A DNA stretch of 64,000 nucleotides from Caballeronia concitans. GTDB taxonomy: Bacteria > Pseudomonadota > Gammaproteobacteria > Burkholderiales > Burkholderiaceae. The stretch covers positions 124,001 through 188,000 of the forward strand of contig NZ_FCNV02000004.1 in NCBI RefSeq assembly GCF_001544615.1, written 5' to 3'. Below are positions 1 to 64,000 of this stretch, piece after piece. The notes beneath the pieces are model-generated. The model ran no database searches. It was not told where the DNA came from and saw nothing but the letters and a program-made list of their open reading frames with translations. A program made the translations under genes and the position numbers. How positions within the stretch are numbered: position 1 is the first letter of the stretch; every line of letters starts with the position of its first letter.

Positions 1-1340
<1,340 letters not shown>

Positions 1341-1351
1341 TCGCGATGCTT

Positions 1352-1382
1352 ACCGCGAGCCTTCATGCCGGGGGCTCGCGGT
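1352..1382. terminator. Perfect hairpin between convergent katG and histidine kinase genes
   Basis: A 10-bp perfect inverted repeat (1352-1361 with 1373-1382, arms accgcgagcc / ggctcgcggt) encloses an 11-base loop. It lies 11 bp after the katG stop and 15 bp from the end of the kinase gene on the other strand. There is no U-tract on either side, so it is probably a bidirectional or 3'-end-stabilising hairpin rather than a classical intrinsic terminator. Confidence 0.55.
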
Positions 1383-1397
1383 GCGAGCGCACATCGT

Positions 1398-4300
1398 TCA
1401 AGAAGGATCGAGCACGCGTCGAATTGCGGTCTCGAGCGAAGCCGTATCGTAGGGCTTGCGCAGCAACACGACGCCTTCGATAGACGGCGCATCGTTCTGG
1501 CCGGTGGCAAAGATGACGGACAAGTCCGGTTGCCGCTCGCGTGCGACCCGTGCGAGTTCATCGCCGGGAACGTCCGGCAAGCCGATATCCGTCAGCAAGA
1601 CGTCCACGTCATGCTTGTCGAGTAAAGCAAGCGCGGAAGTGGAATCCGTCGCTTCATGGACAACATGACCGAACGTTTCGAGTAGTTCGACTGTCACGGC
1701 GCGAATGAGGTCATCGTCTTCCACATACAGAATGTGCAGCGCCGGCGACGCTTTGCCTGCGCCGCTTTCGACAGCGTGCATGCCGAAGGATGGACGCGGC
1801 GCGGTCCGGTCGATGGGAATATCGCTAAACGCATCGCCGCGCTTTGCAGAGCGATTACCCAGCACGCGGCGTATCTTGCGCGCGAGCGCTTCACGCGAAT
1901 ACGGCTTGCTCAACAATTCGACGCCCGGATCCAGCCGGCCGCCGTGAACGATCGAGTTCTCCGTATAGCCCGACGTGTACAGCACCGCGATGCCGGGAAT
2001 GCGTTCTCTCGCCTTGCGCGCGAGTTCGGTGCTTTTCATGGGACCGGGCATCACGACGTCCGTGAACAGCAAGTCGATATGCACGCCGCTTTCGACGATT
2101 GCGAGCGCACTGAGCGCATCGTTCGCGCGCAACACGCGATAGCCCAGATCGTTGAGCGTCTCGATGACGGTGGTCCGAACCTGCTCGTCGTCTTCCGCGA
2201 CGAGTACGACTTCCGTCCCTCCTTCGGCGGGACTCACTTCGGCCATCACGGGCTGAACTTCCGATTCGAGCGTGCGCGGCAGATAGAGCTTGACCGTGGT
2301 TCCGTGGCCCTGCTCGCTATAAAGCTTGATGTGTCCACCGGATTGCTTCACGAAACCATAGACCATCGATAAGCCGAGCCCTGATCCCTTGCCTTCGGGC
2401 TTCGTCGAAAAGAACGGTTCATAAGCCTTGTTCATCACATCCGGCGTCATGCCGCTGCCCGTGTCCGTCACTGCAATCATCACGTACTGGCCAGGCTCGA
2501 CTTCGGGATGGCTGTAGGCGTAGGTATCGTCGAGATAGGCATTGCCGACTTCGATCGTCAGTTTGCCGTTGCCTTCCATCGCATCGCGCGCGTTGATCGC
2601 CAGATTGAGGATGGCGTTCTCCAGTTGCCCCGGATCGACGAACGTATTCCACAGTCCGCCGCTCGTGACGGTTTCGACTTCGATGGCGTCGCCGAGACTT
2701 CGACGCAACATGTCGTCCATTTCCGCGACGAGCCGTGCCAGCCGCACCGCCTTCGGTTCGAGCGCCTGCCTGCGTCCGAATGCAAGCAACTGACTCGCGA
2801 GCCTGCCGCCGCGATTCACGCCCGCGAGCGCCTGTTGCAGACGACGCTCCGCCTTCTCGTTGCCCTGCACGTCCTTCGTCAGCAATTGCAGATTGCCGGA
2901 TATCACCTGAAGCAGATTGTTGAAGTCGTGAGCAACGCCGCCCGTGAGCTTGCCGATGGTCTCCATTCTTTGCGATTGCTGCAGCGCGAGTTCCGTTTGC
3001 CGCAGCGCTTCGGTGGCTGCAACGTCCGCGCTGATATCGCGGCCCACGGCGTGAATGAAGCCATTGTCGGGAACAGCGGTCCACGATAGCGTGCAGTATC
3101 CGCCCTCGCGCCGGCGAAAACGGTTCACGAACTTCATGGTCCGGTTTCCGTCTGAGAGACGCTGGATTTCGTCGAGCGTGGGCGCGACGTCGTCGAGATG
3201 AATGAGGTTGATGAACGACTGGCCGATCAATTCGACTGCGGTCCACCCGAGCAGATCGGTCCATGCGGGATTGACGGACACGATCGACGCCTCGAGATCG
3301 GCGACCAGCATCAGGTCGGTCGAAAGACGCCACATGCGCTCGCGATCCGCGGCGCTCTCGGCGACCTTCTGTTCGAGGTCCTGGTTCACGCGTTCGAGAA
3401 AGTGGGCCGCCGTCTTTTGATCGTGTATGTCCATGTTCACGGCGATCCAGCGCGTAATGTCGCCGTCCGCGTTGCGAACCGGAAGCGCGCGGCACAGATG
3501 CCACCGGTATACGCCGTTGACGCTGCGCAGCCTCACTTCCCGTTCGAACGCCTCTTCCGCGCGGACCGCCTTGTTCCACAGCTCTTCCGCACCGGCAATG
3601 TCTTCCGGGTGCATCACCGTCGACCAGCCTTCGTCGCGCAGACTGCCTTCGTGCATGCCGGTGTATTGATAGCTTCGCTCGTTGATCCAGTCGACGCGTC
3701 CCGATGCATTCGCCGACCACACCTGGCACGGCAATGCCTGAGCGAACGTGCGGAAGCGCTCTTCGCTTTCGCGCACCGCTCGCTGCGCTTCGATATGCGC
3801 GGTCACGTCGTTGCCTTGCACGAACACGCCGACGATCTCGCCAGCCGCGTCCCTCACGGGCTGATAGCTGAAGTCGAGATAGCGCGTCTCCGTCCCCATG
3901 CCGGCTTGCCGGTCGAGCGTGATCGGCTCTGCAAGACGCGTCGTGGATAAGCCTTCGGCGAAAGCGGCATCGAGCAATTCGAAGAAGCCTTGACCCGCGA
4001 CTTCGGGCAATGCGTCCTTGACCGCGCGGCCGATCAGGTCTCGCTTGCCGACGAGTTCCATATACGCGGGGTTCGCGAGTTCGAACTCATGCTGAGGCCC
4101 CCCGACAATGGCAATGAAACCCGGCGCCTGTTCGAACATGCGACGCAAACGCTCGCGGTCGTCCTGCAACGCGCGCTTGGCGCGAACCTTCGCGGTGGTC
4201 TCGACGACGACCGCCATCACCGCGACCGGCGTGCCCGCTTCGTCGTGGATGGGCGAATAGTCGAGATTCATCCACACCTGTTCGGGCGCGCCATTGCGAT

Positions 4301-4670
4301 GCAGCGTGAGTTCCTGATCTTCGTAGCGCAGCGTTCCACCGCGCAGGCCGACTTTCATGACGTTGTCGTTGAAGTCGGCGACTTCGGGCCATCCCTCGCG
4401 TACGTTGGACCCGAGCAGCACCGGATGCCGTCCTGCTGCAAAGCCCGAGTACGCATCGTTGTACAGCATGACCCCTTCCTCGCCCCACAGCGTGACGATG
4501 GGAACCGGCGACGACATGATGACCGACAGCGTGTTCTTGAGAATGGCGGGCCAGGCGGATATCGGGCCAAGCGGAGTTTTCGACCAGTCACGGAACGCGA
4601 TGATGTCGGAACAATTTCCACCTCCGGTGAGGAAAGGCGGCATCGCATCGGTAGTTTTGGAAGAAGTCAT
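1398..4670 (-). CDS. Multi-PAS hybrid sensor histidine kinase with two receiver domains
   Basis: A 1090-residue soluble-looking hybrid kinase with no clear membrane segment. The order is an N-terminal PAS/GAF-like sensor (about 25-160), PAS (170-290), PAS with PAC (300-418), PAS (445-550), a HisKA dimerisation domain with phospho-acceptor His581 in HDFNNLLQ, and an HATPase domain with the DTGSGM box at 736-741 and GKGSGLGLSMVYG at 760-772. Receiver 1 (820-938) has Asp871 and Lys922; receiver 2 (978-1090) has Asp1028 and Lys1072. The HDFNNLLQ H-box and SGYT motif belong to the HWE-independent, blue-light/stress-type hybrid kinases common in Burkholderia. No cognate response regulator is adjacent, so the output is unknown. 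The signal is unknown; two receivers suggest an internal phosphorelay or a phosphate sink. Confidence 0.9.
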   Translation of the reverse strand: MTSSKTTDAMPPFLTGGGNCSDIIAFRDWSKTPLGPISAWPAILKNTLSVIMSSPVPIVTLWGEEGVMLYNDAYSGFAAGRHPVLLGSNVREGWPEVADFNDNVMKVGLRGGTLRYEDQELTLHRNGAPEQVWMNLDYSPIHDEAGTPVAVMAVVVETTAKVRAKRALQDDRERLRRMFEQAPGFIAIVGGPQHEFELANPAYMELVGKRDLIGRAVKDALPEVAGQGFFELLDAAFAEGLSTTRLAEPITLDRQAGMGTETRYLDFSYQPVRDAAGEIVGVFVQGNDVTAHIEAQRAVRESEERFRTFAQALPCQVWSANASGRVDWINERSYQYTGMHEGSLRDEGWSTVMHPEDIAGAEELWNKAVRAEEAFEREVRLRSVNGVYRWHLCRALPVRNADGDITRWIAVNMDIHDQKTAAHFLERVNQDLEQKVAESAADRERMWRLSTDLMLVADLEASIVSVNPAWTDLLGWTAVELIGQSFINLIHLDDVAPTLDEIQRLSDGNRTMKFVNRFRRREGGYCTLSWTAVPDNGFIHAVGRDISADVAATEALRQTELALQQSQRMETIGKLTGGVAHDFNNLLQVISGNLQLLTKDVQGNEKAERRLQQALAGVNRGGRLASQLLAFGRRQALEPKAVRLARLVAEMDDMLRRSLGDAIEVETVTSGGLWNTFVDPGQLENAILNLAINARDAMEGNGKLTIEVGNAYLDDTYAYSHPEVEPGQYVMIAVTDTGSGMTPDVMNKAYEPFFSTKPEGKGSGLGLSMVYGFVKQSGGHIKLYSEQGHGTTVKLYLPRTLESEVQPVMAEVSPAEGGTEVVLVAEDDEQVRTTVIETLNDLGYRVLRANDALSALAIVESGVHIDLLFTDVVMPGPMKSTELARKARERIPGIAVLYTSGYTENSIVHGGRLDPGVELLSKPYSREALARKIRRVLGNRSAKRGDAFSDIPIDRTAPRPSFGMHAVESGAGKASPALHILYVEDDDLIRAVTVELLETFGHVVHEATDSTSALALLDKHDVDVLLTDIGLPDVPGDELARVARERQPDLSVIFATGQNDAPSIEGVVLLRKPYDTASLETAIRRVLDPS

Positions 4671-4835
4671 CGAGGGGCGGCGTAAAGCGCTTCTATTGCA
4701 GGCGGAATTGGCGAACGATTGTACCTTTGCACCGCAATCGCGGCGCGAGCGCCTGACGCCGGCGGGCCCGGGAACAGATTTTGGTTACATCGCATTCCTA
4801 TTTATTTGCGACCCGCCAATTCTCGCAGCGAGCAT

Positions 4836-4865
4836 AAAAAAACCCCGCCGTTATTCACGACGGGG
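4836..4865 (-). terminator. Intrinsic terminator of the histidine-rich peptide gene
   Basis: Read on the minus strand, a 9-bp stem (4857-4865 with 4843-4851, one G-U pair) with a 5-base loop is followed directly by seven U residues (4836-4842 on the plus strand are A). It sits 22 bp after the stop of the 45-residue peptide gene and supports that gene being a real, separately transcribed unit. Confidence 0.85.
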
Positions 4866-4886
4866 CTCTTGCCAAGCGAATACCGC

Positions 4887-5024
4887 TTACTTGCAGTGAC
4901 GTTCCCAATGATGATGAACGTGCACCTTGTGGCATACCACGTGGTGATGCGGAGCTGCAAAAGCGGACGCAGCAGCGAAGAACGCGGTGCCTGCAACGAA
5001 AGCGGCAAGAACGGCCTTTTTCAT
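4887..5024 (-). CDS. Small secreted histidine-rich peptide (45 aa)
   Basis: A 45-residue reading frame starting MKKAVLAAFV has a textbook Sec signal peptide: two lysines, a hydrophobic alanine-rich core, and a likely AFA/A cleavage after about residue 23-24. The predicted mature peptide of ~21 residues holds seven histidines and two cysteines, in HHHVVCHKVHVHHHWERHCK. That composition suggests metal binding (copper, zinc or nickel) in the periplasm, but this is inference. No strong Shine-Dalgarno is visible. Support comes from the signal peptide and from a good intrinsic terminator 22 bp downstream. It stands alone between the kinase and actP, both on the same strand. Function not known to me. 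Confidence 0.75.
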   Translation of the reverse strand: MKKAVLAAFVAGTAFFAAASAFAAPHHHVVCHKVHVHHHWERHCK

Positions 5025-5421
5025 ATGTTCGAGATGTGTGAGATGGAAGGAGCCGTCATCCTAGCAGCGCGAGTTTACGGACTCTTTGCAGGCACCCGCT
5101 TTCGCTGTAAGGCGCGGCTCCATGTCGCGCGAAGACCACACACCGGTCCCCAGTCCGCTCAACGCGCCGGCCCGGGCCTCAAGGGCCACGAACTATTCCG
5201 TAAATATTGCTGATGTGATCGCAGAAGAGTAATGGCACCCTGTGCGTTGTGCGCGCGCGAACGCATGTTGGGGCTGGCCCCATTCAAGCATTCGACCAGA
5301 GTGCCACGACATATTGCTCTTGGAAATATTGAAGAACCTATAACCGCTCAAGGAAATTGCGTGGGTCGCGGCCGGCACGCACTCGGCCGCCGCGACTGCA
5401 AGACAACACATCGGCAAAGAC
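5025..5421. other. Intergenic region upstream of the histidine-rich peptide and downstream of actP
   Basis: 397 bp without a convincing gene. It must hold the promoter of the peptide gene. Near the actP end, 5365-5396 contains a GC-rich imperfect inverted repeat (gtcgcgg / ccgcgac arms with a bulge) that may mark the end of the actP transcript; it has no U-tract. Nothing else recognised. Confidence 0.5.
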
Positions 5422-7083
5422 TTAGTGACTCGCGCCCTCCACTGCGCCGATGCCCGTTTCCGAACGCACGGTTTGAGCATCGAAGCCAGCTTGATCGATG
5501 CGCGCCCGAGCAGACTTGTCCGTTATCGAGAAAATCCAGATGCCGAGGAAGCCGATCGCCATGGAGAACAGCGCGGGCGATGCATACGGAAACGGCGCAT
5601 CGGCGAAGTGGAACACGTCCACCCATACGGCTTTCGAGAGCACCGTCAGCACCACAGCCGAAAGCAACCCGAGAAAGCCACCGACCGCTGCGCCGCGTGT
5701 CGTGCAGCCGCGCCACAGCACCGACATGAACAGCACCGGAAAGTTGGCCGAAGCCGCGACCGCGAACGCAAGCGACACCATGAACGCAATGTTCTGCTTC
5801 TCGAAGACGATGCCGAGCACGACCGCCACGATACCGAGCACGATCGTCGTCACGCGCGATACATGCAGTTCGCTCTTGCTCGATGCGTTGCCGTGCTTGA
5901 ACACCGTCGCATAGAGATCATGCGATACCGCCGATGCCCCCGCGAGCGTCAGCCCCGCGACGACCGCGAGAATCGTGGCGAACGCGACCGCCGAGATAAA
6001 GCCCAGAAACACGTTGCCCCCCACCGCGCTCGCCAGATGCACCGCCGCCATGTTGGTCCCGCCGAGCAGCTTGCCGCCCGCATCCTTGAACACCGGATTC
6101 GTGCTCACGAGCACGATCGCGCCGAAGCCGATGATGAACGTGAGAATGTAGAAATAGCCGATCCACGTCGTCGCCCAGAACACGGACTTGCGCGCCTCTT
6201 TTGCATTCGGCACCGTGAAAAAGCGCATCAAGATGTGCGGCAAGCCCGCCGTGCCGAACATCAACGCAATGCCGAAAGAGATCGCGGAGATCGGGTCCTT
6301 GATGAAATTGCCCGGACCCATGATCGACGTCTTTTTCTCATGAACGTCAACAGCTTTCGCAAACAATGCTTCGGGGCTAAAGTGAAATTGCCAGAGCACC
6401 ATGAAGGCCATGAACGATGCGCCCGCAAGCAACAGACACGCCTTGATGATTTGAACCCACGTGGTCGCGGTCATGCCGCCGAAGAGCACGTACACCATCA
6501 TCAGCGCACCGACGATCACCACCGCGATCCAGTATTCGAGACCGAAGAGCAGCTTGATGAGTTGCCCCGCGCCCACCATCTGCGCGATGAGATAGAACGC
6601 CACGACGACGAGCGTTCCGGACGCGGCGAATGCACGAATGGGCGTCTGCTTGAAGCGATACGCCGCGACGTCGGCGAATGTGAAGCGGCCGAGATTGCGC
6701 AGCCGCTCGGCCATCAGGAACGTGATGATCGGCCAGCCGACGAGAAAGCCGATGGAATAAATGAGACCGTCATAGCCGTTCGTATAGACCGCAGCGGAAA
6801 TGCCCAGGAACGAGGCCGCCGACATGAAATCGCCCGCAATCGCAAGGCCGTTCTGAAAGCCGGTGATTCCGCCGCCCGCCGTATAGAAGTCGGAGGCCGA
6901 ACGTGTTCTCTTGGCGGCCCATTTGGTGATGAACAGTGTCGCGACTACGAACGCGATGAACATGCAGATAGCGGTCCAGTTCGTCGGCTGTTTGACCGCC
7001 GGTCCGAGGTCGCCGCCTGCCGCGAATGAACCGACCGATACCGCGAGAAGCGCGCTTGCGGCGAGAATATGTCGAGCGTTCAT
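5422..7083 (-). CDS. actP: Acetate/glycolate:cation symporter ActP
   Basis: A 553-residue inner-membrane sodium:solute symporter family protein with an N-terminal signal-like segment, about 13 membrane spans and typical ActP stretches ([70 protein letters not shown]). ActP takes up acetate and other short monocarboxylates such as glycolate. Length matches E. coli ActP (549). The start codon overlaps the yjcH stop by 4 bp (ATGA), so the two are translationally coupled. No acs gene is adjacent in this window. Confidence 0.93.
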
Positions 7084-7385
7084 TCGACCTCCAGCTTGAT
7101 CTTGTCAGTAAGTTCGTCATACGTGCGATTCGCATGCCGCACGTAAAGTCCCGTGATCGCAACGGTGAAAACGATCACGAAAAGGCCGATCGGCATGCCC
7201 CACGTCATCACGCCGGCGCCCATCTTCGCTGCAAGCAGGTCCTTGTTGAACGCGATCAGCAATACGTATCCGTAATAGACGACCAGCACGAGCGCCGTCA
7301 GCGTCCAGCCGAGCGTCGAACGTTTCCGAACGAGTTCGCGATACGTCGCGCTCGATTTGATGGTCTCTGCAACCTGCATGTCCAT
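7080..7385 (-). CDS. yjcH: DUF485 membrane protein YjcH, ActP partner
   Basis: A 101-residue protein with two membrane spans (around residues 22-45 and 58-80) and the DUF485 pattern [21 protein letters not shown]485 proteins are almost always encoded just before actP and are thought to assist the symporter. The start at 7385 was chosen because an AGGAG lies 6 bases ahead of it; a longer frame to 7433 lacks a ribosome site and adds non-conserved residues. It overlaps actP by 4 bp. Confidence 0.88.
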
Positions 7386-7713
7386 AGGCGTCTCCTGCCG
7401 GGAAGTGTCGATATGCGCGCCCATGCATTGCATGCCGATAGTTTTTCTACGGTGCGCTGATGCTTAAGGTAAATGCATGGGCTTACCCGTTTCTTACGCG
7501 AAGAGGCTGGCCTTGGCGGGGTTTACGCTGAGCATCGTCATACCCGTCGTCTGTCCGACTCAGTGAGATGTGACGATCGCGCGCGAATGACCTATGGTTG
7601 TTGATGGCACTGGTAAGTGCTGCGCGCGGGCGCCGGTCCGATCGATCGTTCGACATTGCTGACCTTCTCGCGCGCCGAATGCCGTCTCGCTCACTTCAAC
7701 AAGGGAGAAGACC
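7386..7713. promoter_or_regulatory. Divergent promoter region between yjcH-actP and the M4 protease gene
   Basis: 328 bp with no supported gene. It holds the promoters for both directions. A GCATGC-type element (catgcattgcatgc, 7422-7435) lies 37 bp ahead of the yjcH start, one of the set described for this window. GGGAGAAG ahead of base 7714 is the ribosome site of the protease gene. Confidence 0.5.
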
Positions 7714-8793
7714 ATGTGCAATCACGCCCGACATGATCGAGTCCATCCGATCTACTGCATCCTTCCGCCGCATATGCTGAAGGAAATTGCCAAGAACGGC
7801 ACACCGCAACAGCGTTCGCTCGCCATCGACACATTAAGCGCCGACCACACGTTCCGGCAGATTCGCTCGGTGCAGGCCGCGATGCTCGCGCCAAGACGCG
7901 GCGCCGCCGTGGCACCGGTGGCCGCCGCGCCTTCCGTTCACCGAACCATCTACACGGCCAACCAGACCGAGACCTTGCCCGGCACGCTGGTGCGAAGCGA
8001 AGGCTCGCCCAAGTCGAACGATGTCAGCGTGAACGAAGCCTACGACGGCCTCGGCGCGACCTTCGAGTTCTATCAGGAGATCTATCACCGCAATTCCATC
8101 GACGATGCAGGGATGCCGCTCATCGGCACGGTGCATTACGGCGAGCAATACGACAACGCGTTCTGGAATTCACAGCAGATGGTATTCGGCGATGGCGACG
8201 GCACGCTCTTCAACCGATTCACCGTCGCGCTCGATGTGATCGGTCATGAACTTACTCACGGCGTCACCGAGCACGCGGCCGCGCTTGCTTATTCCGGACA
8301 ACCGGGCGCGCTGAACGAATCCGTATCCGACGTGTTCGGCTCGCTCATCAAGCAATACACGCTCAAACAGACTGCGGACAAGGCGGACTGGATCATCGGC
8401 GCGGGACTGCTCGCAAAGGGAGTGAAGGGCGTCGGGCTGCGTTCGATGAAAGAACCCGGGACCGCCTATGACGATCCCGTGCTGGGCAAAGACCCGCAGC
8501 CTGCGGACATGGCCCATTACGTGCAAACCGCGCAGGACAATCACGGCGTTCATATCAACTCCGGCATTCCGAACCGCGCGTTCTGTCTGGCGGCGATCGA
8601 CATCGGCGGTTATGCGTGGGACAAGGCCGGACGCATCTGGTATGAGACGCTGAATGATTCGCACATCAAACCCAATACGACGTTCAAGACTTTCGCGAAA
8701 CTCACTGTCTCCAATGCAAATCGGCTTTATGGCGCGAATAGCGCCGAGTCGAAGGCGGTCAGCAAGGCGTGGGATACGGTCGGCGTATTGTGA
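7714..8793 (+). CDS. Protealysin-like M4 family zinc metalloprotease
   Basis: A 359-residue thermolysin-family (M4) protease. The zinc-binding HELTH is at 178-182 (catalytic Glu179) and the second zinc ligand Glu202 lies in NESVSD. There is no signal peptide; instead residues ~8-50 match the short protealysin-type propeptide (HPIYCILPPHMLKEIAKNG). Protealysin-like enzymes are made in the cytoplasm as inactive precursors and are linked to invasion or interbacterial roles in Serratia. A GGGAGAAG precedes the start. The next gene encodes an emfourin-like inhibitor 15 bp downstream, the known partner arrangement of protealysin operons. Assignment to family is firm; the export route and target are not known. 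Confidence 0.92.
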   Translation: MCNHARHDRVHPIYCILPPHMLKEIAKNGTPQQRSLAIDTLSADHTFRQIRSVQAAMLAPRRGAAVAPVAAAPSVHRTIYTANQTETLPGTLVRSEGSPKSNDVSVNEAYDGLGATFEFYQEIYHRNSIDDAGMPLIGTVHYGEQYDNAFWNSQQMVFGDGDGTLFNRFTVALDVIGHELTHGVTEHAAALAYSGQPGALNESVSDVFGSLIKQYTLKQTADKADWIIGAGLLAKGVKGVGLRSMKEPGTAYDDPVLGKDPQPADMAHYVQTAQDNHGVHINSGIPNRAFCLAAIDIGGYAWDKAGRIWYETLNDSHIKPNTTFKTFAKLTVSNANRLYGANSAESKAVSKAWDTVGVL

Positions 8794-8808
8794 CGGACCG
8801 CGCGTATC

Positions 8809-9207
8809 ATGCGTCTGTCCGCACGCGTGTTCGCCGGACTTATTTGCGCCTGCCAGCTGACGGCAGGCTGCACTTCGGATCGCATGCAGAAGGAGCTGCC
8901 GATGCGCGCTGAACTCACTATCGAAGGGGGCGTCGGCTTCTTTCCGGGCTTGGCCCGGCCCATCGTCGTTGAAGCGAACGAATTGTCGCCTGCGGACAAC
9001 GAGGAGCTGTCGCGCCTCGTGTCCGCCGCGCGCGCGCAATCGGCCGCCGCGCCGCGAGCCGCGCAAAAACCGGTGCCGGATGGACGAACCTATCGCATCG
9101 TCATTGTTTCGGATGACGGAAGCACCGAACTGGGATGCGCCGATCCCTCCGTTCCGCCCGCGTTTTCCGCGCTCATGGTCTTCATCAAAAAGCATGGGCA
9201 TCGGTGA
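8809..9207 (+). CDS. Emfourin-like protealysin inhibitor, possible lipoprotein form
   Basis: The core (from residue 32) fits emfourin, the small protein inhibitor encoded next to protealysins: a leading ELTIEGGVGFFPG strand region, EL..LV helix, PDGRTYRIVI strand and a closing VPPAFSALMVFIKKH. Two starts are possible. From 8809 the product is 132 aa with an N-terminal lipoprotein-like signal (hydrophobic stretch 7-20 followed by TAGC, Cys21) but without a visible ribosome site. From 8902 (Met32) an AGGAG sits exactly 6 bases upstream and the product is 101 aa, the usual emfourin size, and cytoplasmic. Both forms may exist. It follows the protease gene by 15 bp, so co-transcription is very likely; its role is to hold the protease inactive. 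Confidence 0.8.
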   Translation: MRLSARVFAGLICACQLTAGCTSDRMQKELPMRAELTIEGGVGFFPGLARPIVVEANELSPADNEELSRLVSAARAQSAAAPRAAQKPVPDGRTYRIVIVSDDGSTELGCADPSVPPAFSALMVFIKKHGHR

Positions 9208-9313
9208 ATGTCGGATCTACACGCTGCGTTGTAAGGCGGAGTAAGTTCGAAGGCGGCAGCGCGTCTTGTTCGCATGAGGGAGGGCTGGCATCGAGTTTGC
9301 TCATATCAATCGT

Positions 9314-9341
9314 CATGCCTCGGTGCGTGCGTCGAGGCATG
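9314..9341 (+). promoter_or_regulatory. Inverted repeat in the pel upstream region
   Basis: A 9-bp perfect inverted repeat (catgcctcg 9314-9322, cgaggcatg 9333-9341) with a 10-base spacer lies 120 bp before the pelA start. No U-tract follows, so an operator or leader hairpin is as likely as termination of the emfourin transcript. The regulator, if any, is unknown. Confidence 0.4.
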
Positions 9342-9380
9342 TTCGAGCGCCATCGAGAGAGCCGCGAAGGCCCCAACGAT

Positions 9381-9461
9381 ATGAGACAAGACGAGATTCC
9401 ATTGGAACGCGACGCATACTCTTTGGCCGCCGCGCGCCGCGCCGGCGATCACGCCGCCTGA
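9381..9461 (+). CDS. Possible 26-aa leader peptide coupled to pelA
   Basis: A short frame (begins MRQDEIPLERD, ends RRAGDHAA) has its TGA stop overlapping the A of the pelA start codon, as TGATG. Its GAAGG ribosome-site candidate lies 10 bases from the ATG. Such an arrangement would allow translational coupling into pelA, whose own start has no clear Shine-Dalgarno. No family recognised; it may be a chance frame. Confidence 0.3.
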   Translation: MRQDEIPLERDAYSLAAARRAGDHAA

Positions 9462-12397
9462 TGTCCGCCTTCACCGGCGGCATATGGCGATCCCTCGCGG
9501 CCATCCTCGCGGCAACGCTTGCGATGACGCTCTCCGCGCGCGCCGATGAGTCCGCGCACGAGCCGTCCATCGCGCTCTTTTATGGCGCGCCGGTTCCGGT
9601 CGGCCAGTTGTCCGCGTTCGATGCCGTGGTCCTCGAGCCGGACAGCGGCTTCACGCCGTCCACGCATGCCGCCGATTCACCGCCGTCAAAGTGGTTCGCT
9701 TACGTGAGCGTCGGCGAAGTGACGCCCGCGCGCGCTTATTACAAGGACATGCCGCCTTCGTGGCTCAAGGGCAGCAACGCGGCGTGGGCCTCGCGCATCG
9801 TGGATCAGTCCGCGCCCGGCTGGCCGCAGTTTTTCGTCGATCATGTGATCGCGCCATTGTGGGCGCGCGGCTTTCGCGGCTTCTTTCTCGATACGCTCGA
9901 TTCGTATCAGTCGATTGCCCATACCGACGACGAACGCGCGCGTCAGCAAGCGGGTGTCATCGCGGTCATCCGCGCGATCAAGGCGCGCTATCCGGAAGCG
10001 CGGCTCATCTTCAATCGCGGTTTCGAGCTGATGCCGCAAGTTCACGACCTTGCTTATGCAGTCGCGTTCGAGTCGCTATATCACGGATGGGATCAGACGA
10101 AGAAACGCTATGTCGCCGTGCCCGAAGCGGATCGTCAGTGGCTGCTCGCGCAAGCGCGCACGTTGCGCGAGCAATATCGCTTGCCGGTGTTGTCCATCGA
10201 TTACTGCGCGCCTGCCGATCGTGCGTGCGCCCGCGATGCCGTCGCGAAGATCAGCGCGCAAGGGCTCATACCGTATGTGACGGACGGTGCGCTGCAAACC
10301 GTTGGCACAGGACCCGCTCGCGCGACCCTGCCCTTGCCGCGAAGCACGTCACGCGGTAACGTGCCGCGCACGATCCTCGTCGTGCAGGACATTGGGCCCG
10401 GCGCCAGTCTCAACGTGACGCCCGGTGTGCGTTATATATCGATGCCGCTCAACTGGCTCGGCTATCGCGTCGAATTCGCGGATGTCGCAAAGCCGCTTCC
10501 CGAAGGCGATTTATCGGATCGATATGCAGGCGTCGTCGTGTGGCTCGACTATCCGGTGCCGGACCCGTCGGCGTTTCGCGACTGGCTCGAAGCGCAGATC
10601 GATCATCACACGCCCGTCGCGATGCTGACGACCTTCGGCATCGACGTGAACGGCGATCTCGCGCGAAAGCTCGATCTCGTGCCCGTTGCGGGGCGCGCAG
10701 GCAAACGATTGCGTGTCGAATCGATGGATGCGTCGATGATGGGCTTCGAGATGCAACCGCAGCCCGATCCGCACGATACGGCCAACGTCCGCGTCGGCGA
10801 GCATAGCCATTCACTGCTGCGGCTCGCATCGGCGGATGCGGGCAACGACTTCACCATCGACGCTGCCGCGATCACGCCGTGGGGCGGCTACGCGATGCGC
10901 CCCTTCGCGGTCTTCGACATGCCGATGGCGAATCAGGCGCGCTGGGTCCTTCAGCCCATCCGCTTCTTGCGTGCGGCCCTGCGCTTGCCCGACGACATGC
11001 CCGCCCCCGATCCGACGACGGAAAACGGACGACGCCTTCTGATGACGCACATCGACGGCGACGGCCTCGCCTCGCGCGCCGAGTTCGATGTGAACGGCGG
11101 AACGATGAAGGCATCGACGGCCACGCCTCCGCAATATTCCGGCGATGCGCTTTATCGCGTGATCCGCGAATTCGGCTTGCCGACGACCGTATCGGTCATC
11201 GAGGGCGAGATATCGGATGAAGGTCCTTATCCGAAGGACGCGCCGCGTCTGCGTGCAATCGCACGCGCATTGTTCGCACTACCGAACGTTGAAGTGGCGA
11301 GCCACACCTACACGCACCCGCTGCAGTGGATGCGCGTGACGGGCCTCGGAAAATCGAGCAGCGACGACACCGCCGAGGGCGGCAGCCGCGCGAACTACAA
11401 CGGCTTGTCGATCGACATTCCCGGTTATCGCTACAACACAGACCGCGAAATCGAAGGCTCCATTCGCTATATCGACACACTCGCGCCCGCCGGCAAGCGC
11501 GTGAAAGTGATGCTGTGGAGCGGCGACTGTCAGGTTCCCGCGAGCGTGATCGAAGCGGCGGACAAGGCAGGCGTGTACAACATGAACGGCGGCGACACGC
11601 TCATCACGAAGCGGTATCCGAGCTGGGCCGCCATCGCGCCGCTCGGCGTGAACAAGGACGGCTTCTTTCAGGTGTTCGCGCCGAATCAGAACGAGGAGCC
11701 GTACACCGCGCTTTGGCAGGGACCGTACTACGGTTATCGGCGCGTGCTCGAAACGTTCGAGATGACCGAAACGCCCATCCGCTTCAAGCCGGTCGATGTC
11801 TATTACCACATGTTTTCAGGCACCAAATACGCATCGGTGAAGACGCTGTCGGATGTGTATCGCACGTTGTCGGCGCAACCGTTGATGCCCGTCTATGCAT
11901 CCGAATACGCGCAAAAGGTACTGGATTTTCAGCGCATGGAAGTGTCGCGCGATGGCGACTTCTGGCGCATTCACGGCGACGGCGCATTACGCACCGTGCG
12001 GCTGCCCGAAGGACGCGTCCCCGATCTCGCGAGCGCAGAAGGCGTGATCGGTTATCTCGCGGGTCCGGGCGGCGTGTATGTCCACTTGAGCGGCGCGGAT
12101 GCGCGCTTTCGCGTGATCGATGCAACGCGCGCCGCGAAGCTGCCTTACCTCGCTGAAGCGAATGGCGTCGTGAATCGTTTCGCACGCACGGCGCAGGGCT
12201 TTTCGTTCGATCTCGCATCGCATGTCGCGCCGCACTTCGCCATCGGCGGCGAGCCGCACGCGGGCGCATGCATCGTCAAGGCGAACGGCCGCATGCTCGC
12301 GCCTGCCATCGCGCAAGGGCGGCGCGTGTATTCGCCGGCCGCACTCGCTCGCAACGGACCGGATGCCGTCCATGTCGATGTCGTCTGCGCAACCTGA
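9461..12397 (+). CDS. pelA: PelA, periplasmic Pel polysaccharide hydrolase/deacetylase
   Basis: 978 residues from the chosen start (Pseudomonas PelA is 948). A signal peptide covers about residues 1-28. An N-terminal GH166-type alpha-1,4-galactosaminidase domain (about 35-290) carries the candidate catalytic Glu204 in AVAFESLYHGW. A middle reductase-like fold follows. The polysaccharide deacetylase domain has Asp532/Asp534 in HIDGDG and His615/His619 in SHTYTHP, matching the spacing of the metal-binding histidines in Pseudomonas PelA. PelA partly deacetylates and trims Pel in the periplasm. The start at 9461 was chosen because it gives a clean signal peptide; the frame stays open upstream but is arginine-rich nonsense. 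pelB begins inside its 3' end. Confidence 0.93.
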   Translation: MSAFTGGIWRSLAAILAATLAMTLSARADESAHEPSIALFYGAPVPVGQLSAFDAVVLEPDSGFTPSTHAADSPPSKWFAYVSVGEVTPARAYYKDMPPSWLKGSNAAWASRIVDQSAPGWPQFFVDHVIAPLWARGFRGFFLDTLDSYQSIAHTDDERARQQAGVIAVIRAIKARYPEARLIFNRGFELMPQVHDLAYAVAFESLYHGWDQTKKRYVAVPEADRQWLLAQARTLREQYRLPVLSIDYCAPADRACARDAVAKISAQGLIPYVTDGALQTVGTGPARATLPLPRSTSRGNVPRTILVVQDIGPGASLNVTPGVRYISMPLNWLGYRVEFADVAKPLPEGDLSDRYAGVVVWLDYPVPDPSAFRDWLEAQIDHHTPVAMLTTFGIDVNGDLARKLDLVPVAGRAGKRLRVESMDASMMGFEMQPQPDPHDTANVRVGEHSHSLLRLASADAGNDFTIDAAAITPWGGYAMRPFAVFDMPMANQARWVLQPIRFLRAALRLPDDMPAPDPTTENGRRLLMTHIDGDGLASRAEFDVNGGTMKASTATPPQYSGDALYRVIREFGLPTTVSVIEGEISDEGPYPKDAPRLRAIARALFALPNVEVASHTYTHPLQWMRVTGLGKSSSDDTAEGGSRANYNGLSIDIPGYRYNTDREIEGSIRYIDTLAPAGKRVKVMLWSGDCQVPASVIEAADKAGVYNMNGGDTLITKRYPSWAAIAPLGVNKDGFFQVFAPNQNEEPYTALWQGPYYGYRRVLETFEMTETPIRFKPVDVYYHMFSGTKYASVKTLSDVYRTLSAQPLMPVYASEYAQKVLDFQRMEVSRDGDFWRIHGDGALRTVRLPEGRVPDLASAEGVIGYLAGPGGVYVHLSGADARFRVIDATRAAKLPYLAEANGVVNRFARTAQGFSFDLASHVAPHFAIGGEPHAGACIVKANGRMLAPAIAQGRRVYSPAALARNGPDAVHVDVVCAT

Positions 12398-15300
12398 TCG
12401 CCAGCGGCTCTTCTCGCCGTTCGTCATCGCGGCTTTCGGGCTGCTGGTGATGCTCATGCTCGTGCTCGCGTTTCCGCGCGAGCGTCTGCGTGAGCGGCTG
12501 CTTCAGGGCGATCACGCCGATACGCTTTCCGTCGCGTATCTCGAAGCGTGGCTGCGGATCGAACCGGACAATGCGGAAGTGCTGAGCGAACTGACGCGCG
12601 AGTATCTGAAGGTTCAACGCATCGCGGATGCCCGCAAGATGCTCGCGCGGCTGTCCGTGTCGGGCGATCCGGAAGTGCAGTCGCGCGCGTTGAAGGTGCG
12701 TATCGATCTCGCCGAGGCGCAAGCGTATGCATTGAATCCCGCCGATCCGAAGCGGACCGCCCGGCTTGCCGAACTCGATGCGCTCCTCAAGCAGGCCGTC
12801 GACAAGCCGTGGGAAGCAGCGCAACTCGAAGCGTTTGCGGCGAAGGCGCGTGCGTTGAACGATGGCGCGCTCGCGGGCCGGTACTACGAACGGCTCGCGC
12901 AAATGAAGCCCAATGAGGCATCGCGCTGGCTCGCGCAGGGCGCGCAACTCAGACTTGCTTCAGGGGATCATGCGGGCGCCGCCGATGCATTCTTCGCCGC
13001 GCAGACGCATGCCGCGACGCGCGACGACGAGCGGCGCTTGTTTCTCTCGGGCGTGCAGGCATTGCAGGCGGGCAATCGTCTTGCCGATGCGCTCGCCGCT
13101 GCAGAGGCGCATATCGGATCGTTGGAGCGCGATCGTGAAACGCTGCGCTATCTGACGAGGCTCGCGCTAGCGGCGGGAAGACCGGATATCGCGGATTGGT
13201 ATGCGAAGCGGCTATTGGATATGTCGTCGGGCGATGGCGCTAAAAGTGGCATACGTCGTGCGCGATTCGCGTCGCACGCGATCGAAGGCATCGGCAGGAA
13301 GGAGGCATCGCATGCGATGTTTTGCGCGCGCAGTTGCATGAACGCCAACGCGCAATCCGATAACGCGATCACCCAACGCGTCGCCGCGACGGACTCTCCC
13401 GATGCCGCCGACTACGAACTCGGCTTTAAAGTGTTCCTCGCGAACGGCGATCTTTCAGCGGCGCAACGCATTGCGCAGACGGTCGTGAATCGCGATCCTT
13501 CATCGATCGAATGGCGCGAACGCCTCGCGCAAGTCGCCGAATGGAATCACGCGCCGGACGTCGCGCTCGCGAACTATCTCGTGCTCGCGCGCGCGCGCCA
13601 CGATGACAAATACTGGAAGCAGGTCGAACGCCTCGCGCCCGCCTTGGGCGATAACGACGCGATGCTTGCCGCCGCCATCCACGAGTCCGACCATGCGCCC
13701 GGCGACATGAAGCAGCTCGATCGCGTCGTCGCCGCATACGAAGCCAAGGCGGACCCCGACGCCGCTCTGCGCTTCCTGCAGGCGCGCGCGCACGGCGCTT
13801 ATCGCCGTGCGGTGCTGGAACGTTATGCGCGGCTCGCTGAACGCAACGGCGACGACGATCTCGCGATGCAAACCTACGAGCGCCTGATGAGTGAGTTCGG
13901 ACCCGATCCGGCCTACGCGCTCAAGCTGAGCCTCATGTATTACACGCGCGCCCGCTTCGACCGTTCGCTCGCCGTGCTCGATGCCGCGAAGTCTCACGCA
14001 AACGCGCAAGACGGTGATTTCTGGCGCTTCTACGCGATGATCGCGACGCTCGATCAACAAGACCGCAAGGCGCGCGAAGGCTACGACACGCTGGTCGAAG
14101 GAGGCCAGGCGACGCCCGACGATCTGACCGCGATGGCCACGCGCTACGAGAACGAGCCGCTGGAAGCGGGACGTATCGCCGAGTTTGCATATCGCCAGAC
14201 GGGCCGCGAGCGCCTGCTCGAACTCGCAATCTACGACTATCTGCGCGCTCACGCGACCGCACGCATTCGCGCATTGCTGGCATCGCTCGACGCCGCAGAG
14301 CGAGCAGAAGCGGAGCGTTCCCCGCGCTTTCTGCTCGCGCGTGCGCAGTATCTAAGGCGTGCAGGCGATCCCGATGGCGCGCTCGCCGACACGCGCGCGG
14401 CGCTCGCCATTGCACCGGGCGATCAGGAAGCGCGCGCCGCGTTGATCTGGGCATTGAACGAGCGCGGCAGCGATGCCGAACTGCGCGCCGTCCTCGCGCG
14501 CCATGCACGCGATGCTGAACACGACGGCGCGTTGTGGGCGCCTTATGCGGCCGCGTATCTGCGTTTAGGCAATGCGCGCGGTGCGCTGCACATGATGCAC
14601 AAGGAGGCTGCATCGCGTCGCGACGATCCGCTATGGGCGCTCGGCTATGCGGATGCGCTCGAGTTGAATGGCCGTATCGACGATGCCTGGCGCGTGCGCA
14701 ACGCCGTGTGGCGCAAGCAAATGGCGCTGCGTGCATCGGGCAAGCAGCCCGCCGGACTCGACGATGAGCAGCGTGAAGACCTGCGCGCGCGCATGGTCGG
14801 ACTGACGGATTCGTTCGCGGGCGGCGATGCATCGCGGCAAGTGCTGATCGAGCTTCTACGCGCGGACGTGAACGATGACGGCAGCATTGAACAGACCACC
14901 GACGCATCGACCGATGACGTGCTGCAAAGCGTCGTGCATCGCGAGGAGAAGAAGCAGCGCGTGTATTCGGCCGTGGCTCGCGAGGCCGCGCTCGGCTGGC
15001 TGCAATCGCACGACGCATACGATGCCGAGAGTCTCTGGCTGCTGCGCCAGTACATCGATAGTGCAACGCGTCCCGTCTATGCCGAAGTCACGATCGCGCT
15101 CGCCGAGCATGATCGCGCCACGCTCAACCGCCTGCTCGATACCGAAGCGGACTGGATTCCGCGCCAGAACCGGCTCGATGCGGAAGCCGCGACGGGCCGC
15201 TTCGGCGACGTGCAAACACACGCATACGAACAGCAATTCGCGTTACCCGACGATGAAATCGTGAACCAGATTTTGCGCGAGCAACTGCTGCGTAACGCAC

Positions 15301-16211
15301 AGGCGATCGCACCGCATTTCAGGGTCGTCGATCAGGGCGGCTTGTCTTATACGGAGACGGGCATCGGCGCGGGACTGCGTTTGTCGCCGACGCAATCCCT
15401 CATGCTCGACTACGCCGATCGCAATCAGCACGGCGACGCCACGCTCGTCAATGTGCCGCGTCACGACCGGCAGTTGTCGCTTGCGTGGCGGCATCTCGGG
15501 CTCGATGACACCGAACGCGTGAGCATCGGCCGCCGCAATGCGTTCGATGATTTCACGACGTTTCTCATCGAAGGCATTTGGTTCGAACAACGAAATATGA
15601 GCTTCAACTATGCGCTCGGCATCAATCAGGCGGCGACGGAAACGAGTCAGCTCATCGTCGGCGGGATGAAGGATCTGGCGAGCGTGGGCTTCAACTATCG
15701 GCCTGACCCGCACGTTTTCGTGGGCGGACGCGTGGAATACGACCGCTTTCATGGACAGGACAAGTCGTTTCTCGGCACGGGCACGGTGGTCGATTTCAAT
15801 GCGGGCTACAAGCTGCGCGTCGATTATCCGGACTACACCATTCGCGCTGTCGTCACGCATGGGCAATACAGCGCGTCGGGCAATCCCGGCGGCCAGCTCG
15901 CGCGCCTGTTGCCTGCGGGCACGCCGCTGACTGCGCGCCAGTTCATGCCGCAAACGTTCACACAGGAAGGCGTGCTGTTCTCTTTCGGCGACGATCTTCC
16001 CGAAGGTTATACGCGCGCCTGGCGACCTTTCTTCGCCGCAGGACCGCTTCACGATTCGAACCAGGGCTGGACCGCGCAAGTGCGCGTGGGACTCGCGGGC
16101 AGCGTCTTCGGCAACGACCAGGCGCTCGTCTATTACGAGCACGCGGGCGCGACGGCCGGGCGCACGCAGGCGTTCACGGAATATGGCGTGCGATATCGCT
16201 GGCTTTACTGA
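12363..16211 (+). CDS. pelB: PelB, TPR-rich outer-membrane Pel exporter
   Basis: About 1282 residues (Pseudomonas PelB is 1193). A single N-terminal membrane anchor (FVIAAFGLLVMLMLVLAF) is followed by a long periplasmic solenoid of tetratricopeptide repeats and a C-terminal beta-barrel (about the last 330 residues) ending in an aromatic residue (YRWLY). It exports Pel across the outer membrane together with PelC and positions PelA through its repeats. Start candidates are 12363, 12372 and 12378, all overlapping the pelA end by ~20-35 bp, implying coupling. A low-complexity segment around 13230-13380, rich in Ala/Arg with two cysteines, breaks the repeat pattern; a loop at this place is seen in other PelB proteins too. 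Confidence 0.92.
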   Translation: MPSMSMSSAQPDRQRLFSPFVIAAFGLLVMLMLVLAFPRERLRERLLQGDHADTLSVAYLEAWLRIEPDNAEVLSELTREYLKVQRIADARKMLARLSVSGDPEVQSRALKVRIDLAEAQAYALNPADPKRTARLAELDALLKQAVDKPWEAAQLEAFAAKARALNDGALAGRYYERLAQMKPNEASRWLAQGAQLRLASGDHAGAADAFFAAQTHAATRDDERRLFLSGVQALQAGNRLADALAAAEAHIGSLERDRETLRYLTRLALAAGRPDIADWYAKRLLDMSSGDGAKSGIRRARFASHAIEGIGRKEASHAMFCARSCMNANAQSDNAITQRVAATDSPDAADYELGFKVFLANGDLSAAQRIAQTVVNRDPSSIEWRERLAQVAEWNHAPDVALANYLVLARARHDDKYWKQVERLAPALGDNDAMLAAAIHESDHAPGDMKQLDRVVAAYEAKADPDAALRFLQARAHGAYRRAVLERYARLAERNGDDDLAMQTYERLMSEFGPDPAYALKLSLMYYTRARFDRSLAVLDAAKSHANAQDGDFWRFYAMIATLDQQDRKAREGYDTLVEGGQATPDDLTAMATRYENEPLEAGRIAEFAYRQTGRERLLELAIYDYLRAHATARIRALLASLDAAERAEAERSPRFLLARAQYLRRAGDPDGALADTRAALAIAPGDQEARAALIWALNERGSDAELRAVLARHARDAEHDGALWAPYAAAYLRLGNARGALHMMHKEAASRRDDPLWALGYADALELNGRIDDAWRVRNAVWRKQMALRASGKQPAGLDDEQREDLRARMVGLTDSFAGGDASRQVLIELLRADVNDDGSIEQTTDASTDDVLQSVVHREEKKQRVYSAVAREAALGWLQSHDAYDAESLWLLRQYIDSATRPVYAEVTIALAEHDRATLNRLLDTEADWIPRQNRLDAEAATGRFGDVQTHAYEQQFALPDDEIVNQILREQLLRNAQAIAPHFRVVDQGGLSYTETGIGAGLRLSPTQSLMLDYADRNQHGDATLVNVPRHDRQLSLAWRHLGLDDTERVSIGRRNAFDDFTTFLIEGIWFEQRNMSFNYALGINQAATETSQLIVGGMKDLASVGFNYRPDPHVFVGGRVEYDRFHGQDKSFLGTGTVVDFNAGYKLRVDYPDYTIRAVVTHGQYSASGNPGGQLARLLPAGTPLTARQFMPQTFTQEGVLFSFGDDLPEGYTRAWRPFFAAGPLHDSNQGWTAQVRVGLAGSVFGNDQALVYYEHAGATAGRTQAFTEYGVRYRWLY

Positions 16212-16246
16212 TGGCGCATACACGAAGACATGCAGAGGGAATAACG

Positions 16247-16777
16247 ATGAGAACGTCACGACGATTCATACTGAGCGCCGCGAGCATCGCACTTGCGCTC
16301 AGTGCGTGCGCGGTGGTGGACCGCAGCGACAGCACCGCCGCCGCGCTCGAACGAAACGCGAGCTGGACCGTGCTGCCTATCGCCAATCGCACGGAAACGC
16401 CGCAAGCGGGCTTGCGCGCATCGGCGATTGCGCAGAGCCTGCTTGCATCGGGCGGCATGCAGGTCACGCGCTATCCCGACACCGGCGATGAAGAAACGCT
16501 CTTCGACACGGCCAAACCCGATGCGAACGCGAAAGCGCTTGCGTGGGCGCGATCGCAGAACGTGCGCTATGCGTTGACCGGCACGGTGACGGAATGGCGC
16601 TACAAGGTCGGCGTGGATGGCGAGCCGGCCGTGGGTCTCACCTTCGATGTCCTCGATGTCGCGAGCGGCAAGGTCGTCTGGAGCGCAGCGGGCAGCCGCA
16701 CAGGATGGAGCCGCGATGCGTTGTCGGGCGTCGCGCAGAAGCTCGAAAAAGAGCTTCTCGGCACGTTGACGAAGTAG
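16247..16777 (+). CDS. pelC: PelC outer-membrane lipoprotein
   Basis: 176 residues with a lipoprotein signal (RRFILSAASIALALSAC, lipid-modified cysteine at residue 21). In Pseudomonas, PelC forms a dodecameric ring on the inner face of the outer membrane that funnels Pel to PelB. The start at 16247 has AGAGGG seven bases upstream; an upstream ATG at 16211 overlaps the pelB stop but would spoil the signal peptide. Length matches the family (172 in P. aeruginosa). Confidence 0.9.
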   Translation: MRTSRRFILSAASIALALSACAVVDRSDSTAAALERNASWTVLPIANRTETPQAGLRASAIAQSLLASGGMQVTRYPDTGDEETLFDTAKPDANAKALAWARSQNVRYALTGTVTEWRYKVGVDGEPAVGLTFDVLDVASGKVVWSAAGSRTGWSRDALSGVAQKLEKELLGTLTK

Positions 16778-16783
16778 CCCGTC

Positions 16784-18229
16784 ATGCGCGCCATCGAAGG
16801 CAAGCGAAAAGCATCGGGCGATGCGGATAACGCCGCTCAATCGCGACGCACGCGCGCCGCGCAAAGCGGACAGTCCGTCGCGCACGACATGCCGTGGGCG
16901 CGTGTGTTCGCGCCATCGGGCATCTCGCGCAGGCGCGCTGCGTTCATCGCGATGGAAGTCGTCGTCGCGACTATCGCGCTGCTCGTGGTGTGCCGCTTCG
17001 TCGATCCCGCCGATCCCCTGCTCGCACGCACCGGCTTCGGATGGGTCTGGCTCATGCCCGTCGTCTTTGCGCTGCGTTACGGCACGCTTGCGGGCACGGC
17101 AAGCGCCCTCTTGCTGCTGCTTGCGTGGTATGCCCCGCAATGGCTTCCCGACGCGCACGGCCACGCCGCGTCTCCATTTCCCGGCGGCTTCTTCTTCGGC
17201 GGCTTCGTGCTTACACTGCTGTGCGGGCAGTTCGGCGATATCTGGATCGGCCGTCAGCGGCAAGCACGCATTGCCAACGATTATCTCGCCGAGCGGCTTT
17301 CAATCCTCACGAAGAATCAGTTCCTGTTGCGTCTCTCGCATGAACGGCTCGAACAGGATGTGCTCGCGCGGCCCGCTACGTTGCGCGACTCACTCGCGCG
17401 GCTTCGCACGCTCGCGCTCAACGATGAAGACGGCGGTCCGCTGCAAGGCGCCGCGCGTTTTCTGAAGACGGCGGCGCAAGCATGCCAGCTCGAAACCGCG
17501 AGTCTCTTCGCATGGACCGACAACGCCGTGGCGCTTACGCCCGTTGCCAGCGTGGGCGAACCCTTCGAACTCGATGCGAACGATCCGCTCGTCAGCGAGG
17601 CGCTGGACAAACTCGTGCTGACGCATCCCGAAGCGAATGCAAACGATGCCGGCACGCGTTATCGCGCGGTCGCGCCATTGCTCGATGCAGGCGGCCGGCA
17701 CGTTGCGCTGCTCGTGGTCGCGCGCATGCCGTTCCTCGCAATGACGCGCGACAACTTGCAGTTCCTGCTCGTGCTGTGCGGCTATTACGCCGACAGCGTG
17801 CGCCATGCGGAAGTCAGCCGCTCGATTCTCCAGGCGTTCCCGCGCTGTCCCTACGATTTCGCGCTCGACTATGCACGCCTCGTTCATCTGCTGCGCGATA
17901 CGGGCGTCGAGTCGTCGCTCGTCGCGCTCGTGTTCGATACGACGGAGTTCGGCGCGTCGCTGCATGAACACGTGCTGCGTATGCGGCGCTCGCTCGATGC
18001 ACAATGGCCCATCGTCACGCCGAAGCATCGTGTCGTGCTCACGCTGATGCCGCTCTCGGGCGAGAGCGCAGTCGCGGGCTATCTGTTGCGCATCGAAGAG
18101 AACCTGCGCGCGCAGTTCGGCGCGGACTTCGAATCGGCACACGTCGCGACACACGCGATGCATCTCGACGCCGATGCACCCGTTGATTCGCTGCATCACT
18201 TCCTGAGGCTGTGCCATGCCGAAGACTGA
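16784..18229 (+). CDS. pelD: PelD, c-di-GMP receptor of the Pel synthase
   Basis: 481 residues: an N-terminal cytoplasmic segment, about four membrane spans (roughly 45-145), a coiled stretch, a GAF domain (~190-340) and a degenerate GGDEF domain (~350-480). The GGDEF active-site motif is lost, but an RxxD inhibitory-site motif (R402-S-L-D405) is present, the site through which Pseudomonas PelD binds c-di-GMP and switches on synthesis. This makes post-translational control of Pel by c-di-GMP likely here. It begins 6 bp after pelC, and pelE starts 14 bp before its end. Confidence 0.92.
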   Translation: MRAIEGKRKASGDADNAAQSRRTRAAQSGQSVAHDMPWARVFAPSGISRRRAAFIAMEVVVATIALLVVCRFVDPADPLLARTGFGWVWLMPVVFALRYGTLAGTASALLLLLAWYAPQWLPDAHGHAASPFPGGFFFGGFVLTLLCGQFGDIWIGRQRQARIANDYLAERLSILTKNQFLLRLSHERLEQDVLARPATLRDSLARLRTLALNDEDGGPLQGAARFLKTAAQACQLETASLFAWTDNAVALTPVASVGEPFELDANDPLVSEALDKLVLTHPEANANDAGTRYRAVAPLLDAGGRHVALLVVARMPFLAMTRDNLQFLLVLCGYYADSVRHAEVSRSILQAFPRCPYDFALDYARLVHLLRDTGVESSLVALVFDTTEFGASLHEHVLRMRRSLDAQWPIVTPKHRVVLTLMPLSGESAVAGYLLRIEENLRAQFGADFESAHVATHAMHLDADAPVDSLHHFLRLCHAED

Positions 18230-19271
18230 GCGCACCGCGAGCCGCATCGTCACTGGGCTTGCGTCGCTGGCGGCGCTCGTCGGCGTCGTCGTGCAGATGG
18301 TTGTGTTCGTGCTCGCATCGCGCGGCGGCGATCCCACGCGCGTGCTGCTCTCATGCTTGACCCTTCAGGCGGCTGCGGCCGCGCTGATCGCGTTTGCGTG
18401 CTGGCGGACCTTGCCGCATCGCTATCGGTCGAAGGGTGCGTTGCTTTATATCGGATTACTAACGTTCGCGGTGCCGGTGGGCGGCGCGCTGGTCTCCGTC
18501 GGCGCGATGGTGCTCGCGCTCGCGTTGCCGCGCCGCGTGCCGGCGAGGGACATCGCTTACGTCGAAGAGCCGGAGTTCGCCACGCATCTGATCCCGCACG
18601 TTTCATACGGACGCGGCGCGCGGCTCAAAGCCGAGTTGCAGAACAACGAAGGCATCACGTCGTTGCGCATGACCGCCCTTCTCGCGATGCAGTCCATGCC
18701 CGCGCACACCATCAGTCCGCTCTTGCGCGGCATGTTGGCCGATCCGCTCGACGATATCCGCCTGCTCGCCTACGGCATGCTCGACAGTCAGGAGAAGCAA
18801 CTCACGCAGCGCATTCTGGCCGAGCGTCCGAAACTCGAGGCCGAGCTTGCGCCGAAGGAACGTTATGAGGTCAACAAGACGCTCGCCGAACTCTATGGCG
18901 AGCTCATCTACGCGCATCTCGTTCAGGGCGATGTCTACCGCAATGCAGCGGATCAGGCCGACGCCTACGCCGCCGCCGCGCTCGACATCGAACCCTCCGA
19001 CGCCGCGCTATGGCGCATGCGCGGAAGGCTCGCACTGGATCGCGGCGATCTCGACGCCGCCGATACCTTGCTCGAACGCGCGATCGAAGAAGGCTTCGCG
19101 CGCGACCGCATGCTGCCTTATCTCGCGGAAGCGGCTTATTTGCGCGGCGATTTCGCGCGCGTGAAGACATTGCTCGCACAGATGAGTCCGTCCGCGATCC
19201 TTCCCGTCATGAGACCCGTGCTCGACTACTGGCGCGGCTCGCTTGCCACGCTTCGCAAAGGCTCGACATGA
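18216..19271 (+). CDS. pelE: PelE, inner-membrane component of the Pel synthase
   Basis: 351 residues (329 in Pseudomonas). Two or three membrane spans occupy the first ~100 residues (TGLASLAALVGVVVQMVVFVL, LYIGLLTFAVPVGGALV), then a cytoplasmic region ends in TPR-like helices (YAAAALDIEPSDAALWRMRG onwards). PelE forms the membrane complex with PelD, PelF and PelG. Starts within pelD (14-bp overlap) and ends with a 4-bp ATGA overlap into pelF. Confidence 0.88.
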   Translation: MPKTERTASRIVTGLASLAALVGVVVQMVVFVLASRGGDPTRVLLSCLTLQAAAAALIAFACWRTLPHRYRSKGALLYIGLLTFAVPVGGALVSVGAMVLALALPRRVPARDIAYVEEPEFATHLIPHVSYGRGARLKAELQNNEGITSLRMTALLAMQSMPAHTISPLLRGMLADPLDDIRLLAYGMLDSQEKQLTQRILAERPKLEAELAPKERYEVNKTLAELYGELIYAHLVQGDVYRNAADQADAYAAAALDIEPSDAALWRMRGRLALDRGDLDAADTLLERAIEEGFARDRMLPYLAEAAYLRGDFARVKTLLAQMSPSAILPVMRPVLDYWRGSLATLRKGST

Positions 19272-20833
19272 ACACCGTTGCCGATACGGCCATCAACAAG
19301 GCATGGCCCGCGCTCAGCACGAACTTGCCCAAAGCGCCGCACGCCGATGTCGTGCTGTTGCTCGAAGGAACGTTCCCGTATGTGAGCGGCGGCGTATCCA
19401 GTTGGGTCAATCAGATGATCCGCGCGTTTCCCGATCTCACGTTCGCGTTGTGCTTTCTCGGCAGCCGACCCCAGGATTATCCGAAGGCGTCGTATGCATT
19501 GCCCGACAACGTCGTGCATCAAGAGAATCACTTTCTCTACGACTTCGAAGCCGCGCCCGAAGCCGCGAAGCGCCGGGGCGACCGTATGGCGTTCGCGCAA
19601 TCCGCGGAGCTGCACGAAGCCATGCGAAATCCCGCGATGCGCGCCGCCGCAGGCCCCATGCTGCGCGACATGCTGAAAGACCTTGCACCGGACGGCCGCT
19701 TGTCCGAGCGCGAATTCCTCTATTCGCGCGAGGCGTGGAACTACGTGACACAGCAGTATCGCGAACGCTGCACGGACCCTTCGTTCGTCGATTACTTCTG
19801 GACCGTGCGCGTGATGCACAAGCCGCTATGGCTGCTCGCACGCATTGCGAACGGACTGCCCGATGCAGGCGTGTACCACACCGTATCGACAGGATATGCG
19901 GGCTTTCTCGGCGCGCTCGCGCACTTTCGAACCGGACGGCCGCTGCTGGTATCCGAGCATGGCATCTATACGAAGGAACGGAAGATCGATCTGTTCCAGA
20001 GCCAGTGGATACGCGATAACCGCAGCATCTTCGAACGCGATGTCTCGCAAGTCGGCTATTTCCGCGATCTGTGGGTGCGCTTCTTCGAGACGCTCGGTCG
20101 CGTGTGTTACGACGCCGCCGACGACATCATCGCGCTCTATGAAGGCAACCGTCAGCGTCAGGTCGCCGATGGCGCGCCCGCGCAAAAGACCGCGAGCATA
20201 CCGAACGGCGTCGATCTGCCAAGGCTTTCGGCGCTACGCAACAAGCGCGCGGCGGGCGTGCCGAAGACCTTGTGCCTGATCGGCCGCGTGGTGCCGATCA
20301 AGGACATCAAGACCTTCATTCGCGCGATGCTGACTGTCGTGCGCAAGGAGCCCGATGCCGAAGCATGGATCGCCGGTCCTGAAGACGAGGACGTCGAATA
20401 CGCCCGCGAATGCCGCAGTCTCGTCGAAAGTCTCGGGCTTCAGGGCAAGGTCAGATTTCTCGGCTTTCAGAAGATCGACGAGCTGCTGCCGAAATGCGGC
20501 GTTCTCATACTTAGTTCGATATCCGAAGCATTGCCGCTGGTCGTGCTCGAAGGCTTCGCGGCGGGCGTGCCTTCGGTGACGACGGATGTCGGCTCGTGCA
20601 GGCAACTGATCCACGGCTTGCCCGGCGACGACGCGGCGCTCGGGGCGGCGGGCCGCGTCGTGCAGATTGCCGATCCGCGCGCGCTCGCCGATGCCGCACT
20701 CGATTTGCTCGACGAAGACAACTGGCGTGCGGCGCAAGCGGCGGGCATTGCGCGCGTCGAACGCTTCTATACGCAGGAACGGATGGTGGGCGCCTATCGC
20801 ACGCTGTACGAGCGGCTCATTAACCGCGAATAA
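19268..20833 (+). CDS. pelF: PelF, cytoplasmic GT4 glycosyltransferase polymerising Pel
   Basis: 521 residues of a GT-B fold glycosyltransferase family 4 enzyme that polymerises Pel from UDP-amino sugars. N-terminal signatures (ADVVLLLEGTFPYVSGGVSSW) and the C-terminal EX7E motif (Glu420 to Glu428 in SEALPLVVLE) are present. It has no membrane segment; it works at the inner membrane through PelG, PelD and PelE. The start at 19268 overlaps the pelE stop as ATGA. The frame is open further upstream inside pelE, but that part is a shadow. Confidence 0.93.
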   Translation: MNTVADTAINKAWPALSTNLPKAPHADVVLLLEGTFPYVSGGVSSWVNQMIRAFPDLTFALCFLGSRPQDYPKASYALPDNVVHQENHFLYDFEAAPEAAKRRGDRMAFAQSAELHEAMRNPAMRAAAGPMLRDMLKDLAPDGRLSEREFLYSREAWNYVTQQYRERCTDPSFVDYFWTVRVMHKPLWLLARIANGLPDAGVYHTVSTGYAGFLGALAHFRTGRPLLVSEHGIYTKERKIDLFQSQWIRDNRSIFERDVSQVGYFRDLWVRFFETLGRVCYDAADDIIALYEGNRQRQVADGAPAQKTASIPNGVDLPRLSALRNKRAAGVPKTLCLIGRVVPIKDIKTFIRAMLTVVRKEPDAEAWIAGPEDEDVEYARECRSLVESLGLQGKVRFLGFQKIDELLPKCGVLILSSISEALPLVVLEGFAAGVPSVTTDVGSCRQLIHGLPGDDAALGAAGRVVQIADPRALADAALDLLDEDNWRAAQAAGIARVERFYTQERMVGAYRTLYERLINRE

Positions 20834-20861
20834 CCGAATCAGAAGAGGCAGGGGAATCGTC

Positions 20862-22232
20862 ATGGCGGGAATCGGCTTCGAACTGCGCAAGATGCTTCAG
20901 CGCGAAACGCTGGTCGGCCTCATGCAGGCGTATGCGTATGCGGGCCTCATCAGCGCAGGACCGTGGATTCTGTCGATCATCGGCATGTTGCTGATCGGCA
21001 TTCTAAGCCTGCCCTTCGTGTTGCCGACCGGACTCATCACACAGTTTCAGGTATCGGTGACCTATTTGATATCGCTCTCGCTCGTGCTGACCGGACCGCT
21101 GCAACTCGGCTTCACACGCTTCACGTCTGATCGTTTGTTCGAGAAGCGCGGCGACATGGTGCTGCCGAACTATCACGGCGCGGCGCTCGTCGCGACGATC
21201 GCCGCCATCGTGCTCGGCGGACTCGCGGTCGTGTTCCTGTTTCCGGCGCAGTCGGCGGCGTACCGAATGCTGATGCTCGCGGGCTTCGTCGTGATGAGCA
21301 ACATCTGGCTCGCGACGATTTTTCTGTCCGGCATGAAGCAGTACACGTCTATTTTGTGGGTGTTTTTCGTCGGCTATACGTTGACGGCGGGCGCCGCCAT
21401 CACACTCAATATCTTCGGACTGACGGGACTGCTCGGCGGCTTCGTGTTCGGGCAAACGGTGCTGCTCGCGGGACTGCTGACGCTGATCTATCGCGACTAC
21501 ACGAGCGAACGTTTCATCTCATTCGAGTTCTTCTCGAAGCGATACCGCTATCCCACCCTCATGGCGACGGGCTTTCTCTACAACCTCGCCATCTGGATCG
21601 ACAAGTTCATGTTCTGGTACGCGCCGGGTACGGGACAGGATGTGATCGGTCCGCTGCGGGCATCGATCATCTACGACATCCCCGTGTTTCTTGCGTATCT
21701 CGCGATCATTCCCGGCATGGCGGTGTTTCTGATGCGCATCGAAACCGACTTCGTCGAGTACTACGACGCGTTCTATGGCGCGGTTCGCGAAGGTGCTTCG
21801 TTGCAGCATATCGAACGCATGCGCAATGCAATGGTGGAAGCGCTGCGCAATGGGCTTTATGAAATCGTCAAGGTGCAGGCGACGGCTGCGCTACTGCTTT
21901 TCGCGGTCAGCACCGCGCTGCTGGGATGGCTCGGCATCTCGGCGCTGTATTCGCCGCTGCTTTATATCGATGTCATCGCCGCGAGCCTGCAAGTGCTCTT
22001 CATGGGCGTGATCAATGTGTTCTTCTATCTCGACAAGCGCCGTGTGGTGCTGGCGCTCGTGTTGTTATTCGTGGTGTCGAATGTCGTGCTGACGGGCGCG
22101 ACGCTTGCCGCGAACCCGGGATGGTACGGATACGGCTTTGCAGGCTCGCTGTTGATCGTGCTGCTCGTCAGCCTCGCGTGGCTCGACCGTAAGCTCGAGC
22201 TGCTGGAATACGAAACGTTCATGATTCAATAA
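20862..22232 (+). CDS. pelG: PelG, polytopic membrane protein of Pel synthesis
   Basis: 456 residues, the same length as Pseudomonas PelG, with about 12 membrane spans and a MATE/flippase-like architecture. It begins MAGIGFELRKM, characteristic of the family. PelG is believed to form the inner-membrane channel for Pel with PelD/PelE. The start at 20862 has an AGGGGAA ribosome site. It closes the operon; no intrinsic terminator is evident in the next 200 bp. Confidence 0.93.
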   Translation: MAGIGFELRKMLQRETLVGLMQAYAYAGLISAGPWILSIIGMLLIGILSLPFVLPTGLITQFQVSVTYLISLSLVLTGPLQLGFTRFTSDRLFEKRGDMVLPNYHGAALVATIAAIVLGGLAVVFLFPAQSAAYRMLMLAGFVVMSNIWLATIFLSGMKQYTSILWVFFVGYTLTAGAAITLNIFGLTGLLGGFVFGQTVLLAGLLTLIYRDYTSERFISFEFFSKRYRYPTLMATGFLYNLAIWIDKFMFWYAPGTGQDVIGPLRASIIYDIPVFLAYLAIIPGMAVFLMRIETDFVEYYDAFYGAVREGASLQHIERMRNAMVEALRNGLYEIVKVQATAALLLFAVSTALLGWLGISALYSPLLYIDVIAASLQVLFMGVINVFFYLDKRRVVLALVLLFVVSNVVLTGATLAANPGWYGYGFAGSLLIVLLVSLAWLDRKLELLEYETFMIQ

Positions 22233-22459
22233 TGGATTGGTCCTTGACGCTCGCGAAGAACGTTCGTTCGAAAATCCGTTTGTACGCTATCACACACAAT
22301 TTCGTTCGCTATTCTAAATAGTGGATTGAATGTTAGGTAACCTTGTCCATACTTGATTTGCTCACTGTGGAGGGCAATACCACTGCGTCGCCCTTGCGGC
22401 GTCGCAGCGCAAGCCAGTCGCTCGTTCCACCTGGCCTTTCCACGTTCACGAGGCTCTGT

Positions 22460-23908
22460 ATGGAATCCACTTCACTTAAGCGGCGCGCGTTCGTCAAGGG
22501 AACGGCGTCAGCGCTCGCGCTCGCATCCTTTCCAGAACTCGGCGCGGCCGTCACCCCGGTCATCCGACTCGAATGGCAAACGTTCAAAACGACGCAGCAA
22601 TTTTCATCGTTTTACGACGCCGTGCGTACGATGAAAAGCAACACCAATGGCAGCTCGCCCGCATCGTGGCAATACTGGGTCAATGTTCATCGCAACTATT
22701 GCCCGCACAGCGAACCCTATTTTCTGGCGTGGCATCGCGGATACATCTATTGCCTGGAACAGCAGTTGAAGACCATATCGGGGGATAAGAATCTCACCCT
22801 TCCCTACTGGGATTACTACACGTATCCGGTCATTCCGTCCGAATTCACCAATAGCGCGAGCGCCAATCCGCTCTACGTACCGCGGGTGAATACGAATGTG
22901 TATCAGGCGCTCGATCTGAGCCCTTTCGCTTCGACCGTCGTCAACATGCAGCGCGGCACCAAGAACGCGTTCGAGACGAAGCTGGAGAATGCACCGCACA
23001 ATCCGGTGCACGATCTTATCGGCGGCTACATGGGCGACATCAATACGGCGCCCATCGATCCAATCTTCTATCTGCATCACTGCAATCTCGACCGCTTATG
23101 GAACGCGTGGGAGCATCGTTCGACGAGCAAGGTGCCCGCGGCGACCAATAGCTACTGGAACGGCAGCTTCACCTATGCAAGCGGCCTCACGATGGCGAAG
23201 TCCAAGACGCGCACCCCGGCGAATCTCGGCTACGACTACGCCAACGACACCATGCCGCGGTCGCTGCCGCCACAAGCGCAACGAGGAGGAATCGTGCGAG
23301 TACAGGCGCAGATATCGGGGATACACGGGCGGCCGCCGGTCGGCAACTTCCCATCGAGCCCGGGCCGCAGCGTGTCCGCGACGCGCCGTTCGCTGGGCGG
23401 CGCAAAGGGCGTCCATCTGGGCAATGCATCCGTGAGCGCGCTCGTGGCGCTATCGTCGTCCAATGCGACGGCACTGAAGGACACGCTCGCTGTATCGCCG
23501 GCGGCGAGTCCCGGTGATTCGCTCGAGACGCCGCAAGCGATGGCGCCGGGCAAGGCATCCTTCCGTTTCGTGAAGCTCGTGCTCGATGGCATCGCGCTTT
23601 CGGCGGCGGCGCAGAACGGCGGCTTCTTCTATAACGTCTATGTGAATCTGCCCGCGACCGGCGATATCGATTCGGTCAAGGCCGATTACTTCGTCGGCAC
23701 GATCGGCGCATTCGAGATCTCGACCATGAAGCATCACGGCATGAAGATGCTCTCGTACGACGTGACCGAGCAACTCGCGCGCGGCGGTCCCGGCAATGCA
23801 GCTCAGATCGTAGTCTCATTCGTGCGCATCAGCGGTCCCAATTCGCCGAATGGCGACGCGGTGTCCGTCGACGAAGTACGCGTGGAACTCGGCACGGACG
23901 CGCCCTGA
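22460..23908 (+). CDS. Tat-exported tyrosinase (type 3 copper phenol oxidase)
   Basis: 482 residues. A twin-arginine signal (KRRAFVK, residues 7-13) precedes a tyrosinase domain: the CuA site is His77, His83 and His92 (VHRNYCPHSEPYFLAWH), and the CuB site is His180, His184 and His206/207 (HNPVH, DPIFYLHHCNLDRLW). Cys81-x-His83 is placed to form the Cys-His thioether seen in some type 3 copper enzymes. A ~150-residue C-terminal domain (from about 355) resembles the polyphenol oxidase tail. It would oxidise phenols to quinones, giving melanin. The start at 22460 follows a GAGG; the in-frame TTG at 22343 would put unrelated residues before the Tat signal. No separate copper chaperone is adjacent. 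Confidence 0.9.
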   Translation: MESTSLKRRAFVKGTASALALASFPELGAAVTPVIRLEWQTFKTTQQFSSFYDAVRTMKSNTNGSSPASWQYWVNVHRNYCPHSEPYFLAWHRGYIYCLEQQLKTISGDKNLTLPYWDYYTYPVIPSEFTNSASANPLYVPRVNTNVYQALDLSPFASTVVNMQRGTKNAFETKLENAPHNPVHDLIGGYMGDINTAPIDPIFYLHHCNLDRLWNAWEHRSTSKVPAATNSYWNGSFTYASGLTMAKSKTRTPANLGYDYANDTMPRSLPPQAQRGGIVRVQAQISGIHGRPPVGNFPSSPGRSVSATRRSLGGAKGVHLGNASVSALVALSSSNATALKDTLAVSPAASPGDSLETPQAMAPGKASFRFVKLVLDGIALSAAAQNGGFFYNVYVNLPATGDIDSVKADYFVGTIGAFEISTMKHHGMKMLSYDVTEQLARGGPGNAAQIVVSFVRISGPNSPNGDAVSVDEVRVELGTDAP

Positions 23909-23923
23909 GCGCAAGCACCCTAT

Positions 23924-23962
23924 GAAGCGGCTCGTCATGATGAATCGAAGACGAGCCGCTTC
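23924..23962. terminator. Hairpin between convergent tyrosinase and LysR genes
   Basis: A perfect 13-bp stem (gaagcggctcgtc 23924-23936, gacgagccgcttc 23950-23962) with a 13-base loop sits 15 bp after the tyrosinase stop and 5 bp from the end of the LysR gene. No clear U-tract; probably a shared bidirectional 3' end. Confidence 0.65.
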
Positions 23963-23967
23963 GTTCG

Positions 23968-24870
23968 TCACGCACGCGCATTCTCCGCACGAATGAAATC
24001 GACGAAAGCCCGCAGCGGCCCCGGCATATGCGCGCGGCTCGGGTAATAGAGCGATGGCCCTGGAAAACTCTGCCACCACGGCTTCAGAATCGGAACGAGC
24101 CCGCCGCGTTCGATATCCGCGCGCACGAATTCCTCGAACGTGTAAGTGAGTCCGAGTCCCGCGAGCGCGGCGCTTCGGCTCAGTTCAATCGATGTCGTCG
24201 CCAGCGGCCCGCGCGGCGCAATGCGCATGATTTTGTCGCCCCGCTTGAATTCCCACGACGCGAGCACGCCGCTTTCAAAGCGATGCCCGATGCATGCGTG
24301 ATTCACCAGCTCGCGCGGATGCTTCGGCTCACCATGCAGCGCGAGATAAGCCGGCGCGGCAGCGGCGACGAAGCGCTGCGTGCGCGGACCGATCGGCACC
24401 GCGATCATGTCGCGCTCGATGCGCTCGTCGTAGCGAATGCCGGCATCGAAACCGGCGGCGAGCACATCGATGAAGTTATCTGTTGCGCTGACTTCGAGCG
24501 TGATGCCCGGATGCGCGGTGAGAAAGCGCGGAATGATCGACGGAAGAATCTCGCGCGATGCGATGGTCGGCACGTTCAGACGCAGCGTGCCCGTTGGACT
24601 GTCGCGATACACGTTGACGGCGTCGAGTGCGCCCGCAATCTCCGCGAACGCGGGCGTGAGCCGTTCGATCAGCCGCTCGCCCGCCTCGGTCGGCGTGACG
24701 CTGCGCGTCGTGCGGTTCAGAAGGCGCACGCCGAGCCGCGCTTCGAGCCGGCGCACCGCATCGCTCAATGACGATGCCGATACGCCGCGCAACAGCGCCG
24801 CCTGACGAAAGCCGCGGGCGCGCGCCACCGCGAGATACGCGTGGAGATCGGAGACATCCGGTTCGCTCAT
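23968..24870 (-). CDS. LysR-family transcriptional regulator
   Basis: 300 residues: an N-terminal winged helix (SDLHAYLAVARARGFRQAALLRGVSASSLSDAVRRLEARLG, near 6-48) and a substrate-binding co-inducer domain. The start at 24870 has GAGG six bases ahead; a start 24 bp upstream is less likely. It is divergent from the aldo-keto reductase gene, 121 bp away, the standard arrangement for a LysR protein and its target, so it probably controls that reductase (and perhaps the dehydrogenase after it). The inducer is unknown. Confidence 0.88.
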   Translation of the reverse strand: MSEPDVSDLHAYLAVARARGFRQAALLRGVSASSLSDAVRRLEARLGVRLLNRTTRSVTPTEAGERLIERLTPAFAEIAGALDAVNVYRDSPTGTLRLNVPTIASREILPSIIPRFLTAHPGITLEVSATDNFIDVLAAGFDAGIRYDERIERDMIAVPIGPRTQRFVAAAAPAYLALHGEPKHPRELVNHACIGHRFESGVLASWEFKRGDKIMRIAPRGPLATTSIELSRSAALAGLGLTYTFEEFVRADIERGGLVPILKPWWQSFPGPSLYYPSRAHMPGPLRAFVDFIRAENARA

Positions 24871-24991
24871 TGTCCGCCTCGGCGCACAGCCCATTCGAAT
24901 TGAGGCGGATTATCGCACGGGCATTTCGAACACATAATGCAATCCGACGCCTGCACATGCGGGCCAACGGAACCTCGAAAGGAGATGGAAC

Positions 24992-25996
24992 ATGGAACAA
25001 CGACAGTTGGGCAAGACCGGACCGCAATCCTCCGCCATTGGGCTCGGCTGCATGGGCATGTCCGGCATGTACGGGCCGTCGGACCGCGCGGAAAGCATCG
25101 CGACGATCCACGCGGCGCTCGAAGCGGGTGTCACGCTGCTCGATACCGGCGACTTCTACGGCATGGGCCACAACGAATTGCTGATTGCCGAGGCGTTGAG
25201 AACCGCGCCGCCGTCGCGCCGAGATGCCGCGATTCTCAGCGTGAAGTTCGGCGGCATGCGCGATCCGGCGGGCAACTGGACCGATTACGACGCGCGTCCC
25301 AACGCGGTCAAGAACTTCCTCGCCTATACGCTGCAGCGCCTGGGCGTCGAGCATATCGACATCTATCGCCCCGCGCGGCTCGATCCGAAAGTGCCCATCG
25401 AAGACACCGTCGGCGCGATCGCGGACATGATCCGGGCGGGCTACGTGCGTCACGTCGGGCTGTCGGAAGTGGGCGCAGCGACCATTCGAAAGGCGGCGCA
25501 AGTGCATGCAATATGCGATTTGCAGATCGAATACTCGCTGATCTCGCGCGGAATCGAGGACGCGATTCTGCCCGCCTGCCGCGCGCTCGGTATCGGCATC
25601 TCGGCGTATGGCGTGCTGTCGCGCGGACTTATTAGCGGACACTGGACGAAGGAATCGGCGCAAGCGGGCGACTGGCGCGCGCATAGTCCGCGCTTTCAGG
25701 ACGGCCATGTCGAACGCAATCTCGCCCTCGTCGATGCGCTCGCGCAGATTGCGCAAAGCAAGGGCGTGAGCGTGGCGCAGATCGCGATTGCGTGGGTGCT
25801 CGCGCAGGGCGACGACATCGTGCCGGTCATCGGCGCGAGGCGGCGCGACCGGCTGAGCGAATCGCTGGGCGCGCTCGATGTCACCCTTTCCGCCGATGAA
25901 CTCGCCGCGATCGAATCGGCCGTGCCGAAGGGCGCAGCATCCGGCGACCGCTACGCCGCCGTGCAGATGGCGCATCTGGATAGCGAGAAGCATTGA
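24992..25996 (+). CDS. Aldo-keto reductase
   Basis: 334 residues of an NADP-dependent TIM-barrel aldo-keto reductase. The catalytic region is [16 protein letters not shown] (Asp and Tyr) and SVKFGG (Lys); the usual active-site histidine loop reads YRPARLDP, a known variant of the AKR13-like group. The C-terminal NADP-binding part is [19 protein letters not shown]. An ideal AAAGGAG lies 7 bases before the start. Substrate unknown. Probably regulated by the divergent LysR gene. Confidence 0.88.
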
Positions 25997-26056
25997 GCGC
26001 ATCGGGCGCGCATGAGCCAGCACGGAGCGGGTCCGCCGGTTGCAACGCACGCGACG

Positions 26057-26081
26057 TTTGCATTTTGCATGCATCATGCAC
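26057..26081. repeat. GCATGC-type palindromic element upstream of the MDR dehydrogenase
   Basis: The stretch gcattttgcatgcatcatgc combines a GCATTTT word and a TGCATGCA palindrome. It lies about 45 bp ahead of the dehydrogenase start. One of the dispersed set described in the findings. Confidence 0.5.
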
Positions 26082-26122
26082 ATCGACCGATTCATTGCCG
26101 CTATCCGGCGAAGGAAAACTTC

Positions 26123-27136
26123 ATGAAGGCATTCACACTCCGCGCGCCCGGCGGACTCGACAAGCTCGAAATCCGCGACATTCCCGATCCCGGCGCGCCC
26201 GGGCCGGGCCAGATTCGCGTCGCATTGCACGCGACATCGCTCAACTTTCATGACCTTCTGGTCGTGAGCGGCAAGAGTCCCGCCGCCGATGGCCGCGTGC
26301 CGATGTCCGATGGCGCGGGCGTCGTCGAAGCCGTCGGCGATGGCGTCACCGAGTTCAAGGCCGGCGATCACGTCGTCTCGTGCTTCTTTCCGCAATGGGC
26401 CGATGGCCTGCCGCAAGCGGAAGTGGGCAACTTCGCGGGCACGCCGGGCGACGGCATCGACGGCATGGCGGCGATGCACGTCGTGCGCGCGGCCGGCGCC
26501 TTCACGCATGCGCCGCGCGGCTGGAGCCACACCGAAGCGGCCACGATCACGACAGCCGGCCTCACCGCATGGCGCGCGCTCGTGGTGGACGGCGGGCTCA
26601 AGGCGGGCGACACCGTGCTCGCGCTCGGCACGGGCGGCGTGTCGATTGCGGCGCTGCAGATCGCGAAGGCGATGGGCGCGCAGGTGATCGTCACGTCGTC
26701 GTCGGACGAGAAACTCGCGCGCGCGAAGGCACTCGGGGCCGATCACGTCGTCAATTACCGCACGCACGAGCAATGGGCCGGGCCCGTGCGCGAATTCACG
26801 GGCGGGCGCGGCGTCGATCACGTGATCGAAGTCGGCGGGCCGGGCACGCTCGCGCAGTCGATCGAAGCGGTGCGCGTCGGCGGTCATATCGCGCTGATCG
26901 GCGTGCTGACGGGCCGCGAAGGCAACGTGCCGACATCGCTACTGATGGCGCGTCAGGCGAAGCTGCAGGGCCTGATCGTCGGAAGCCGGAGACATCAGCA
27001 AGACTATGTGCGCGCGCTCGAAAGCAATGGCGTGCGGCCCGTCATCGACCGGACATTCCCCTTCGATGCCCTGCCCGATGCGTTCCGGCATCAGGAAAGC
27101 GGCTCGCACTTCGGGAAGATCTGCGTGGAGTGGTGA
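26123..27136 (+). CDS. Zinc-less/MDR-type NAD(P)-dependent alcohol dehydrogenase
   Basis: 337 residues of the medium-chain dehydrogenase/reductase superfamily: an N-terminal GroES-like fold (residues ~1-130) and a Rossmann domain with the glycine motif in LALGTGGVSIAALQIAKAMGAQVIVTSSS. The typical catalytic zinc Cys/His pair is not obvious at the usual place (LNFHDLLVVSG), so it resembles the quinone oxidoreductase-like, zinc-independent members. The start at 26123 has AAGGAAAA upstream and gives the canonical beginning MKAFTLRAPGGLDKL. It is 126 bp after the aldo-keto reductase and may be co-regulated. Substrate unknown. Confidence 0.88.
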   Translation: MKAFTLRAPGGLDKLEIRDIPDPGAPGPGQIRVALHATSLNFHDLLVVSGKSPAADGRVPMSDGAGVVEAVGDGVTEFKAGDHVVSCFFPQWADGLPQAEVGNFAGTPGDGIDGMAAMHVVRAAGAFTHAPRGWSHTEAATITTAGLTAWRALVVDGGLKAGDTVLALGTGGVSIAALQIAKAMGAQVIVTSSSDEKLARAKALGADHVVNYRTHEQWAGPVREFTGGRGVDHVIEVGGPGTLAQSIEAVRVGGHIALIGVLTGREGNVPTSLLMARQAKLQGLIVGSRRHQQDYVRALESNGVRPVIDRTFPFDALPDAFRHQESGSHFGKICVEW

Positions 27137-27212
27137 AGATGCGATAGTGCGACCGCGCCGGGCGGCATGCGCATTGCAGTGCATCTTGGATCGACACAAC
27201 GAGCAGTCAACC

Positions 27213-27515
27213 ATGATCGACAAGCGCACGCGACGTTTCGTATCGATGCTCTCGGCCGCTGCTGCTGTGGCCGCCTTCGCCACCGCGCCTTCGCTCGTTC
27301 TCGCGCAGGCCGCGCCCGGCAACCAGCAGCGCAGCGAAGGCTTCGGCGTCCGCGGCGGGCAGTCCGGACAAGCCGGCCAGGGCGCGAGCCCGCAAGGCGG
27401 TCAAGGCGGCGCGACGCAAGTCGGCACGCCGCCCGCTCAGTTGAAGCGCGAGGAAGAAGCGCGTCAGCGCGGAAAGACGGGATCGGCAGGCGCTTCAAGT
27501 ACGGGCGCGAAGTAG
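27213..27515 (+). CDS. Small secreted Gly/Gln-rich protein, function unknown
   Basis: 100 residues. Residues 1-31 form a Sec signal peptide (hydrophobic MLSAAAAVAAFATAPSLVLAQA). The mature part is low-complexity, rich in Gly, Gln and Ala (GGQSGQAGQGASPQGGQGG), with a charged KREEEARQRGK segment, and is probably disordered. No family recognised. It stands alone 76 bp after the dehydrogenase. Confidence 0.65.
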   Translation: MIDKRTRRFVSMLSAAAAVAAFATAPSLVLAQAAPGNQQRSEGFGVRGGQSGQAGQGASPQGGQGGATQVGTPPAQLKREEEARQRGKTGSAGASSTGAK

Positions 27516-27686
27516 CGACGCACCGCGCATTCTTTCAACTCATGCGACGGCGTCTTTTCATGCGGATTACATTTCGGCCACCGCTCTTCTATGATGAGGA
27601 AGCGCGCCCGTCGCAACGACGATAAATAACGGCTTTAGCTCACGTTCACGCGCGCTGCTCCCATTCATCGGCGGAGAACAGCCTTC

Positions 27687-29384
27687 ATGAGCATGCGTTC
27701 GACCGAAAGCGAAGCCGCCCGCGACGATGCGTCCCTCGAAGATGCCAGCGTGCGCGATCATCCCCGATACGCGCAGATGTTTCCCGTGCTCTCCGCCGCC
27801 GACATCGAACGGCTGCGGCGCTTCGGTCACACGGAGCATCATGAAAAAGGCACGTTTCTGTATCGCGCTGGCAGTCTTTGCCCCGGCTCGTTCGTGCTGC
27901 TGTCGGGCAAGGTGAGGATCGTCGCGCGTGAAGGTTTGCTGCGCGAACGCGTGATTCATACTTACACGCAGCGCGGCGAATTCACTTCCGATGTCGCGCA
28001 GTTGTCGAACAAGCCCGCCGTCGTCGATGCCTATGTGATCGAGGACGTCGAAGCCATTCTCCTGCGCCCCGATGCGCTGAGAGCCGTGATGGTCGCCGAA
28101 GCGGATCTCGGCGAGCGGATCATGCGCGCGCTCATCCTGCGGCGCGTGCTCGTCTTCGAGCGCGGACATGGCGTGGTGCTGGTGGGCGCATCGGGCAGTG
28201 CTCGGCTGCGGTCGCTGCAAAACTTTCTTAGCCGCAATGTCTTTCCGAGCATCACGCTGGATGCCGAACACAACGCGGACGCGCTCGCGCTGCTCGAGCG
28301 TCTCACGCCGCAGCCCGACGACTTTCCGCTCGTCGTCTGCCCGAGCGGGACCGTGTTGCGCAATCCGGATGAAGGGCAACTGGCGTCGTGTCTCGGTCTC
28401 GTTCCCGAGTTCGATCCGGCGCACGTGTATGACACGCTGATCGTCGGCGCGGGTCCGGCGGGACTCGCTGCGGCGGTGTATGCGGCGTCCGAGGGATTGT
28501 CGGTGGCGGGCATCGATTGCCGCGCGCCCGGTGGACAAGCGGGCAGCAGTTCACGCATCGAAAACTATCTCGGCTTTCCGACCGGCATCACGGGACTCGC
28601 GCTCGCGGGCCGCGCCTTCGTGCAGGCGCAAAAATTCGGCGCGCATATCGGCATTCCATGCGAAGCCGAGGCCTTGCATTGCGATGCGGCCCCGCTCGCC
28701 GTCGAACTGCGCGATGGCCGGCGCGTCGCCACGCGCACCGTCGTCATTGCGAGCGGCGCGGATTATCGGCGTCCGGATGTCGATGGTCTCGCGCGTTTCG
28801 AAGGCAGCGGCGTCTATTACTGGGCCACGCCGATCGAAGCGCGGCTCTGTCGCAAGGAACCGGTCGCGCTCGTCGGCGGCGGCAATTCGGCGGGACAGGC
28901 CGTGGTCTTTCTGGCGTCGCACGCGGAGCATGTCCACATGTTCTTCCGCGGTCCGAGTTTGAAGCACAGCATGTCGCATTATCTGATCGAACGCATTGCG
29001 GGATTGCCGAACGTGACGTTGCATTCCGGCACGGCGCTGACTGCGCTGGATGGCGATGCCCGTCTCGAACGCGTGCGATATCGCGATAAAGACGGCATCG
29101 AAAACGCACTAGACACGCATCATCTGTTCGTCTTTATCGGCGCGCAGCCGAGGGCGCATTGGCTCAAGACATGCGGCGTCGCGCTCGACGCGAAAGGCTT
29201 CGTGCTCACCGGTGCAGATGTGCCCGGCAGCGACGCCCGCGCAATGTCATTGCAAACGAGTATTCCCGGCGTGTACGCAATAGGCGATGTGCGTTCCGGA
29301 TCCATCAAGCGCGTGGCGTCGGCTGTCGGCGAAGGCGCGGCGGTCGTCGCACAGATTCACGCTTATCTCGCGGTTCATGCGTGA
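27687..29384 (+). CDS. Cyclic-nucleotide-binding domain fused to a TrxR-like flavoprotein
   Basis: 565 residues with three parts: a cyclic nucleotide-binding domain (about 32-145, with GTFLYRAGSLCPGSFVLLSGKVRI), a thioredoxin-like fold segment (about 160-235), and a thioredoxin-reductase-type FAD/NAD(P)H domain (from ~248; FAD motif GAGPAG 254-259, NAD motif GGGNSAG 397-403). The redox CxxC of thioredoxin reductase is missing: at that place the sequence reads YYWATPIEARLC. It therefore cannot act as a normal thioredoxin reductase and may be an NAD(P)H oxidase or transfer electrons to a partner, gated by nucleotide or redox binding. GGAG precedes the start. Proteins of this architecture occur in Burkholderia and actinobacteria; function not established to my knowledge. 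Confidence 0.85.
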   Translation: MSMRSTESEAARDDASLEDASVRDHPRYAQMFPVLSAADIERLRRFGHTEHHEKGTFLYRAGSLCPGSFVLLSGKVRIVAREGLLRERVIHTYTQRGEFTSDVAQLSNKPAVVDAYVIEDVEAILLRPDALRAVMVAEADLGERIMRALILRRVLVFERGHGVVLVGASGSARLRSLQNFLSRNVFPSITLDAEHNADALALLERLTPQPDDFPLVVCPSGTVLRNPDEGQLASCLGLVPEFDPAHVYDTLIVGAGPAGLAAAVYAASEGLSVAGIDCRAPGGQAGSSSRIENYLGFPTGITGLALAGRAFVQAQKFGAHIGIPCEAEALHCDAAPLAVELRDGRRVATRTVVIASGADYRRPDVDGLARFEGSGVYYWATPIEARLCRKEPVALVGGGNSAGQAVVFLASHAEHVHMFFRGPSLKHSMSHYLIERIAGLPNVTLHSGTALTALDGDARLERVRYRDKDGIENALDTHHLFVFIGAQPRAHWLKTCGVALDAKGFVLTGADVPGSDARAMSLQTSIPGVYAIGDVRSGSIKRVASAVGEGAAVVAQIHAYLAVHA

Positions 29385-29400
29385 GCGATATCACTCGACG

Positions 29401-29670
29401 TTAATGAGCACCGGCGCAGGTATCGACGCCTTCGAGTCCGCGCGCACGCTTGACCGCTTCCAGGCGCGCCTGGGCAGCCTGCAGGTTGCGCGGATAATAA
29501 AAATCCTCTTCCCACGGTTGATGGCCCACGCTTTCCAGCTCGCGCAATTCACACAACTGACGCGCGCGCGCCGCCGACATTTGTGCAGACGATTGACATG
29601 CACTGAGCGTGGACAGCGCTAGCGCGACGACAACCGCATGAAGCATTGGACGAAGCGCGAAAGCATGCAC
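29401..29670 (-). CDS. DUF4148-like small lipoprotein
   Basis: 89 residues from a GTG start at 29670, chosen because AGGAG lies 8 bases upstream. A lipoprotein signal ends in STLSAC. The mature part contains LCELRELESVGHQPWEEDFYYPRNLQAAQARLEA, which resembles DUF4148, a short domain very common in Burkholderia secreted proteins. Function unknown. It converges on the flavoprotein gene with 16 bp between them. Confidence 0.7.
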   Translation of the reverse strand: MHAFALRPMLHAVVVALALSTLSACQSSAQMSAARARQLCELRELESVGHQPWEEDFYYPRNLQAAQARLEAVKRARGLEGVDTCAGAH

Positions 29671-29854
29671 AAGAATTGCTCCTTTCTGTCGTCGTCGCCA
29701 GTAACAAGCGGCTCTTTTCACGCTCGCCCCGGCAATCCCTGTTCCCTCTCAAGCCGCTTCTTTGCGTTACGACAAGACAGAACCCATCCTTAGCGTACGC
29801 CTTTCACGTCAGCTAAAGGGCCTATAAATGATGGTGTAGTCGAGAGTAACGATC

Positions 29855-30049
29855 ATGGTCATCAACTGTGTCCATTGCGGCAAGCTGTATTTTCTTGATA
29901 GTGAAGATCGCAAAGTCAAGACATGCCCCGTCTGTGGGGCGGAAGACGCCGAGTACGTTGCAATGACGATCTTCTTCGCTCAAGCAAGCAGTGACGCACG
30001 GCCTGTCATGGGCAGCAATGGACAGGAAACGCAACGGCCGCATTCCTGA
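29855..30049 (+). CDS. Small zinc-ribbon protein
   Basis: 64 residues with a CVHCGK and CPVCGA pair (Cys5, Cys8, Cys24, Cys27), a classic four-cysteine zinc ribbon, followed by a short tail without recognised features. The product is probably cytoplasmic. An intrinsic terminator follows 52 bp after the stop. Function unknown. Confidence 0.65.
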   Translation: MVINCVHCGKLYFLDSEDRKVKTCPVCGAEDAEYVAMTIFFAQASSDARPVMGSNGQETQRPHS

Positions 30050-30100
30050 GTTTCTTGCGGGATCTTCGCCTATCGCTTGACGAATGGCGCGCCGTACGGA

Positions 30101-30145
30101 AACGCCGACAGACATCGCGTAAGTGATGTCGATCGGCGTTTTTTG
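30101..30145 (+). terminator. Intrinsic terminator after the zinc-ribbon gene
   Basis: A long stem (aacgccgacagacatc with gatgtcgatcggcgtt, 16 positions with internal mismatches) and loop gcgtaagt are followed by TTTTTTG. It serves the plus-strand transcript; the convergent hydrolase gene ends 11 bp further on. Confidence 0.8.
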
Positions 30146-30155
30146 TTTGAAAAAC

Positions 30156-30992
30156 CTACGACTGCACGAATGCGAGTAAGTCGGCGTTAAGCACATCCGC
30201 ATTGATCGTCAACATTCCGTGCGAAAAGCCGGGGTAAGTCTTGAGCGTCCCGTTCTTGAGCAGCTTGACGGACTTGAGCGCCGAATCGGCGATCGGTACG
30301 ATCTGATCGTCTTCGCCGTGGAGAACCAGCGTCGGCACCGTGATCGACTTGAGGTCTTCCGTCTGGTCGGTTTGCGAGAATGCCGTCACGCCGTCGTAAT
30401 GCGCCTTCGCACTGCCCATCATGCCTTGTCGCCACCAGTTCTGAATGACGCCCTGATGCACGGTCGCGCCCGGACGATTGAAACCGTAGAACGGACCGGC
30501 CGGAACATCGATAAAAAACTGCGCGCGATTATCAGCGACAGATTTGCGGAAACCGTCGAAGACTTCCATGGGAAGCCCTTCCGGATTCGCCTCGGTTTTC
30601 AGCATGAGCGGCGGCACCGCGCTGACGAGCACGGCCTTCGCCGTGCGTCCGGACGGCTCGCCATGCCGTGCCACGTAACGCGCCACTTCGCCGCCGCCGG
30701 TGGAATGGCCGATATGCACCGCATTGCGCAGATCGAGCGCTTCGACGACAGCAAAAGCATCGGCTGCATAGTGGTCCATGTCATGACCGTCGGGGACTTG
30801 TGCCGAGCGGCCATGACCGCGTCGATCATGCGCGATCACGCGATATCCCTTCAGAACGAAGAAGAGCATCTGCGCGTCCCAATCATCGGAAGACAACGGC
30901 CAGCCATGATGGAAAACAATGGGCTGACCATCCTTCGGGCCCCAGTCCTTGTAGAAGATTTCGACGTTGTCCTTCGTTGTGACGTACGGCAT
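30156..30992 (-). CDS. Alpha/beta hydrolase of the non-haem chloroperoxidase/arylesterase type
   Basis: 278 residues. Nucleophile serine in GHSTGGGE, oxyanion region HHGWPLSSDDWD, acid in GEDDQIVPI and histidine in FSHGM, the arrangement of cofactor-free haloperoxidases/arylesterases. No signal peptide, so it is cytoplasmic. The start at 30992 has AGGAG six bases ahead; the longer frame from 31031 lacks this. Physiological substrate unknown; such enzymes hydrolyse esters and can form peracids with H2O2. Confidence 0.9.
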   Translation of the reverse strand: MPYVTTKDNVEIFYKDWGPKDGQPIVFHHGWPLSSDDWDAQMLFFVLKGYRVIAHDRRGHGRSAQVPDGHDMDHYAADAFAVVEALDLRNAVHIGHSTGGGEVARYVARHGEPSGRTAKAVLVSAVPPLMLKTEANPEGLPMEVFDGFRKSVADNRAQFFIDVPAGPFYGFNRPGATVHQGVIQNWWRQGMMGSAKAHYDGVTAFSQTDQTEDLKSITVPTLVLHGEDDQIVPIADSALKSVKLLKNGTLKTYPGFSHGMLTINADVLNADLLAFVQS

Positions 30993-31335
30993 GGAATTCT
31001 CCTTTTTCGACGGTATCGGGCAATACGGCAAAGCCGGGCATCATCATCCGGCGCGATTGTTACAACCGCCACCTTCGTGGCGAGTGACATCTACGGCGAA
31101 CTGCGGGAAGCGACGGGAGAAGAATACGGATATCAGACTTCTGGCGAAATAGCGCCAGATGCAACGTTGCGTTGCGCAAGTGGAATGCTAGACGACTTCA
31201 AAATTATTGGCGCGGAACGTGGCCAATCTGTTTGCCGGGTACTGCTTGTGACGTCGTTCGATTCTCTTATTATTTTAATTTGAATCAACCGGCGTGATCG
31301 TTTCATCTTTCGAACCGACGTCACGCCGCGTCAAG
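30993..31335. other. Intergenic region, AT-rich part
   Basis: 343 bp with no supported gene. It contains the promoter of the alpha/beta hydrolase gene and, near 31262-31285, the most AT-rich stretch of this region (cttattattttaatttgaat). No terminator, repeat or RNA was recognised. Confidence 0.45.
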
Positions 31336-31890
31336 TCACTCGTCGACTTCGCTTTCGTCGACGAGATGCGCAATCTCATCTACCTCGATACACCGTCCAT
31401 TCCGATTCTTGACGCCGTAGCCCCACGCGTGGACATGCGCGCCGGGAGCGAGATAGTCGGAAAGCGCCTCGGCCGCGTGGGGCGGCATGCGCAGCGACGT
31501 GCCATCGTCGAGCAAGGCGCCGCGCAGCTCGCCTTTGGGACCGAATAACGAAAGCCGTACTGCGCCGGATGCTTCCATCGCTCGCTGCACGACCTCCGCA
31601 TGGCGATGCTTCGCATCGTGGTCCGGGCCTTCATCGATGATCGCGCGGCCATCCTTCGTGGTCACGGCGACCGCCGCGATCATATCCACGCCGCGTGGCT
31701 TGATTCCGCGCACCGTGACGGCATCGCCGATCGCGATACGACGCGCGATCTGCTTCGAAAGATGCGGCGGGAAATGTACTTGCCGCGACTGGCCGAGGAC
31801 GAAACCGTCGAGTTCGCCATGCGGGTTCAGCAGGTAATGCGTGACGGTGCCACGCGTTTCGGGCAGACAGTCGGGGTCGATCCAGTGCAT
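31336..31890 (-). CDS. Protein of unknown function with a tandem-duplicated domain
   Basis: 184 residues, no signal peptide. Two copies of a ~50-residue module are visible: VTHYLLNPHGELDGFVLGQ...VHFPPHLSKQIARRIAIGDAVTV (residues ~16-65) and VRLSLFGPKGELRGALLDDG...LRMPPHAAEALSDYLAPGAHVHA (~110-160). Shared are the NPxGEL/GPKGEL turn, a central FPPH/MPPH and the closing G-x-x-V. The strand-rich pattern suggests a small OB-like barrel. An AAAGGAG lies 8 bases before the start at 31890. Function unknown; short relatives occur in Burkholderiaceae. Confidence 0.65.
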   Translation of the reverse strand: MHWIDPDCLPETRGTVTHYLLNPHGELDGFVLGQSRQVHFPPHLSKQIARRIAIGDAVTVRGIKPRGVDMIAAVAVTTKDGRAIIDEGPDHDAKHRHAEVVQRAMEASGAVRLSLFGPKGELRGALLDDGTSLRMPPHAAEALSDYLAPGAHVHAWGYGVKNRNGRCIEVDEIAHLVDESEVDE

Positions 31891-31925
31891 CGAGGGTTCT
31901 CCTTTATTGGGCCAAGGGTCGCTAC

Positions 31926-31960
31926 GCATTTTGCACGCAGCATGCTGCATTCATAATGCA
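31926..31960. repeat. GCATGC-type element upstream of the duplicated-domain gene
   Basis: Contains GCATTTTGCACGC, GCATGCTGCATTC and TAATGC words in 35 bp, centred about 50 bp before the start of the minus-strand gene ending at 31890. Member of the dispersed set. Confidence 0.5.
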
Positions 31961-32001
31961 GCTAGCAAATCCCTCGCCTTACAAGCGGAAAAGCCCGCGA
32001 A

Positions 32002-32757
32002 TCAGGTTGCGTCCGAGGCCTTCGACGATGCTTCTTGCGCGCGCCGAAGCCGCTCGCGGCTGTTCGACAGATGCATGCGCATCGCCGCACGCGCGGCTTC
32101 GGCGTCCCGGCGCTCGATCGCATCGTAGATGTCTTCGTGTTCGCGATTCACGCGGTCCAGATAGCTGCCCGGATCGTTATGCGCGAGCGCGGCCGAATTG
32201 ACGCGCGTGCGCGGGATGATGGTGTTGCCGAGCTGACTCAGAATGCTGTGGAAATAGCGATTACCGGTCGCCTTCGCCAGTTCGAGGTGGAACGCGACGT
32301 CGGCCGCCACCGCGTTGCCGGTGCCTTCCGCGATGTGCCGCTCGAACTCGTCGAGCGCGCGGCGCATGTGCGCGAGGTTGTCGTCGGTGCGGCGCATCGC
32401 GGCCAGGCCCGCCGCTTCGGCTTCGAGGCTGATGCGCAGTTCCAGGATCGCCATGACGTCGCGCACGGTGAGGTCGCCGGCGGCATCGATCTGGAACCGG
32501 TCCTGATCGCTCGCTTCGAGCACGAAGGTGCCGATGCCATGACGCGTCTGCACGAGCCGCGCCGCCTGCAGCCGCGAGATCGACTCGCGCACGACGGTTC
32601 GGCTGACGCCGAGCTGGGCCATGATTTCCGATTCCGTCGGCAGCTTGTCGCCGGGCTGCAGCGCGCCGCTGCGGATGCGCTCGGACAGTTCGGCGACGAC
32701 CTCCTCGGTCAGATTGCGGGAACGGCGAAGCGCGCCGGTTGCGGGTGCTGGAGACAT
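32002..32757 (-). CDS. FadR/GntR-family transcriptional regulator (FCD domain)
   Basis: 251 residues: an N-terminal winged helix (LTEEVVAELSERIRSGALQPGDKLPTESEIMAQLGVSRTVVRESISRL, ~16-63) and an all-helical FCD ligand domain with candidate metal ligands (Asp/His, e.g. DVAFHLELAKATGN and the REHEDIYDAI histidine). Such proteins usually sense sugar acids or other carboxylates and repress catabolic genes. No catabolic operon is directly adjacent, so its target is unclear. Palindromes at 32869-32887, 112 bp upstream, may be autoregulatory sites. Confidence 0.88.
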   Translation of the reverse strand: MSPAPATGALRRSRNLTEEVVAELSERIRSGALQPGDKLPTESEIMAQLGVSRTVVRESISRLQAARLVQTRHGIGTFVLEASDQDRFQIDAAGDLTVRDVMAILELRISLEAEAAGLAAMRRTDDNLAHMRRALDEFERHIAEGTGNAVAADVAFHLELAKATGNRYFHSILSQLGNTIIPRTRVNSAALAHNDPGSYLDRVNREHEDIYDAIERRDAEAARAAMRMHLSNSRERLRRAQEASSKASDAT

Positions 32758-33109
32758 TGAAGAGCCGATGGTTTGAATGCTGATGGCCCATTATAGGGCG
32801 CGACGATGCTTGTACGACGACTATCGATGCGCGGCCCTCGCTTGCAGCGCTTACCCGGGCTTCTATTGATCACGTGATTGCATGCAAAGAACAATTCGTT
32901 GATACACGAAGCAGTGCGGCGTAGAGTTCAAGTACCGCATGAAGTGACGTACGCGCGGCCGTTTTGAGAAAAGCATGAGTCGGCTCGTTTTGACTCAATG
33001 CCGAAGCGGCATGCACGACGCAAGACAGCAAGACTGCAGCAGAGATTTGGAAAGAAGCCACGTGGGCCGAGCACGGCGCGGACGCCCCTGGCCTGGAAGG
33101 AGACGAGCA
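32758..33109. promoter_or_regulatory. Divergent intergenic region with two adjacent palindromes
   Basis: 352 bp between the GntR gene and the next plus-strand gene. It holds the palindrome atcacgtgat (32869-32878) joined to the GCATGC-type palindrome ttgcatgcaa (32878-32887). These are candidate operators for the FadR-type regulator. The ribosome site of the next gene (AAGGAG, 33098-33103) lies at the end. Nothing else recognised. Confidence 0.45.
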
Positions 33110-33520
33110 ATGATGCGAGAAGTAACCGGGGCGTTCTGCGGTGCACGCAGACTGGACGAAGCACTCGAAGATCTGCGGGCGGAAGGCATTGCTACCGACC
33201 GTATCCGCGTGGCGAGCATGAGCGGCTTCGCCGACTTTCAAATGTCGATTGCACTCAGCGCGAGTTCGCCGACGCAATGGATCGTCGCGGAGCACCTCGG
33301 CGTTGCCGACCCGTACGTCGCGCCTTTCGATGTCGAATTATCGGGCGACGACATTCTTCCCGCCTTCGCACGTGACACCTCGCACGAGTCCGACGACTGC
33401 GCCGCCGGTATCACGCGAGTCATCGTCAGCATCCGCGACGATGCCGAGATGCGCGCTGTCTGCGATATCTTCTCGCGACTCGGCACCGACGACATCGACG
33501 CGGAAAGCCCGGTAGCCTGA
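33110..33520 (+). CDS. Hypothetical soluble protein (136 aa)
   Basis: Starts MMREVTGAFCGARRLDEALEDL. The beginning, with a strand then EALEDLRAEGIATDRIRVAS, loosely recalls the ferredoxin-like stress-protein modules (GSP17M-like), but this is weak. The middle (SADDDILP-like acidic stretch) and the C-terminal ITRVIVSIRDDAEMRAVCDIFSRLG repeat a similar strand-helix pattern, so it may hold two related halves. A very good AAGGAG sits 7 bases before 33110. Acidic, cytoplasmic, function unknown. Confidence 0.65.
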   Translation: MMREVTGAFCGARRLDEALEDLRAEGIATDRIRVASMSGFADFQMSIALSASSPTQWIVAEHLGVADPYVAPFDVELSGDDILPAFARDTSHESDDCAAGITRVIVSIRDDAEMRAVCDIFSRLGTDDIDAESPVA

Positions 33521-33543
33521 ACTATCCGGCTGGCGGACACGCG

Positions 33544-33792
33544 TTACTGCGGCGCCGTCTCCACCGGCTTCGCTTTCTTCTTGTGCTTGAAGTGGAAGCC
33601 GCCCTTGTGCGTGCTTCCCGGCGTCGACGTATTGTCCCCGCCGACCGTCGGTGCGGCTGTCGCTGCGCCGTGCGCATTGCCGCCGCCCGCGCCACCATTG
33701 CCGTTCCCGCCGGCCTGTGCCATCGCGACACCCGAAGACAGTGTTGCGCCCGCCGCCAGTACGACCAGCCACGTCAGTCTGTTTTTCCTCAT
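33544..33792 (-). CDS. Small secreted Gly-rich protein with a basic His/Lys tail
   Basis: 82 residues from 33792 (GAGGAG just upstream). A Sec signal peptide covers about residues 1-25 (LTWLVVLAAGATLSSGVAMAQA). The mature part is glycine- and asparagine-rich, then STHKGGFHFKHKKKAKPVE, a basic segment that could bind anionic polymers or metal. Function unknown. It converges on the preceding gene with 23 bp between them. Confidence 0.65.
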   Translation of the reverse strand: MRKNRLTWLVVLAAGATLSSGVAMAQAGGNGNGGAGGGNAHGAATAAPTVGGDNTSTPGSTHKGGFHFKHKKKAKPVETAPQ

Positions 33793-33838
33793 TTCACTCC
33801 TCTCTTGCTGGATTAGGTTAGTCGCCGCGTGCTTGATG

Positions 33839-33883
33839 GCATTCTGCATGCAGCGTGCAGAATGCCGCATGCATTCGTTTGCA
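33839..33883. repeat. GCATGC-type element with a perfect 10-bp inverted repeat
   Basis: gcattctgca (33839-33848) and tgcagaatgc (33856-33865) form a perfect inverted repeat, followed by GCCGCATGCATTCG. It is 47 bp ahead of the minus-strand secreted-protein gene. Member of the dispersed set. Confidence 0.55.
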
Positions 33884-33990
33884 CGCGGCGGTTCGGCGAG
33901 CGGCGTCCTGTTTCACTTGGTGCCGCCATGCCGCAAGACCTTCTCAGCAGGTTTCGTGCGCGTTCCTATGTGATCGTCTCGGACCTTCGT

Positions 33991-34517
33991 TCAGACCGGT
34001 ACTTCGCCTTCGGCGTACGCTGCGTCGAAGAGTGCTTCGAGCACGGGATGAACGCCGCGCATCGGATCGACCACGCGCCTTGCCCAGTTGAAATAGTCCC
34101 GTTTCCTCTCTGAATCCCAATCCGCAGGCGGCATGGCCACGATGTCGCGCAGGTTGCAGATCTTGTCCGCGAGCTTGACGAGCTTGCCTGATCGCTGATT
34201 CGCGCCGCGTGCTCGATCTGGAGGCGCTTGCGCTCGGCCTTCGGTAATGACTTGTCGTCGGTCACTTCCATCACGATCGGCGCGACGTCTTCCCCGAAAA
34301 TCTCCGCCAGTTCTGCTGGAGACGTGTCGGTGTCCTCGACCGTGTCATGGAGAACCGCCGAGATCAGCACGGCTTCGTCTGTCACGCCGGCTTCATTCGC
34401 AAGCACGTTTGCAAGTGCGATCGGGTGATTGATGTAGGGCGACGCCTGCGCGTCCTTGCGTCGTTGGTTGCGATGCTTGGCCGCCGCAAACGCCATCGCT
34501 TGAATGAGTCGATTCAT
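33991..34517 (-). pseudogene. Frameshifted HD-domain (p)ppGpp hydrolase-like gene
   Basis: The first part (34517 down to ~34190) encodes a RelA/SpoT-type HD hydrolase start: [33 protein letters not shown] (HD metal motif), then [14 protein letters not shown]. The reading frame then shifts by one base near 34184-34190. In the other frame the expected continuation appears, [24 protein letters not shown] and so on, to a TGA at 33991. One missing base (expected GCAAAG, present GCAAG, on the coding strand) explains it. It resembles stand-alone small alarmone hydrolases (MESH1-like). Either a real pseudogene or a sequencing error. The start at 34517 has GGGGAAG upstream. Confidence 0.8.
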
Positions 34518-35023
34518 CAATTGCTCTTCCCCTGTGTGGTTCATCGTACAGAAAATTCAGACGCCGTCTCCGACTAACTAGTGCGATTCATTCCTTATTC
34601 GCGCGTCGATAGACTTTCTTTAATATTAATTTTCGCGCGCATTTCATTTGCCTTGCACTGCGCAAATCAGAATTGCAACTTACTCCACGCGTAGCGGTAA
34701 AAAAGCACAGTGCAATAACTGACTCAAAGCCAACGCGATTTCCGTCGCGGAAAAGCGAAGACGTCCGTCCGGCAAGACGCAGCGCTCATGAAGGACCACC
34801 GTGCGCCATCGCACGGACGGCTCCCCCTTTTAATTCGTTAAATACGATAAAACTACCTCGACGGTGCGTGCGAGGGCTCTTCGAGCCTAAACAATTCTTT
34901 GAGCAAATCACCACCACCTGTACACCCCGGCCTAAATAACCTTAAAGGGCCCTTGAAACGTAGACCCGTTTCGAACCCGATTGGCCAATACGCTTTGGCC
35001 ATGTACAAGGGAAACCGACACAA
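34518..35023. promoter_or_regulatory. Long AT-richer leader region ahead of the carrier-protein operon
   Basis: 506 bp without a supported gene. It is less GC-rich than its surroundings around 34610-34650 (tttaatattaattttcg) and 34830-34860. It contains a GGGCCC-centred palindrome (aagggccctt, 34946-34955) and the repeated word ttggcca (34980 and 34994 area) including attggccaat. It must hold the promoter of the ACP operon and could carry a long 5' leader. No riboswitch or terminator was recognised. Confidence 0.45.
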
Positions 35024-35275
35024 ATGAAAACTGAATTGCGCCGCATCCTTTCCGAGTCCGCACGCCTCGACGTGCCCATCGACACACTCTCCGACAACGA
35101 CGATCTCTACGCCGCCGGTCTCTCATCGCTCGCCACGGTTCACGTGATGCTCGCAATCGAAGATGAGTTCGGCGTCGAGATTCCTGACCACATGCTCACG
35201 CGCCGTCTGTTCTCCAGCGTCGATTCGCTCGCCGCCGCTGTCGACGAACTACGTCGTTCGCAGGCGGCAGCATGA
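35024..35275 (+). CDS. Stand-alone acyl/aminoacyl carrier protein
   Basis: 83 residues, a small acidic four-helix carrier protein. The phosphopantetheine attachment site reads AAGLSSLATV; Ser35 is the modified residue (GLSSL instead of the usual GxDSL). It is not a fatty-acid ACP: its neighbours are a carrier-protein amino acid ligase and an acyl-CoA-dehydrogenase-like enzyme. In characterised homologous systems (Bradyrhizobium, Agrobacterium) such carriers are loaded with glycine or alanine. The stop overlaps the next start by 4 bp (ATGA). Confidence 0.88.
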   Translation: MKTELRRILSESARLDVPIDTLSDNDDLYAAGLSSLATVHVMLAIEDEFGVEIPDHMLTRRLFSSVDSLAAAVDELRRSQAAA

Positions 35276-36537
35276 ACGCCGCGACGCAGGAGCTGGAAGC
35301 GTCGCAACTCGCGCAAGCCGATCGCAGCGCGGCCCCACGCAGCGAAGCCGAGTTGCTGGAAGCCGCGCATCGCGTCGCGGCAATCGCGGCCAAGCATGCG
35401 GATGCAGTCGACAAGGATGCACGCTTTCCTGCCGAAGCGATAGCCGCCATGCGCGCCGAGCGGCTTTTTTCCGCGATGGTCCCGACCGCTCATGGCGGCG
35501 ATGGCCTCACGCTCAGCGGCGTCGCGCACCTGTGCGAGACGCTTGCAAAAGGCTGCGCTTCCGCCGCCATGATCTACGCGATGCATCAAACCCAGGTCGT
35601 ATGCATCGTCGATCATGGCGTGAACGTGCCGTGGCAACGCGACTTTCTCGCGCGCATGGTGAGCGAGCAGTTGCTTCTCGCATCGGCGACATCCGAAGAA
35701 ACGATTGGCGGCAACATGCGCACGAGTGCCTGCGCCGTCGATCTCGTCGATGATGCGTTCACTATCGAGAAGCTCGCGACCACCATCTCGTACGGCAATT
35801 ATGCCGACTGCATTCTGGTGACGGCGCGCCGCCATCCCGATGCACCGGCATCCGATCAGGTGTTGATCGTGGCGCCGCGCGAGACCTGCACGCTGGAACA
35901 GCGCGGGACGTGGGACACGCTCGGCATGCGCGGCACATGCAGCGAAGGGCATCGGCTTATCGCGAAAGGATCGGCAGAACAGATCCTGCCTGTGCCCTTC
36001 TCGAAGATCGCCGACGAAAGCATGTTGCCCGTATCGCATACGCTGTGGTCGTCGGTATGGACCGGCATTGCATCGGATGCCGTGCACCGCGCGCATCAGT
36101 TTTTCCGCAATCAGGCGCGCGGCAAGCCGGGCGCATTGCCGCCCAGCGCATCGCGGCTTTCGCAAGCCGTGACGCTCGTGCGCATGATGCAGGCGCGTTT
36201 GCGCGAATCGCTCGCGGCCGTCGAAGCGGCGCAACGCGAACGTGCAACGCGTCAGGCCAGTCACGCCGAAGATATCGATGCGCCGCTGACCGCGTCCATC
36301 GGCCTCGCGTCCGACCTCAACATGCTGAAGCTCGCCATTTCTCAAACGGCGGTGAACGTCGTGCAGGAAACGCTGATGATCTGCGGCATGGCGGGCTATA
36401 AGAACGACACGCCTTTTAGCGTCGGGCGGCACTTGCGTGACCTGCATTCCGCGCCGCTCATGATCAGCAACGACCGCATCGAATTGAATACGGCGAACCT
36501 GCTGCTTGCGCAGCGCGCCGCAACCGGGGACCTATAA
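35272..36537 (+). CDS. Acyl-CoA-dehydrogenase-like flavoprotein, probably acting on a carrier-bound substrate
   Basis: 421 residues with the acyl-CoA dehydrogenase fold: a helical N-terminal domain (FSAMVPTAHGGDGLTLSG, 65-82), a beta domain (LLLASATSEET region) and a C-terminal four-helix domain (AVTLVRMMQARLRESL, then VVQETLMICGMAGYKNDTPFSVGRHLRDLHSAPLMISNDRIELN). The usual C-terminal catalytic glutamate position (YEGT-like) reads SNDR, so the base may have moved, as in carrier-specific and other divergent members. By position between the carrier protein and the ligase genes it probably oxidises an aminoacyl-S-carrier, comparable to prolyl-carrier dehydrogenases; this is inference. 4-bp overlap with the carrier gene, 4 bp before the ligase gene. 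Confidence 0.85.
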   Translation: MNAATQELEASQLAQADRSAAPRSEAELLEAAHRVAAIAAKHADAVDKDARFPAEAIAAMRAERLFSAMVPTAHGGDGLTLSGVAHLCETLAKGCASAAMIYAMHQTQVVCIVDHGVNVPWQRDFLARMVSEQLLLASATSEETIGGNMRTSACAVDLVDDAFTIEKLATTISYGNYADCILVTARRHPDAPASDQVLIVAPRETCTLEQRGTWDTLGMRGTCSEGHRLIAKGSAEQILPVPFSKIADESMLPVSHTLWSSVWTGIASDAVHRAHQFFRNQARGKPGALPPSASRLSQAVTLVRMMQARLRESLAAVEAAQRERATRQASHAEDIDAPLTASIGLASDLNMLKLAISQTAVNVVQETLMICGMAGYKNDTPFSVGRHLRDLHSAPLMISNDRIELNTANLLLAQRAATGDL

Positions 36538-36541
36538 CGAT

Positions 36542-37600
36542 ATGAACATGCCGACCGAACAAGCCGCGATCATGGCTGACGCAGAATCAAAAACGACGCA
36601 GGCTGCTTACGACAAATCAGACCTGACTCTGCGCGACCGATTGATCGAAGCGGGCATTCTCATCGACACGGGCGAAGATGGACTCTATGGCCGCAGCGCG
36701 ATCTTCGAAGATATCGTCGAGCGCCTGAATCAGGCCATCACGCTGCTCGGCGCGGACCAGCACGCCGAAGTGCTGCGCTTTCCGCCGGCCATGCGTCGCC
36801 GTGATTTCGAAGATAGTGAGTACCTGAAGAGCTTCCCGAATCTGGCCGGCACGGTTCATTCGTTCGCGGGCAACGACCGCGGGCATCATCGCCTGCTCGA
36901 GGCGCTCGACAAGATCGTGCATATCGGCGAAGAAGAAGAGCGTTCGGATGAATGGATGGATCAGCAAAAGCCGACACGTCTCGTCCTGACGCCGGCCGCG
37001 TGCTATCCGATTTATCCGCTCGTTGCGAAGCGCGGAAATCTCGCTAAAGACGGCGCAACGTTCGACGCATTCTCGTACTGCTTCCGTCATGAGCCGTCCA
37101 TCGATCCGGGCCGCATGCAAATGTTCCGCATGCGTGAGTACATTCGCGTCGGCAGCCCTGAGCAAGTCATGGCATTCAGACAGAAATGGATCGAGCGCGG
37201 ATCGCTGCTCGTGAAATTGCTGCAATTGCCGTTCGAGATCGACCTCGCCAACGACCCGTTCTTTGGACGCGGCGGCAAAATAGTCGCGGATAGCCAGCGC
37301 GCACAAGAGCTCAAGTTCGAATTGCTCGTGCCAGTGGCCACGCCTGACCGTCCGACCGCATGTCTCTCGTTCAACTATCACATGGAGCACTTCGGCGAAT
37401 TGTGGAACATTCGCCAGGCGGACGAGAGCGTCGCTCATACGGCATGCGTGGGCTTCGGCATGGAACGCACGACGCTCGCCCTCTTCCGTCATCATGGCCT
37501 CGACGTGAAGGCATGGCCCGCACCGGTACGTGAACTGCTGTGGGGCAATGCAGCGCCGATCATCGCCGATGGTCTTTCCAACCTGGGCAAAGCGGCATGA
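36542..37600 (+). CDS. Amino acid:[carrier protein] ligase (class II aaRS homologue)
   Basis: 352 residues, a truncated relative of atypical (zinc) seryl-tRNA synthetases with no tRNA-binding arm. Class II motif 2 is FRHEPSIDPGRMQMFRMREY and motif 3 is GFGMERTTLALF. The zinc ligands expected from the Bradyrhizobium enzyme are present: Cys154 (AACYPIYP), Glu199 (RMREYIRV) and Cys302 (HTACVGFG). Characterised homologues adenylate glycine or alanine and transfer it to the phosphopantetheine of a small carrier protein rather than to tRNA. The carrier gene here is two genes upstream. The start at 36542 is 4 bp after the flavoprotein stop; the stop overlaps the DUF1839 start by 4 bp. Confidence 0.92.
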   Translation: MNMPTEQAAIMADAESKTTQAAYDKSDLTLRDRLIEAGILIDTGEDGLYGRSAIFEDIVERLNQAITLLGADQHAEVLRFPPAMRRRDFEDSEYLKSFPNLAGTVHSFAGNDRGHHRLLEALDKIVHIGEEEERSDEWMDQQKPTRLVLTPAACYPIYPLVAKRGNLAKDGATFDAFSYCFRHEPSIDPGRMQMFRMREYIRVGSPEQVMAFRQKWIERGSLLVKLLQLPFEIDLANDPFFGRGGKIVADSQRAQELKFELLVPVATPDRPTACLSFNYHMEHFGELWNIRQADESVAHTACVGFGMERTTLALFRHHGLDVKAWPAPVRELLWGNAAPIIADGLSNLGKAA

Positions 37601-38589
37601 ACGCACGCTCGCCCGCTGAAGCGCTGACTGGCACAGACGACGAAGCAAGCCGCCATGCATTGCATCGCGGCGAGCGTGTCTGGCTCGAAACCAACTGCTA
37701 TGTCGATTTGTGGATCGAGCTCTTGCACCATCTGGGCTGCGATCCGCATGCGGCGCTCGGTTTCACCGTGACGCAGGCATTCGAGGGGGATCAGTTCACG
37801 TTTCCGAAGTTCTCGCTCGATGACATAGGCAGGCTCTACGGCCTGCAAGCGCAAGAGCTTGCCATTTACGACACGCTCGAAGCACACGTGTGCGAACAGA
37901 CGAAACGCGGGCATGTCGTGGTCGCCGAAGTCGACGCATTCTATTTGCCCGATACGCGCGCCACCGCTTATCGGCAAACTCACTCAAAGACGACCATCGC
38001 AGTCGATTCGATCGACGCTCAGGCCAAACGCATCACGTATTTTCATAACGCCGGCTATTTCGCGCTATCGGGTGAAGATTACGATGCGGTATTCAGACTG
38101 ACGCCCGAACTGGCCAGCGACGTGAACGTGCTTTTCCCTTACGTCGAATTCGTCAAGCGCTTGCGGGCGCCGCTGGAAGGCGACGCGCTCGTGCAACGCT
38201 CCGTCGACTTGCTCAAGCTGCGTCTCGAGGATCGTCCCGCGACGAACCCGATTTCGCAATGGCGCGCGGAATTTCCCGATCATTCACGTGCCCTGCTCGA
38301 GCGCGATGTGGCGTACTACCACCTGTACACGTTCAACGTGATGCGTCAGCTTGGATCGAACTTCGAGTTGCTGTCGAAGTATCTTGCGTGGCTGAATGCG
38401 CACGGCGTCGATATTCCAGTGGATATTCAATCGAACGCACAAGCCATTGCAAGCGAAGCAATGGTGATGCAGTTCCGTCTCGCGCGTGCGCGCATGCGCT
38501 CGCGTTCCGATCCTTGCACGGATTGCTTCGACTCACTCGAAGCAGCGTATGACAAGGTCATCGAGCCGCTTGCCGCGCGCTTTCTTTGA
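37597..38589 (+). CDS. DUF1839 family protein
   Basis: 330 residues, no signal peptide or membrane span. It matches DUF1839 by its opening WLETNCYVDLWIELLHHLGCDPHAALGFTV, the conserved VAEVDAFYLPDT block and a helical C-terminal half. The conserved Glu/Asp/Tyr in VVAEVDAFYLPDT and the cysteine early on (NCYVD) are candidate active-site residues. DUF1839 genes habitually lie beside amino acid:[carrier protein] ligases, so it likely takes the aminoacyl group from the carrier, for example as a transferase or condensing enzyme; not proven. The fold of the middle region, with a possible papain/transglutaminase-like look, is a guess. A hairpin follows 10 bp after the stop. Confidence 0.85.
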   Translation: MNARSPAEALTGTDDEASRHALHRGERVWLETNCYVDLWIELLHHLGCDPHAALGFTVTQAFEGDQFTFPKFSLDDIGRLYGLQAQELAIYDTLEAHVCEQTKRGHVVVAEVDAFYLPDTRATAYRQTHSKTTIAVDSIDAQAKRITYFHNAGYFALSGEDYDAVFRLTPELASDVNVLFPYVEFVKRLRAPLEGDALVQRSVDLLKLRLEDRPATNPISQWRAEFPDHSRALLERDVAYYHLYTFNVMRQLGSNFELLSKYLAWLNAHGVDIPVDIQSNAQAIASEAMVMQFRLARARMRSRSDPCTDCFDSLEAAYDKVIEPLAARFL

Positions 38590-38598
38590 ACTCACCTA

Positions 38599-38639
38599 AA
38601 GCCTGAGCCTCGCGTACGCACGGCTCAGGCTTGCTTTTA
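38599..38639 (+). terminator. Strong hairpin between DUF1839 and GH2 genes
   Basis: An 11-bp perfect stem (aagcctgagcc 38599-38609, ggctcaggctt 38622-38632) with a 12-base loop is followed by gctttta. It looks like an intrinsic terminator with a short U-tract, yet the next gene starts only 28 bp later on the same strand without room for its own promoter. It may act as a partial terminator that lowers expression of the GH2 gene. Confidence 0.75.
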
Positions 38640-38666
38640 GAAAAAAAACAACTCGAAGGAAATGCC

Positions 38667-41144
38667 ATGCACGTCTCGCCGCTCGCGCCGCGCCGTCTGG
38701 ACGCCGGCTGGCAATGCGTGAGCACGCCCGCAGGCGCGTGCCCGACACCTGAAACGCTCGATACGTTCACGAACTGGCTCGACGCGCCCGTGCCGGGAAC
38801 CGTCGCGTCCGCGCATCGCGCTGCAGGCATTCAAGACGACTCACTCGCGCAACCGTATGCGATGTTGGATCACTGGTATCGCACCACGCTCGAAGTGAAC
38901 GGCAAGCGACGCCTGCGTTTCAACGGACTCGCGACCATCGCGGAAGTGTGGATCGACGGCCGCAAGGTGCTCGATTCGGATTCGATGTTCGTCGCGCACG
39001 ATATCGACATCGAAATCGCGGGCAAAGCGACGCTCTTTCTTTGTTTCCGCTCCATTGCTCCGGCGCTTGCTGCAAGACGCGGTCGCGCACGCTGGCGTCC
39101 CAAGCTCGCTCAACCCGCGCCCCTGCGTAACGTCCGCACGACGCTGCTCGGGCATATGCCCGGCTGGTGTCCCGCGATACAGCCTGCGGGTCCTTGGCGT
39201 GCAGTGGAAATGATCGGCGAGTCTTCCGCATCGATCGACCGCGTGGAGATGGCATCGAATGTGGATGGCAGCGACGGCCTGCTCGATGTCACCGTGCGGT
39301 TCTATCACGCCCAGGCGCCCGAAGATCTGCGCCTCCAATGCGGTGAGGCATCGGTGGCGCTTCACTGGCGCGATGCGCATACGGTGACAGGCCGTGTGCG
39401 CGTGCGCGATGCACGCTTGTGGTGGCCGCATACGCATGGCGAAGCGGCGCGCTATGCAGTGAAAATCGCGGGTGGATCGTTTGGGGAAATCTCACTCGGT
39501 CATACTGCTTTTCGTTCGATCGAAGTGGATCGCGGCGCGGATGGCGCGGGCTTTCAACTCGTCGTGAACGGCGTACCCGTGTTTGCTCGCGGCGCATGCT
39601 GGACGTCCGCCGATATCGTCGCCCTCGACGCACCTCGCGAGAAGCTGAGCGCGATATTCGAAACGTGCCGTCAAGCGGGCCTTAACATCATTCGTGTGAG
39701 CGGCATAACGCTCTACGAATCGGATACCTTTTACGAACTGGCCGACGAGCACGGCATGCTCGTATGGCAGGACTTCGCATTCGCCAATTTCGATTACCCG
39801 ACCGACGAAGCATTCGAGCGAAGCGTGCAACGCGAAGCGGAGCAATTCCTTGCGCGCACGCGGCGCTTCGCATCGCTCGCCGTCTTGTGCGGCGGAAGCG
39901 AAGTGCATCAGCAGGCGGCCATGCTCGGCCTTCCCTTCGACGCGTATCAGCAGCGGCTCTTTACCGAGCAATTGCCTGCGATCATCGCAACGATGCGGCC
40001 GGATGTGCCGTACGTCGTCAACTCACCGAGCGCAGCACCCGGCGACACGCGATCGATGCCCTTCGGAACGCGCGGCGGCGTCACGCATTACTACGGCGTC
40101 GGGGCCTATCAGCGTCCCTTCGACGATGCACGTCGCGCACAGGTCCGCTTCGCATCTGAATGCCTCGCGTTCGCGAACGTCCCCGACGACGTGGCGTTGC
40201 GCGCAGTGCCCAACGCATCGCGGCCGCATGAGCCGCGATGGAAGATCGGCGTACCGCGCGATCCGGGTGCGGCCTGGGATTTCGACGACGTACGCGAGCA
40301 TTATTTGCGAACGCTCTATGACGTCGACGTCGCCCGCTTGCGATACGAAGATCCCGAGCGCTATTTGACGCTCTCGCGCGCCGTGGTCGCCGATGTCATC
40401 GGTGCAGTGTTTTCCGAATGGCGTCGCAAGGGATCGATATGTGCGGGCGGCATCGTGTGGAACATGCTCGATTTGCGCGCGGGCTCGGGGTGGGGTGTGA
40501 TCGATGTATTCGGCGTGCCGAAGAGCGCCTTGCATGGCCTGGCACGCGTGCTTCAGCCCATTCAGGTGCTGATCACCGACGAAGGCCTCGACGGTCTCGA
40601 TGTGCATCTCGTGAACGAAACCGCGCACGACATTTGCGTTCGCGTGGACATGGCGTGCTTGCGCGATGGCGCGCTCAAGGTTGCGGGCGGCTCACGCGAA
40701 CTCACGCTCAAGGCACGCAGCGTCGAGCGAGTGAATTCGAGTGAGTTGAATGGCGCCTTTTTCGATATTGCGTATGCGTACCGTTTCGGTCCTCGCGCGC
40801 ATGATGCAACGCATGTGCGGCTAAGTGATTTGGATACCGGCATCGTACTGTCCGAAGCCTTTCACTTTCCGGACATGACTGTTCGCGAGCGACGGGATGT
40901 GGGTCTAAGCGTTGCAGTCGAACAGAACGATGGCAAGTGGACGCTCGAGATCAGTGCAACGGAACTTGCACGCTGGGTGCACGTGGTCGATCCGAATTAC
41001 TATGCCGCCGTCGACTGGTTCCATCTGGCGCCCGGCAGCACGCGAACGGTCCCGCTCATTGCCCGCAACGCCAACGTGCGCCAGGCGCCGGAAGGCGATG
41101 TATTCGCGATCAACGGTATGCGCGGCGCTACGTATCGCGCTTGA
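38667..41144 (+). CDS. Glycoside hydrolase family 2 protein, beta-mannosidase-like
   Basis: 825 residues with GH2 order: an N-terminal sugar-binding jelly-roll domain (~15-170), an immunoglobulin-like domain (~175-270), a TIM barrel (~275-600) and C-terminal sandwich domains. The acid/base candidate is Glu412 in LCGGSEVHQQ (usually GNE) and the nucleophile candidate is Glu498 in FASECLAF. There is no signal peptide, so it is cytoplasmic. The closest family is beta-mannosidase-like, but substrate is not deducible. Placement after the aminoacyl-carrier genes suggests that a glycoside is part of the pathway. Start at 38667 has AAGGA upstream. A hairpin lies between it and DUF1839. Confidence 0.88.
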   Translation: MHVSPLAPRRLDAGWQCVSTPAGACPTPETLDTFTNWLDAPVPGTVASAHRAAGIQDDSLAQPYAMLDHWYRTTLEVNGKRRLRFNGLATIAEVWIDGRKVLDSDSMFVAHDIDIEIAGKATLFLCFRSIAPALAARRGRARWRPKLAQPAPLRNVRTTLLGHMPGWCPAIQPAGPWRAVEMIGESSASIDRVEMASNVDGSDGLLDVTVRFYHAQAPEDLRLQCGEASVALHWRDAHTVTGRVRVRDARLWWPHTHGEAARYAVKIAGGSFGEISLGHTAFRSIEVDRGADGAGFQLVVNGVPVFARGACWTSADIVALDAPREKLSAIFETCRQAGLNIIRVSGITLYESDTFYELADEHGMLVWQDFAFANFDYPTDEAFERSVQREAEQFLARTRRFASLAVLCGGSEVHQQAAMLGLPFDAYQQRLFTEQLPAIIATMRPDVPYVVNSPSAAPGDTRSMPFGTRGGVTHYYGVGAYQRPFDDARRAQVRFASECLAFANVPDDVALRAVPNASRPHEPRWKIGVPRDPGAAWDFDDVREHYLRTLYDVDVARLRYEDPERYLTLSRAVVADVIGAVFSEWRRKGSICAGGIVWNMLDLRAGSGWGVIDVFGVPKSALHGLARVLQPIQVLITDEGLDGLDVHLVNETAHDICVRVDMACLRDGALKVAGGSRELTLKARSVERVNSSELNGAFFDIAYAYRFGPRAHDATHVRLSDLDTGIVLSEAFHFPDMTVRERRDVGLSVAVEQNDGKWTLEISATELARWVHVVDPNYYAAVDWFHLAPGSTRTVPLIARNANVRQAPEGDVFAINGMRGATYRA

Positions 41145-41221
41145 GCAAAACGAGAACAGCACGGGCGAGAAGGACTGTCAGCAAACGTTTTCTAAAGAAT
41201 TCCTTAAGCGCTTCCGTTATC

Positions 41222-41296
41222 CGCTGGCTGCAAGACAAGGCGGACAGGCTGCGCTTTTATCCGATCGTCAAGGTCGGCGTGACGTATCGCTTTTAA
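41222..41296 (+). pseudogene. Possible remnant of an outer-membrane beta-barrel gene
   Basis: A frame ending in TAA at 41296 reads WLQDKADRLRFYPIVKVGVTYRF. Its alternating hydrophobic strand and terminal phenylalanine are the hallmark of the last strand of an outer-membrane protein. No matching upstream part is present: before it lies the end of the GH2 gene in another frame. It may be the tail of a deleted porin-like gene, or chance. Confidence 0.35.
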
Positions 41297-41386
41297 GCGA
41301 TTGCGCGAATCGGCGGCGAACCGTAAAGCCAAGCAGCGATTTTTGTCTTGCTAAGATTTTCGCGTCCGTCGCCTAGAGGTCCGCGT

Positions 41387-42001
41387 ATGTCATCCCGCTT
41401 TTCGCTCGTCCTCTTCGACATGGAAGGCGTGCTGACTCACTATGACCGCACTGCGCGCGTCGTGCATCTTTCCTCTGCAACGGGTTGCGATGCCGCCGCC
41501 ATTCGTCACGCTATCTGGGATTCGGGGCTCGAAGCGCGTGCCGATGCCGGCGAAATAAGCGAGGACGAGTACCTTCGCCTGCTTGGCGATATGTTGCGCT
41601 ATCCCATGAGCCGCGAGCAATGGCTCGCCTCGCGCCGCGCATCGATTACGCCCAATGCACAGACGCTCGCGCTCGCGGAAAAGGTTCGCAATCGGTGCCG
41701 CATTGCCATTCTCACGAATAACTGCGGTCTCGTCACCGATCATCTCGACTATCTGAATCCGCCTGTAGCGGCGCTTTTTAAAGATGCAGTGCATTCGTCG
41801 GCGACATTCGGCGCGACCAAGCCGGCAGCGCGAGCTTATCTCGGCTGTATCGAGCGCATAGGCGTGCAAGCCGGCGAGACGCTATTCATCGACGACACCG
41901 AGGCCAACGTGCAAGGCGCCATCAACGCGGGCCTTGCGGGCTATCGGTTCGTCGATGCGGAGTCGCTTGCACGATTCCTCGCACAACACGGCCTGCTTTA
42001 A
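41387..42001 (+). CDS. HAD-superfamily (IA) hydrolase
   Basis: 204 residues. Motif I is LFDMEGVLTHYD (nucleophile Asp10, then Glu12 where most phosphatases have Asp), motif II is AILTNNC, motif III lysine lies in FGATKPAARAYLG, and motif IV is LFIDDTEANVQGA. The cap is a small helical insertion typical of subfamily IA. The DxE motif, instead of DxD, suggests altered or reduced phosphatase activity, for example phosphatase members with weaker general acid; it is nonetheless found in some related genes. AGAGG lies 7 bases before the start at 41387. Substrate unknown. Confidence 0.85.
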   Translation: MSSRFSLVLFDMEGVLTHYDRTARVVHLSSATGCDAAAIRHAIWDSGLEARADAGEISEDEYLRLLGDMLRYPMSREQWLASRRASITPNAQTLALAEKVRNRCRIAILTNNCGLVTDHLDYLNPPVAALFKDAVHSSATFGATKPAARAYLGCIERIGVQAGETLFIDDTEANVQGAINAGLAGYRFVDAESLARFLAQHGLL

Positions 42002-42005
42002 GGCG

Positions 42006-42389
42006 CTATTGAACGTACGACGCCAGTCCGTTCCCGAACGACCAGTCCTCGCGCCGATTCGGTGCAAGCACGATCAGCACGTCGTCGGGCCGCAAACCTG
42101 GCGAAGCGGCAAGACGTGTTGCAAGCGTCTTGTAGAACGCCTTCTTGGTTTCGAGATCGCGCCAATCGCTTGCAGTAATGTGGATGAAAACAAGATCGTC
42201 GCTTCGCTCGACACCGAGATAATTCGCGTCGTAAATGAAGTCGTCTCGGTCGCGTTGTTCTATGAGTTGAAAGCGATCCGTAGCCGGAACCTGAAACGCT
42301 TCGACCAATGCCTCATGGATCTGATCGGAAATAGCGCGAACGTACTCGCGCGATTTGCCTTTGATGAGTGAGATTCTAACGAGGGGCAC
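42006..42389 (-). CDS. Tautomerase-superfamily protein
   Basis: 127 residues beginning MPLVRISLIKGKS; after methionine removal Pro1 is the general base of 4-oxalocrotonate-tautomerase-like enzymes. The double-length fold (two beta-alpha-beta units, second from about DDLVFIHITASDWRD) matches the trimeric, longer tautomerase/cis-CaaD-type group. No signal peptide. It is convergent with the HAD gene (4 bp apart). Substrate unknown. Confidence 0.88.
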   Translation of the reverse strand: MPLVRISLIKGKSREYVRAISDQIHEALVEAFQVPATDRFQLIEQRDRDDFIYDANYLGVERSDDLVFIHITASDWRDLETKKAFYKTLATRLAASPGLRPDDVLIVLAPNRREDWSFGNGLASYVQ

Positions 42390-42487
42390 GATGATTCCCC
42401 GGTGACATGACGTGACTCACTCTACGCCGCCGCGCGGTCATCGAAAATTCAAAAGTTTCGAACCGAAAGCATCACGGAATCGAACGA

Positions 42488-43654
42488 TCAACGCGCCCGC
42501 AACGCATCGACGATACTCAAGCGCGACGCCCTTAGCGCAGGAAGGAAGCCACCCACGAAGCCCATCAAGAGCGAAAACAGCGCGGTACGGACGACGACCG
42601 ATGGCGTGAGAATGAAGCGGAAGGACAAGTCGGCAAACGTCTGAAAATTGGTGGTGGAAAACGAGGCAAACTGCATGAGCGCGGCACAGCACAGACCCGC
42701 CACGCCGCCCACCAACCCGAGCAAAAGCGCTTCGAGCAGGAAGGCAAGCAGCACGTCCACGCGCTTGAAGCCGAGCGCGCGCAATGTGCCAATCTCAGCC
42801 ACGCGGTTGGCCACCGACGCGTACATCGTGATCATTGCGCCGATCATCGCCGCAATCGAAAAGATGATCGTTAGCGTGAAGCCGAGAATATTGATAAAGG
42901 TCGAAAGCGCCTTGGACTGATCGCCATAAAAGACCTGTTCGCGCTTCGCTTCATCCGCGAGGCGCGGGTCTATGTCGATATCGCTTTTGAAGCGTTCGAA
43001 CGCATCGCTGCGCGCGAGGCGCACGATCATCGACGAGTAAGTCGTGCGGCGAAACGACTGCATCAGTTGATCGACATCGCCCCATATTTCCGAGTCGAAC
43101 CCACTGCCGCCTGCATCGAAGTGCCCGACGATCGTCCAGTCGCGCTGCGCAAAGCGCAAATGCTCGCCAATGCGCGTGCCACCGAAGCCTTTGGCAATGC
43201 TGCTGCCGACGATGATTTCCGACGATCCATGCCGGAACATGCGCCCCGCCGTGAGCTTTACCTGAGGACGCAACTCGACGCCCAATGAAGAGACGCCGCG
43301 AATCACCACATTGGCCGGCGTGTTCGTGCCGAGCTTGGTGAGTGAAATCAGCACGACCGTCTCTTTCGATGCAAGCGGCTCGCCATCGCCATTGAGCGCG
43401 ACCGAAGGATGCATCTCCATGACATTGGCCTGCGCGCGATCGATCGAGCTTTGTATTTCCGTTTCCGCGCCCTTGCGAATGACGACGACGTTGTCGCGCT
43501 CGCCCGTTGAGACGAGTGTCTTCTTGAGGCCCGCATCGAGCATCAGCACGGTGGCAAAAACGAATACGACGAGCGCGAGGCCGCCCGCGGTCAGCATCGT
43601 CGTGAGGCGGCGCGCCCATAAGTTGCGCGCGACATAGGAAACGGGAATGGCCAT
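42488..43654 (-). CDS. ABC transporter permease, MacB/FtsX type (second subunit)
   Basis: 388 residues with one N-terminal span (LTTMLTAGGLALVVFVFATVLML), a large periplasmic domain and three C-terminal spans (FTLTIIFSIAAMIGAMI; LLLGLVGGVAGLCC; TALFSLLMGFVGGFLPALRAS), the FtsX/MacB topology. FtsX-type transporters do not move solute through a normal channel but drive periplasmic extrusion with an adaptor and an outer-membrane partner. Last gene of the four-gene operon, 12 bp after the other permease. Confidence 0.9.
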   Translation of the reverse strand: MAIPVSYVARNLWARRLTTMLTAGGLALVVFVFATVLMLDAGLKKTLVSTGERDNVVVIRKGAETEIQSSIDRAQANVMEMHPSVALNGDGEPLASKETVVLISLTKLGTNTPANVVIRGVSSLGVELRPQVKLTAGRMFRHGSSEIIVGSSIAKGFGGTRIGEHLRFAQRDWTIVGHFDAGGSGFDSEIWGDVDQLMQSFRRTTYSSMIVRLARSDAFERFKSDIDIDPRLADEAKREQVFYGDQSKALSTFINILGFTLTIIFSIAAMIGAMITMYASVANRVAEIGTLRALGFKRVDVLLAFLLEALLLGLVGGVAGLCCAALMQFASFSTTNFQTFADLSFRFILTPSVVVRTALFSLLMGFVGGFLPALRASRLSIVDALRAR

Positions 43655-43666
43655 CGTCGCGTGTCC

Positions 43667-44821
43667 TCAGCCGATGGCGCGCAGGCCTTCGACGATCCGC
43701 ACGCGGCTCGCCTGCACCGCCGGCACGATCGCCGCCGCGAGCGCAACGGCGAGCGCACACGCGGCCTGCAAGAGCATGGTCTCGCGTGACACCTTGAAGA
43801 CCGGAAACACGCCGCCCGTCGCGTGCTGGAACACGACGGCGGCGGGCGGTGTCAGCAGCATGCCGATGCCGCCGCCAATCGCGCAAATGGCAAGCGATTC
43901 ACCGAACACGAGCACGGAAAGAAACGTGGGGCCGAAACCGAGCGCCTTGAGCGTCGCATATTCGACGGTGCGTTCGCGCGCGCTCATCGCCATAGCATTG
44001 GCCATCACCGCCATGATGATGAGAATCACGACATATGACACCACACGTATCGCCGCGATGATCTGATTCGACATCGCGACGAAGCCGAGTTGAAACGCCT
44101 GTTCCGTCTCGGTCAGCGTCTCGGCGAGTGAGTTCTTGAAGACACCGTCGATATTGCGTGAAATGACTGCGGCCTGATCCGGATTATCGATTCCGACGAC
44201 ATACACGCCCACCTGATCGACATTGCGCTTCGTGGTCTTGCGAATCGTTTCATTCAGGTATTCCCAGTGAAACACGAGTTGCCGCGTGATAGTGGATTCG
44301 TCGCGCCCTTCCATGATGCCGCGCACTACGAAATCCCACGTGCCCGGATAAATGGTGCCTTTGAGCGGAATCACGTCGCCGACCTTGAAGCCGTACTGTG
44401 TCGCCAGTTGCCGTCCAATAAGACAGCCTTTGCGGTCGCGGCGATAATCCGAAAGCGCTTGCGGCGAAACGATGAACTCGGGATACAGATCGAGATAGTT
44501 ATCCGACACGGCGAACTGCGCGAAGAAATTCTTCGGATCGCGATAAATGCCGCCGAACCAGTTGGAACGCGCGACGATGGTGACGCCGTCCACGCCGCGT
44601 ATGCGATTCTCGTAAGCAAGCGGCAAGGGAAAGACGAGTGAGATTGCATTGCGCGTGACGAGTCTTGCATTCGATGCCGCCGCCGCGCCCGCATACCACG
44701 CATCGACGACCGTATGCAGCAAGCCATACGCAAGCACGGCGATGGTCAGCCCGAGCACGGTCAACGCGGTGCGCAGCTTGTGGCGCGTCGCGTTGCGCAG
44801 AATCAGCTTGAGCGCGTACAT
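43667..44821 (-). CDS. ABC transporter permease, MacB/FtsX type (first subunit)
   Basis: 384 residues with the same FtsX/MacB plan: one N-terminal span (LRTALTVLGLTIAVLAYGLLHTVV), a ~240-residue periplasmic region and three C-terminal spans (VVSYVVILIIMAVMANAMAM; LVFGESLAICAIGGGIGMLL; AACALAVALAAAIVPAVQAS). It starts 3 bp after the ATPase stop. Two different FtsX-type permeases in one operon imply a heterodimeric transporter. Substrate unknown. Confidence 0.9.
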   Translation of the reverse strand: MYALKLILRNATRHKLRTALTVLGLTIAVLAYGLLHTVVDAWYAGAAAASNARLVTRNAISLVFPLPLAYENRIRGVDGVTIVARSNWFGGIYRDPKNFFAQFAVSDNYLDLYPEFIVSPQALSDYRRDRKGCLIGRQLATQYGFKVGDVIPLKGTIYPGTWDFVVRGIMEGRDESTITRQLVFHWEYLNETIRKTTKRNVDQVGVYVVGIDNPDQAAVISRNIDGVFKNSLAETLTETEQAFQLGFVAMSNQIIAAIRVVSYVVILIIMAVMANAMAMSARERTVEYATLKALGFGPTFLSVLVFGESLAICAIGGGIGMLLTPPAAVVFQHATGGVFPVFKVSRETMLLQAACALAVALAAAIVPAVQASRVRIVEGLRAIG

Positions 44822-44824
44822 GGC

Positions 44825-45517
44825 TTAGCGCGCCTCGCCATCGATCAATTCCCCTTTCTCCAGATGCACGAGCGCTCTGGCCGCGTTCGCTGCATGGGCA
44901 TCGTGTGTGACCATGATGATGGTCTTGCCCAGGCGTTCGTTGAGGCGCTGCATCATCGTGAGCACTTCGCCTGCGGATGTGCGATCGAGGTCGCCGGTCG
45001 GCTCGTCGGCGACGATCAATTGCGGGTCCGTGATCAACGCACGCGCAATGGCCACGCGCTGCTGCTGCCCGCCCGAGAGTTCCGAAGGATAGTGACTCGT
45101 GCGCTCGCTCATGTTGACCATGTCGAGGACCATCGCGACGCGCTCGCGCCGTTCCGCGCGCGAGAGACGCGTGAGCATCAACGGAAGCTCGACATTCTCG
45201 AACGCGGTGAGCACGGGCATCAGGTTATAGAACTGGAAGATGAAGCCGACATGCGATGCACGCCAGTCCGCAAGTGCGGCTTCAGGCAAGCGCGTGATAT
45301 CGAGTCCGCCGACGAGCAGCTCACCGCTATCCGGCCGGTCGATGCCCGCGATCAGATTGAGCAACGTACTCTTGCCGGAGCCGGACGGACCCATCAACGC
45401 GACAAAATCCCCTTCTGCGATGGACAGCGTGATGTCGGTCAACACCGGCACCGTTTGCACGCCGCGACGATACGACTTCGCGACGTGGCTGATTTGAACG
45501 AGCGGCGCGGTACTCAC
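44825..45517 (-). CDS. ABC transporter ATPase (MacB/LolD type)
   Basis: 230 residues: Walker A GPSGSGKST, Q-loop in FIFQFYNLMPVLTAFENVELP, signature LSGGQQQR, Walker B LIVADEPTGDLD and the H-loop TMVTHD-like VTHDAHAA. The FYNLMP Q-loop is typical of LolD/MacB ATPases. It begins with GTG one base after the adaptor gene ends, so it is translationally linked. It drives the two FtsX-type permeases that follow. Confidence 0.93.
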   Translation of the reverse strand: MSTAPLVQISHVAKSYRRGVQTVPVLTDITLSIAEGDFVALMGPSGSGKSTLLNLIAGIDRPDSGELLVGGLDITRLPEAALADWRASHVGFIFQFYNLMPVLTAFENVELPLMLTRLSRAERRERVAMVLDMVNMSERTSHYPSELSGGQQQRVAIARALITDPQLIVADEPTGDLDRTSAGEVLTMMQRLNERLGKTIIMVTHDAHAANAARALVHLEKGELIDGEAR

Positions 45518-45518
45518 G

Positions 45519-46733
45519 TTACTTCTTCGCCACGGTGATGCCGGCGCCGTCCTTGAGCGCGTCGCCGGGCGCGAGCACGAGCGTGTCGCCCGGCTTCACG
45601 CCCGATACCGCCAATAAGTCTCCGATGCGCTCGCCGGTTGTTACCGGTATCTCGCGCGCCTTGTCGTGATCGACGAGAAACACGACGCTCTTGCCGCCGC
45701 GCGTGACGACAGCCGTCGGCTGCACGGCCACCACGGCCTTCTTTTCCTCTGGTGGCACGGGCTTCGAGAGAAACGCGATCTTCGCGCTCATATCCGGCAA
45801 CACGCGTTGGTCGCGCTCGACGAAACGCACTTTCACGAGCACGGTTGCCTTGGAACGATCGACTGTCGGCACGATGCGCGATACACGGCCCGCAAAGCGC
45901 GTGTCGGGCAATGCATCGAGTTGAATCTCGCACGGTTGATCCACTGTAATGCGTGCGATGTTCGACTCCGCGACATCCGCTTCCACTTCGAGCGTCTTCA
46001 TGTCCGCGATGGTGACGACCGCGCCCTTGCTATCCGACGCCGACGAGAACGGCGTGATGTTGTCGCCCACGTTCGCGTGCTTTTCGAGCACGACGCCATC
46101 GAAGGGCGCGCGAATCACGGTCTGATCGACCGCGACTTGCGCCGCACGCGCGTTGGCTTGCGCAGAGAGAATCGCGGCTTCGTCGCTGTTGATCGATGCT
46201 TTCGCTTTGTCATAGCGCGCGCGATCGGCATCGTATTGAGAAGCGGAGATCGCGCCGTGTGGTGCAAGCACGAGCGAGCGTTTGAGATTGGCCGCAGCGT
46301 TCTCCAGCTCGGCACGCTGCAACTGGAGATTGGCTTGCGCGACCTTCACTTGCGCCTGTGCCTGTGCAAGCGCCGCCGCGACATCCGCGCTTTCCAGCCG
46401 CGCGATGATCTGCCCTTCCTTGACGACCGTCCCTTCGAGCACGCCGAGCCATTCGACGCGCCCCTGCGCCTTCGACGCCACCGCCGCCTTGCGTTGCGGC
46501 ACGACATAGCCGGTTGCATTCAAAAGCGTGTAGCGCTGCGATGGATACACCGACGTGACCGTCGCCGTTTCCACTGTTTGCGGCCCCGCGAGCTTCAATC
46601 CGACGCCGATCAGCACGAGAACGATCGCCGCGATGACGGCATAGCGAAGCCAGTTGCGCCGGCGACGCGGCATGACCGTGGCCGCAGCCGGCCCACGGTC
46701 GATCCTGAGTTTTTCTAGGTCGTGTTCAGCCAA
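45519..46733 (-). CDS. Periplasmic adaptor (HlyD/MacA family)
   Basis: 404 residues: an N-terminal membrane anchor (YAVIAAIVLVLIGVGLKLAG, ~28-48), a barrel-sandwich hybrid (GYVVPQRKAAVASKAQGRVEWLGVLEG), a coiled-coil hairpin (AQAQAQVKVAQANLQLQRAELENAAANLKRS onwards), and C-terminal beta-barrel and membrane-proximal domains. It bridges the FtsX-type permeases to an outer-membrane channel; no TolC-like gene is in the window. Starts from TTG at 46733 (LEKLRIDR near its N-terminus is family-typical); no good Shine-Dalgarno. First gene of the operon. Confidence 0.9.
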   Translation of the reverse strand: MAEHDLEKLRIDRGPAAATVMPRRRRNWLRYAVIAAIVLVLIGVGLKLAGPQTVETATVTSVYPSQRYTLLNATGYVVPQRKAAVASKAQGRVEWLGVLEGTVVKEGQIIARLESADVAAALAQAQAQVKVAQANLQLQRAELENAAANLKRSLVLAPHGAISASQYDADRARYDKAKASINSDEAAILSAQANARAAQVAVDQTVIRAPFDGVVLEKHANVGDNITPFSSASDSKGAVVTIADMKTLEVEADVAESNIARITVDQPCEIQLDALPDTRFAGRVSRIVPTVDRSKATVLVKVRFVERDQRVLPDMSAKIAFLSKPVPPEEKKAVVAVQPTAVVTRGGKSVVFLVDHDKAREIPVTTGERIGDLLAVSGVKPGDTLVLAPGDALKDGAGITVAKK

Positions 46734-46854
46734 TTTTCTTTGGACCTGCGGCGCCGTTTTCGCTGCTTTGCGCAGCGGTTGGCAGGTGGTACGTGAAGGG
46801 ATGCTCAGTATAGCGCCGCGGCTTGCGGCGCTTTCAGCTTCGTTACATGAAGGA

Positions 46855-47775
46855 TCATCCGCTATGCGCCTCTTTCAGATCGAGTGCAATGAAGTCGACG
46901 AACGCCCGAATGCGCGCCGACATCTGATGGCGTTTTGAATACACCGCGTAGATGTCGGCGTTGGGCGTCTCGTGGTCCGGCAGCACGGCAACGAGCCGGC
47001 CATCGGCGAGATAGTCTTCAATATCCCATTCCGCGCGCATCAGAATGCCATGTCCTTCGAGCGCCCACTTCACCGCGATCTCGCCGTCGTTGGTCGTCAG
47101 ATTCCCCTTGATGCGCACGGCTTCCGTCTTGCGCGATGCACCGCGACCCGTCGTCAGCCGCCACACGCCATAGGCTTCGTCGCCCTGGCGAATGCCGATG
47201 CAGTTGTGCCGCGCGAGATCGTGCGGCGTCGCGGGCATGCCATGCGCCGCGATATACGCGGGCGACGCGCACAGCACGCGCCGGTTCGCCGCGAGGCGGC
47301 GCGCGATCACGCGCGTGTCCGGCGGCTCGCCGAATCGAATACAAACGTCGAAACTGTCGTCGGTGAGCGGCGGCGGTGCGACCGATAGCTGCAGTTGCAC
47401 CGACACCTGCGGATGCCGCGCGACGAAACGCGAAATGGCCGGCGCGACGTGACTTCGCCCGAAACCGAGCGTCGCGTTCACGCGCAGCAAACCCTTCGGG
47501 CTCTTTTTCGCGCTGCCGAGCAGCTCGGCCAGTTCGTCGATCTGATCGAGAATGCGGCGCGCGTGATCGAGATACAGCTCGCCCTCCGGCGTCAGCATCA
47601 TGCGGCGCGTGGTGCGGTTCACGAGCGGCACGCCCGCGCGGCTTTCCATCTGCGTCAGACGCTTGCTCACCGCCGCGGCCGTCAGCCCCAGTTCGCGCGC
47701 CGCCGCGCTCAGGCTGCCGGACGCAGCAAGCGTCGAAAAGAAGCTCAGATCGGACGGCTGCACGGTTTCGGCCAC
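46855..47775 (-). CDS. LysR-family regulator, DmlR-like
   Basis: 306 residues from a GTG start. Winged helix at 8-66 (LSFFSTLAASGSLSAAARELGLTAAAVSKRLTQMESRAG), then the periplasmic-binding-like inducer domain. It is divergent from the tartrate/malate dehydrogenase gene (118 bp apart) and resembles regulators of D-malate/tartrate use, so it most likely activates that dehydrogenase and the transporter when tartrate or malate is present. Confidence 0.88.
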   Translation of the reverse strand: MAETVQPSDLSFFSTLAASGSLSAAARELGLTAAAVSKRLTQMESRAGVPLVNRTTRRMMLTPEGELYLDHARRILDQIDELAELLGSAKKSPKGLLRVNATLGFGRSHVAPAISRFVARHPQVSVQLQLSVAPPPLTDDSFDVCIRFGEPPDTRVIARRLAANRRVLCASPAYIAAHGMPATPHDLARHNCIGIRQGDEAYGVWRLTTGRGASRKTEAVRIKGNLTTNDGEIAVKWALEGHGILMRAEWDIEDYLADGRLVAVLPDHETPNADIYAVYSKRHQMSARIRAFVDFIALDLKEAHSG

Positions 47776-47893
47776 GATTCACTTGTGAAATGAAGTTAAA
47801 GATGCTTTGAGTCTAGCACCGGTTCCTGCGGCCGAAGTTAGGTAGAGTGGTCTCACGCTGCTGACACATTCAACCCCATAGAGGAACGGAGAC

Positions 47894-48979
47894 ATGAAGA
47901 CCTATCGCATCGCAACCATTCCTGGCGACGGCATCGGCAAGGAAGTCGTGCCCGCCGGCCAGCAAGTGCTCGAAGCGCTCGCGCGCAGCACGCGGAATTT
48001 TGCATTCGATTTCGAAAACTTCGACTGGGGCGCGGACTACTATCGCCAGCACGGCGTGATGATGCCCGCCGATGGCCTCGACGCGCTGCGCGACAAGGAC
48101 GCGATTCTCTTCGGCTCGGCGGGCGATCCCGAAGTGCCCGATCACGTCACGCTGTGGGGCCTGCGCCTGAAGATCTGCCAGGGCCTCGACCAGTACGCGA
48201 ACGTGCGCCCGACGCGCATCCTGCCGGGCATCGACGGGCCGCTCAAGCGCTGCAAGCCCGAGGATCTGAACTGGGTGATCGTGCGCGAAAACTCGGAAGG
48301 CGAGTATTCCGGCGTGGGCGGGCGCGTGCATCAGGGCCATCCGATCGAAGCCGCGACGGACGTGTCGATCCTCACGCGCGCCGGCGTCGAACGCATTATG
48401 CGTTTTGCATTCAAACTCGCGCAGTCGCGTCCGCGCAAGCTGCTGACCGTGATCACGAAGAGCAACGCGCAACGTCACGCCATGGTCATGTGGGACGAAG
48501 TCGCGCTGGAAATCTCGAAGGAATTTCCGGACGTGAAGTGGGACAAGGAACTCGTCGATGCCGCCACCGCGCGCATGGTCAACCGTCCCGCGACGCTCGA
48601 CACCATCGTCGCCACCAATCTGCATGCCGACATCCTGAGCGACCTGGCCGCCGCGCTCGCGGGCAGCCTGGGCATCGCGCCGACGGGCAACATCGATCCG
48701 GAGCGCCGCTATCCGTCGATGTTCGAGCCGATCCACGGTTCCGCATTCGACATCATGGGCAAAGGTCTGGCGAATCCGATCGGCACGTTCTGGTCGGTCG
48801 TGATGCTGCTCGAACATCTCGGCGAATTCGAAGCCGCGAAGCGCGTGATGGCCGCGGTCGAAGCCGTGACCGCCGACGCATCGCTGCACACCGGCGACCT
48901 CGGCGGCAAGGCCACGACCGCGCAGGTGACCGCCGCCGTGTGCGCCTTCGTCGAACGCGTGGAAGCGGCTGCCGCCTGA
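47894..48979 (+). CDS. ttuC: Tartrate dehydrogenase / D-malate dehydrogenase
   Basis: 361 residues of the isocitrate/isopropylmalate dehydrogenase superfamily, TtuC/DmlA type. It oxidises tartrate to oxaloglycolate or decarboxylates D-malate to pyruvate with NAD and Mg/Mn. Motifs: IPGDGIGKEVVPAG at the start, RENSEGEYSGVGGRVH (substrate loop), NLHADILSDLAAALAGSLGIAPTGNI (metal aspartates) and EPIHGSAFDIMGKGLANP. AGGAACGGAGAC is upstream of the start. Divergent LysR gene and a downstream MFS transporter complete a typical tartrate-use unit. Confidence 0.92.
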   Translation: MKTYRIATIPGDGIGKEVVPAGQQVLEALARSTRNFAFDFENFDWGADYYRQHGVMMPADGLDALRDKDAILFGSAGDPEVPDHVTLWGLRLKICQGLDQYANVRPTRILPGIDGPLKRCKPEDLNWVIVRENSEGEYSGVGGRVHQGHPIEAATDVSILTRAGVERIMRFAFKLAQSRPRKLLTVITKSNAQRHAMVMWDEVALEISKEFPDVKWDKELVDAATARMVNRPATLDTIVATNLHADILSDLAAALAGSLGIAPTGNIDPERRYPSMFEPIHGSAFDIMGKGLANPIGTFWSVVMLLEHLGEFEAAKRVMAAVEAVTADASLHTGDLGGKATTAQVTAAVCAFVERVEAAAA

Positions 48980-49018
48980 TTCTTGTCCCGCCGTTCAGAA
49001 AAGAGCCTGATTCCAGGT

Positions 49019-49053
49019 CCTTGCCCGCGATGCATCGCACATCGCGGGCAAGG
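49019..49053 (+). promoter_or_regulatory. Very stable hairpin between ttuC and the MFS gene
   Basis: A perfect 14-bp stem (ccttgcccgcgatg 49019-49032, catcgcgggcaagg 49040-49053) with loop catcgca. It lies 40 bp after ttuC and 68 bp before the transporter start. There is no U-tract, so mRNA stabilisation, processing or partial termination within the operon is more likely than full termination. Confidence 0.65.
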
Positions 49054-49120
49054 GAGACGCGCGCCGCGTCTTTCCATCGCCATTTAAAAGAGCACCGCTC
49101 GCCTCCCAAGGAGGAGACAC

Positions 49121-50452
49121 ATGCAGCCCGCCGTTCAGTCACCAACCGAATCGAACCTCGAAGCACGCGTGTCGCGCAAACTTGCGTGGCGCATCATTCC
49201 GTTCGTGATGCTGCTGTACTTCATCAGCTTTCTTGATCGCGTCAACGTCGGCTTTGCGGCGATGACGATGAACAAGGCCATCGGCCTTTCGCCCACTGCA
49301 TTCGGTTTGGGCGGCGGGCTGTTTTTCATCGGCTATTTTCTGTTCGAGGTTCCGTCGAATCTCATTCTTCACAAGGTCGGCGCACGCATCTGGATTGCAC
49401 GCGTGATGATCACGTGGGGCATCGTGTCGGTGGCGTCCGCATTCGTCAGTGGTCCGAATAGTTTTTATCTGCTGCGCTTTCTGCTCGGCGTTGCGGAAGC
49501 GGGCTTCTTTCCGGGCGTCATTCTCTATCTGAGCCTGTGGTTTCCCGCGAAGCAGCGCGCCGTGGCCGCTGCATGGTTCATGGCGGCTGCGCCGATATCG
49601 ACGGCCATCGGCTCGCCGCTCTCCGGCGCGATCATGCAAATGCCGCCCATGTTCGGCCTCGCCGACTGGCAATTGCTCTACGTGATCGAAGCGCTGCCTG
49701 CCATCGCGCTCGGCTTCGTCGTGCTCAAGTATCTGACCGACACACCCGCCAAAGCGCACTGGCTCGCAAGCGATGAACGCGAGTGGCTCATCGCGAAGCT
49801 CAAGTCCGAAGCCGATGCGAAGCAGGCCCACGCAGGCCACACGGCGGGCGCGTGGAATGCATTGCGCGATCCTCGCGTGCTCGCGCTGGCGTTGATCTAC
49901 TTCGGCACGTCGGCGGGACTTTATACGCTCGGGCTGTGGGCACCGCTCATCATTCGCCAGTACGGGTTCAGCGCGATGCAGACGGGCCTCATCAACGGTA
50001 TTCCGAGCGTGGTTGCGGTTGTCGCGATGATCCTCTGGGCCAAGCATTCCGACCGCACGCAGGAACGCACGTGGCATGTGGTCATTCCGTGCGCGCTGGC
50101 GTGCGTCGGCTTCATATTCGCGGGTCAGGCGGCGACAGCGCTGTTCGTGGTGCTGGCGCTCGTCGTAGTGAACGTGGGCATCAGCGCGGCAAAGGCGCCG
50201 CTCTGGGCAATGCCGAGCATGTTCCTCTCGGGCGCGGGCGCGGCGGCGGGGATCGCGATGATCAATTCGATCGGCAATCTCGGCGGCTTCGTGGGACCGT
50301 TCGCGATCGGCTGGCTCAAGAACGTAACGGGCGGCTATGCAGCGGGCCTTTACGTGGTCGGCGCGACGCTTGCGATGTCCGCGGTCATCACGTTGATGCT
50401 GAGCCGCAAGGCGAAGGCGGAGCGAGAGCATGGCGTGACGGCTCGTTCGTAG
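49121..50452 (+). CDS. MFS transporter, tartrate/dicarboxylate type (TtuB-like)
   Basis: 443 residues, about 12 membrane spans, anion:cation symporter (ACS) family. The signature IIPFVMLLYFISFLDRVNVGFAAM at spans 1-2 and LGVAEAGFFPGVILYLSLWFP at span 5 are those of the TtuB/phthalate/tartrate permeases. Good AAGGAGGAG upstream. With ttuC it gives uptake and first oxidation of tartrate or a similar acid. An intrinsic terminator follows. Confidence 0.9.
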   Translation: MQPAVQSPTESNLEARVSRKLAWRIIPFVMLLYFISFLDRVNVGFAAMTMNKAIGLSPTAFGLGGGLFFIGYFLFEVPSNLILHKVGARIWIARVMITWGIVSVASAFVSGPNSFYLLRFLLGVAEAGFFPGVILYLSLWFPAKQRAVAAAWFMAAAPISTAIGSPLSGAIMQMPPMFGLADWQLLYVIEALPAIALGFVVLKYLTDTPAKAHWLASDEREWLIAKLKSEADAKQAHAGHTAGAWNALRDPRVLALALIYFGTSAGLYTLGLWAPLIIRQYGFSAMQTGLINGIPSVVAVVAMILWAKHSDRTQERTWHVVIPCALACVGFIFAGQAATALFVVLALVVVNVGISAAKAPLWAMPSMFLSGAGAAAGIAMINSIGNLGGFVGPFAIGWLKNVTGGYAAGLYVVGATLAMSAVITLMLSRKAKAEREHGVTARS

Positions 50453-50483
50453 GCGGTATTTACATTCGATGTCGCGTACCCAC

Positions 50484-50516
50484 GCGAGCCCTGTTCGGAC
50501 GGGGCTCGCTTTTTTT
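50484..50516 (+). terminator. Intrinsic terminator after the tartrate transporter
   Basis: A 10-bp stem (gcgagccctg 50484-50493, cggggctcgc 50500-50509, one G-U pair), 6-base loop, then seven T residues (50510-50516). 31 bp after the transporter stop; ends the tartrate transcription unit. Confidence 0.93.
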
Positions 50517-50548
50517 GCGTTTTGCGCGCCGACGAGGGGTGTCATCGC

Positions 50549-50560
50549 ATTGCATGCAAT
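50549..50560. repeat. GCATGC-type palindrome ATTGCATGCAAT
   Basis: A 12-bp perfect palindrome 165 bp ahead of the following gene; an AAAATGCC word follows at 50586. Member of the dispersed set. Confidence 0.45.
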
Positions 50561-50724
50561 CGACCGCAGGCGGCCCAAAGAATACAAAATGCCGCGCGAC
50601 CGTGCGACACGCTCTTCCCCTTCATGTTGCGTCCCCTTTCAGCCGCATTTTGCGACGGAATAGTCGGCTTTATTTTAAGATAGCCGCTTTCAGCGATTCG
50701 GCATCGTGTGCCGGGGATAGGTTC

Positions 50725-51570
50725 GTGTTCTTTCCGAAGCAAGCTCAAAACGCCGTGGCGTGGGCCTTTGGCGCTGTTTTGTGCCTGTCGGTGGCGGTTG
50801 ATGCGCAGGCCGCCCGGTCGGCAGCGTCAGCCGCATCGGCGGCCACGGCGCCCGCCGCGAGCGCAACCGCAGCAAGCATTCTTTCGGCGACGTCGCTGCC
50901 GCCGCACTTCGACGGCGACGATCCCGAGCACGTCAGGGACGCATTGGCCGCGGCGACCTCGCCCAACAAAAAACCGGCGGCGAATCCGACGATCACGAGC
51001 CGCGTGCGCAGCTTCCTGGCTCGTCCGTTTCATCGCGCGAACGCTTCAGCTTCGAGCGGCGATGACCAGTCGCAAGCCGAGCGAACTTTTGCATTCGTCA
51101 TACCAGCGTCGTACGGCGTGCGTTTTGAATCCAAAAAGAAGCTGTTATCGGTGAACGTGTCGCTGGCGGCGCCCGAGCATCCCGACGTGATCCAGCTCAA
51201 GCGCAAGGTGGAAGGCCAAAGCGGCCGAAAGCTCGTGATCGCGCCGGAAGCGAAGGCGAAGGGTTTCATCCAGACCATCGATACGATCCAGCTCGAAACC
51301 GACGATCGCGCGAAAACGAGTGTGCGTGGAAGCGCGCTGCTTCCCGGCTTCGATCCTTCGCACGGCAGCGGTGACTTCGCGATCGTGCTCGTCTGTTCGC
51401 TCGAACCGCCTTATCTGTCCGACCGCTCCGAACATAGCGATCCCACCGACGAAGAGCCGACCGACATCACGCGCAGGACGTCGACATTACATGGACGTAT
51501 CGTTGGGATATGGCTCGTCGATCGCAACGATGGAACGATCGTCACGAAGCGGCTTCGGCTCGTCAAATAG
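50725..51570 (+). CDS. Secreted protein of unknown function (281 aa)
   Basis: From a GTG at 50725 (GGGGATAG upstream) the product has a Sec signal peptide (about residues 1-33; AVAWAFGAVLCLSVAVDAQA). An Ala/Ser/Thr-rich linker (~33-60) follows and then a globular domain (~110-281) of mixed strands, e.g. FAFVIPASYGVRFESKKKLLSVNVSLA, ending with VGIWLVDRNDGTIVTKRLRLVK. No family recognised. No lipobox. The frame continues upstream into the transporter region in a shadow frame, which was discarded. Confidence 0.7.
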   Translation: MFFPKQAQNAVAWAFGAVLCLSVAVDAQAARSAASAASAATAPAASATAASILSATSLPPHFDGDDPEHVRDALAAATSPNKKPAANPTITSRVRSFLARPFHRANASASSGDDQSQAERTFAFVIPASYGVRFESKKKLLSVNVSLAAPEHPDVIQLKRKVEGQSGRKLVIAPEAKAKGFIQTIDTIQLETDDRAKTSVRGSALLPGFDPSHGSGDFAIVLVCSLEPPYLSDRSEHSDPTDEEPTDITRRTSTLHGRIVGIWLVDRNDGTIVTKRLRLVK

Positions 51571-51715
51571 CGCGTCGAGCAGTTTCGAGGTGAAGGCGTT
51601 ATGCGAACGGCAAACAGCACCGGCGCAGAAAAGCGCTTGTTTCATGATGTTTTTTGAATACTGATGAGGCGACGCCATGAGTCGATGAACGACACGCTCG
51701 CGTATGGAGACACGA

Positions 51716-53305
51716 ATGCCCCGTAGTTTAAAAAGCGTGCACAAGACCGGCCGGGCGGTCGGCTTGCGCCTGTTTCGGCGCAATAGCAATGCGTGGGTGC
51801 GCGTCGCCGATGTGTTCTCGCGCTTTCCGCTGCTCGCGGGCGTGATCGGCACTGCGATGGCTTTGTCGATGGGCGTGCTGTCGTTCGCCGCGCTCTGGCA
51901 GGGTCGCGCACAGGCGTTGCAGAACGCGCACGAGGCATCGGCGAATCTGGTCGCGACGCTCAGCGCAGACATCTCGCGCAACGTCGAATCGAGCGACCTG
52001 TCGTTGCGGACCATCGTGAGCGGCATGGAGAACCCGGCAACCGCGAAGCTGGCGCCGGGACTGCGCAGTCTCTTTCTCTTCGACGGCGCCACGGCCGCGA
52101 GCTATATCGGCGGTGCGTTCGTGATGAACGCGCAAGGACGGATCGTCGCTGCGCGTGATCGATCGCAGCATGCAACGGATTCTTTCAGCGATCGCGACTA
52201 CTTCACCACTCACGCGCAACGCGCGGATGTCGGACTCTACATTTCGGGCCCGTATGAGTCGCGTTTGCGCGGCGGCAAGCCATCGCTCGCATTGAGCCGG
52301 CGCATCAACGCACCCGACGGCTCGTTCGCGGGCGTCGCGGTCATCGCGCTGAACAGGAGCTATTTCGATAGCCTGCTTTCGCGTGTGAATGTGGGCCGCG
52401 CGGGCTCGGTATTCATCGTGCAGCGCGATGGCGTGATGCTCGCGCGCAAGCCTCCATTGCAGGCCACCGCGGGCAATACGCCAAGGACGATCTCGCTGTC
52501 CCCGGCGTTCGCCGCGATGAAGGATCAGCCTTCGGGGTCGTATATCTCCGTATCCGCACTCGATGGCGTGCGCCGCCTCTTCACGTTCACGCGCGTGCCG
52601 GGCACGAACCTGATCGCCGGAGTCGCGCCCGCCGAGGACGACGTGCTGCAAGGCTGGCGGCACCGCAGCAAGATCATCGGCGGCCTCACGCTGATGTTCG
52701 GCGGCGGCTTCATCGCCATGTCCTGGCTGCTGGCGATCTCGCTCCGCTCACGCGCCATCGCGCTCGAAAAACTGCAGCGCCTTGCCGGCACGGACTCGCT
52801 GACCGGCTTGAGCAACCGCCGCGCGCTGGATCGTCGTCTGGGCGAAGAGTGGCGCCGTGCGCGTCGTGCGGCTCAACCGCTGTCGGCACTCTTCATCGAC
52901 GTGGATCACTTCAAGCTCTACAACGACACCTACGGCCACGCGATGGGCGACGACGCGCTCGTCGCCGTCGCCGATTGCATTCAGCATTCCATCAAGCGTC
53001 CCAGCGATATCGTCGCGCGCTACGGCGGCGAGGAATTCGTGCTGGTGCTGCCCGGCGCGACGGCGGCGAGCGCGGTGACCTTCGCCGACCGGCTGCGCCT
53101 GAAGATCGAATCGCTCGCCATTCCCAACAGCGCTTCGCCCAAGGGCTTTCTCACGATCAGCATCGGCTCCGCAACGACGATTCCCCGCCACGGCGGCGAC
53201 GCTCTCAAGCTGCTGAACAGCGCGGACGCCGCGCTTTACCGGGCGAAACGTTCCGGCCGCAACACGGCTGTCCACGAAGACAGCATGGTGGACGGCAGCG
53301 CGTAA
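51716..53305 (+). CDS. Membrane diguanylate cyclase with periplasmic Cache domain
   Basis: 529 residues. A first membrane span (about 35-55), a periplasmic double Cache-type sensor (about 60-325), a second span (SKIIGGLTLMFGGGFIAMSWLLAI) and a C-terminal GGDEF domain. The active-site motif is GGEEF (437-441) and an RxxD inhibitory site (RPSD, 428-431) sits five residues before it, so the enzyme should make c-di-GMP and be product-inhibited. The start at 51716 was chosen over 51704 because GGAG lies 6 bases before it. It could feed PelD, 30 kb away, although that is only inference. Ligand unknown. Confidence 0.9.
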   Translation: MPRSLKSVHKTGRAVGLRLFRRNSNAWVRVADVFSRFPLLAGVIGTAMALSMGVLSFAALWQGRAQALQNAHEASANLVATLSADISRNVESSDLSLRTIVSGMENPATAKLAPGLRSLFLFDGATAASYIGGAFVMNAQGRIVAARDRSQHATDSFSDRDYFTTHAQRADVGLYISGPYESRLRGGKPSLALSRRINAPDGSFAGVAVIALNRSYFDSLLSRVNVGRAGSVFIVQRDGVMLARKPPLQATAGNTPRTISLSPAFAAMKDQPSGSYISVSALDGVRRLFTFTRVPGTNLIAGVAPAEDDVLQGWRHRSKIIGGLTLMFGGGFIAMSWLLAISLRSRAIALEKLQRLAGTDSLTGLSNRRALDRRLGEEWRRARRAAQPLSALFIDVDHFKLYNDTYGHAMGDDALVAVADCIQHSIKRPSDIVARYGGEEFVLVLPGATAASAVTFADRLRLKIESLAIPNSASPKGFLTISIGSATTIPRHGGDALKLLNSADAALYRAKRSGRNTAVHEDSMVDGSA

Positions 53306-53345
53306 GGCGCTGCCCGTGATCTGCGAACCGCGAGCCGGATGCGCT

Positions 53346-53383
53346 TGCATGCTGCATGCAAAATCTTTCGGCATTTTGCATTC
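53346..53383. repeat. GCATGC-type element upstream of lysE-like gene
   Basis: Contains gcatgctgcatgcaaaat (shared exactly with the element at 55326) followed by GGCATTTTGCATTCG. It lies 16-53 bp ahead of the exporter start. Member of the dispersed set. Confidence 0.55.
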
Positions 53384-53398
53384 GAAGGAGACAACACG

Positions 53399-54037
53399 AT
53401 GACAGCCTCGGCTGCGGTATCCGCCATCCTTTTCGCGATATTGCTCGGCGCGATGATTCCTGGACCCAGCTTCGTGCTGGTCGCCCGCAACGCGATCGGT
53501 TTATCGCGAGCGGACGGGCTCGCCACTGCGCTCGGCATGGGCCTCGGCGGGATCGTGTTCGGAGGCGTCGCGTTGGCGGGCCTGTACACGGTGCTGCTTG
53601 CGGTCGAATGGCTTTACATCGCATTGAAAGTCGCGGGCGGACTTTATCTGCTCTATATCGCGTCGCGAATCTGGCGCGGCGCGGCACAGCCGATGTCGAT
53701 GCCAGCCGATGGCACGCCGCACGCCCGCAGCGCTTCGAAGTGCTTCTGGCTCGGGCTGACGACGCAACTGAGCAACCCGAAGACGGCGATCTGGTACGGC
53801 AGCATCTTCGCCGCCCTGCTGCCGCAGCATCCGCCGCTCTGGTGTTATTTCGTGCTGCCGCCGCTCGTGTTCGGCATCGAGTTCGGCTGGTACACAATCG
53901 TCGCACTATGCTTTTCGAGCCGCCGTCCGCGCGAGCTGTATCTGCGCGCGAAGAAATGGATAGATCGCATTGCCGCGACAATGATCGCCGCGCTTGGACT
54001 CCGGCTCATTCTCGCGGCGGGAAGAAGTGGGATTTGA
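53399..54037 (+). CDS. LysE/RhtB-family exporter
   Basis: 212 residues with six membrane spans. The family opening is ILFAILLGAMIPGPSFVLVARNAI (LGAxxPGPxxL-like), then GLGLGGIVFGGVALAGLYTVL and GLTTQLSNPKTAIWYGSIFAALL. LysE/RhtB proteins export amino acids, homoserine or similar small molecules. AAGGAG lies 8 bases before the start. It is on the opposite strand to the amino-acid catabolic set and converges on the aldolase-like gene 58 bp away, so a functional link is possible but not shown. Confidence 0.88.
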   Translation: MTASAAVSAILFAILLGAMIPGPSFVLVARNAIGLSRADGLATALGMGLGGIVFGGVALAGLYTVLLAVEWLYIALKVAGGLYLLYIASRIWRGAAQPMSMPADGTPHARSASKCFWLGLTTQLSNPKTAIWYGSIFAALLPQHPPLWCYFVLPPLVFGIEFGWYTIVALCFSSRRPRELYLRAKKWIDRIAATMIAALGLRLILAAGRSGI

Positions 54038-54095
54038 AGCGGGATTTGAAGCTGGCTGCATTCAGAATGCCAAGCGCCGACGCAGCGCCGGCACA

Positions 54096-55244
54096 CTAGC
54101 GCGATAGTCCGCGCGCGTCGATGGACCAGATATCGACCACTTGCTCGCCGCGATAGCACACGTACTCGTCGTAGAGATTCACGGTCGGATCGCAATGGCC
54201 CGGCGGCAAAAGAATGCGCTTGCCGAGCAGCGCCGACGTGTCGTCGTGCGGCGCGCCTTTTGCATTCAGCATGCCATGTTCGTCGTTCGCGGCGCTATAC
54301 GTCAGCACCGGCTCATCGGCTGCATCCAGCCAATGCACGCTGCGCGGCAAGCCGGAATCCACCGCCAGCCCCTTGAGGCCGACATCGCAAACGGCCATGC
54401 CGGGACGGGCCGCGCTCATGATCGTCGACAGCACGAAAAGGCTATGGCGCCACTGCAGTTCACCGTCATACGCCAGCGAGCCGTAATCGCCATCCATGAA
54501 AACGTACGAGCCCGGCTGCACCTCGGTATAGACGCCGCTCGCGACATCGAATTCGACCGTGCCCGTGCCTCCGCCCGTCACGATGGCACTTTGAATGCCA
54601 CGCGCCTCCAGCGTTCGTACAAAATGCGCGGCGCGATCCGCTGCGCGCCCCGCTTCGGTCTTGCGCGCCTGCCAGTCGGCGATATGCTGAGCACCGCCGT
54701 GATACGCCTGGATGCCCGCGAATCGCAACGCCGGCTGGGCCGCGATGGCATCGGCGAGCGACAGCAGCGCGTCCTCGCTCGTCACGCCGCAACGGCGCTG
54801 GCCGGCATCGACTTCGGCGAGCACGTCGATCTTCACGCCCGCGCGCAGAGCCGCGGCGCCGAGCGCTTCGACTTGCGGAATCGCATCGGCGCATACGGAA
54901 AGACGCACGTGCGCCGCGAGTTCGACGGCCATCGCGACCTTGTCCGCACCGACGAACTCGTTGCTGATATGAATGCTCTCGACGCCGGCCGCCGCGAAAG
55001 GATAGGCCTCCGAAAGCTTCTGGCAGCACACGCCGGCCGCGCCTGCCTCGATTTGACGACGCGCGATCGCGCTCGACTTATGCGCCTTCGCATGAGGCCG
55101 CAACGCGACGCCGTTACGCGCGACGAACGCGGCCATTGCGGCCAGATTGGCATCGAAGGCGTCGAGGTCGATCAGCAGCGACGGCGTGGCGACGGCCGAG
55201 AGCGCATCGCCGACGCGCGCGGCGGGAGGAGGAACGAGCTTCAT
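54096..55244 (-). CDS. DSD1/D-threonine-aldolase family PLP enzyme, similar to beta-hydroxyaspartate aldolase
   Basis: 382 residues: an alanine-racemase-like N-terminal barrel with the PLP lysine Lys53 in RPHAKAHK, and a C-terminal beta domain with metal ligands in PPGHCDPTVNLYDEYVCYRG (His/Cys or His/Asp). This family cleaves D-3-hydroxy-amino acids: D-threonine aldolase, D-serine dehydratase and the beta-hydroxyaspartate aldolase BhcC (giving glycine and glyoxylate). The overall pattern, e.g. VCCQKLSEAYPFAAAGVESI, is like BhcC. Without a closer comparison the exact reaction is open. Start chosen at MKLVPPP (55244); an upstream ATG at 55265 is possible. Last gene of the catabolic set. Confidence 0.82.
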   Translation of the reverse strand: MKLVPPPAARVGDALSAVATPSLLIDLDAFDANLAAMAAFVARNGVALRPHAKAHKSSAIARRQIEAGAAGVCCQKLSEAYPFAAAGVESIHISNEFVGADKVAMAVELAAHVRLSVCADAIPQVEALGAAALRAGVKIDVLAEVDAGQRRCGVTSEDALLSLADAIAAQPALRFAGIQAYHGGAQHIADWQARKTEAGRAADRAAHFVRTLEARGIQSAIVTGGGTGTVEFDVASGVYTEVQPGSYVFMDGDYGSLAYDGELQWRHSLFVLSTIMSAARPGMAVCDVGLKGLAVDSGLPRSVHWLDAADEPVLTYSAANDEHGMLNAKGAPHDDTSALLGKRILLPPGHCDPTVNLYDEYVCYRGEQVVDIWSIDARGLSR

Positions 55245-55325
55245 GATTGAACGTGAGGCGTGAGACATGAGAAACGAGAAATGAAAAGGCCGGGCGTCAC
55301 TATAACGCCCGGCATTCGGTCGACC

Positions 55326-55355
55326 GCATGCTGCATGCAAAATGCCGCATGCATT
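55326..55355. repeat. GCATGC-type element upstream of the aldolase-like gene
   Basis: gcatgctgcatgcaaaat followed by GCCGCATGCATTG. The first 18 bases are identical to those at 53347. It lies about 80-110 bp ahead of the start at 55244. Member of the dispersed set. Confidence 0.55.
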
Positions 55356-55372
55356 GAACCGAGCGACACGAA

Positions 55373-56638
55373 TCATCCCGCCAGCGCTTCGGCCTCCAAA
55401 ATCGCGCCTTCGTCCTTGAGCGACTGGATGCGCGCATCGTCGAAACCGTATTCGCCCAGCACTTCGGCCGTATGCTGCCCGAGCAGCGGCGCCGAACGCG
55501 AGGGCGCGGTGCAGCCATCGGAGAAATGAATTGGCAAGCCGATGCCGCGCATCGAACCCGCGAGCGGATGCTCGGTCTCGACGATCATGCCGCGCGCGAC
55601 AGCCTGTTCGTGCGACGACGCTTCCGGCACGCTGAGCACGGCGCCGCTCGGCAAGCCGATCGCATCGAACGCTGCGAGCCATTCGTTCGTGGTGCGCTCG
55701 ACGAGCCGTGCAGTCAGAATCTCCACCAGCGCCTCGCGATGCTTCAGCCGGCCCGCGTTGGTCTGGAAGCGCTCGTCATCGGCGAGGCCGGGAATGTTCA
55801 GCACGCCCACGAGCCGCTCGTAATTGCTTTGATTCGCCGCGCCGATATTCACCCAGCCATCGCGCGTCCGGAATGCCTGATACGGCGCGCTCGTCGGATT
55901 CGCCGAGCCGGCCTTCGGCAGCACGGTGCCGTCCGCGAAATAGTTCGCGAAAGCCCAGTACATCTGTTGCAGGCCCGCTTCGAAGAGCGAGGTATCGACC
56001 ATCTGGCCGAGACCCGTGCTCTTCTTTTTCGCATAGGCCGCGCTGATGCCGAGCGCCGCGAGAATGCCCGCGTTGATGTCCGTCACCGGCGACCCCGCCT
56101 TGATCGGCGCCTGCCCCGGCTCGCCCGTCATGCTCATCAGTCCGCTCAGGCCTTGCGCGATGAGATCGAAGCCGCCCTTGTCCGCCATCGGCCCGCTGCG
56201 GCCGTAGCCTGAAATCGCGCAATAGATGAGGCCGGGATTCACTGCCTTGAGCGCTTCATAGCCCATGCCGAGCTTTTCCATCGTGCCGCGACGATAGTTC
56301 TCCGTGACGACATCCGCCGTCGCGAGCATCTTCTTCAGCACTTCCTTGCCGCCCTCGGTTTTCAGATTGAGCGCGATGCCGCGTTTGTTGCGGTTCACGA
56401 TCATGAACGATGCCGACTCGCCGCTCGGAAGGATCGGCGCGAAACGCCGGCAATCGTCGCCGCCCGGGATCTTCTCGACCTTGATGACGTCGGCGCCCAT
56501 GTCGGCGAGCATCATCCCGCAGATCGGTCCCGACATGATGTGCGCGAGTTCGATCACCCGCATGCCCGCGAGCGGACCTCCGCCCTGCTCGGTCGATGCT
56601 GCCGCTGGATTCGTGTCTGCCGCTTTCGTGTCTGCCAT
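55373..56638 (-). CDS. CaiB/BaiF class III CoA-transferase
   Basis: 421 residues of the class III CoA-transferase fold. N-terminal GMRVIELAHIMSGPICGMMLADMGADVIKVEKIPGGDD is the family CoA-binding start, and the catalytic aspartate is most likely Asp187 in SPVTDINAG. These enzymes move CoA between carboxylates through an enzyme-anhydride, for example on itaconate, mesaconate or oxalate. The donor and acceptor here are unknown; context suggests a dicarboxylate from the same pathway. Same direction as the MFS gene upstream (151 bp). Confidence 0.88.
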   Translation of the reverse strand: MADTKAADTNPAAASTEQGGGPLAGMRVIELAHIMSGPICGMMLADMGADVIKVEKIPGGDDCRRFAPILPSGESASFMIVNRNKRGIALNLKTEGGKEVLKKMLATADVVTENYRRGTMEKLGMGYEALKAVNPGLIYCAISGYGRSGPMADKGGFDLIAQGLSGLMSMTGEPGQAPIKAGSPVTDINAGILAALGISAAYAKKKSTGLGQMVDTSLFEAGLQQMYWAFANYFADGTVLPKAGSANPTSAPYQAFRTRDGWVNIGAANQSNYERLVGVLNIPGLADDERFQTNAGRLKHREALVEILTARLVERTTNEWLAAFDAIGLPSGAVLSVPEASSHEQAVARGMIVETEHPLAGSMRGIGLPIHFSDGCTAPSRSAPLLGQHTAEVLGEYGFDDARIQSLKDEGAILEAEALAG

Positions 56639-56710
56639 TTCTACGTTCCTGTTATTCCGGTTTCATCGGGCTGCTCGTGGATGTCAATGGCGACCGTCCG
56701 CGCCGAGATT

Positions 56711-56759
56711 GCATGCTGCATCTTGAATGCCGAATGCCTAATGCCTGATGCCGCATGCA
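56711..56759. repeat. GCATGC-type element upstream of the CoA-transferase gene
   Basis: Five tandem-looking words around GCATGC/AATGCC (gcatgctgcatcttgaatgc, cgaatgcc, taatgcc, tgatgcc, gcatgcaa) in 49 bp, about 73 bp ahead of the start. The longest member of the set; the repeated ATGCC spacing of ~9 bp is notable. Confidence 0.55.
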
Positions 56760-56789
56760 ATCCGTGCCGCCGAACGACCGCCCTGCGCG

Positions 56790-58079
56790 TCACACCAGCT
56801 TTCCCGCGTGCGCGCCTTCCGTCTTCTCCTCTTCGACTTCGAGCGACCGATCCGGACGCATCGTGAACGACAGGATGATGCCGGCTGCCATGACGATCAT
56901 CGATACCGTGAACGGCAGATTCCAGTTGCCGGTGCGGTCGATGAGCCATCCGCCGATGACCGGGCTGATGATCGCCGACAGCGCCGATCCTGAATTCATA
57001 ATGCCGGACGCCGTGCCCGCATGCTTCGGTGCGATGTCCATCGGCACGGACCACATCGGCCCGATCGTCATCTCGTTGAAGAAGAAGCCCGCCGACAGAC
57101 AGATGGCCACGAAGGTCATCGAGATATCGGAGACGAGCATGATCGGTGCGAGCGAGAGCAGCGTCAGCAGCATGCACACGCCGACCATCACATTACGAGC
57201 GAGACGCACGTTGCCGCTCTTGCGCAGGATGCGATCGGTCACGGAACCGCCGAGATAATCGCCCAGCACGCCCGCGAAGAACACACCCGATGCGAACAGC
57301 GCCGACTTGCCGAGCGGCATGTGATAGTTGTGCAGGAAGTACTGCGGAATCCAGCCGAGGAACAGCCACAACACCCAGCCATAGCAGAAATACACTGCGG
57401 TGACAGGCGCCATGCGGCCGAGCAGAATGCGCCACGGTACCGGCTTGCGCTGCTTCACGCCCGAATAGTCCGCAAGCGTCGCGCATTCGGACTCGGTGAT
57501 GCTCGGATGATCGCGGGGGTTATCGCGAAAGTAGAAGATCCACGCGACGGCCCATGCGAAGCTGATGATGCCGGTGATGATGAACGCACCGCGCCAGCTC
57601 GTCGCGAGCATCAGCCATACGATCAGCGGCGGCGCCACTGCATTGCCGATGCGCGATGCGGCATGCGTGATCCCTTGCGCGAAGCCGCGCTGGTCCGCCG
57701 GCATCCAGTTGGACATGGCGCGCGTCGCGGTCGGGAACGTCGCGCCTTCGCCGAGACCGAGCAATACTCGCGCGACGATCAGCGAGACGAAGCCGCCTGC
57801 CATGCCGGTCAGCACGGTCGCGCCTGCCCAGATGATGGCGCACACGGCGAGCGTACGACGCGGGCCGAAGCGATCGCCCACCCATCCGCCGATGATCTGG
57901 AAAATCAGATACGGATACGCGAATGCAGAAAACACGAAGCCGATCTGCGTATGTGACAGGCCGAGTTCCGCGCCGAACTGGCTCGCCGCGGTACTGACAT
58001 TGACGCGGTCGATATAGGTGATGAAATACATCGCGCATAGCAGCAACAGAACGCGCGTGGTGGCTCGACGGAACATCAT
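56790..58079 (-). CDS. MFS transporter (sugar-acid/dicarboxylate type)
   Basis: About 429 residues, 12 spans, ACS family (MFRRATTRVLLLLCAMYFITYIDRVNVSTA at spans 1; LGLGEGATFPTATRAMSNW). Homologues carry hexuronates, galactonate, glucarate or similar organic anions. The start at 58079 or 58076 is preceded by AAGGAG and ACG; the longer frame to 58133 has no ribosome site. Presumably takes up the substrate of this catabolic operon. Confidence 0.88.
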   Translation of the reverse strand: MMFRRATTRVLLLLCAMYFITYIDRVNVSTAASQFGAELGLSHTQIGFVFSAFAYPYLIFQIIGGWVGDRFGPRRTLAVCAIIWAGATVLTGMAGGFVSLIVARVLLGLGEGATFPTATRAMSNWMPADQRGFAQGITHAASRIGNAVAPPLIVWLMLATSWRGAFIITGIISFAWAVAWIFYFRDNPRDHPSITESECATLADYSGVKQRKPVPWRILLGRMAPVTAVYFCYGWVLWLFLGWIPQYFLHNYHMPLGKSALFASGVFFAGVLGDYLGGSVTDRILRKSGNVRLARNVMVGVCMLLTLLSLAPIMLVSDISMTFVAICLSAGFFFNEMTIGPMWSVPMDIAPKHAGTASGIMNSGSALSAIISPVIGGWLIDRTGNWNLPFTVSMIVMAAGIILSFTMRPDRSLEVEEEKTEGAHAGKLV

Positions 58080-58188
58080 CGTCTCCTTGAGTGATCGCGT
58101 GCGCTTCCCCGGCGCGGCATGCACCGTGGTCACGGCATACGGAACATCGTTAGGTGCGTCGAATGAGGGCGTGCGCCCGCGAATATCG

Positions 58189-58242
58189 CTATGGTGTGCG
58201 TCTGCGCAATCGGCGGATGCGAGGTTTGCGGGGTGATGTCAT
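58189..58242 (-). CDS. Possible 17-aa arginine-rich leader peptide
   Basis: MTSPRKPRIRRLRRRTP with an AGGAG seven bases before its ATG, in the gap between the YdiJ-like and MFS genes on the same strand. The good ribosome site and position hint at a leader or small protein; composition could equally be chance in GC-rich DNA. Confidence 0.2.
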   Translation of the reverse strand: MTSPRKPRIRRLRRRTP

Positions 58243-58341
58243 GACGTCGTCTCCTGTCGCGGATCGTCGAGTGTCCGCTGTTATGGTGTCGATGGAACTG
58301 CCTCTGCCTGCTGCTATGTCAATCTATAACGTCGACTTCCT

Positions 58342-61300
58342 TCAAGCGATCGCACGTTCGAGCACGCGCGCGACATGTAATGCGTCGGTCTGTGCGCCAT
58401 CCGCGATCTGGTGACGGCAACTCGTGCCGTCCGCGACGATCACTGCATCGCGCGCATCTCTTGCCTTGCGCACCGCCGGCAAGAGCGACATTTCGGCCAT
58501 CGCTTGCGATGCTTCATAGTGTTCCGCTTCATAGCCGAAGCTGCCGGCCATGCCGCAGCATGACGATTCGATCGTCTTGACGTCCAGCCCGGGAATCCAG
58601 CTCAGGACCGCCTCGACGGGACGCACTGCATCGAAGGCTTTCTGATGACAGTGGCCATGCAGCAAAGCCTTTTGTTTGTCGAGCGATTTAAACTGGAGAT
58701 TGAAACGTCCCGCTGTGCGCTCGCGCACGAGAAACTCTTCGAATAGAAACGATGCTTCGGATAGCTTACGAGCTGCATCGCCATATCCGTAGCCGAGGAA
58801 CTCGTCGCGCAACGAGAGCAGACACGATGGCTCCAGCCCCACGATCGACACGCCGCGTTCGACGAAGGGCAGCAGCGCATCCAGCGCACGGCGCGCTTCG
58901 GCTTTCGCTTCATCGACGAGTCCGGCTGAAAGGAACGTGCGGCCGCAGCACAGCGGACGTTCGCCTGCCTTCGTGTTGAGATGAACGGCGTAGCCCGCCG
59001 CTTCGAGCACACGTTGCGCGGCGCGGGCGTTCTCGGGCTCCATGTAATTGTTGAACGTATCGACGAACAACAGCACTTCCTTCTCCGCCGATGCAACGCG
59101 CTTGCTGTGGGCATCGTCGAGAAAAGGCTTCTTGAAGCGCGGAAACGCACGTTGAGGCGCGAGCCCGAGCTTCGTCTTGAGCCAATGCGCGGCGCGCGGC
59201 ATGTTCGCTTCGAACGATGCGCTCAACGACGGCATGCGGCTCGCATACGGCGCATAGCGCGGCAGGAATGCGACGAGGCGTTCGCGCAGACGCAGACCAT
59301 GACGCGCCGTCCACGCCGCGCGCGCTTCGATCTTCATGCGCGCCATATCGACGCCGGTCGGGCAATCGCGCTTGCATCCCTTGCATGAGACGCAGAGATC
59401 GAGCACGTCCTTGACATCCTGGCTCGCGAGTCCATCGCCGTCTTCGCCGAGCTGACCCGACAGCGCAAGACGCAAAGTATTCGCGCGGCCTCGCGTGACA
59501 TGTTGCTCGTCCTTCGTGATGCGATAACTCGGGCACATCGTGCCTGCATCGAACTTGCGGCAGTGGCCGTTGTTGTTGCACATCTCGACAGCCTTCGCGA
59601 GTCCGTTCGAAAGATCGCCACCCGATCCCTTCGGTCCTTCTTCACCGGTCAATGGATCGCGCGTGACGTTCCACGCGGACCAGTCGAGTTGCGGTTCGAA
59701 GGCACGCTCGCGATACGACGGCGGGAACCGGAAGTTCGTCGCGTCGTCCATCTTCGGCGGTGCAACGATGCGATCGGGGCTCATGCGGTTCTCGGGATCG
59801 AAGAGCCGCTTGATGTCACGAAACGCTTCATTGATCCGAGGTCCGTATTGCCATGCAACCCACTCGCCACGGCAAAGACCATCGCCATGCTCGCCCGAAT
59901 ATGCGCCCTTGCATTCGCGCACCATCGCGGCTGCCTCTTCCGCAATCGCACGCATCTTCGTCGCGCCGTCGCGACGCATATCGAGAATCGGCCGCACATG
60001 CAGCGTGCCGACGCTCGCATGCGCATACCATGTCCCTTCGGTGCCGTGCTTTCTGAAGACTTCGGTGAGGCGGCTCGTATAGTGCGCGAGATGTTCGAGC
60101 GGCACCGCGCAATCTTCGATGAAGGACACAGGCTTCCCGTCGCCCTTCATGCTCATCATGATGTTGAGCCCGGCCTTGCGCACTTCCCACAGCGCTTTTT
60201 GCGGGCCCGCATCGGGCATCTGCACGACGGAGCCAGGCAAGCCCAGGTCGCTCATCAACTCGACGAGTTCTGCGAGCTTGCTTACTTGCGCGTCACGTTG
60301 CTCGCCCGCGAACTCGACCAGCAGCACCGCTTCCGGTTCGCCCACCAGCGCCTTCTCGATGACCGGACGAAACGCGGGATTCGACATCGCCAGATCGATC
60401 ATCGTGCGATCGACGAGTTCCACTGCAACGGGACCGAGCTTCACGATGTGCTGCGTCATGTCCATCGCATCGAAGAAGCTCGGGAAGTTCACCACGCCAA
60501 GCGTCTTGTGAGCGGGCAGCGGTGCGAGCTTCAACGTCAACTGACGGCTGAATGCGAGCGTGCCTTCCGAACCGACCAGCAGGTTCGCCATGTTCGGTTC
60601 GTCGGCGCTGAAGGGCAACGGGCTCTGGCAATCGAAGAGATCGAGGTTGTAGCCCGCGACGCGCCTCAGTACCTTCGGAATGTGCTCACGCATTTCATCG
60701 CGTTCGCGCATGGCAATCCCGCGCACCCCTTCGATGAGATCGCGCACGCGCGCATCGCTGCGCATCGTCGAGAGCCTGCCGAAGCGTGCTTCGTGACCAT
60801 CGGCGAGGATCGCGTCGATGGCGTCGACGTTATGCACCATGATCCCGTATTCCATCGAGCGCGAGCCGCACGAGTTGTTGCCGGCCATGCCGCCTATGGT
60901 GCATTGCGCGCTCGTCGATACATCCACCGGAAACCACAGGCCATGCGGCTTGAGCCACGCATTCAGATGATCCAGCACCACCCCCGGCTCGACCGTGACC
61001 GTGCGCGCTTCCTTGTCGAAGTGAACGATGTTGTTGAGCCACTTCGTCGTATCGATGACGAGCGCTTCACCGATGGTCTGTCCGCACTGGCTGGTGCCCG
61101 CGCCGCGCGCGAGCACGCTCGCGTGACTATCGCGCGCAATATCCAATGCGAGCCGCAAGTCGTCCTGATCCTTCGGCACGACGACGCCGAGCGGCATGAT
61201 CTGATAGATCGACGCATCGGTCGCGTAACGTCCACGCGATGCGCGATCGAACAGCACGTCGCCCTTCAGCTCGCGTTGCAGCCGTGCCTGCAAGGGCGTC

Positions 61301-61380
61301 GGCGCGGCGAGCCGTGCGCGCGCCGATGCAGGCATCAGATGAATCGGCTTGACGAGACGGTCGGTGGTGGAATTGAGCAT
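58342..61380 (-). CDS. YdiJ-like FAD-linked oxidase / Fe-S fusion (D-2-hydroxyacid dehydrogenase)
   Basis: 1012 residues, near the length of E. coli YdiJ (1018). FAD-binding PCMH domain (~45-270; VLARGAGTSQCGQTIG, GMAGNNSCGSRSMEYG), a substrate/FAD-oxidase C domain (~290-530; YAHASVGTLHVRP, YSGEHGDG), an iron-sulfur ferredoxin module (CNNNGHCRKFDAGTMCPSY; CVSCKGCKRDCPTG) and two CCG domains (PLCCGRTF; SCCGMAGSFGYEAEHYE). YdiJ-type enzymes oxidise D-2-hydroxyacids such as D-2-hydroxyglutarate or D-lactate. Here it probably makes the 2-oxo acid used by the aminotransferase. Start ATG at 61380. A GCATGC-type element sits just upstream, overlapping the end of the next gene. Confidence 0.9.
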   Translation of the reverse strand: MLNSTTDRLVKPIHLMPASARARLAAPTPLQARLQRELKGDVLFDRASRGRYATDASIYQIMPLGVVVPKDQDDLRLALDIARDSHASVLARGAGTSQCGQTIGEALVIDTTKWLNNIVHFDKEARTVTVEPGVVLDHLNAWLKPHGLWFPVDVSTSAQCTIGGMAGNNSCGSRSMEYGIMVHNVDAIDAILADGHEARFGRLSTMRSDARVRDLIEGVRGIAMRERDEMREHIPKVLRRVAGYNLDLFDCQSPLPFSADEPNMANLLVGSEGTLAFSRQLTLKLAPLPAHKTLGVVNFPSFFDAMDMTQHIVKLGPVAVELVDRTMIDLAMSNPAFRPVIEKALVGEPEAVLLVEFAGEQRDAQVSKLAELVELMSDLGLPGSVVQMPDAGPQKALWEVRKAGLNIMMSMKGDGKPVSFIEDCAVPLEHLAHYTSRLTEVFRKHGTEGTWYAHASVGTLHVRPILDMRRDGATKMRAIAEEAAAMVRECKGAYSGEHGDGLCRGEWVAWQYGPRINEAFRDIKRLFDPENRMSPDRIVAPPKMDDATNFRFPPSYRERAFEPQLDWSAWNVTRDPLTGEEGPKGSGGDLSNGLAKAVEMCNNNGHCRKFDAGTMCPSYRITKDEQHVTRGRANTLRLALSGQLGEDGDGLASQDVKDVLDLCVSCKGCKRDCPTGVDMARMKIEARAAWTARHGLRLRERLVAFLPRYAPYASRMPSLSASFEANMPRAAHWLKTKLGLAPQRAFPRFKKPFLDDAHSKRVASAEKEVLLFVDTFNNYMEPENARAAQRVLEAAGYAVHLNTKAGERPLCCGRTFLSAGLVDEAKAEARRALDALLPFVERGVSIVGLEPSCLLSLRDEFLGYGYGDAARKLSEASFLFEEFLVRERTAGRFNLQFKSLDKQKALLHGHCHQKAFDAVRPVEAVLSWIPGLDVKTIESSCCGMAGSFGYEAEHYEASQAMAEMSLLPAVRKARDARDAVIVADGTSCRHQIADGAQTDALHVARVLERAIA

Positions 61381-61407
61381 CGTCGCTGTCAGTAGGTGCG
61401 GTTGGTC

Positions 61408-61446
61408 TTTTGCATGCGTGATGCCGAATGCGTTATTCGAAATGCA
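61408..61446. repeat. GCATGC-type element upstream of the YdiJ-like gene
   Basis: Words ttttgcatgc, gatgccgaatgc and aaatgcag in 39 bp, 28 bp ahead of the YdiJ-like start. It overlaps the last codons of the hydratase gene. Confidence 0.5.
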
Positions 61447-62215
61447 GTCGGACGGGCGGCAAACCTTCGATCTTGCCGGTCGCCACGCCCGGCTTGTCCG
61501 GGAACGCGATGCCGGTGTACGAACCCGCCGTGATCACCGTGCCTTTCTCCACGATCAGTCCGCGCGACACCGCGTGATTGATCGTCCAGGCGAGCAGCCT
61601 GCGCGGATCGCCGGCCGGATTGGCGGGCGTGGCGTCGAAGAGCGATGCGCCGTCGTAGTCGAACGTCATCGCCGGCGAAACGAACGGGAACGCGTCGTCA
61701 TACGGCACGCCTTCGCCGACGACGAGCGCGCCGTGGTTCTGCAAGTCCGCAAGCTGCCAGATCTTGTCGATGTCGGGCCACGCGGCAAAGCGGCTCGCGA
61801 CCACTTCGATCGCCGCGTGCACGGAGTCGATTGCATTCAAAATGTCATCGTCGCTGTACGGGCCGCTGTTCGCGTCGAAGCTGCGCTTGAACGTGAACGC
61901 GACTTCGAGTTCGAGCCCCGCCTTGCCGAACGCCTGCATCGAAAGATGCACGCCCGATTCGTGCATGCCGCTTGCCGGAAGCAGCGCGCCCTGAATGGGA
62001 CCATCGGCGGATTTCGAGCCGACCTTCCAGCCGCCGATCGCGCGGCTGTCGCTACTGTCGGCGCCGAGTGCGCGCAGCGTCGCTTCCTGCGTCGCGTAGG
62101 CATCGTCGGCGCTCGCCGGACGAGCGGTCTCGGGCAAGTCGTCCAGCTTCGCGCGATGCCCGCGCGCCTCGGCAAAGAGACGCGCGAGCGCCGCTACATC
62201 GAACGCCGCGCTCAT
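61433..62215 (-). CDS. 2-keto-4-pentenoate hydratase-like (FAA fold) enzyme
   Basis: 260 residues of the fumarylacetoacetase/2-keto-pentenoate hydratase family (MhpD/XylJ-like), with the GWKVGSKS, LELEVAFTF and IEVVASRF motifs (the E-x-E divalent metal-binding region). It hydrates or decarboxylates 2-keto acids. Its substrate in this operon is unknown. ATG at 62215 overlaps the aminotransferase stop by 4 bp, so the two are translated together. Confidence 0.87.
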   Translation of the reverse strand: MSAAFDVAALARLFAEARGHRAKLDDLPETARPASADDAYATQEATLRALGADSSDSRAIGGWKVGSKSADGPIQGALLPASGMHESGVHLSMQAFGKAGLELEVAFTFKRSFDANSGPYSDDDILNAIDSVHAAIEVVASRFAAWPDIDKIWQLADLQNHGALVVGEGVPYDDAFPFVSPAMTFDYDGASLFDATPANPAGDPRRLLAWTINHAVSRGLIVEKGTVITAGSYTGIAFPDKPGVATGKIEGLPPVRLHFE

Positions 62216-63432
62216 GCCGCGACCTTCAGTTCGGGCTTGGCGACGTGCTTCGTCAGATAGTCCATCGCGGCCGTGACGCCGCTGCCCTGCAACGGAATGT
62301 GCGCGAGCTTGAGGCCCATTTCGCAGCCGCAAAGCGCGGCCATCAGCGTGAGATCGTTGCAATCGCCGAGATGTCCGATGCGGAACATGCGGCCCTTCGC
62401 CTTGCCGAGCCCCGTGCCGAGCGACAGATCGAAATGTTCGTAGATGAGCTTGCGCACCGAATCGGCATCGACGCCTTCGGGCGTCATCACGCCCGTGAGC
62501 ACCGGCGAATACACGGACGGGTCCGCGCACTGGATCTCCAGACCCCACGCCGTCACGGCCGCGCGGCAGGCAGCCGCGAGCCGCTGATGCCGTGCGAACA
62601 CGTTGTCGAGCCCTTCGCCGAGAATCATGTCGAGCGCTTCAGCCAGGCCGTACAGCAGATTCGTGTTCGGCGTGTAGGGCCAGTAGCCCTGCTTGTTCAT
62701 CTCGATGATCTCTTTCCAGTCCCAGAACGCGCGCGGCAGCTTCGCCTGCTTCGACGCTTCGATCGCCTTCTGCGACACCGCATTGAAGCTGATCCCCGGC
62801 GGCAGCATGAGGCCCTTCTGCGAGCCTGAAACGGTCACGTCGACACCCCACTCGTCGTGGCGATAGTCGGCGGATGCGAGACCCGAGATGGTATCGACGA
62901 GCAGCAACGCAGGATGACCCGCTGCATCGATCGCGCGGCGCACGGCGGCGATGTCGGACGTGACGCCCGTCGAAGTCTCGTTATGCACGACGCAAACGGC
63001 CTTGATCGTGTGCTGCGTATCGTCGCGCAGGCGCTTTTCGATCATGTCCGGCTGCACACCGCGACGCCATCCTTCGATGCCCGGCAAGCCGAGGAACTCC
63101 GGCTTGAGTCCCAGGTTCTCGGCCATCTTCTTCCATAGCGTCGCGAAGTGACCGGTTTCGTACATGAGGACGGTATGGCCGGGGCTGAGCGTGTTGGACA
63201 GCGCGGCTTCCCATGCACCCGTGCCCGATGCCGGATAGATCACGACCGGCTGCGTCGTCTTGAAGATCTTCTTGATTCCATCGAGCACCTTCAGCCCCAG
63301 CGCGCCGAACTCCGGGCCACGATGGTCGATGGTCGGATAGCTCATTGCACGCAGTATGCGATCGGGCACCGGGCTAGGGCCGGGAATGCCCAGGAAGTGA
63401 CGGCCAGCGGGATGGAAATCGAGCTTCAGCAT
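62212..63432 (-). CDS. Class V aminotransferase, serine/aspartate-glyoxylate type
   Basis: 406 residues of PLP class V aminotransferase, related to serine-glyoxylate and BhcA-type aspartate-glyoxylate aminotransferases: IPGPSPVPDRILRAMSYPTIDHRGPEF, YPASGTGAWEAALSNTL, VVHNETSTGVTSDI, Asp180, and PLP Lys206 in SGSQKGLMLPPG. Such enzymes typically use glyoxylate as amino acceptor, giving glycine, which fits glyoxylate-linked catabolism. The start at 63432 has AAGGATG ahead. A perfect palindrome lies 24 bp upstream. First gene of the set. Confidence 0.9.
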   Translation of the reverse strand: MLKLDFHPAGRHFLGIPGPSPVPDRILRAMSYPTIDHRGPEFGALGLKVLDGIKKIFKTTQPVVIYPASGTGAWEAALSNTLSPGHTVLMYETGHFATLWKKMAENLGLKPEFLGLPGIEGWRRGVQPDMIEKRLRDDTQHTIKAVCVVHNETSTGVTSDIAAVRRAIDAAGHPALLLVDTISGLASADYRHDEWGVDVTVSGSQKGLMLPPGISFNAVSQKAIEASKQAKLPRAFWDWKEIIEMNKQGYWPYTPNTNLLYGLAEALDMILGEGLDNVFARHQRLAAACRAAVTAWGLEIQCADPSVYSPVLTGVMTPEGVDADSVRKLIYEHFDLSLGTGLGKAKGRMFRIGHLGDCNDLTLMAALCGCEMGLKLAHIPLQGSGVTAAMDYLTKHVAKPELKVAA

Positions 63433-63455
63433 GGGTGCGCATCCTTTTAAATTGA

Positions 63456-63471
63456 ATTTTGCATGCAAAAT
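63456..63471. promoter_or_regulatory. Palindrome ATTTTGCATGCAAAAT between divergent genes
   Basis: A perfect 16-bp palindrome located 24 bp before the aminotransferase start and 125 bp before the GntR start, on the opposite strand. It is the cleanest copy of the GCATGC-type set and an excellent candidate operator for the divergent GntR regulator. Confidence 0.55.
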
Positions 63472-63595
63472 ACTCTAACGCAGTGTTTCGGCCGAGCAAA
63501 GGATTTATTAGGCCGAATGGCCTAGGGATAACCCGTTGGCGGTTTTTTCCGCTTTCCTTGAGCTAAAATTGCCGAAACGAATTTCGAGGTATTGA

Positions 63596-64000
63596 ATGCA
63601 AAATCCCGACATCCCGGAATCGCGCCTGTCGCCGGCGCTGCTCCCCAAGCTGGAACGTCTCCGCCTGCACGACACGGTGGTGGACAATCTGCGCACGTTC
63701 ATCGTCGAGGGGACGCTCGCGCCCGGCGTCAAGCTGAACGAGCGCAAGCTGTGCGAAACGCTCGGCATCTCGCGCACGCCGTTGCGCGAAGCGTTGAAGG
63801 TGCTGGCGGCCGAAGGGCTGATCGAGATCGCGCCGAACCGGGGCGCGTCGGTATCGCAGATGAGCGACCTCGAGATCCGCGAGATGTTCGAACTGATGAG
63901 CGGCCTCGAAGCGTTCTCCGGCGAGTTGGCGTGCGAGCGCATCACGCCCGCCGAGATCGACGAGATCAAGTCGCTGCACGAAGCGATGATCGCTTGCCGC
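63596..64000 (+). CDS. GntR-family regulator (FadR/VanR subgroup), 3' end outside window
   Basis: 135 residues are visible. A winged helix (VVDNLRTFIVEGTLAPGVKLNERKLCETLGISRTPLREALKVLAAEGLIEIAPNRGASV, ~28-86) is followed by the beginning of an FCD ligand domain (LEIREMFELMSGLEAFSGELACERIT). GAGGT lies 5 bases before the ATG. Divergent from the aminotransferase gene, it is the expected regulator of the whole catabolic set. Incomplete only because of the window edge. Confidence 0.93.
   Translation, partial: MQNPDIPESRLSPALLPKLERLRLHDTVVDNLRTFIVEGTLAPGVKLNERKLCETLGISRTPLREALKVLAAEGLIEIAPNRGASVSQMSDLEIREMFELMSGLEAFSGELACERITPAEIDEIKSLHEAMIACR

Follow-up and report, generated by a model that had tools for sequence, protein, structure and literature searches.

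A five-gene operon in Caballeronia concitans predicted to conjugate an oxidised amino acid without a non-ribosomal peptide synthetase (NRPS)

What a bacterium makes with a stand-alone carrier protein, a ligase of the aminoacyl-tRNA synthetase (aaRS) fold, a flavoprotein, a DUF1839 protein and a glycosidase is the question raised by one operon in the window (the whole stretch of 64,000 nucleotides analysed here). The reactions and their amino acid, acceptor and product are inferred here from what the sequence shows: the five genes and their families, catalytic residues that are conserved, the constant association of the genes, and similarities of fold. The reading we lean towards, with modest confidence, is an NRPS-free conjugation pathway, in which an amino acid would be loaded, oxidised on the carrier and transferred to an amine, probably that of an amino sugar.

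The gene block and its conservation

The five ORFs lie on the forward strand in the order carrier protein, flavoprotein, ligase, DUF1839 and GH2 (Table 1). The ORFs of carrier and flavoprotein, and those of ligase and DUF1839, overlap by 4 bp, and 4 bp separate flavoprotein and ligase; the ORFs thus confirm the coordinates and tight packing of the first four genes in the original prediction. The gap between DUF1839 and GH2 is 77 bp from the ATG start or 41 bp from the TTG start. Between the window and six chosen relatives dN/dS ranges from 0.04 to 0.18 over the five genes.

Table 1 Features of the operon (positions in the window)
Feature	Position	Strand	Basis
Stand-alone carrier protein	35024-35275	+	PP-binding; PRK07081/NF005480 126 bits, cut-off 72
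Carrier Ser35, phosphopantetheine site	35126-35128	+	Ser35 in 20/20 aligned
Acyl-CoA-dehydrogenase-fold flavoprotein	35272-36537	+	Pfam Acyl-CoA_dh_N; AF2 model pLDDT 89.7
Flavoprotein I398 and S255	36463-36465 (I398)	+	Residues at the two base positions, no catalytic Glu
Amino acid:[carrier protein] ligase, class II aaRS core	36542-37600	+	NF005479 516 bits, cut-off 357
Ligase Cys154, Glu199, Cys302, predicted zinc set			Aligned to PDB 3mey/4h2w Bll0957
DUF1839, papain-like putative transferase	37597-38589	+	PF08893 422 bits; AF2 pLDDT 90.2
DUF1839 proposed Cys34, Thr133, His150	37696-37698 (Cys34)	+	C-(T/S)-H triad in PMC10318531; Foldseek to AziU3/U2, CtaG, CcbD
GH2, beta-mannosidase-like	38667-41144 from ATG (38631 from TTG)	+	GH2 N-terminal domain; beta-mannosidase profile match
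GH2 Glu412 (acid/base), Glu498 (nucleophile), Ser411 replacing Asn of NE motif			Alignment columns

All five genes were found in the same order on one strand in 73 of 80 loci retrieved with the DUF1839 protein, these 80 being the best of 569 relatives listed and nearly all from Caballeronia, Paraburkholderia or Burkholderia. In a draw of 398 Pseudomonadota genomes, which includes the window's own genome and a few of its kin, DUF1839 was present in 16 and the ligase, above cut-off, in 28; all 16 fall within the 28 (Fisher p about 2e-21), and in each of the 16 GH2 joins the two. The five-gene block is confirmed as a conserved unit, beyond chance, and its genes keep company as constantly as had been expected.

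The ligase, when taken as the starting point, gives a broader picture. At all 28 loci with a ligase above cut-off (25 in L153-L177, plus the window, L119 and L122) the flavoprotein adjoins it, so the two go together regardless of which genes follow. With the carrier protein they make up a portable core that is combined with different tails in other places, for example a DdaF-like ATP-grasp ligase in Priestia, and 12 of the 28 loci hold the core without DUF1839 and GH2. Six Bradyrhizobium-type loci, unlike the operon, are without DUF1839 and GH2 within the stretch compared; the gene 3' of their ligase is kept in all six, has no Pfam match and appears GNAT-like by eye only.

Two further genes were considered as additional members. 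The HAD gene at 41384 was rejected, having a homologue in only one of the same best 80 loci (L055), elsewhere placed. The double hydrolase that follows GH2 in other loci showed no link to the operon here: its 34% homologue in this genome is unlinked, beside a GH15 trehalase-like gene.

Predicted loading and oxidation of the amino acid

The ligase is, by its sequence, a clear member of the amino acid:[carrier protein] ligase family. Ser35 of the carrier and Cys154, Glu199 and Cys302 of the ligase were found as originally described, and the latter three align with the Cys, Glu and Cys of the solved ligase Bll0957, which we take to bind zinc. The family score (516 against 357 bits) and this Bradyrhizobium relative (PDB 3mey, 4h2w), alike in family and zinc residues, support the predicted loading. 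The pairing of ligase and flavoprotein is likewise mirrored there, as Bll0958, which adjoins Bll0957, is an acyl-CoA dehydrogenase. With ATP, the ligase would activate a small amino acid, likely glycine or alanine, and pass it to the phosphopantetheine on Ser35; glycine is one amino acid named for this family in a passage of a 2022 review, where the role of the attachment is called still unknown (PMC9437257).

The original prediction had the amino acid dehydrogenated on its carrier, as for prolyl carriers, and this part was not supported. The EGT and helix-G columns are, we assume, the two catalytic base positions of acyl-CoA dehydrogenases. The flavoprotein has Ile or Val at the former and Ser, Ala or Thr at the latter in 32 of 32 sequences (10 of 14 loci were left out of this comparison, having no usable protein). 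At the position of I398, four acyl-CoA dehydrogenases encoded in the same genome carry the Glu of their EGT motif; comparison with these four showed that the missing base does not correspond to the Glu in VERMMRD (G385 in the window). With no catalytic Glu at either position, oxygenation or amine oxidation is favoured over dehydrogenation, and if the amino acid is glycine, alpha,beta-dehydrogenation would be impossible. The NCBIfam model of the prolyl-carrier dehydrogenase gave 31.9 bits with the flavoprotein, far below its cut-off of 650.

TdsC/DszC FMN monooxygenases occupy ranks 1-10 among the fold matches of the flavoprotein model and KijD3 is 13th; human SCAD is 11th, and an MCAD has an equally high TM (0.76). 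DszC/TdsC and KijD3 are not known to have the dehydrogenase Glu either. They resemble the flavoprotein in fold at 16-20% identity to its model, and differ in that its substrate is expected on a carrier protein. For the carrier-bound aminoacyl group, the most likely oxidation by the flavoprotein would be a monooxygenation, to the N-hydroxyl level or beyond, and not a classical dehydrogenation.

DUF1839, GH2 and the proposed acceptor

When the AF2 model of DUF1839 was compared with the PDB by Foldseek, the 16 matches at E<=0.001 were only to AziU3/U2 (the top match), CtaG and CcbD. They span 326-380 alignment columns including gaps, about the whole chain, at TM 0.43-0.64 and with large rmsd (5.2-14.1); for the CcbD/LmbD-type chain 7yn2_B the values were E 5e-5, TM 0.62/0.59 and rmsd 5.9. 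Phytochelatin synthase and other papain folds gave E>=0.03 and query TM <=0.3. No sequence homology to CcbD was detected, and a profile search for solved transferases among PDB sequences, with an E limit of 5, returned one unrelated weak match (E 0.44). BtrH was rejected as a relative, the hhalign probability being 1.75 against five BtrH_N proteins (of seven loci found).

This tie by predicted fold to known antibiotic-building enzymes is added by the present analysis, and the fold of carrier-dependent transferases supports, at the level of a model, the transfer originally proposed for DUF1839. PMC12945683 describes how CcbD links proline, delivered on a carrier, to an amino-octose as an amide via a Cys-bound acyl group; in the lincosamide synthetase, CcbD/LmbD with its carrier protein acts outside NRPS condensation domains, as a cysteine-protease-like transferase that couples the amino acid on the carrier to an amino sugar. 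CtaG (closthioamide) and AziU3/U2 (azinomycin) are alike in fold over about the whole chain and have other substrates: PMC6772006 proposes that CtaG takes hydroxybenzoate off its carrier and delivers it to tri-beta-alanine on a second one, and AziU3/U2 is described as an aziridine synthase. Compared with the lincosamide synthetase, the operon has an aaRS-like ligase in place of the adenylation domain, and flavoprotein and GH2 are added.

Cys34 and His150 are present in DUF1839, with His in the third place of the triad and not in the second (C-T/S-H compared to C-H-E in CcbD). Cys34 occurs in 144 of 151 cassette-linked copies, rows that are not all distinct (114 are). In Cupriavidus-type loci the copy in the cassette lacks Cys34 and each locus has a second, Cys-bearing copy. 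DUF1839 would take the acyl group onto Cys34 and pass it to an amine, giving an amide in the manner of CcbD.

Both predicted catalytic Glu residues of GH2 are kept in 24 of 24 sequences, in line with its proposed role as a glycosidase. The acid/base motif is Ser-Glu in 23 and Asn-Glu in one, so the Asn-Glu of beta-mannosidases is mostly not seen, and Pfam recognised no more than the N-terminal domain and, weakly, an Ig-like one, with no match to its barrel model. Judged by the hydropathy of its N-terminus, GH2 has no evident signal peptide. The four enzymes are probably cytosolic, since none begins with a hydrophobic stretch (the highest hydropathy over 15 residues is 0.46-0.95, compared to 2.8 for a membrane protein encoded in the window). 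The acceptor would probably be an amino sugar or its glycoside, whose glycosidic part the cytosolic GH2 would cleave or reshape. The operon contains no gene for an acceptor, which counts against the preferred reading.

A more speculative and rather unlikely extension is a minimal lincosamide-like line, with an aaRS-derived ligase standing in for the adenylation domain: glycine or alanine would be N-oxidised on the carrier to a hydroxylamine, oxime or nitroso warhead, DUF1839 would attach it to an amino sugar, and the cytosolic GH2 would then unmask or mature the conjugate. The products would be a glycoside family of many plant-, insect- and soil-associated Proteobacteria, and the three-gene warhead core would also feed other tails.

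Earlier work and alternative readings

The original prediction called the pathway uncharacterised. That description is right, but the neighbourhood and most of the scheme had already appeared in print in 2010 as a prediction. In a note in proof, Iyer, Abhiman, Burroughs and Aravind (PMC2922099) described an StRS/ACP neighbourhood whose ligase, ACP, redox enzyme, conserved uncharacterised ORF and glycosidase are all matched by the operon. According to this one paragraph, which holds no fold or active-site argument, the redox enzyme would monooxygenate the aminoacyl group and the conserved protein would form an amide with an amino sugar at the cell surface. Atu2574 of that neighbourhood is presumably a DUF1839 protein, judged by the matching gene order. 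The fold link of DUF1839 and the predicted non-classical flavoprotein chemistry turn the 2010 scheme into measurable mass shifts and one acyl-Cys adduct. If correct, the operon would provide enzymes with which oxidised amino acids could be coupled to amino sugars as amides without an NRPS.

It is possible, although we consider it rather doubtful, that the flavoprotein is an amine oxidase or dehydrogenase, taking the carrier-bound aminoacyl group to an imine by C-N oxidation (-2 Da) before transfer or hydrolysis. Such a reaction needs no Glu because the hydride leaves C-alpha directly. The superfamily is shared, a passage of PMC10445470 has the acyl-CoA dehydrogenase AzsF making carrier-bound hydrazonoacetyl from hydrazinoacetyl at C-N, and a profile search of PDB sequences ranked two acyl-CoA dehydrogenases first and second, with DnmZ third. 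Against this stand the ten monooxygenase folds, the invariant H105, H256, W259 and W263, which are unlike the four dehydrogenases compared, and an M-I/V-x-N-D/H-R block where those four have the EGT block. D401, present in 31 of 32 sequences, might serve as a base, which counts against oxygenation. DUF1839 could also be a thioesterase or a ring-forming enzyme like AziU3/U2, its top fold match, releasing a modified amino acid instead of synthesising an amide, and the core does carry tails without DUF1839. This is unlikely, as CtaG and CcbD also match over about the whole chain and the steady presence of GH2 suggests that a sugar is involved.

A cell-surface polysaccharide or lipid-linked sugar as acceptor, so that the operon would decorate the envelope and yield no secreted small molecule (Iyer et al. 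2010), is plausible but falls short of being probable. It differs from the preferred conjugation pathway in the acceptor only. A passage in the same paper places liposaccharide genes near homologues (PMC2922099), and in 14 of 15 Caballeronia genomes sampled a second DUF1839 copy is flanked by genes for a glycosyltransferase and an undecaprenyl-type sugar transferase; that copy, however, has lost Cys34. A direct search found the double hydrolase just downstream (3') of GH2 in 16 of 32 loci, and the three scanned resemble exosortase-A hydrolases but score below curated cut-offs. No envelope genes adjoin the operon in the window, and the lack of an evident signal peptide in GH2 also speaks against this acceptor. 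The 91-aa ORF before the second DUF1839 (L117:9498-9773) was considered as a carrier and rejected, with no Pfam match and no carrier motif in its translation. That GH2 and DUF1839 form an independent catabolic pair that just happens to lie next to the aminoacyl-carrier module is very improbable. The core is without both in 12 of 28 loci, but DUF1839 without the ligase occurred in 0 of 398 genomes, the ORFs of ligase and DUF1839 overlap, and the order is kept in 73 of the best 80 of 569 relatives listed, even if DUF1839 stands alone at two of these 80, L110 and L115.

Conservation of the five-gene cassette

The genes for a carrier protein, an acyl-CoA-dehydrogenase-like flavoprotein, an amino acid:[carrier protein] ligase (NF005479), DUF1839 and GH2 form a unit. 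In the window, neighbours among the first four genes either overlap by 4 bp or lie 4 bp apart, and GH2 starts 41 or 77 bp after DUF1839. The carrier has Ser35 and the ligase Cys154/Glu199/Cys302, as originally described. The complete order on a single strand occurred in 73 of 80 loci, the best 80 of at least 569 DUF1839 relatives. Among the seven exceptions, two were cut by a contig end (L052, L098), three were partially degraded (L049, L059, L068) and two had DUF1839 without the cassette (L110, L115). As the 80 loci come from close relatives, a broader draw of 398 Pseudomonadota genomes was added. The ligase exceeded its cut-off in 28 of these and DUF1839 was present in 16, all of which were among the 28 (Fisher p about 2e-21), and both surveys agree with the original prediction that the genes belong together. 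The flavoprotein gene adjoined the ligase gene at all 28 loci, and both DUF1839 and GH2 accompanied 16 of the 28 ligases. Weaker ligase relatives, under the cut-off, were present in 16 genomes, and none of the 10 loci fetched contained other cassette genes.

Within Caballeronia, DUF1839 was found in 53 of 58 genomes, the five lacking it being 3.9 Mb or less in size. Plasmid records with both DUF1839 and the ligase include those of Rhizobium, Azospirillum, Mycetohabitans, Shinella and Cupriavidus. Purifying selection acts on all five genes, dN/dS between the window and six chosen relatives being 0.04-0.18.

Degraded cassettes were seen at L049, L059, L068 and L110. L049 comes from the leaf-nodule symbiont Candidatus Burkholderia humilis. 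At L059 and L110, DUF1839 retains an open frame though the upstream genes are broken or absent. Upstream of the window's cassette lies an HD_4 (RelA/SpoT-like) ORF of 192 residues, of which 16-111 match the family; the rest is unlike it, and the ORF is possibly disrupted.

Coordinates of the cassette and of related features (L-numbers are loci fetched for comparison)
Feature	Locus	Position	Strand	Remark
Five-gene cassette	window	35024-41144	one strand	carrier protein, flavoprotein, ligase, DUF1839, GH2
HD_4 ORF	window	33966-34544	-	
Second DUF1839	L117	9770-10834		window's own genome, in the stretch 74000-93689 of another contig
DUF1839 copies	L116	9944-10966 and 14743-15726		Cupriavidus-type, few kb apart
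DUF1839 copies	L164	10319-11296 and 15153-16127		Cupriavidus-type, few kb apart
Double alpha/beta hydrolase	L189	14304-16115		
Double alpha/beta hydrolase	L190	14576-16426		
Double alpha/beta hydrolase	L121	11390-13156		

Predicted chemistry of the cassette enzymes

The system is already known as a prediction, of which the window's cassette is a further member: in a note added in proof, Iyer et al. 2010 list a paralogous seryl-tRNA synthetase, an ACP, a redox enzyme, a conserved uncharacterised protein and a glycosidase, for which they predict a monooxygenation step and amide formation with an amino sugar of the cell surface (PMC2922099). The present work adds fold-level and active-site evidence, the core and tail structure, co-occurrence counts, an associated hydrolase and DUF1839 copies lacking the cysteine. 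In a Bradyrhizobium phaR mutant, the ligase Bll0957 and the adjoining dehydrogenase Bll0958 are both reported as threefold up (PMC10888616). No named product of the system was found in the open-access literature that was searched.

The original prediction had the flavoprotein dehydrogenate the carrier-bound amino acid. When the predicted model (pLDDT 89.7) was compared with the PDB, FMN monooxygenases (TdsC, DszC) took ranks 1-10 by fold, with human SCAD 11th and KijD3 13th, and the dehydrogenases had similar TM-scores. In the sequence-profile order two acyl-CoA dehydrogenases came first, then DnmZ and proteins of the KijD3 type; a nitrososynthase ranked 12th. The two orders disagree, and thus neither decides the chemistry. 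The missing catalytic base does more. Ile398 occupies the position at which the Glu of the EGT block is found in four dehydrogenases encoded by the same genome; in all 32 family sequences this position is Ile or Val and the alternative base position is Ser, Ala or Thr, an M-I/V-x-N-D/H-R block standing in place of the EGT block. With the catalytic Glu absent at both positions, dehydrogenation is disfavoured and oxygenation is the favoured reading of these sequences, in agreement with the guess of Iyer et al. 2010 (PMC2922099). It is also possible that the flavoprotein carries out amine oxidation on the carrier instead, by analogy with AzsF, which is described as oxidising carrier-bound hydrazinoacetyl in this way (PMC10445470).

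In a 2023 survey DUF1839 was assigned to the papain-like proteins whose triad is C-(T/S)-H, and a function in processing glycans at the cell wall was suggested (PMC10318531). The predicted model (pLDDT 90.2) matched 16 PDB chains at E<=0.001, exclusively AziU3/U2, CtaG or CcbD; these alignments span 326-380 columns, and their rmsd is 5.2-14.1. Remaining papain folds had E from 0.03 upward and query TM of 0.3 or less. CcbD is described as joining carrier-bound proline to an amino-octose via a Cys-bound acyl group (PMC12945683), CtaG is proposed to shift hydroxybenzoate between carriers, onto tri-beta-alanine (PMC6772006), and AziU3/U2 is named an aziridine synthase (PMC12559475). No sequence relation of DUF1839 to these three or to BtrH_N was detectable. 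The candidate residues are Cys34, Thr133 and His150, with His150 in 35/35 and Cys34 in 30/35 aligned sequences.

The nearest solved relatives of GH2 are beta-mannosidases. Glu412 and Glu498 are present in 24/24 sequences, and the residue before the acid/base is Ser in place of Asn in 23 of them. In clan GH-A this Asn contacts the 2-hydroxyl, and because it is replaced one may speculate that the sugar differs at C2, as in an amino sugar. A hydrophobic N-terminus was found in none of the four cassette enzymes.

DUF1839 copies lacking Cys34

The second DUF1839 copy of the window's genome is flanked by glycosyltransferase and sugar-transferase genes, a location it has in 14 of 15 picked Caballeronia genomes, and lacks Cys34 in all 14. 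Its dN/dS of 0.13-0.29 indicates purifying selection despite this loss. The reverse is seen in Cupriavidus-type genomes, where Cys34 is lost from the in-cassette DUF1839 and kept in the second copy. A Crp-family regulator gene lies between the two copies at L116 and L164. In a 38-row DUF1839 tree with eight Cys-less rows, one of them from a degraded locus, three changes of the Cys label are needed, forced by supported branches. Two proteins make up the AziU3/U2 complex, and by analogy it is thinkable that active and inactive DUF1839 are paired subunits; such pairing is not a general arrangement, since many genomes have a single copy.

Other tails and a downstream hydrolase

At 12 of the 28 ligase loci the flavoprotein and ligase occur without DUF1839 and GH2. 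The tail includes a lipase-like hydrolase, an AMP-binding enzyme and a short-chain dehydrogenase at L173, a cupin and a class IV aminotransferase at L175, and O-acetylhomoserine sulfhydrylase-like and homoserine succinyltransferase-like enzymes at L176. Two Priestia plasmids (L188, L233) encode a holo-ACP synthase, carrier, flavoprotein, ligase, transporter, ATP-grasp enzyme, alanine permease and alanine racemase. The ATP-grasp enzyme matched PRK07206 over its cut-off and DdaF (dapdiamide synthase) with 211 bits, under the cut-off of 840. Together these genes may make up a cluster for a dipeptide antibiotic that includes self-protection, and a ComX-type signalling gene adjoins them. Because the core recurs beside different tails, carrier, flavoprotein and ligase look, from gene order, like one module making a modified aminoacyl thioester that is used in several ways.

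Of 32 representative loci, drawn from several classes, 16 encode a 600-residue double alpha/beta hydrolase downstream of GH2, within 270 bp in 13 and at 2.3-3.0 kb in three, on the same strand as the cassette in 10 and on the opposite strand in six. These hydrolases are 29-45% identical to the Azospirillum query protein, and for the three scanned the best matches were the exosortase A-associated hydrolases 2 and 1, with scores under the cut-offs. The window itself encodes none; an unlinked 34% homologue is present elsewhere in its genome.
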